DNA of 12,695 bases from Methanomicrobiales archaeon (GTDB lineage: Archaea > Halobacteriota > Methanomicrobia > Methanomicrobiales > JACTUA01): contig JAJRCS010000156.1 in the NCBI GenBank assembly GCA_028678815.1, forward strand, positions 1 through 12,695, read 5' to 3'. Below are positions 1-12,695 of the stretch, in pieces. A program made the position numbers and the translations under genes. Under the pieces are notes generated by a model. It was not told the DNA's origin and ran no database searches. It saw nothing but the letters and a program-made list of their open reading frames with translations. The first letter of the stretch is position 1, and each line of letters begins with the position of its first letter.

Positions 1-62
1 GCGACTTCGTCGAGATACGCCGGCATGTCCTCGAGCTCATCACCGCCGGGTCCTCGGATTAG
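1..62 (+). CDS. 3' end of an unidentified upstream gene (partial)
   Basis: Reading from base 3, an open frame gives the residues DFVEIRRHVLELITAGSSD and stops at TAG (60-62). The amphipathic, charged composition and the in-frame GC-rich third positions look like a genuine protein C-terminus. Only 19 residues are visible, so no family can be assigned. It lies on the same strand as L10e, but about 100 nt with a TATA-like box separate them, so it is probably a separate transcription unit. One of the other two forward frames is also open here, so the call is tentative. Confidence 0.4.
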   Translation, partial: DFVEIRRHVLELITAGSSD

Positions 63-102
63 GGCCCCCCCTACCAGCAAGGTTTATGAAGCGATAATCC
101 CA

Positions 103-110
103 TTTTATAG
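103..110 (+). promoter_or_regulatory. TATA box of the L10e gene
   Basis: TTTTATAG stands in an AT-rich patch 57-64 nt before the L10e start. Archaeal transcription usually starts about 25 nt downstream of the box, here near 130-135. A second weaker candidate, GTTTATGA (82-89), would place the start near 112. The choice decides whether the dyad at 119-135 lies in promoter DNA or in the mRNA leader. Confidence 0.5.
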
Positions 111-118
111 AGCACGCA

Positions 119-135
119 GTGATCCCCAGGATCAC
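119..135. repeat. Perfect inverted repeat between promoter and L10e start
   Basis: GTGATCC (119-125) and GGATCAC (129-135) are exact inverted copies separated by CCA. If the TATA box at 103-110 is used, the dyad lies just downstream of the box and ends at the expected transcription start, a common place for archaeal repressor operators. If the upstream box is used, it would form a 7-bp hairpin at the mRNA 5' end. Either could regulate L10e. No regulator is identified. Confidence 0.45.
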
Positions 136-166
136 GTAGTGAACACAGATCCCGAGAGGGTGGCAT

Positions 167-940
167 ATGGTCAGGAAACCGGGCAGGATGTACAGGAACC
201 TCGCCAAGAAGGCATACACGCGGCGTGAATACATGGGGGGCGTCCCCGGATCGAAGCTCGTCCAGTTCGACATGGGGAACCTCACCGAGGAGTTCCCCCT
301 GGAGCTCTCCATCATCGTCCTGGAGGGCTGCCAGATCCGGCACACGGCCCTCGAGGCCGCCCGGATCGTCATCAACCGGCGGCTCCAGGAGCTGGGGCGG
401 GCGAACTTCCGGCTGAAGATCCGGGTCTACCCCCACCACATTCTCAGGGAGAACAAGCAGGCCACCGGGGCCGGCGCAGACCGGGTCTCGGAGGGGATGC
501 GCCTCTCCTTCGGGAAGGCCGTGGGGTCCGCGGCCCGGGTCCGGCCCGGCCAGAAGATCCTCTCGGTCTACACCCTGATATCGAACCTCGAGAAGGTCAA
601 GGATGCCCTCCGGCACGGGTCCCACAAGCTCCCCACCCCGTCGCGGATCGAGATGACCACCCACAAGGTCTCGGGCATCCGGGCGGCCCACGTGAAGATC
701 GCCGAGGAGAGGGTCGTCGCCCCGCCGGTCGTCGCAGCGGCCGAGGAGGAGGCGGCCCCCGCGGCAGAGAAGGGCGAGAAGGGCGAGAAGGAGGCCGGGA
801 AGGCCGCCGAGAAGGGAGCCGGCAAGGGCGAGAAGGAGGCCGGGAAGGCCCCGGAGAAGGGAGCCGGGAAGGCCCCCGAGAAGGGCGCCAAGGCCCCCGA
901 GAAGGGCGGCAAGGGCGAGAAGCACGCCGAGAAGAAATAA
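167..940 (+). CDS. rpl10e: Ribosomal protein L10e (uL16 family) with long repeat tail
   Basis: Archaeal/eukaryotic L10e, the counterpart of bacterial L16, is a large-subunit protein near the central protuberance and the A-site tRNA elbow. The first ~180 residues are typical of the family: the N-terminal [20 protein letters not shown] stretch, then [28 protein letters not shown] and [21 protein letters not shown]. Archaeal L10e usually ends near residue 165-180. This protein has 257 residues, the last ~75 being low-complexity Glu, Lys, Gly, Ala and Pro (see the repeat at 781-937). The ATG at 167 is preceded by GAGGGTG (155-161), a good Shine-Dalgarno match. A T6 tract follows 22 nt after the stop. 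It appears to be a single-gene unit. The core identification is secure; the function of the tail is unknown. Confidence 0.95.
781..937 (+). repeat. 45-bp in-frame tandem repeat encoding the L10e tail
   Basis: GGGCGAGAAGGAGGCC begins at 781 and again at 826, giving a 45-bp (15-residue) period with two nearly identical copies of the peptide GEKEAGKA(A/P)EKGAGK. Shorter derivatives, [14 protein letters not shown] and GEKHAEKK, follow up to the stop codon. The unit length keeps the reading frame, so copy number could change without disrupting the protein. The composition resembles disordered tails of nucleic-acid-binding proteins. Confidence 0.85.
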
Positions 941-962
941 TCCCTTCACCCCCCTCCTGCCC

Positions 963-968
963 TTTTTT
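963..968 (+). terminator. T6 terminator after L10e
   Basis: Six T residues lie 22 nt past the L10e stop in a pyrimidine-rich stretch (CTGCCCTTTTTTCTCC) with no obvious hairpin. Archaeal RNA polymerase terminates at such U-tracts. It lies before the TATA box of the next operon. Confidence 0.6.
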
Positions 969-1001
969 CTCCGCCCCGCATCCGGTGCACCCTCCATCCA
1001 C

Positions 1002-1009
1002 CTTTATAT
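1002..1009 (+). promoter_or_regulatory. TATA box of the fum-kor-suc-dac operon
   Basis: CTTTATAT is the only AT-rich octamer between the L10e terminator and the fumarase gene. Its centre is about 27 nt before the ATG at 1033, so transcription should start at or within a few bases of that ATG. The stretch before the ATG (TTCCCTATTCCTTTCC) has no Shine-Dalgarno sequence, which fits a leaderless or near-leaderless mRNA. It also argues against the alternative GTG at 985, which lies upstream of the TATA box. Confidence 0.7.
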
Positions 1010-1032
1010 CGGACAGTTCCCTATTCCTTTCC

Positions 1033-1875
1033 ATGCATCGTGCCGATGACCCGGCCCTCCTCGCGGCCCTCGCCGAGGCGACCGCCGGCGCCCTCGCCGA
1101 GGCCGAGGTCCGGCTCCCCGGTGACGTGGAGCAGGCCATCCGGGCTGCCCATGGCCGGGAGAGGAACCCGGTCGCGAAGGGGGAGCTCGGGAACATCCTC
1201 GAGAACATCGCCCTCGCCGGGAAGGGCAGGACCCTCCTCTGCCAGGACACCGGGATACCGGTCATCTACCTCACCATCCCTCCGGATATTCCCTATACCC
1301 GGGCGCTGGAGGAGGCCGTCGCCAGGGGGGTGCGCCTCGCCACGGAGAGGATCCCCCTCAGGCCAAACGCCGTGGACCCGTGCACCCGGAAGAACACCGG
1401 CGACAACACGGGCCCGGGGATACCCCCGGTCCATGTCCAGCCGGGAGACCGGCTCACCGTCACGGTCCTCCCCAAGGGCGCCGGGTCCGAGAACGTCTCC
1501 CGGGTCGGGATGCTCCTCCCCACGAGGACAGCCGGCGTGGAGCAGTTTGTCGTCGAGACCGTCGCCCTCGCGGGAGGGAGGCCCTGCCCGCCCGTGATCC
1601 TCGGGGTGGGGATCGGGTCCACCTTCGACGGGGTCGCCGCCCTCGCGAAGGAGGCCCTCCTCCTCCCGGTCGATGCCATGGACCCCTTCGAGCAGCGGCT
1701 CTGCGGCGCGGTGAACAGCCTGGGCATCGGCCCCATGGGCCTCGGCGGGGACACCACGGCCCTCGCCGTGAAGGTGAAGAGGGCGGCGTGCCACACGGCG
1801 TCCCTCCCCGTGGCCGTGAACGTCCAGTGCTGGGCCGCCCGCCGGGCGACCCGGATCGTGGAGGGGTGGAAGTGA
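1033..1875 (+). CDS. fumA: Fumarate hydratase class I, alpha subunit
   Basis: The N-terminal half of the oxygen-sensitive [4Fe-4S] class I fumarase, which interconverts fumarate and malate and is split into two subunits in many archaea. It has 280 residues, normal for the alpha subunit. Family signatures are LCQDTGIPV (Cys70), TRKNTGDNTGPGIPPVH, GAGSENVSRVGML, CPPVILGVGIG (Cys185), GIGPMGLGGDTTALAVKVK and a C-terminal LPVAVNVQCWAARR (Cys266). The three numbered cysteines are placed as expected for cluster ligands. The ATG at 1033 is chosen over a GTG at 985 because the latter lies upstream of the TATA box. The stop overlaps the beta-subunit GTG by 4 nt. In this context fumarase should dehydrate malate in the reductive TCA branch; the tartrate dehydratase paralogue is an alternative name but fits the neighbours less well. 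Confidence 0.93.
   Translation: MHRADDPALLAALAEATAGALAEAEVRLPGDVEQAIRAAHGRERNPVAKGELGNILENIALAGKGRTLLCQDTGIPVIYLTIPPDIPYTRALEEAVARGVRLATERIPLRPNAVDPCTRKNTGDNTGPGIPPVHVQPGDRLTVTVLPKGAGSENVSRVGMLLPTRTAGVEQFVVETVALAGGRPCPPVILGVGIGSTFDGVAALAKEALLLPVDAMDPFEQRLCGAVNSLGIGPMGLGGDTTALAVKVKRAACHTASLPVAVNVQCWAARRATRIVEGWK
1860..1866 (+). promoter_or_regulatory. Ribosome binding site deciding the fumB start
   Basis: GGAGGGG lies 5 nt before the GTG at 1872. This GTG overlaps the alpha-subunit stop as GTGA and gives the N-terminus MKVTELRTPL expected for the family. GTG codons at 1866 and 1878 are possible but less well spaced. Confidence 0.6.
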
Positions 1876-2438
1876 AGGTGACGGAGCTCAGGACGCCCCT
1901 CGGGGAGGAGATCCTCTCCCTCCGGGCCGGTGACCGGGTCACCCTGTCGGGGACCGTCTACACGGCCCGGGACGAGGCCCACCTCCGGATGCAGGAGGGG
2001 GGCATTCCCTTCGATCCCCGGGGTGCCGTGGTGTACCACTGCGGCCCCGTGGTGGCCGGCGATCGGATCGTCGCCGCGGGCCCTACAACCTCGGCGAGGA
2101 TGGACGCCCTGACCGGGTTCCTCCTCGACGCCGGTGTCCGGGGGATCATCGGCAAGGGGGGGATGGGAAAGGGGGTCGTGGAGCTCCTCAGGGGGAGGGC
2201 GGTCTACCTTGCCTTCACCGGCGGATGTGCCGCCCTCGCCGCCTCCCGGATGCGGCTCCAGGGGGTGTACTTCCCGGAGCTCGGCATGGCGGAGGCCGTC
2301 TGGGCCATCGAGCTCGACCGGCTGCCCCTCGTGGTGGGGATCGATGCCCACGGGAACGACCTCTTCGGCCGGGTGTGGGACGAAGCGAAAGCACAATGTC
2401 GGGGCCGGTTCCATAGCTCCTCAGGAATCACACCATGA
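1872..2438 (+). CDS. fumB: Fumarate hydratase class I, beta subunit
   Basis: The C-terminal half of class I fumarase, 188 residues, which pairs with the alpha subunit to complete the active site. The product shows the family blocks in order: LRTPLGEEILSLRAGDRVTLSGTVYTARDEAH, VVYHCGPVV, AAGPTTSARMD, GIIGKGGMGKG, AFTGGCAAL and ELGMAEAVW. The length matches stand-alone beta subunits. The start overlaps the alpha stop (GTGA at 1872-1875) and the end overlaps the korD start (ATGA at 2435-2438), so translation is probably coupled on both sides. The last ~15 residues after AKAQCRGRF are poorly conserved in appearance. The symbol fumB is used in the archaeal two-subunit sense and is not related to E. 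coli FumB. Confidence 0.92.
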   Translation: MKVTELRTPLGEEILSLRAGDRVTLSGTVYTARDEAHLRMQEGGIPFDPRGAVVYHCGPVVAGDRIVAAGPTTSARMDALTGFLLDAGVRGIIGKGGMGKGVVELLRGRAVYLAFTGGCAALAASRMRLQGVYFPELGMAEAVWAIELDRLPLVVGIDAHGNDLFGRVWDEAKAQCRGRFHSSSGITP

Positions 2439-2707
2439 AGCTCGCCATCGACAGCAGCAGGTGCAAGGGGTGTAACCTCTGCATGCTCGTCTGCCCCTAC
2501 CGGATCTTCAAGGAGGGGAAGGAGCAGAACGAGCGGGGGATCATCCTCCCCGAGCTCGACCGTCCCGAGCGCTGCCCCAACTGCCGGCTCCAGAAGCTCT
2601 ACGGCCGGACCCTCTGCGGCCTCTGCCAGATGATCTGCCCGGACCAGGCCATCCGCTGGGATGACGAGGCGAAGAACGAGCGGCAGAAGGTGGAGGTGGA
2701 GTTTTGA
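2435..2707 (+). CDS. korD: 2-oxoglutarate:ferredoxin oxidoreductase, delta (ferredoxin) subunit
   Basis: A 90-residue dicluster ferredoxin-like protein. The first cluster motif is complete: Cys10, Cys13, Cys16 and Cys20-Pro. The second region has Cys47 and Cys50, an insertion, then Cys61, Cys64 and Cys68-Pro; four of these should bind the second [4Fe-4S] cluster. The family usually spaces these cysteines more tightly, and the RLQKLYGRTL insertion is the visible difference. Its position directly before the alpha, beta and gamma genes identifies it as the delta subunit that passes electrons between the thiamine pyrophosphate centre and external ferredoxin. The ATG overlaps the fumB stop by 4 nt, and the end overlaps the TTG of korA. 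Confidence 0.9.
   Translation: MKLAIDSSRCKGCNLCMLVCPYRIFKEGKEQNERGIILPELDRPERCPNCRLQKLYGRTLCGLCQMICPDQAIRWDDEAKNERQKVEVEF
2692..2701 (+). promoter_or_regulatory. Strong ribosome binding site supporting a TTG start for korA
   Basis: GGAGGTGGAG matches the archaeal anti-Shine-Dalgarno sequence. Its core GGAGGT ends 6 nt before the TTG at 2704, which overlaps the korD stop as TTGA. The next candidate, ATG at 2722, would remove the conserved VEFMQGN start of the protein. Confidence 0.6.
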
Positions 2708-3804
2708 GCCGCGTTGAGTTCATGCAGGGGAACACCGCCTGCGCCGAGGGGGCCCTCGCCGCGGGCTGCGGGTTCTTCGCCGGTTACCCCATCACCCCGT
2801 CCACCGAGGTCGCCGAGCACATGGCCGCGAAGCTCCCGAAGCGGAAGGGGGTCTTTGTCCAGATGGAGGACGAAATTGCCTCCATCGCGGCGGTCATCGG
2901 GGCTTCCTGGACCGGGGCAAGGGCCATGACCGCCACCTCGGGGCCGGGCTTCTCCCTCATGATGGAGAACCTCGGGTACGCGGTCATGACCGAGACCCCC
3001 TGCGTCGTGGTGAACATCCAGCGGGGGGGCCCCTCCACGGGCCAGCCGACCCTCGGGGCCCAGGGGGACATGCTCCAGTGCCGGTTCGGGTCCCACGGGG
3101 ACTACAGCATCATCGCCCTCTCCCCCTCCTCGGTCCAGGAGATGTTCGAGCTGACGGCGAAGGCCTTCTCCCTCTCGGAGCGGTACCGGGTCCCGGCCTT
3201 CCTCATGGGCGACGAGATCATCGGCCACATGCGGGAGCGGCTCACCATCCCCGACTCGGTGGAGGTGGCGGCCCGGAGGAGGCTCGAGCCGGGCACCCTG
3301 CCCTACACGGCAGGGGAGGACGGGATCCCGGGCTTCCCCACCTTCGGGCAGGGGTACGGGGTCCACGTGACGGGGCTCACCCACGACGAGCGGGGCTACC
3401 CGGCCGCCACGAACCCGAGGCTCCACGAGAAGCTCGTCATGCGCCTCGTCCACAAGGTGGAGTCGGCGCGGAAGGAGATGGCGGACTACGTGGTCACGAA
3501 CCCGGGTGCCGAGCAGGTCTTCATCTCCTACGGGGCCCCTGCCCGGTCCGTCTTCCAGCTCCTCCACGACCGGCCGGGGGAGGAGATCGGCCACCTCCGG
3601 CTCCGGGTGGTCTGGCCCTTCCCGGAGTTCGCCCTCGGGGAGTTCCCCGACGCGAAAACCTTCCTCGTCCCCGAGATGAACCTGGGGCAGGTGGCCCGGG
3701 AGATCCAGCGGCACACCGACGTGCCGGTCATCCCCGTCCCCCGGCTCGGCGGGGACCTCCACCCGCCGGCGATGCTCGCGAAGGCCCTGGAGGCATCCCG
3801 ATGA
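2704..3804 (+). CDS. korA: 2-oxoglutarate:ferredoxin oxidoreductase, alpha subunit
   Basis: A 366-residue alpha subunit of the 2-oxoacid:ferredoxin oxidoreductase family. The N-terminal pyrimidine-binding domain shows the family signature EFMQGNTACAEGALAAGCGFFAGYPITPSTE, followed by QMEDEIASIAAVIGASWTGARAMTATSGPGFSLM and VVNIQRGGPSTGQPT. The second half (from about residue 270, VFISYGAPARSVFQLL, then LGQVAREIQRH) is the domain II region. The GYPITPSTE form and the domain order fit 2-oxoglutarate rather than pyruvate enzymes, and the adjacent succinyl-CoA synthetase agrees. The reaction is succinyl-CoA + CO2 + reduced ferredoxin to 2-oxoglutarate in the anabolic direction. It starts with TTG overlapping korD and ends overlapping the korB ATG. 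Confidence 0.92.
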   Translation: MSRVEFMQGNTACAEGALAAGCGFFAGYPITPSTEVAEHMAAKLPKRKGVFVQMEDEIASIAAVIGASWTGARAMTATSGPGFSLMMENLGYAVMTETPCVVVNIQRGGPSTGQPTLGAQGDMLQCRFGSHGDYSIIALSPSSVQEMFELTAKAFSLSERYRVPAFLMGDEIIGHMRERLTIPDSVEVAARRRLEPGTLPYTAGEDGIPGFPTFGQGYGVHVTGLTHDERGYPAATNPRLHEKLVMRLVHKVESARKEMADYVVTNPGAEQVFISYGAPARSVFQLLHDRPGEEIGHLRLRVVWPFPEFALGEFPDAKTFLVPEMNLGQVAREIQRHTDVPVIPVPRLGGDLHPPAMLAKALEASR

Positions 3805-4589
3805 GCTTCAGGGACTGGTACCGGGCCGACCGGCTCCCCACCATCTACTGCGCCGGGTGCGGGAACGGGACGGTCATCAACTGCGCCCTCCATGCCGTGG
3901 ACACCCTCGGCTGGAGGTGGGAGGATACCATCTTTGTCTCGGGGATCGGGTGCTCGTCCAGGGCGCCGGGGTACATCCGGACCGACTCCCTCCACACCAC
4001 CCATGGCCGGGCCCTCGCCTTCGCGACAGGGATCAAGCTCGCGAGGCCGGAGCTCCACGTCGTGGTCTTCACGGGCGACGGCGATCTCGCCGCCATCGGC
4101 GGGAACCACTTCATCCACGCCTGCCGCCGGAACGTGGACATGACGGTCATCTGCATGAACAACTGGATCTACGGGATGACCGGCGGGCAGGGCTCCCCGA
4201 CCACGCCCCGGGGGGCCATCACCACGACGACCCCCTACGGCTCGGGGGAAGGGGTCTTCGACCTCTCGGCCCTCGCCGTGGCTGCGGGGGCGAACCACGT
4301 TGCCCGGTGGACATCGTACCATGTGAAGGAGCTCACGAATGCCATCGACGCGGGACTCCGGACCCCCGGTTTTTCCCTCATCGAGGTCCTCACCCAGTGT
4401 CCCACCGCGTACGGGAGGAGGAACAAGCTCCGGGAGGTCTCGGACACCATCGAGTACCTGAAGACCCATGCCATCCTCCTCCAGAGGTACAACCGGCTCG
4501 TCGCCGAGGGGAAGCCGGTCCCGGAGGACATGTTCACCGTCGGGGAGTTCGTCCGGAGGAACCGGCCGGCCATGGGGGTACCGCCATGA
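3801..4589 (+). CDS. korB: 2-oxoglutarate:ferredoxin oxidoreductase, beta (TPP-binding) subunit
   Basis: A 262-residue beta subunit carrying the thiamine pyrophosphate site. The N-terminus has the family CAGCGNG motif (Cys17, Cys20). The diphosphate/Mg-binding motif begins with GDGD (92-95), followed by LAAIGGNHFIHACRRN and ending in MNNWIYGMTGGQ. Between them lies ISGIGCSSRAPGY, whose Cys is conserved in the family. The length is slightly below the usual 270-290. The ATG overlaps the korA stop (ATGA, 3801-3804), and the end overlaps the korC ATG (4586-4589). The start is unambiguous because the MSFRDWYRADRLPTIYCAGC sequence begins just before the conserved block. Confidence 0.94.
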   Translation: MSFRDWYRADRLPTIYCAGCGNGTVINCALHAVDTLGWRWEDTIFVSGIGCSSRAPGYIRTDSLHTTHGRALAFATGIKLARPELHVVVFTGDGDLAAIGGNHFIHACRRNVDMTVICMNNWIYGMTGGQGSPTTPRGAITTTTPYGSGEGVFDLSALAVAAGANHVARWTSYHVKELTNAIDAGLRTPGFSLIEVLTQCPTAYGRRNKLREVSDTIEYLKTHAILLQRYNRLVAEGKPVPEDMFTVGEFVRRNRPAMGVPP

Positions 4590-5122
4590 GGCACGAGGTC
4601 CGGTTCTCGGGCTTCGGCGGGCAGGGGATCATCCTCGCCGCGGTGATCCTCGGCCGGGCCGCGGCCCTCTACGACGGGAAGCACGCGGTCCAGACCCAGG
4701 TCTACGGGCCCGAGGCCCGGGGGGGCGCCTCCATGTCCGCGGTGATCATCGACGACGAGCCCATCCTCTACCCGGAGGTGACCGTCCCGGACATCTATGT
4801 CATCATGTCCCAGGAGGGCTTCGAGCGGTACGGGGCGAAGGCCCCGGCGGAGGCGGTGATGGTCATCGACTCCGACATGGTGGAGGCCCGGCCTGCCTGC
4901 CGCTTCGTCGAGGTAAAGGCCACCTCGGAGGCCCGGATCACCCTCGGGAAGGTCATCGTGGCGAACATCGTGATGCTCGGCGCCGTCGTCGCGACGACGG
5001 GGGTCGTCTCCGACGCGGCCATCGAGAAGGCGGTCCTGGACAGCGTCCCGAAGGGGACCGAGAAGCTGAACCTGGCCGCGCTGAGGAAGGGCATGGAGCT
5101 CGTGAGGGTGAAGAAGCCATGA
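4586..5122 (+). CDS. korC: 2-oxoglutarate:ferredoxin oxidoreductase, gamma subunit
   Basis: A 178-residue gamma subunit. It begins with the diagnostic MRHEVRFSGFGGQGIILAA, where GFGGQG (residues 9-14) is the family signature. It continues with VQTQVYGPEARGGASMSAVII, IVMSQE-like IYVIMSQEGFERY, and a C-terminal helix region that closes the fold. It completes the D-A-B-C subunit order of this operon, which is common for methanogen 2-oxoglutarate synthases. The ATG overlaps the korB stop, and the TGA at 5120-5122 overlaps the sucC ATG. Confidence 0.93.
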   Translation: MRHEVRFSGFGGQGIILAAVILGRAAALYDGKHAVQTQVYGPEARGGASMSAVIIDDEPILYPEVTVPDIYVIMSQEGFERYGAKAPAEAVMVIDSDMVEARPACRFVEVKATSEARITLGKVIVANIVMLGAVVATTGVVSDAAIEKAVLDSVPKGTEKLNLAALRKGMELVRVKKP

Positions 5123-6204
5123 GGCTCGCCGAATACGAGGCGAAGGAGATCCTCAAAACATACGGGATTCCCGTCCCGGCAGGAGCGGTCATCAGGAGCC
5201 CCGGGGAGCTCGGCCCCCGGCTCGGGGAGTTCGGGGACGAGATCGTCCTGAAGGCCCAGGTCCCCGTCGGGGGAAGGGGGAAGGCCGGGGGTATCATCGT
5301 CACCGGGAAGGGCGAGGCCGTCTCCCGGGCAGCGGCCCTCTTCGGGAAGGAGATCCGGGGGTTCCCGGTGAGGGAGATCCTCGCGGAGGAGCGGCTCGCC
5401 ATCGGGAAGGAGTACTATCTCTCCATCGCCGTGGACCGGTCCTCCCGGCAGCCCCTCGTGCTCTTCGCCGAGGCCGGGGGGGTGGAGATCGAGGCGGTGG
5501 CGAGGGAGCGGCCGGAGGCGGTCCGGAGGATCATTGTTTCCCCGCTCCTCGCCGAGATCCCGCCCTTCGCCCTCCGGGACCTCCTCGGGGACCTCGCAAA
5601 GGACCTCGCACCCGTCGCGAACCGGCTCTACCGGATCTTCCGGGAGAAGGACGCCATCCTTGCCGAGATCAACCCCCTCGTCACGACGCCGAAGGGGATC
5701 TGTGCCGCCGATGCAAAGATCATCGTGGACGAGAGCGCCCTCGCCAGGCAGAAGCTCGGGAAGGGCCGGGCCAAGACGGACAGGGAGCAGCAGGCGGAGG
5801 CCCACGGGTTCTCGTACGTCGACCTGGACGGGGACATCGGGGTCATCGGGAATGGCGCGGGGCTCACCATGGCAACCATCGACCTCATCGCCCTCTACGG
5901 GGGGAAGGCGGCGAACTTCCTGGACGTGGGCGGCGGGGCCGACCGGGAGCGGGTGAAGCATGCCGTTCAGCTCGTGGCCGGCCTCCCGTCGGTGAAGGTC
6001 ATCGTCCTGAACATCCTCGGGGGGATCACCCGGTGCGACGAGGTGGCGAAGGGGATCCTGGAGGCGGGTATCGCCCAGAAGGTGATGGTCCGCCTCGCCG
6101 GCGTGAACGAGGACGAGGGCCGGGCCCTCCTCGCGGGGAAGGGGTACACCATGTTCGAGACCATGGACGAGGCCGTGCTCGCGGCCGCGGGGGCGATCCG
6201 GTGA
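5119..6204 (+). CDS. sucC: Succinyl-CoA synthetase, beta subunit
   Basis: The 361-residue ADP/GDP-forming beta subunit. The N-terminal ATP-grasp domain begins MRLAEYEAKEILKTYGIPVP and contains VLKAQVPVGGRGKAGGI; ILAEINPLV provides the metal-binding region. The C-terminal ligase domain shows GNGAGLTMATIDLI, ANFLDVGGGA and LNILGGITRCDEVAKGI. With SucD it links succinate, CoA and nucleotide triphosphate to form succinyl-CoA, the substrate of the KOR complex encoded just upstream. The length is slightly short of the usual 380-390 residues. It overlaps korC and sucD by 4 nt each. Whether ATP or GTP is used cannot be told from the sequence by eye. Confidence 0.95.
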   Translation: MRLAEYEAKEILKTYGIPVPAGAVIRSPGELGPRLGEFGDEIVLKAQVPVGGRGKAGGIIVTGKGEAVSRAAALFGKEIRGFPVREILAEERLAIGKEYYLSIAVDRSSRQPLVLFAEAGGVEIEAVARERPEAVRRIIVSPLLAEIPPFALRDLLGDLAKDLAPVANRLYRIFREKDAILAEINPLVTTPKGICAADAKIIVDESALARQKLGKGRAKTDREQQAEAHGFSYVDLDGDIGVIGNGAGLTMATIDLIALYGGKAANFLDVGGGADRERVKHAVQLVAGLPSVKVIVLNILGGITRCDEVAKGILEAGIAQKVMVRLAGVNEDEGRALLAGKGYTMFETMDEAVLAAAGAIR

Positions 6205-7067
6205 TCTATGCAGACAGGTCCACCGGGGTCATCGTGACGGGCGCGACCGGGAACCAGGGGAAGTTCCACATCCCCTTCATGAACGCCTATGCCCGGCAGG
6301 TGGGCGGAAAGGGGATCGTCGCCGGTGTTACGCCCGGGAAGGGCGGGCAGGAGGTGTCCGGGGTGCCGGTGTACAACAGCATCCGCGAGGCCCTCAGGGA
6401 GCACGATGCCGGTGCTGCCGTCGTCTTCGTCCCGGCCGGGGCCGCCATGGACTCGGTCATGGAGTGCGCCTATGCGGGCATCGGGCTCATCGTCACCATC
6501 ACCGAGCAGATCCCGGTGCATGACACCATGAAGGCCATCGAGTATGCCCGTCTCCAGGGCTCGGCGGTCATCGGCCCCAACTGCCCGGGCCTCCTCTCGC
6601 CCGGCGAGTGCAAGCTCGGGATCATCCCGGCCCAGCTCGCCACCCGGGGGAACGTCGGGGTGGTCTCCCGGAGCGGCACCCTCACCTACGAGGTGATCCA
6701 CGAGCTCACCCGGGCAGGCATCGGACAGTCCACGGTGGTGGGGATCGGCGGGGACCCGGTCATCGGGCAGACCTTCACCGACGTCCTCGGGCAGTTCGAG
6801 GGGGACCCGGAGACGAAGGCCGTGGTCCTCATCGGGGAGGTGGGGGGAAGCCTCGAGGAGGAGGGGGCCGCCTCCACCGACCTGCCCCTCGTCGCCTACG
6901 TCGCCGGGGTGACCGCCCCGCCCGAGAAGCGCATGGGCCACGCGGGGGCCATCATCGAGGGCGGGGAGGGGGACGCCCGGTCCAAGATCCGGAGGCTTGA
7001 CGGCATGGGCATCGCGGTGGCAGAACGTCCGGGGGAGATACCGGACCTCATCCGGGGGTACCTGTAG
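6201..7067 (+). CDS. sucD: Succinyl-CoA synthetase, alpha subunit
   Basis: A 288-residue alpha subunit with the CoA-binding Rossmann domain at the N-terminus (GVIVTGATGNQGKFH, then VTPGKGGQEVSGVPVYN) and the ligase domain after it. GPNCPGLLSPGECKLGIIP and SRSGTLTYEV are characteristic. The phosphohistidine motif MGHAGAIIEGG places the active-site His at residue 247, matching His246 of the E. coli enzyme. The start is GTG, overlapping the sucC stop as GTGA (6201-6204). The TAG at 7065-7067 directly abuts the GTG of the next gene. Confidence 0.95.
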   Translation: MIYADRSTGVIVTGATGNQGKFHIPFMNAYARQVGGKGIVAGVTPGKGGQEVSGVPVYNSIREALREHDAGAAVVFVPAGAAMDSVMECAYAGIGLIVTITEQIPVHDTMKAIEYARLQGSAVIGPNCPGLLSPGECKLGIIPAQLATRGNVGVVSRSGTLTYEVIHELTRAGIGQSTVVGIGGDPVIGQTFTDVLGQFEGDPETKAVVLIGEVGGSLEEEGAASTDLPLVAYVAGVTAPPEKRMGHAGAIIEGGEGDARSKIRRLDGMGIAVAERPGEIPDLIRGYL

Positions 7068-7880
7068 GTGGCGAACGAAGATCTCATGATGGAGGCCGCG
7101 GCGAAGATCGCCGCCGCCATCGGCGCGAAGGCCATCGTCTCGTACACGAAGCGGTGCGAGTGCGCCACCGAGATCCCGGTGATCTGGGTCCGGGAGCTCC
7201 AGATAGACGTGGTACAGGACCTCACCATGCCGGATATCCTCGAGATCTCCGAGCGGCACCTCCTGGACACCGCCATCCAGCTCTACCTGGAGCGCCGGCT
7301 CGAGAAGGGGCAGGTCGTCGGGGTCTTCCCCTATGCCATCCTCCTCTATGACATCGAGGAGGGGAAGCACTTCATCCGGCTCCAGGAGTTCGAGGACATC
7401 GTGCCCCGGGACGTCATGTTCTCGGTGCTCTCCCTCGCCATGCAGATCGCGGCCGAGGGGAGGGAGGGGCGGCCCATCGGCACGGCGTTTATCATCGGCG
7501 ACGGGGAGACCCTTCTCAAGCACTCCCACCAGGCCATCCTCAACCCGTACGAGGGGCAGCACCGGGTGGTCTGCGACGTGAAGAACCGGGAGAACTGGGA
7601 GTCCATCAAGGAGCTCGCCCAGCTGGACGGGATGTTCATCGTGAACACCGACGGCTTCATCCTCGCCTCGGGCCGGTACCTGGACGCCTCGGCGAGGGAC
7701 GTGACCCTCCCCGGCGGCCTCGGGGGGAGGCACCGGGCCACCGCGGCCATCACGAGGGAGCACCCGGTTGTCGGGGTGGCGGTCTCGGAGAGCGGGGGCA
7801 CCATCCGCGTCTTCCGGGAGGGGCAGATCCGGATCTCCCTCCGGCCCTACGAGCGGAGGTACCCGGTTGGAAACGGTTAA
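7068..7880 (+). CDS. dacZ: Diadenylate cyclase (c-di-AMP synthase), archaeal DacZ-like
   Basis: A 270-residue protein whose C-terminal half is a DisA_N/DAC domain: GTAFIIGDGETLLKHSHQ, NPYEGQHRVVCD, ELAQLDGMFIVNTDG (DGM at 187-189), LPGGLGGRHRATAAIT (Arg221-His222-Arg223) and VSESGGTIRVFREG. DAC enzymes condense two ATP into c-di-AMP; RHR and DGA are their key nucleotide-binding motifs. RHR is intact, while DGA reads DGM. The N-terminal ~120 residues form a separate alpha/beta region, as in archaeal DacZ. No membrane segment is visible, so it should be cytosolic. The GTG at 7068 abuts the sucD stop; ATG codons at 7086 and 7089 are alternatives. The lack of a gap makes it the last gene of the TCA operon. 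c-di-AMP controls potassium, osmolytes and, in some bacteria, pyruvate carboxylase. Confidence 0.85.
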   Translation: MANEDLMMEAAAKIAAAIGAKAIVSYTKRCECATEIPVIWVRELQIDVVQDLTMPDILEISERHLLDTAIQLYLERRLEKGQVVGVFPYAILLYDIEEGKHFIRLQEFEDIVPRDVMFSVLSLAMQIAAEGREGRPIGTAFIIGDGETLLKHSHQAILNPYEGQHRVVCDVKNRENWESIKELAQLDGMFIVNTDGFILASGRYLDASARDVTLPGGLGGRHRATAAITREHPVVGVAVSESGGTIRVFREGQIRISLRPYERRYPVGNG

Positions 7881-7906
7881 ATGAATACCTGACCCTTTTC
7901 TATTAT
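7877..7906 (+). promoter_or_regulatory. Probable promoter of the metK-his cluster
   Basis: The 53-nt gap before metK is the only AT-rich stretch between 1033 and 11289. It contains two TATA-like elements, TTAAATGA (7877-7884, overlapping the dacZ stop) and TCTATTAT (7899-7906). The first would give a leader of roughly 25 nt that includes the GAGG ribosome site. The second would give an almost leaderless mRNA. Read-through from the upstream operon is also possible, since no T-tract longer than four is present. Confidence 0.4.
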
Positions 7907-7933
7907 CGCGCTATCATGTGAGCGAGGCGACCG

Positions 7934-9136
7934 ATGAGCAGGAACATTCGCGTGGAAGCCCTCGATCAGACGCCCATCGAACAGCAGCGGATCGAGCTCG
8001 TGGAACGGAAGGGGATCGGCCACCCCGACAGCCTCATGGACGGGATCGCCGAGTCGGTGAGCCGCGCCCTCTCCAGGGCGTACATGGAGGAGTGCGGGGC
8101 CGTCCTCCACCACAACACCGACCAGGGCGAGGTGGTGGGCGGGGAGACCCGTCCGGCCTTCGGCGGGGGAAGGGTCATCAAGCCCATCTACGTCCTCCTC
8201 GTGGGCCGGGCGACGAAGGAGTTCAATGGCATGCACTTCCCCACCGACTCCATCGCGGTGGCCTCGGCGAGGGACTACATCCGGGAGACCCTCACGAACG
8301 CGGACATGGACCGGGACGTCATCGTGGACTGCCGGCTCGGCGAGGGGTCCACCGACCTCCGGGACGTCTTCCGGCCCTGCCAGGACACGAAGCCCCGGGC
8401 GAACGACACCTCCTTCGGCGTGGGGCATGCCCCCTTCTCCGAGGCCGAGACCATCGTCCGGGGCCTCTCGGACGCCATCGACGGCCCCCTGAGGAGGAAG
8501 TACCCGGTCCTCGGGCAGGACGTGAAGATCATGGCCCTCCGGGACGGGGACAGCATCACCCTTACCGTGGCCTGCGCCATGGTGGGCCGGTACTGCTCGG
8601 GCATCCACGAGTACCTGGAGGTGAAGGAGACCCTGCAGGGAGAGCTCGAGAAGGTGGCCCGGCGGCATACGAACCGGCAGGTGAGGGTCGACGTGAATAC
8701 CGCCGACAACCCGGACGCCGGGTCGGTCTTTCTCACGGTCAACGGGACCTCGGCCGAGATGGGGGACGACGGTTCCGTCGGGCGGGGGAACCGGTGCAAC
8801 GGCCTCATCACCCCGAACCGGCCCATGTCCATGGAGGCAACGAGCGGGAAGAACCCCATCAACCACATCGGGAAGATCTACAACCTCCTCTCCACCCAGG
8901 TGGCGCAGGAGTGCGTGTCAGAGGTGGACGAGATCGAGGAGATCTACATCCGGATCCTCTCCCAGATCGGGAACCCCATCGACCGGCCCCTCGTGGCGAG
9001 CGCCCAGATCATCCCGAAGGACGGGCGGAACTTCAGGGCCATCTCCCGGGAGGTCGAGGCCATCATCGACGCCTCCCTGGAGAATGTCACCTGCGTCACG
9101 GAGAAGGTAATATCCGGTGAGCTCAAGACCTTCTGA
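7934..9136 (+). CDS. mat: S-adenosylmethionine synthetase, archaeal type
   Basis: The 400-residue archaeal class of methionine adenosyltransferase, very divergent from bacterial MetK but of the same fold and reaction: ATP + methionine + H2O to SAM + phosphate + diphosphate. Recognisable blocks are ERKGIGHPDSLMDGIAE, FNGMHFPTDSIAV, RANDTSFGVGHAPFSE, NTADNPDAGSVFLTVNGTSA, GDDGSVGRGNRCNGLITPNR and SMEATSGKNPINHIGKIYN. The length agrees with the family (~400). The ATG at 7934 has GAGG at 7925-7928 as a weak ribosome site. The 3' end overlaps hisG by 20 nt. In a methanogen SAM also feeds radical-SAM and methyltransferase reactions of cofactor synthesis. Confidence 0.95.
   Translation: MSRNIRVEALDQTPIEQQRIELVERKGIGHPDSLMDGIAESVSRALSRAYMEECGAVLHHNTDQGEVVGGETRPAFGGGRVIKPIYVLLVGRATKEFNGMHFPTDSIAVASARDYIRETLTNADMDRDVIVDCRLGEGSTDLRDVFRPCQDTKPRANDTSFGVGHAPFSEAETIVRGLSDAIDGPLRRKYPVLGQDVKIMALRDGDSITLTVACAMVGRYCSGIHEYLEVKETLQGELEKVARRHTNRQVRVDVNTADNPDAGSVFLTVNGTSAEMGDDGSVGRGNRCNGLITPNRPMSMEATSGKNPINHIGKIYNLLSTQVAQECVSEVDEIEEIYIRILSQIGNPIDRPLVASAQIIPKDGRNFRAISREVEAIIDASLENVTCVTEKVISGELKTF
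9100..9108 (+). promoter_or_regulatory. Ribosome binding site inside metK that sets the hisG start
   Basis: GGAGAAGGT lies within the last codons of the SAM synthetase gene, 8 nt before the GTG at 9117. No later ATG, GTG or TTG occurs before the conserved LAVPNKGRI block, so the 20-nt overlap between the genes looks real. Confidence 0.55.
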
Positions 9137-9992
9137 CCTCGTCCGGCTCGCCGTCCCGAACAAGGGACGGATCGCGGGGCCGGTGCGGGAGATACTGGGA
9201 AAGTGCGGCCTCCACCCCGAGGGGGACGGGAGGCAGCTCATCGCCCCCACGAGGGACCCCCTCGTGGAGATCCTCTTCGCCCGGCCGGCCGACATCCCGG
9301 AGTACGTCGCCTCGGGCGTCGCCGACCTCGGGATCACGGGGCTCGACCTCGTCAGGGAGCGGGGGGTGCAGGTCCGGGACCTCCTGGACCTCCAGGTGGG
9401 CAGGGCGCGGCTTGTCGTGGCGGTCCCCGACGAGTCGGGGGTGAAGGGGCTCGCGGGGCTCGCGGGGGCGAGGGTCGCCACCGAGTTCCCGTCCATCACC
9501 CGGGACTTCTTCGGGGAGCAGGGGATCGTCATCTCCGTGGTCCGGGTCGGCGGGGCCTGCGAGGTGACCCCCCACCTCGGGATCGCGGAGGCCATCGTGG
9601 ACCTCACCGCCTCGGGGGAGACCCTCAGGACCCACAACCTCCGGGAGATCGCGGAGATCCTCGCCACCTCCACGCGGCTCATCGGGAACGAGGAGTCCTG
9701 CAGGAGCAAGGGTGAGAAGGTGGAGGAGATCCGGGTTGCCCTCGAGAGCGTCATCCGGGCCCGGGGGCAGTGCTACCTGATGATGAACGTCAGGAGGCCG
9801 GCCCTCGGGAAGGTGAAGAAGGTCCTCCCCGGCCTCTCCGGGCCCACGGTGATGGAGGTCGCCTCCTCCGAGGACCTCGTGGCCGTCCACGCGGTGGTGG
9901 AGGAGGACCGGATCTACCGGCTCATCCCCCTCCTGAAGAAGGCCGGGGCGAGGGACATCCTCGTCATGCCCATCGACCGGATGGTACGCTGA
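9117..9992 (+). CDS. hisG: ATP phosphoribosyltransferase, long form
   Basis: First enzyme of histidine synthesis, joining ATP and PRPP to phosphoribosyl-ATP. It has 291 residues, the long HisG form with its own C-terminal regulatory domain, so no HisZ partner is needed. Seen in order: [18 protein letters not shown] at the N-terminus, [21 protein letters not shown], the hinge and second lobe with [16 protein letters not shown], the PRPP-loop region [18 protein letters not shown], and from about residue 215 the ACT-like domain ([20 protein letters not shown] through [10 protein letters not shown]), where histidine feedback inhibition is expected. It starts inside metK and ends 2 nt before hisA, so it is co-transcribed with both. 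Confidence 0.95.
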
Positions 9993-9994
9993 TC

Positions 9995-10711
9995 ATGCCG
10001 ATGGTGGTCTATCCCGCGGTGGACATCCTGGGCGGGAGGTGCGTCCAGCTCGTGCAGGGGAAGCGGGAGACGGCCACCGTCTACGGCGATCCCCTGGACT
10101 GCGCGAGGCGGTGGATCCGGGCGGGGGCCGAGGCCCTCCATGTCATCAACCTGGACGGGGCCTTCGGGGACTCGGGGACGAACGCGGGGCTCATCCGGGG
10201 GATCATCCGGGAGACCGGGGTCTTCCTGCAGCTCGGCGGTGGGATCCGGACCCTCGAGGATGCCCGGGGGTGGCTCGGCCTCGGCGTGGACCGGGTCATC
10301 CTGGGGACCCTCGCGGTCCGGGAGCCCGGGGCCGTGGCGACCCTCGCCCGGGAGGCGGGCTCCCCCCGGGTCATGGCCTCGGTGGATGCCCGGGCGGGCC
10401 GGGTGGTGGTGGAGGGCTGGCGGGAGGCCGGCGGGGACTACCTGGAGTGGGCCCGCAGGTTCCGGGAGCTCGGGGCCGGGTCCCTCCTCTATACGAACGT
10501 GGATGTGGAGGGCCTCCAGCAGGGCATCAGGAAGGAGCCCGTGGAGCGGCTCCTCGCGGCCGCCGGGCTCCCGGTGGTGGTCGCGGGCGGCGTGACCACC
10601 CTCGGGGACGTCACGGCCCTGAAGGGGCTCGGTGCCGCGGGGGTGGTCCTCGGGTCTGCCCTCTACAGCGGGAAGATCGATCTCGGGAAGGCGATTGCGG
10701 TATGCCGGTGA
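9995..10711 (+). CDS. hisA: ProFAR isomerase (HisA)
   Basis: A (beta-alpha)8-barrel enzyme of 238 residues, the fourth step of histidine synthesis. The catalytic aspartates are visible as YPAVDIL (Asp10) and MASVDARAG (Asp131). Phosphate-binding loops appear as [13 protein letters not shown] in the first half and [13 protein letters not shown] with [10 protein letters not shown] in the second, the half-barrel duplication typical of HisA/HisF. HisA rather than HisF is indicated by [16 protein letters not shown] and the [12 protein letters not shown] stretch. The ATG at 9995 is chosen; an in-frame ATG at 10001 is equally possible. It is 2 nt after hisG and overlaps hisB by 10 nt. Confidence 0.94.
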
Positions 10712-11289
10712 GGAAAGGGAAGGTCGAGAGGAAGACAGGCGAGACGAAGATCATGGTGGGCATCACCCTCGAGGGGACGGGGAGGGCCGCGGTGGAGACC
10801 GGCATCCCCTTCCTGGACCACATGCTCGGGGCCTGTGCCCGGCACGGGAGGTTCGATCTCGAGGTGAAGGCCGCGGGGGACCTCGGCGTGGACCCCCACC
10901 ACCTCGTGGAGGACACGGGGATCGTCCTCGGGCAGGCCCTCCGGAAGGCCGTCGGGAACGGGGAGGGGATCAACCGGTTCGGCTTTGCCTCCGTCCCCAT
11001 GGACGAGGCCCTCGCCCAGGTCTCCCTCGACTGCGGCGGGAGGCCGTACCTCGTCTGGACCGGGTCCTTCGGCCTCCCCTCCCTCGGGGGCATCCCCCCC
11101 GAGCTCTTCGAGCACTTCTTCGCGAGTCTCTGCAGCCACGCGGGGATCACCGCCCATGTTCGCTTCGCGGGCAGGTCGGACCACCACCAGTGCGAGGCGG
11201 TCTTCAAGGCCTTCGGCCGGGCCCTCGCCGAAGCTGTTACGATTATACCTGGTACGACGGATGTCCCTAGTACCAAGGGGACGTTCTAA
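10702..11289 (+). CDS. hisB: Imidazoleglycerol-phosphate dehydratase
   Basis: The 195-residue monofunctional dehydratase (no histidinol-phosphatase domain), sixth step of histidine synthesis. Two metal-binding His motifs are present: [10 protein letters not shown] (residues 64-73) and [17 protein letters not shown] (159-175), preceded by [16 protein letters not shown]. The protein ends [13 protein letters not shown], the usual C-terminus. It starts within hisA (10-nt overlap) and is last in the cluster, with a T6 tract 3 nt after the stop. Only three histidine genes are here, so the rest of the pathway must be encoded elsewhere. Confidence 0.95.
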
Positions 11290-11292
11290 ACT

Positions 11293-11298
11293 ATTTTT
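11293..11298 (+). terminator. T6 terminator after hisB
   Basis: The sequence ACTATTTTTTAAG follows the hisB TAA almost immediately. The T-tract is typical of archaeal termination. The same AT-rich stretch could also serve as a TATA box for an RNA starting near 11320, so its role is not certain. Confidence 0.5.
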
Positions 11299-11351
11299 TA
11301 AGTTCCCCCGGGTTGCGAAAGGCCCTGGCTGATCAGGAGGTTTCCGGGTGT

Positions 11352-11359
11352 CTTTATCG
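11352..11359 (+). promoter_or_regulatory. Possible TATA box for an RNA gene
   Basis: CTTTATCG lies about 20-25 nt before a run of seven G residues (11376-11382), the right distance for archaeal transcription to begin at a purine there. No good open reading frame starts at that point, so the transcript, if real, would be an RNA gene. It is a single weak match. Confidence 0.3.
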
Positions 11360-11375
11360 TCTTGATCGTACTCTT

Positions 11376-11720
11376 GGGGGGGCTCCGCCTCCCCGGCGTG
11401 GCCATCCCCCCCGGCGGTGAACGAGATTTCTGGCCCGGTGGATCATCGGAAAAGCGTGAGGAAGGCTACCTATAGCTACTCTATACAGGCCCTATCGCAA
11501 CTGGGGGACGCCACAGCGGCGGGGGTGAGCCATCAGGCGAAGCCCCCAGGAGCGTCATCAGGTCAGCCGAATCCAGAGAATACCTCATGGAACCGAGGTC
11601 GTTTGATTCCGTCCACCCTGAGGAAACAGATCCTGAGTGCGGGGCGGAGCTCCTCACCAGGCTCTCTCTGGGTCTCTGCCGGAGAGACCTCGCGGTCCAG
11701 AACAGGGGTGATGCAGAGAA
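11376..11720 (+). ncRNA. Candidate structured RNA between hisB and the histone gene
   Basis: The 458-nt space between hisB and the histone gene has no convincing gene and is dense in inverted repeats. Seen by eye: G7 (11376-11382) with C7 (11406-11412); TTCTGG (11428-11433) with CCAGAA (11697-11702), which would close the whole segment; CCGGTG/CATCGG (11435-11449); CTGGGGG (11501-11507) with CCCCCAG (11543-11549), enclosing CGCC/GGCG (11509-11521) and GCC/GGC (11529-11538); GAATC (11570-11574) with GATTC (11605-11609), enclosing ACCTC/GAGGT (11582-11599); and GGTCTCT/AGAGACC (11671-11689). A GTGAGGAAGGC at 11456-11466 loosely resembles the RNase P CR-I motif GAGGAAAG, but I could not find its conserved 3' partner. 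The signal recognition particle hallmark GGAAGGGAGCA is absent. Family, ends and strand are unproven. Confidence 0.4.
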
Positions 11721-11734
11721 ACAGTACTTCGATG

Positions 11735-11739
11735 AAAAA
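11735..11739 (-). terminator. T5 terminator of the histone gene
   Basis: On the minus strand, CCTTTTTC follows the histone stop codon by about 9 nt. No stable hairpin precedes it. A short U-tract alone is enough for archaeal termination, so this is a plausible end for the histone mRNA. Confidence 0.4.
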
Positions 11740-11747
11740 GGATGGAT

Positions 11748-11954
11748 TTATGCGGACTTGGCCGCGAGATCCACATCCTCTTCCTTGATGGTCTTCCTTC
11801 CGGCGTGCTGGGCGAGGCGGTTCGCCTCCTTCGTCAGGTTCGCGATGTAGGCCTCGGCCTTGGCGACCAGGGCGGCGGCTGCATCGCTCCCGACCCGCTC
11901 GGCCCCGTTCTTCTTGGCAATCCGCACCACGGCGGCAATTGGTAAATCAGCCAT
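11748..11954 (-). CDS. Archaeal histone
   Basis: A 68-residue HMf-type histone, the whole protein being one histone fold. It begins MADLPIAAVVRIAKKNGAERV (helix 1 and the L1 loop). The long central helix follows, SDAAAALVAKAEAYIANLTKEANRLAQHAG, and the protein ends with RKTIKEEDVDLAAKSA, the conserved L2 loop and helix 3. It forms dimers and longer assemblies that wrap DNA. The length is standard (66-70) with no tail. GGGTGA lies 6-12 nt before the ATG as the ribosome site. The gene is convergent with the histidine cluster and downstream of mtxX on the same strand, but a terminator separates it from mtxX. Confidence 0.96.
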   Translation of the reverse strand: MADLPIAAVVRIAKKNGAERVGSDAAAALVAKAEAYIANLTKEANRLAQHAGRKTIKEEDVDLAAKSA

Positions 11955-11985
11955 GTAATTTCACCCACAAATTACTATATCAGTC

Positions 11986-11995
11986 AATATTTAAA
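11986..11995 (-). promoter_or_regulatory. TATA box of the histone gene
   Basis: On the minus strand TTTAAATATT stands about 32-41 nt before the histone ATG, within an AT-rich spacer, preceded by a purine-rich AAAGG. The expected start of transcription is near 11962-11968, leaving a leader of roughly 10 nt. This is the clearest promoter in the window. Confidence 0.7.
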
Positions 11996-12094
11996 CCTTT
12001 CTTTCCATTTGCTCGAAGATTCAGGATTTCTTATCTCGAAGGAGGCACCAAATCCCCTCTATCGACGGACGGAGACGAAATATTGGCTCGTTGA

Positions 12095-12131
12095 AAAACA
12101 AAAAATCTTGGCTCTTTTCAGAAACGAGCCA
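12095..12131 (-). terminator. Hairpin plus T-tract terminator after the mtxX-like gene
   Basis: Read on the minus strand, TGGCTC (12131-12126) pairs with GAGCCA (12114-12109) across an 11-nt loop and is followed by ATTTTTTGTTTTTC (T6 and T5). This looks like a bacterial intrinsic terminator, and the T-tract alone would stop archaeal polymerase. A competing longer-range pairing, TGGCTCGTT (12084-12092) with AACGAGCCA (12123-12131), has 9 bp. The sequence TTGGCTC also occurs as a direct repeat at 12083 and 12108. Confidence 0.65.
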
Positions 12132-12144
12132 TTTTAAGGAAGGT

Positions 12145-12695
12145 TCACCGTTTTACCAGTTTTGAGGCGGTAATCAGGGCATTGGCGTAATCCGGGGATG
12201 CGCGCGAGCTATCAACAAAGATTCTGTCGATATTCACCACCGGCGCCCCGTGGGCCTCCCCGCCGCCGAGGTGGACCAGGGTCCGGAAGACGAGGTTCCC
12301 CGAGATGCCGTCCGGGGCGAGGATCAGGCCGGCCGACCCGATGGCCTCCTCGATGAGGATCTCCCGGTGGATGGCCCCCGTCAGCCGGGCGACGAGCTCG
12401 GCCTGGGCGATGGTCCGGTCCACCACCGGGTGCCGGCCCAGGTCCCCCAGCCTCCCGCCGGAGAGGACCGCCACCTCGCCGGGAAGGCCGAAGGTGGCGA
12501 GGTACCCCCGCCCCCGCTCGATGAGCTCCACCTTCTCCTCCACCGTCCACCCCTCGTCTACCCCGACCGGTGCGAGGAGGAACCTCCTCCCGGCCCGGGT
12601 CGAGAGGAGGGCGATCCTGAGGAGGTGATCCATCCCGGTTGCCTCCCTGAGGGCCCGGAGCGTCGGGTTGGACGCGAGGGAACCCCGGACGGCGG
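12145..12695 (-). CDS. mtxX: Methanogenesis marker protein 4 / MtxX-like (5' end missing)
   Basis: The frame is open from the window edge to a TGA at 12145-12147, giving 182 residues of the C-terminal part. An internal Met at 12633 is not the start, because ASNPTLRALREATG reads in frame before it. Blocks such as RFLLAPVGVDEGWTVEEK, LAPDGISGNLVFRTLVHLGGG and VNIDRIFVDSSRAS agree with what I recall of MtxX, a protein family found in methanogens (methanogenesis marker 4) and distantly related to phosphate acetyl/butyryltransferases. It was named as a putative methyltransferase, but its biochemical function is not established. The gene ends in an AT-rich spacer with a terminator. Family assignment is from memory of these motifs. 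Confidence 0.75.
   Translation of the reverse strand, partial: AVRGSLASNPTLRALREATGMDHLLRIALLSTRAGRRFLLAPVGVDEGWTVEEKVELIERGRGYLATFGLPGEVAVLSGGRLGDLGRHPVVDRTIAQAELVARLTGAIHREILIEEAIGSAGLILAPDGISGNLVFRTLVHLGGGEAHGAPVVNIDRIFVDSSRASPDYANALITASKLVKR

Follow-up and report, generated by a model that had tools for sequence, protein, structure and literature searches.

A nine-gene chain with dacZ at its end

The window (the whole 12,695-nucleotide stretch of DNA analysed here) carries nine genes between positions 1033 and 7880, all on the forward strand, which open reading frames together with Pfam and NCBIfam profiles identify as fumA-fumB-korDABC-sucCD-dacZ (Table 1). A gene with a DAC domain, dacZ, is ninth in the chain, as an earlier note on this DNA had it. 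Every join from fumA to sucD is a 4-base overlap; at the last of these the sucD GTG (6201-6203) overlaps the sucC stop TGA (6202-6204). The sucD/dacZ join abuts, with the dacZ GTG at 7068 following the sucD stop TAG at 7065-7067, again as the note described (the sucD stretch used in our searches was 6204-7064). With fumAB, korDABC and sucCD collinear and overlapping, the set has the make-up of a 2-oxoglutarate operon of the incomplete reductive TCA type, although korB, korD and sucC fall below their NCBIfam cut-offs, so that substrate was assigned by family and context.

Table 1. Features of the locus, in window coordinates
Feature	Position	Strand	Remarks
TATA-box-like TTTATATC	1003..1010	+	30 nt before the fumA ATG; at least 7/8 to TTTAWATA
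fumA, fumarate hydratase alpha subunit	1033..1875	+	PF05681; NF004885 above cut-off; ATG start
fumB, fumarate hydratase beta subunit	1872..2438	+	PF05683; GTG start overlaps fumA
korD, ferredoxin-like delta subunit, 2-oxoacid:ferredoxin oxidoreductase	2435..2707	+	best NCBIfam OGOR_delta, below its cut-off
korA, 2-oxoacid:acceptor oxidoreductase alpha subunit	2704..3804	+	NF006412, above cut-off
korB, beta subunit	3801..4589	+	best NCBIfam 2-oxoglutarate ferredoxin oxidoreductase beta, below its cut-off
korC, gamma subunit	4586..5122	+	TIGR02175, above cut-off
sucC, succinate-CoA ligase beta subunit	5119..6204	+	TIGR01016, just below cut-off
sucD, succinate-CoA ligase alpha subunit	6201..7067	+	TIGR01019, above cut-off
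dacZ, predicted diadenylate cyclase, 270 aa	7068..7880	+	GTG start; PF21754 + PF02457
DacZ_A domain (PF21754)	7083..7358	+	E 2.1e-25
DAC domain (PF02457)	7446..7826	+	E 2.7e-18
GGTTAAATGA, possible metK promoter box	7875..7884	+	spans the dacZ stop
metK, archaeal-type S-adenosylmethionine synthetase	7934..9136	+	recurs beside dacZ in other families of the phylum

The chain had further been described as free of promoters and gaps. The part about gaps stands; the part about promoters is harder to judge. TTTAWATA is an archaeal TATA consensus, and TTTATATC is the only 8-mer on the forward strand of 901-9200 to match it at seven or more of its eight positions, while a scan of the same strand found no site with at least six matches in 1011-7870. 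However, shuffled sequence holds 1.24 TATA-like sites on average and none in 31% of cases, which makes the missing internal site weak evidence, and the scan itself is weak in GC-rich DNA. Similar A/T-rich boxes were seen by eye before fumA in some, not all, of 17 relatives. A sigma-70 promoter scan was set aside for the TATA scan, since archaeal promoters do not follow that model. Downstream, 39 of 57 loci show the pattern GTTA[AT]AT[GC]A no further than 100 nt ahead of metK, and in 23 of the 57 the exact string GGTTATATGA occurs there, both being raw counts over related loci, the window included.

DacZ is a predicted housekeeping cyclase

The dacZ start fits the N-termini of its relatives in an alignment. 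The product matches PF02457 at 66.1 bits against a cut-off of 27, residues 1-97 of its predicted structure resemble the C-terminal domain of pyruvate kinase (PK_C), and D187-G188 and R221-H222 are invariant among 47 aligned sequences. It thus combines the features of a DacZ/CdaZ-type protein: a C-terminal DAC domain, an N-terminal PK_C-like DacZ_A domain and the catalytic D-G and R-H motifs. Of 78 loci, 77 have V, M or I as the third letter of the DGA motif, and the remaining match (DGD/GCRHL) looks spurious. A strict catalytic-motif pattern had no match in 13 of 19 loci of family f5 and in 14 of 42 outside loci, which we do not take as absence of the motif. Against the haloarchaeal DacZ equivalog NF041371 the protein scores 106.4 bits, short of the curated cut-off of 430. 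DacZ is probably a housekeeping c-di-AMP synthase, its catalytic activity being predicted. In support of a housekeeping role, 105 of the 108 DAC-bearing genomes of families f2, f3, f4 and f6 hold exactly one DAC match (a hand count; some genomes are incomplete).

The sucD-dacZ pair is conserved across most of Methanomicrobiales

The earlier note had allowed that this neighbourhood might occur in one strain only. Instead, the gene immediately preceding dacZ is sucD in 76 of the 77 Methanomicrobiales loci with room upstream and, among the f1-f4 and f6 genomes checked by coordinates, in 109 of 110, a conserved cyclase-partner adjacency of the kind known from the DAC operons with GlmM or RadA. Adding the window and one further genome (G068), a DacZ_A-type gene follows sucD in 111 of 112 genomes checked, and in the other one it stands beside a sucD remnant. 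The sucD/dacZ spacing (n=77) is -4 bp in 58 loci, -1 in nine, 0 in two, +2 in three and 24-39 in five, counts that lean toward overlap in that the dacZ start nearest the sucD stop was taken. On either side, the outer neighbours are more variable: fumB adjoins korD in 42 of 57 Methanomicrobiales loci and metK lies within 700 bp of dacZ in 52 of 73, and the sucD-dacZ pair is kept where these neighbours have changed. The loci are related rather than independent. Gene order conserved across the order indicates that the chain is more than chance, and most Methanomicrobiales families have dacZ as part of the 2-oxoglutarate operon.

The explanation that we favour, to which we would give about an even chance, is that DacZ is a housekeeping c-di-AMP synthase whose dose is tied to the 2-oxoglutarate operon, with a use in potassium-glutamate balance. 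The gene arrangement suggests that dacZ is probably co-transcribed and translationally coupled with the operon, which would make 2-oxoglutarate from fumarate through succinyl-CoA and has dacZ as its last gene. A single promoter, lying ahead of fumA or, in loci with no fumAB upstream, ahead of korD, would give the whole transcript, and ribosomes ending sucD would start dacZ because its start codon overlaps or adjoins the sucD stop. Through this shared transcript and ribosome hand-over, the amount of synthase would track the capacity for 2-oxoglutarate and glutamate. In other organisms c-di-AMP affects potassium and osmolyte balance, so its likely use here would be to keep this potassium-restraining signal matched to the supply of glutamate, a main counter-anion. 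Haloferax volcanii DacZ makes c-di-AMP and is essential, altered levels giving hypo-salt phenotypes (as given in part of the text of PMC6741144), and a link between c-di-AMP, potassium and glutamate is described for B. subtilis (excerpts of PMC8822347).

Exceptions and the case for a passive tail

Several observations count against the favoured explanation. In Ca. Methanorbis (locus L094, identical in DNA to genome G129) a natural in-frame deletion has removed korABC, sucC and most of sucD, yet dacZ is kept, overlapping by 4 bp the korD-sucD remnant that it directly follows. The Methanorbis species named is Ca. Methanorbis basalitermitum. Furthermore, kor-suc occurs without dacZ in 17 of the 21 f5 loci read, the f5 genomes holding other DACs at other loci; no DAC was found next to kor or suc among the examined loci outside Methanomicrobiales; and co-expression alone can keep a tight operon order.

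In a rival account dacZ, probably as an essential gene, was captured in the order's ancestor behind an operon with steady expression and has remained there because it needs that promoter and ribosome hand-over, with no regulatory tie between c-di-AMP and 2-oxoglutarate. We regard this as a real if tentative possibility: dacZ has outlived deletion of the branch in L094, its neighbours vary in other families (mscS, metK, leuC or thpR), and a single ancestral event followed by vertical descent can explain all loci. It is less easily squared with the finding that in none of the 112 genomes does the DacZ_A-type gene lie elsewhere, though its outer neighbours changed. The Methanorbis deletion offers a natural experiment that parts the cyclase from the pathway.

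A recurring metK neighbour

S-adenosylmethionine synthetase is a potassium-activated enzyme, and its gene recurs beside DAC genes. It lies downstream on the same strand at 47-392 bp in L155 (f11), L159 and L175 (f15) and L163 (f19), and in f14 a bacterial-type MetK gene stands beside the DAC at 29-249 bp (L158, L172, L174) or 1025 bp (L173); the Pfam type of MetK was checked for L155 and L158. Together with the Methanomicrobiales loci described above, this could make metK the older partner of dacZ, later joined by kor-suc, with a meaningful coupling to S-adenosylmethionine or a shared use of adenylate. We think this improbable, as in Methanomicrobiales a TATA-like box of its own may serve metK, which is not found within 700 bp in 21 of the 73 loci there (it is 1.2-1.6 kb away in L042, L047 and L078) and, for most of the other 40 loci, was not seen next to the DAC. 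The recurrence in other families provides a second lead to an archaeal role for c-di-AMP.

Pyruvate carboxylase and c-di-AMP receptors

The earlier note had proposed that c-di-AMP synthesis may be tied to flux through the reductive TCA branch, and that the nucleotide could thereby report or control carbon entry. The first idea survives insofar as dacZ lies in the 2-oxoglutarate operon across most of the order, with synthase dose probably tied to branch expression. The second, in which c-di-AMP synthesised in parallel with the branch would bind and inhibit pyruvate carboxylase (PC) or KOR in a feedback loop, is unsupported as stated, and we consider it very improbable. It has a precedent in the PCs of L. 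monocytogenes and L. lactis, which c-di-AMP inhibits (partial texts of PMC8822347 and PMC9581989), and the PYC_OADA domain of the PC beta subunit is present in 26 of 26 genomes checked. Since these include genomes with and without the sucD-dacZ linkage, the presence of PC does not track the linkage; the f5 genomes that lack the linkage have PC just as the others do. Moreover, in a structure-database match the G002 beta subunit is far closer to the two-subunit PC 5ks8 (3.2e-165) than to single-chain PCs such as 5vyw (3.1e-98) and 4qsh (5e-96). The former of these, 5VYW, is the c-di-AMP-inhibited enzyme of L. lactis; 4qsh we take to be that of L. monocytogenes. Archaeal PCs have been proposed as a separate category, their beta subunits having a large deletion in the PT/BT-like region (from the accessible part of PMC5059739). 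The PII-like receptor family PF06153 had no match in the 26 genomes, and one lineage that lost kor-suc has kept dacZ.

Two other families were uninformative. TrkA_C was found in all 26 genomes and in 13 of 14 controls, and its presence says little given that E. coli and Sulfolobus, which have no DAC match, are positive. DHHA1 was found in 13 of 13 genomes searched and 14 of 14 controls, so that neither family discriminates; no c-di-AMP phosphodiesterase was identified.

Comparison with known systems

To our knowledge, archaeal c-di-AMP has one well-studied case, the osmotic one of Haloferax. In many Methanomicrobiales, what is probably the only c-di-AMP synthase is encoded inside a central anabolic operon, in an arrangement conserved in most of the order, and a coupling between the second messenger and 2-oxoglutarate supply would be directly testable in cultured strains. 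Galperin 2023 is said to review DAC architectures. Among the listed titles and abstracts of open-licence papers on archaeal or methanogen c-di-AMP or dacZ context, we found no description of sucD-dacZ or dacZ-metK linkage, and an earlier report is possible.

The nearest likeness is the H. volcanii DacZ-mscS2 pair, a two-gene predicted operon whose archaeal DAC likewise has a PK_C-like N-terminal domain, is essential and makes c-di-AMP in vivo; the operon partner there is a mechanosensitive channel rather than kor-suc (portions of PMC6741144), and the motif is DGA where Methanomicrobiales DacZ has DG[VMI]. Other DACs are known in the same order, namely DacX, DacW and DacV of Methanoregula, Methanospirillum and Methanosphaerula (same partial source, PMC6741144). 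Beside these we set, with no assignment to the class names, the f5 DACs from other loci, of which the three scanned have receiver and PAS, TPR or PKD regions.

Among bacteria, cdaA-cdaR-glmM of Firmicutes also pairs a housekeeping cyclase, in conserved order, with a metabolic enzyme gene (PMC8573169), and in radA-disA of B. subtilis the gene directly upstream encodes an inhibitor of the cyclase, RadA (PMC8573169). By analogy, SucCD or KOR might be a direct protein partner of DacZ, so that the state of the 2-oxoglutarate branch would switch the cyclase, perhaps with a metabolite in the PK_C-like domain. We think this unlikely; if true, c-di-AMP would serve these methanogens as a metabolic report on anabolic carbon flux and on the balance between potassium and glutamate. 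Both bacterial systems differ: radA-disA belongs to a DNA repair context and has the DisA architecture, whereas CdaA is membrane-linked and GlmM has been shown to bind and inhibit it.

A nine-gene operon ending in dacZ

Contig C93, which makes up the window, comes from a genome that is 71% complete and divided into 241 contigs. Its forward strand carries fumA, fumB, korD, korA, korB, korC, sucC, sucD and dacZ in that order, with four-base overlaps between successive genes as far as sucD, the sucC/sucD join included, and dacZ abutting sucD; the DacZ protein combines a DacZ_A domain (PF21754) with a DAC cyclase domain (PF02457). The earlier note had described just such a chain ending in dacZ, and gene calls, domains and joins all bear this out.

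Coordinates of features in the window and in three other loci
Sequence	Feature	Position	Strand	Remark
Window	ribosomal protein gene	167-940		before operon
Window	nine-gene operon	1033-7880	+	fumA to dacZ
Window	sucD start	GTG at 6201	+	lies over sucC TGA
Window	dacZ start	GTG at 7068	+	immediately after sucD TAG
Window	metK	7934-9136		after dacZ
Window	hisG	from 9117		after metK
Window	ORF	12145-12633	-	downstream of his genes
L094	korD-sucD fusion ORF	9702-9992		96 residues
L094	dacZ	9989-10795		directly behind fusion, 4-bp overlap; both domains over cut-off, intact
L158	bacterial-type metK	6935-8185		
L167	malic enzyme gene	6591-7913		same strand as dacZ

On the + strand of 901-9200, the sole strong TATA-like site lies 30 nt upstream of the fumA ATG; such sites were also absent from the operon body in 31% of shuffles. 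The motif GTTA[AT]AT[GC]A occurs within 100 nt upstream of metK in 39 of 57 loci, the window counted; as a sequence pattern, like the TATA-like site, it suggests that a separate promoter may serve metK and that the transcription unit may end at dacZ. At the window's edges, the ribosomal protein is of the L10e/L16 type with a long tail rich in Ala, Lys, Glu and Gly (its Pfam match stops at residue 161 of 257), and the last ORF, which many relatives carry at the corresponding position, may resemble methanogenesis marker protein 4 (MtxX).

The sucD-dacZ pair is conserved across Methanomicrobiales

An alignment of 15 sequences, scanned against contigs of named genomes, gave 165 relatives, of which the best 80 were used. 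Seventy-eight (L032-L109) were taken as Methanomicrobiales, those labelled only Euryarchaeota being placed by shared operon and similarity; the other two are from Archaeoglobaceae (L110) and Methanosalsum (L111). sucD lies immediately 5' of dacZ, on the same strand, in 76 of the 77 Methanomicrobiales loci with upstream room, the exception being L094; L086, whose contig begins inside dacZ, was left out of upstream counts. Taking the start codon nearest the sucD stop, the distance between the two genes (n = 77 loci) was -4 bp in 58, -1 in 9, 0 in 2, +2 in 3 and 24-39 in 5. The full order korD-korA-korB-korC-sucC-sucD-dacZ is collinear in 57/80 loci, many of the rest being contigs that end within the operon.

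A search by coordinates showed DacZ_A in 117 of the order's 199 genomes. sucD shares contig and strand with dacZ in 109 of 110 DacZ_A genomes searched (gap between hits 11-132 bp, median 17); G044, G056, G091, G126 and G134 were left out of this count, and the window and genome G068 (locus L116) are two further cases. fumB adjoins korD in 42 of the 57 loci where this is visible, and in 52/73 Methanomicrobiales loci with room (the two outside loci removed) metK is no more than 700 bp downstream of dacZ. The outer flanks of the pair are less stable than the pair itself.

Outside the order, dacZ has other neighbours

Of 146 genomes sampled across the phylum, 30 of them Methanomicrobiales, 133 carried a DAC domain. 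From other families, 40 loci were retrieved, and all but L189 gave a DAC hit. No kor or suc gene adjoined DAC in any of these 39 loci, nor was one found next to dacZ in L110 or L111; the nearest such match, in L180 only, was a korC at 29%, 4 kb off and on the opposite strand.

In L155, L159, L163 and L175, metK follows the DAC gene after 47-392 bp and on the same strand; in L178 it lies 3.9 kb away. In family f14, presumably Methanocella, a bacterial-type MetK gene lies 29-249 bp downstream in L158, L172 and L174 and at 1025 bp in L173 (type checked by Pfam in L158 and L155; the proteins of the other f14 loci match that of L158 at 78-83%); it appears to have replaced the archaeal-type MetK of other families with the neighbourhood kept. 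Among the loci examined, the metK neighbour also occurs beyond the order, and sucD-dacZ is limited to it. mscS stands directly 3' of the DAC gene in six of the 40 loci (L157, L161, L164, L165, L166 and L168), the same arrangement as published for haloarchaea.

Several other neighbours were seen. Upstream of dacZ, a divergently oriented leuC-like gene lies <100 bp away in L155, L160, L163, L176, L177 and L178 and 626 bp away in L172; that of L155 belongs to the aconitase family, and leuD-like genes, also divergent, lie upstream in several outside families. L167, of a different lineage, has a C4-metabolism neighbour, the gene for malic enzyme, some 100 bp 5' of dacZ, and thpR is divergent from the DAC gene in L153, L170 and L191.

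Probable partial loss of the linkage in one family

Family f5, which we take to include Methanoregula and Methanospirillum, has DacZ_A in one of 75 genomes (G068; family size by hand count) and sucD in all 30 searched. Among 20 sucD loci fetched from it, a selection that deliberately included three with DAC nearby, dacZ follows sucD in L134, L137 and L138 and is missing there in 17; with L116 counted, dacZ follows sucD in 4/21. Around DAC matches (20 loci: 19 from f5 genomes, one from f1, to which the window belongs), kor-suc genes stand beside DAC only in L116, and three scanned f5 DACs carry receiver and PAS (L120), TPR (L112) and PKD (L115) regions. On the simplest reading, the sucD-dacZ linkage would go back to the ancestor of the order, or nearly so, with later loss in part of f5.

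In f5 loci without dacZ, a protein of LQPGE / KKF.F.AYLT / RLFL type, for which we guess a PH-like fold, often comes after sucD (L132, L133, L139, L150) or further downstream (L136, L142, L145); a similar-looking IGE..IRYCDGIRIK-type protein occurs in L147, L148, L149 and L151.

DAC domains occur in 193/199 genomes of the order. Families f2, f3, f4 and f6 have one match in 105 of 108 DAC-bearing genomes (hand count; G102, G106 and G141 have two). In f1, 7 of 11 genomes have two or more, and the window's incomplete genome has one; the extra f1 copies (L130 = G008:C2; G002:C6:368342; others) lie, in G008 and G002, on contigs other than that of the kor-suc locus.

A natural deletion upstream of dacZ

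L094, from Candidatus Methanorbis basalitermitum, is identical in DNA to genome G129 (74% complete) and lacks korA, korB, korC, sucC and most of sucD. In their place, residues 1-60 of korD are fused in frame to approximately the last 40 residues of SucD (BLASTP against L098 proteins in a four-sequence set, 8e-40 for the korD part and 2e-9 for the SucD part). Elsewhere in this incomplete genome sucD was not found, nor was a close korA, the best match having 29% identity; since G137, also incomplete, likewise yields no close korA yet has sucD, such genome-wide absence is weak evidence, and the in-frame scar is the evidence for the deletion. Mis-assembly is possible, this being one species and one assembly, but it would need to produce an in-frame fusion and preserve the overlap with dacZ. 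Read as a deletion, the locus suggests that DacZ is retained even without the kor-suc route to 2-oxoglutarate.

Candidate targets and possible roles of DacZ

PYC_OADA was found in 26/26 genomes, TrkA_C in 26/26 (and 13/14 controls) and DHHA1 in 13/13 (and 14/14 controls), and the PII-like c-di-AMP receptor PF06153 was found in 0/26 (positive controls: B. subtilis, Thermus and Deinobacterium). The closest relation of the G002 carboxylase beta subunit is two-subunit PC. None of these results shows a c-di-AMP target.

The reading we prefer, at even confidence, is that DacZ is the general c-di-AMP synthase, whose dose is set together with the 2-oxoglutarate operon; by analogy with Bacillus and Haloferax work, its c-di-AMP would balance potassium against glutamate. 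The main rival to this dose coupling, that dacZ is a passive operon tail, seems to us somewhat improbable. The enzyme family and the DacZ N-domain are already known; in the open-licence literature searched we found no description of a kor-suc-dacZ operon running through the order, of the deletion in Methanorbis or of metK as a repeated neighbour.

The boldest open reading is a contact between SucCD and DacZ that might make DacZ a neighbour-regulated cyclase. We keep it because cyclases controlled by a neighbour in their operon are known: cdaA is co-transcribed with glmM and active CdaA oligomers are blocked by GlmM, and DisA is inhibited by RadA, whose gene lies immediately before disA (PMC8573169).
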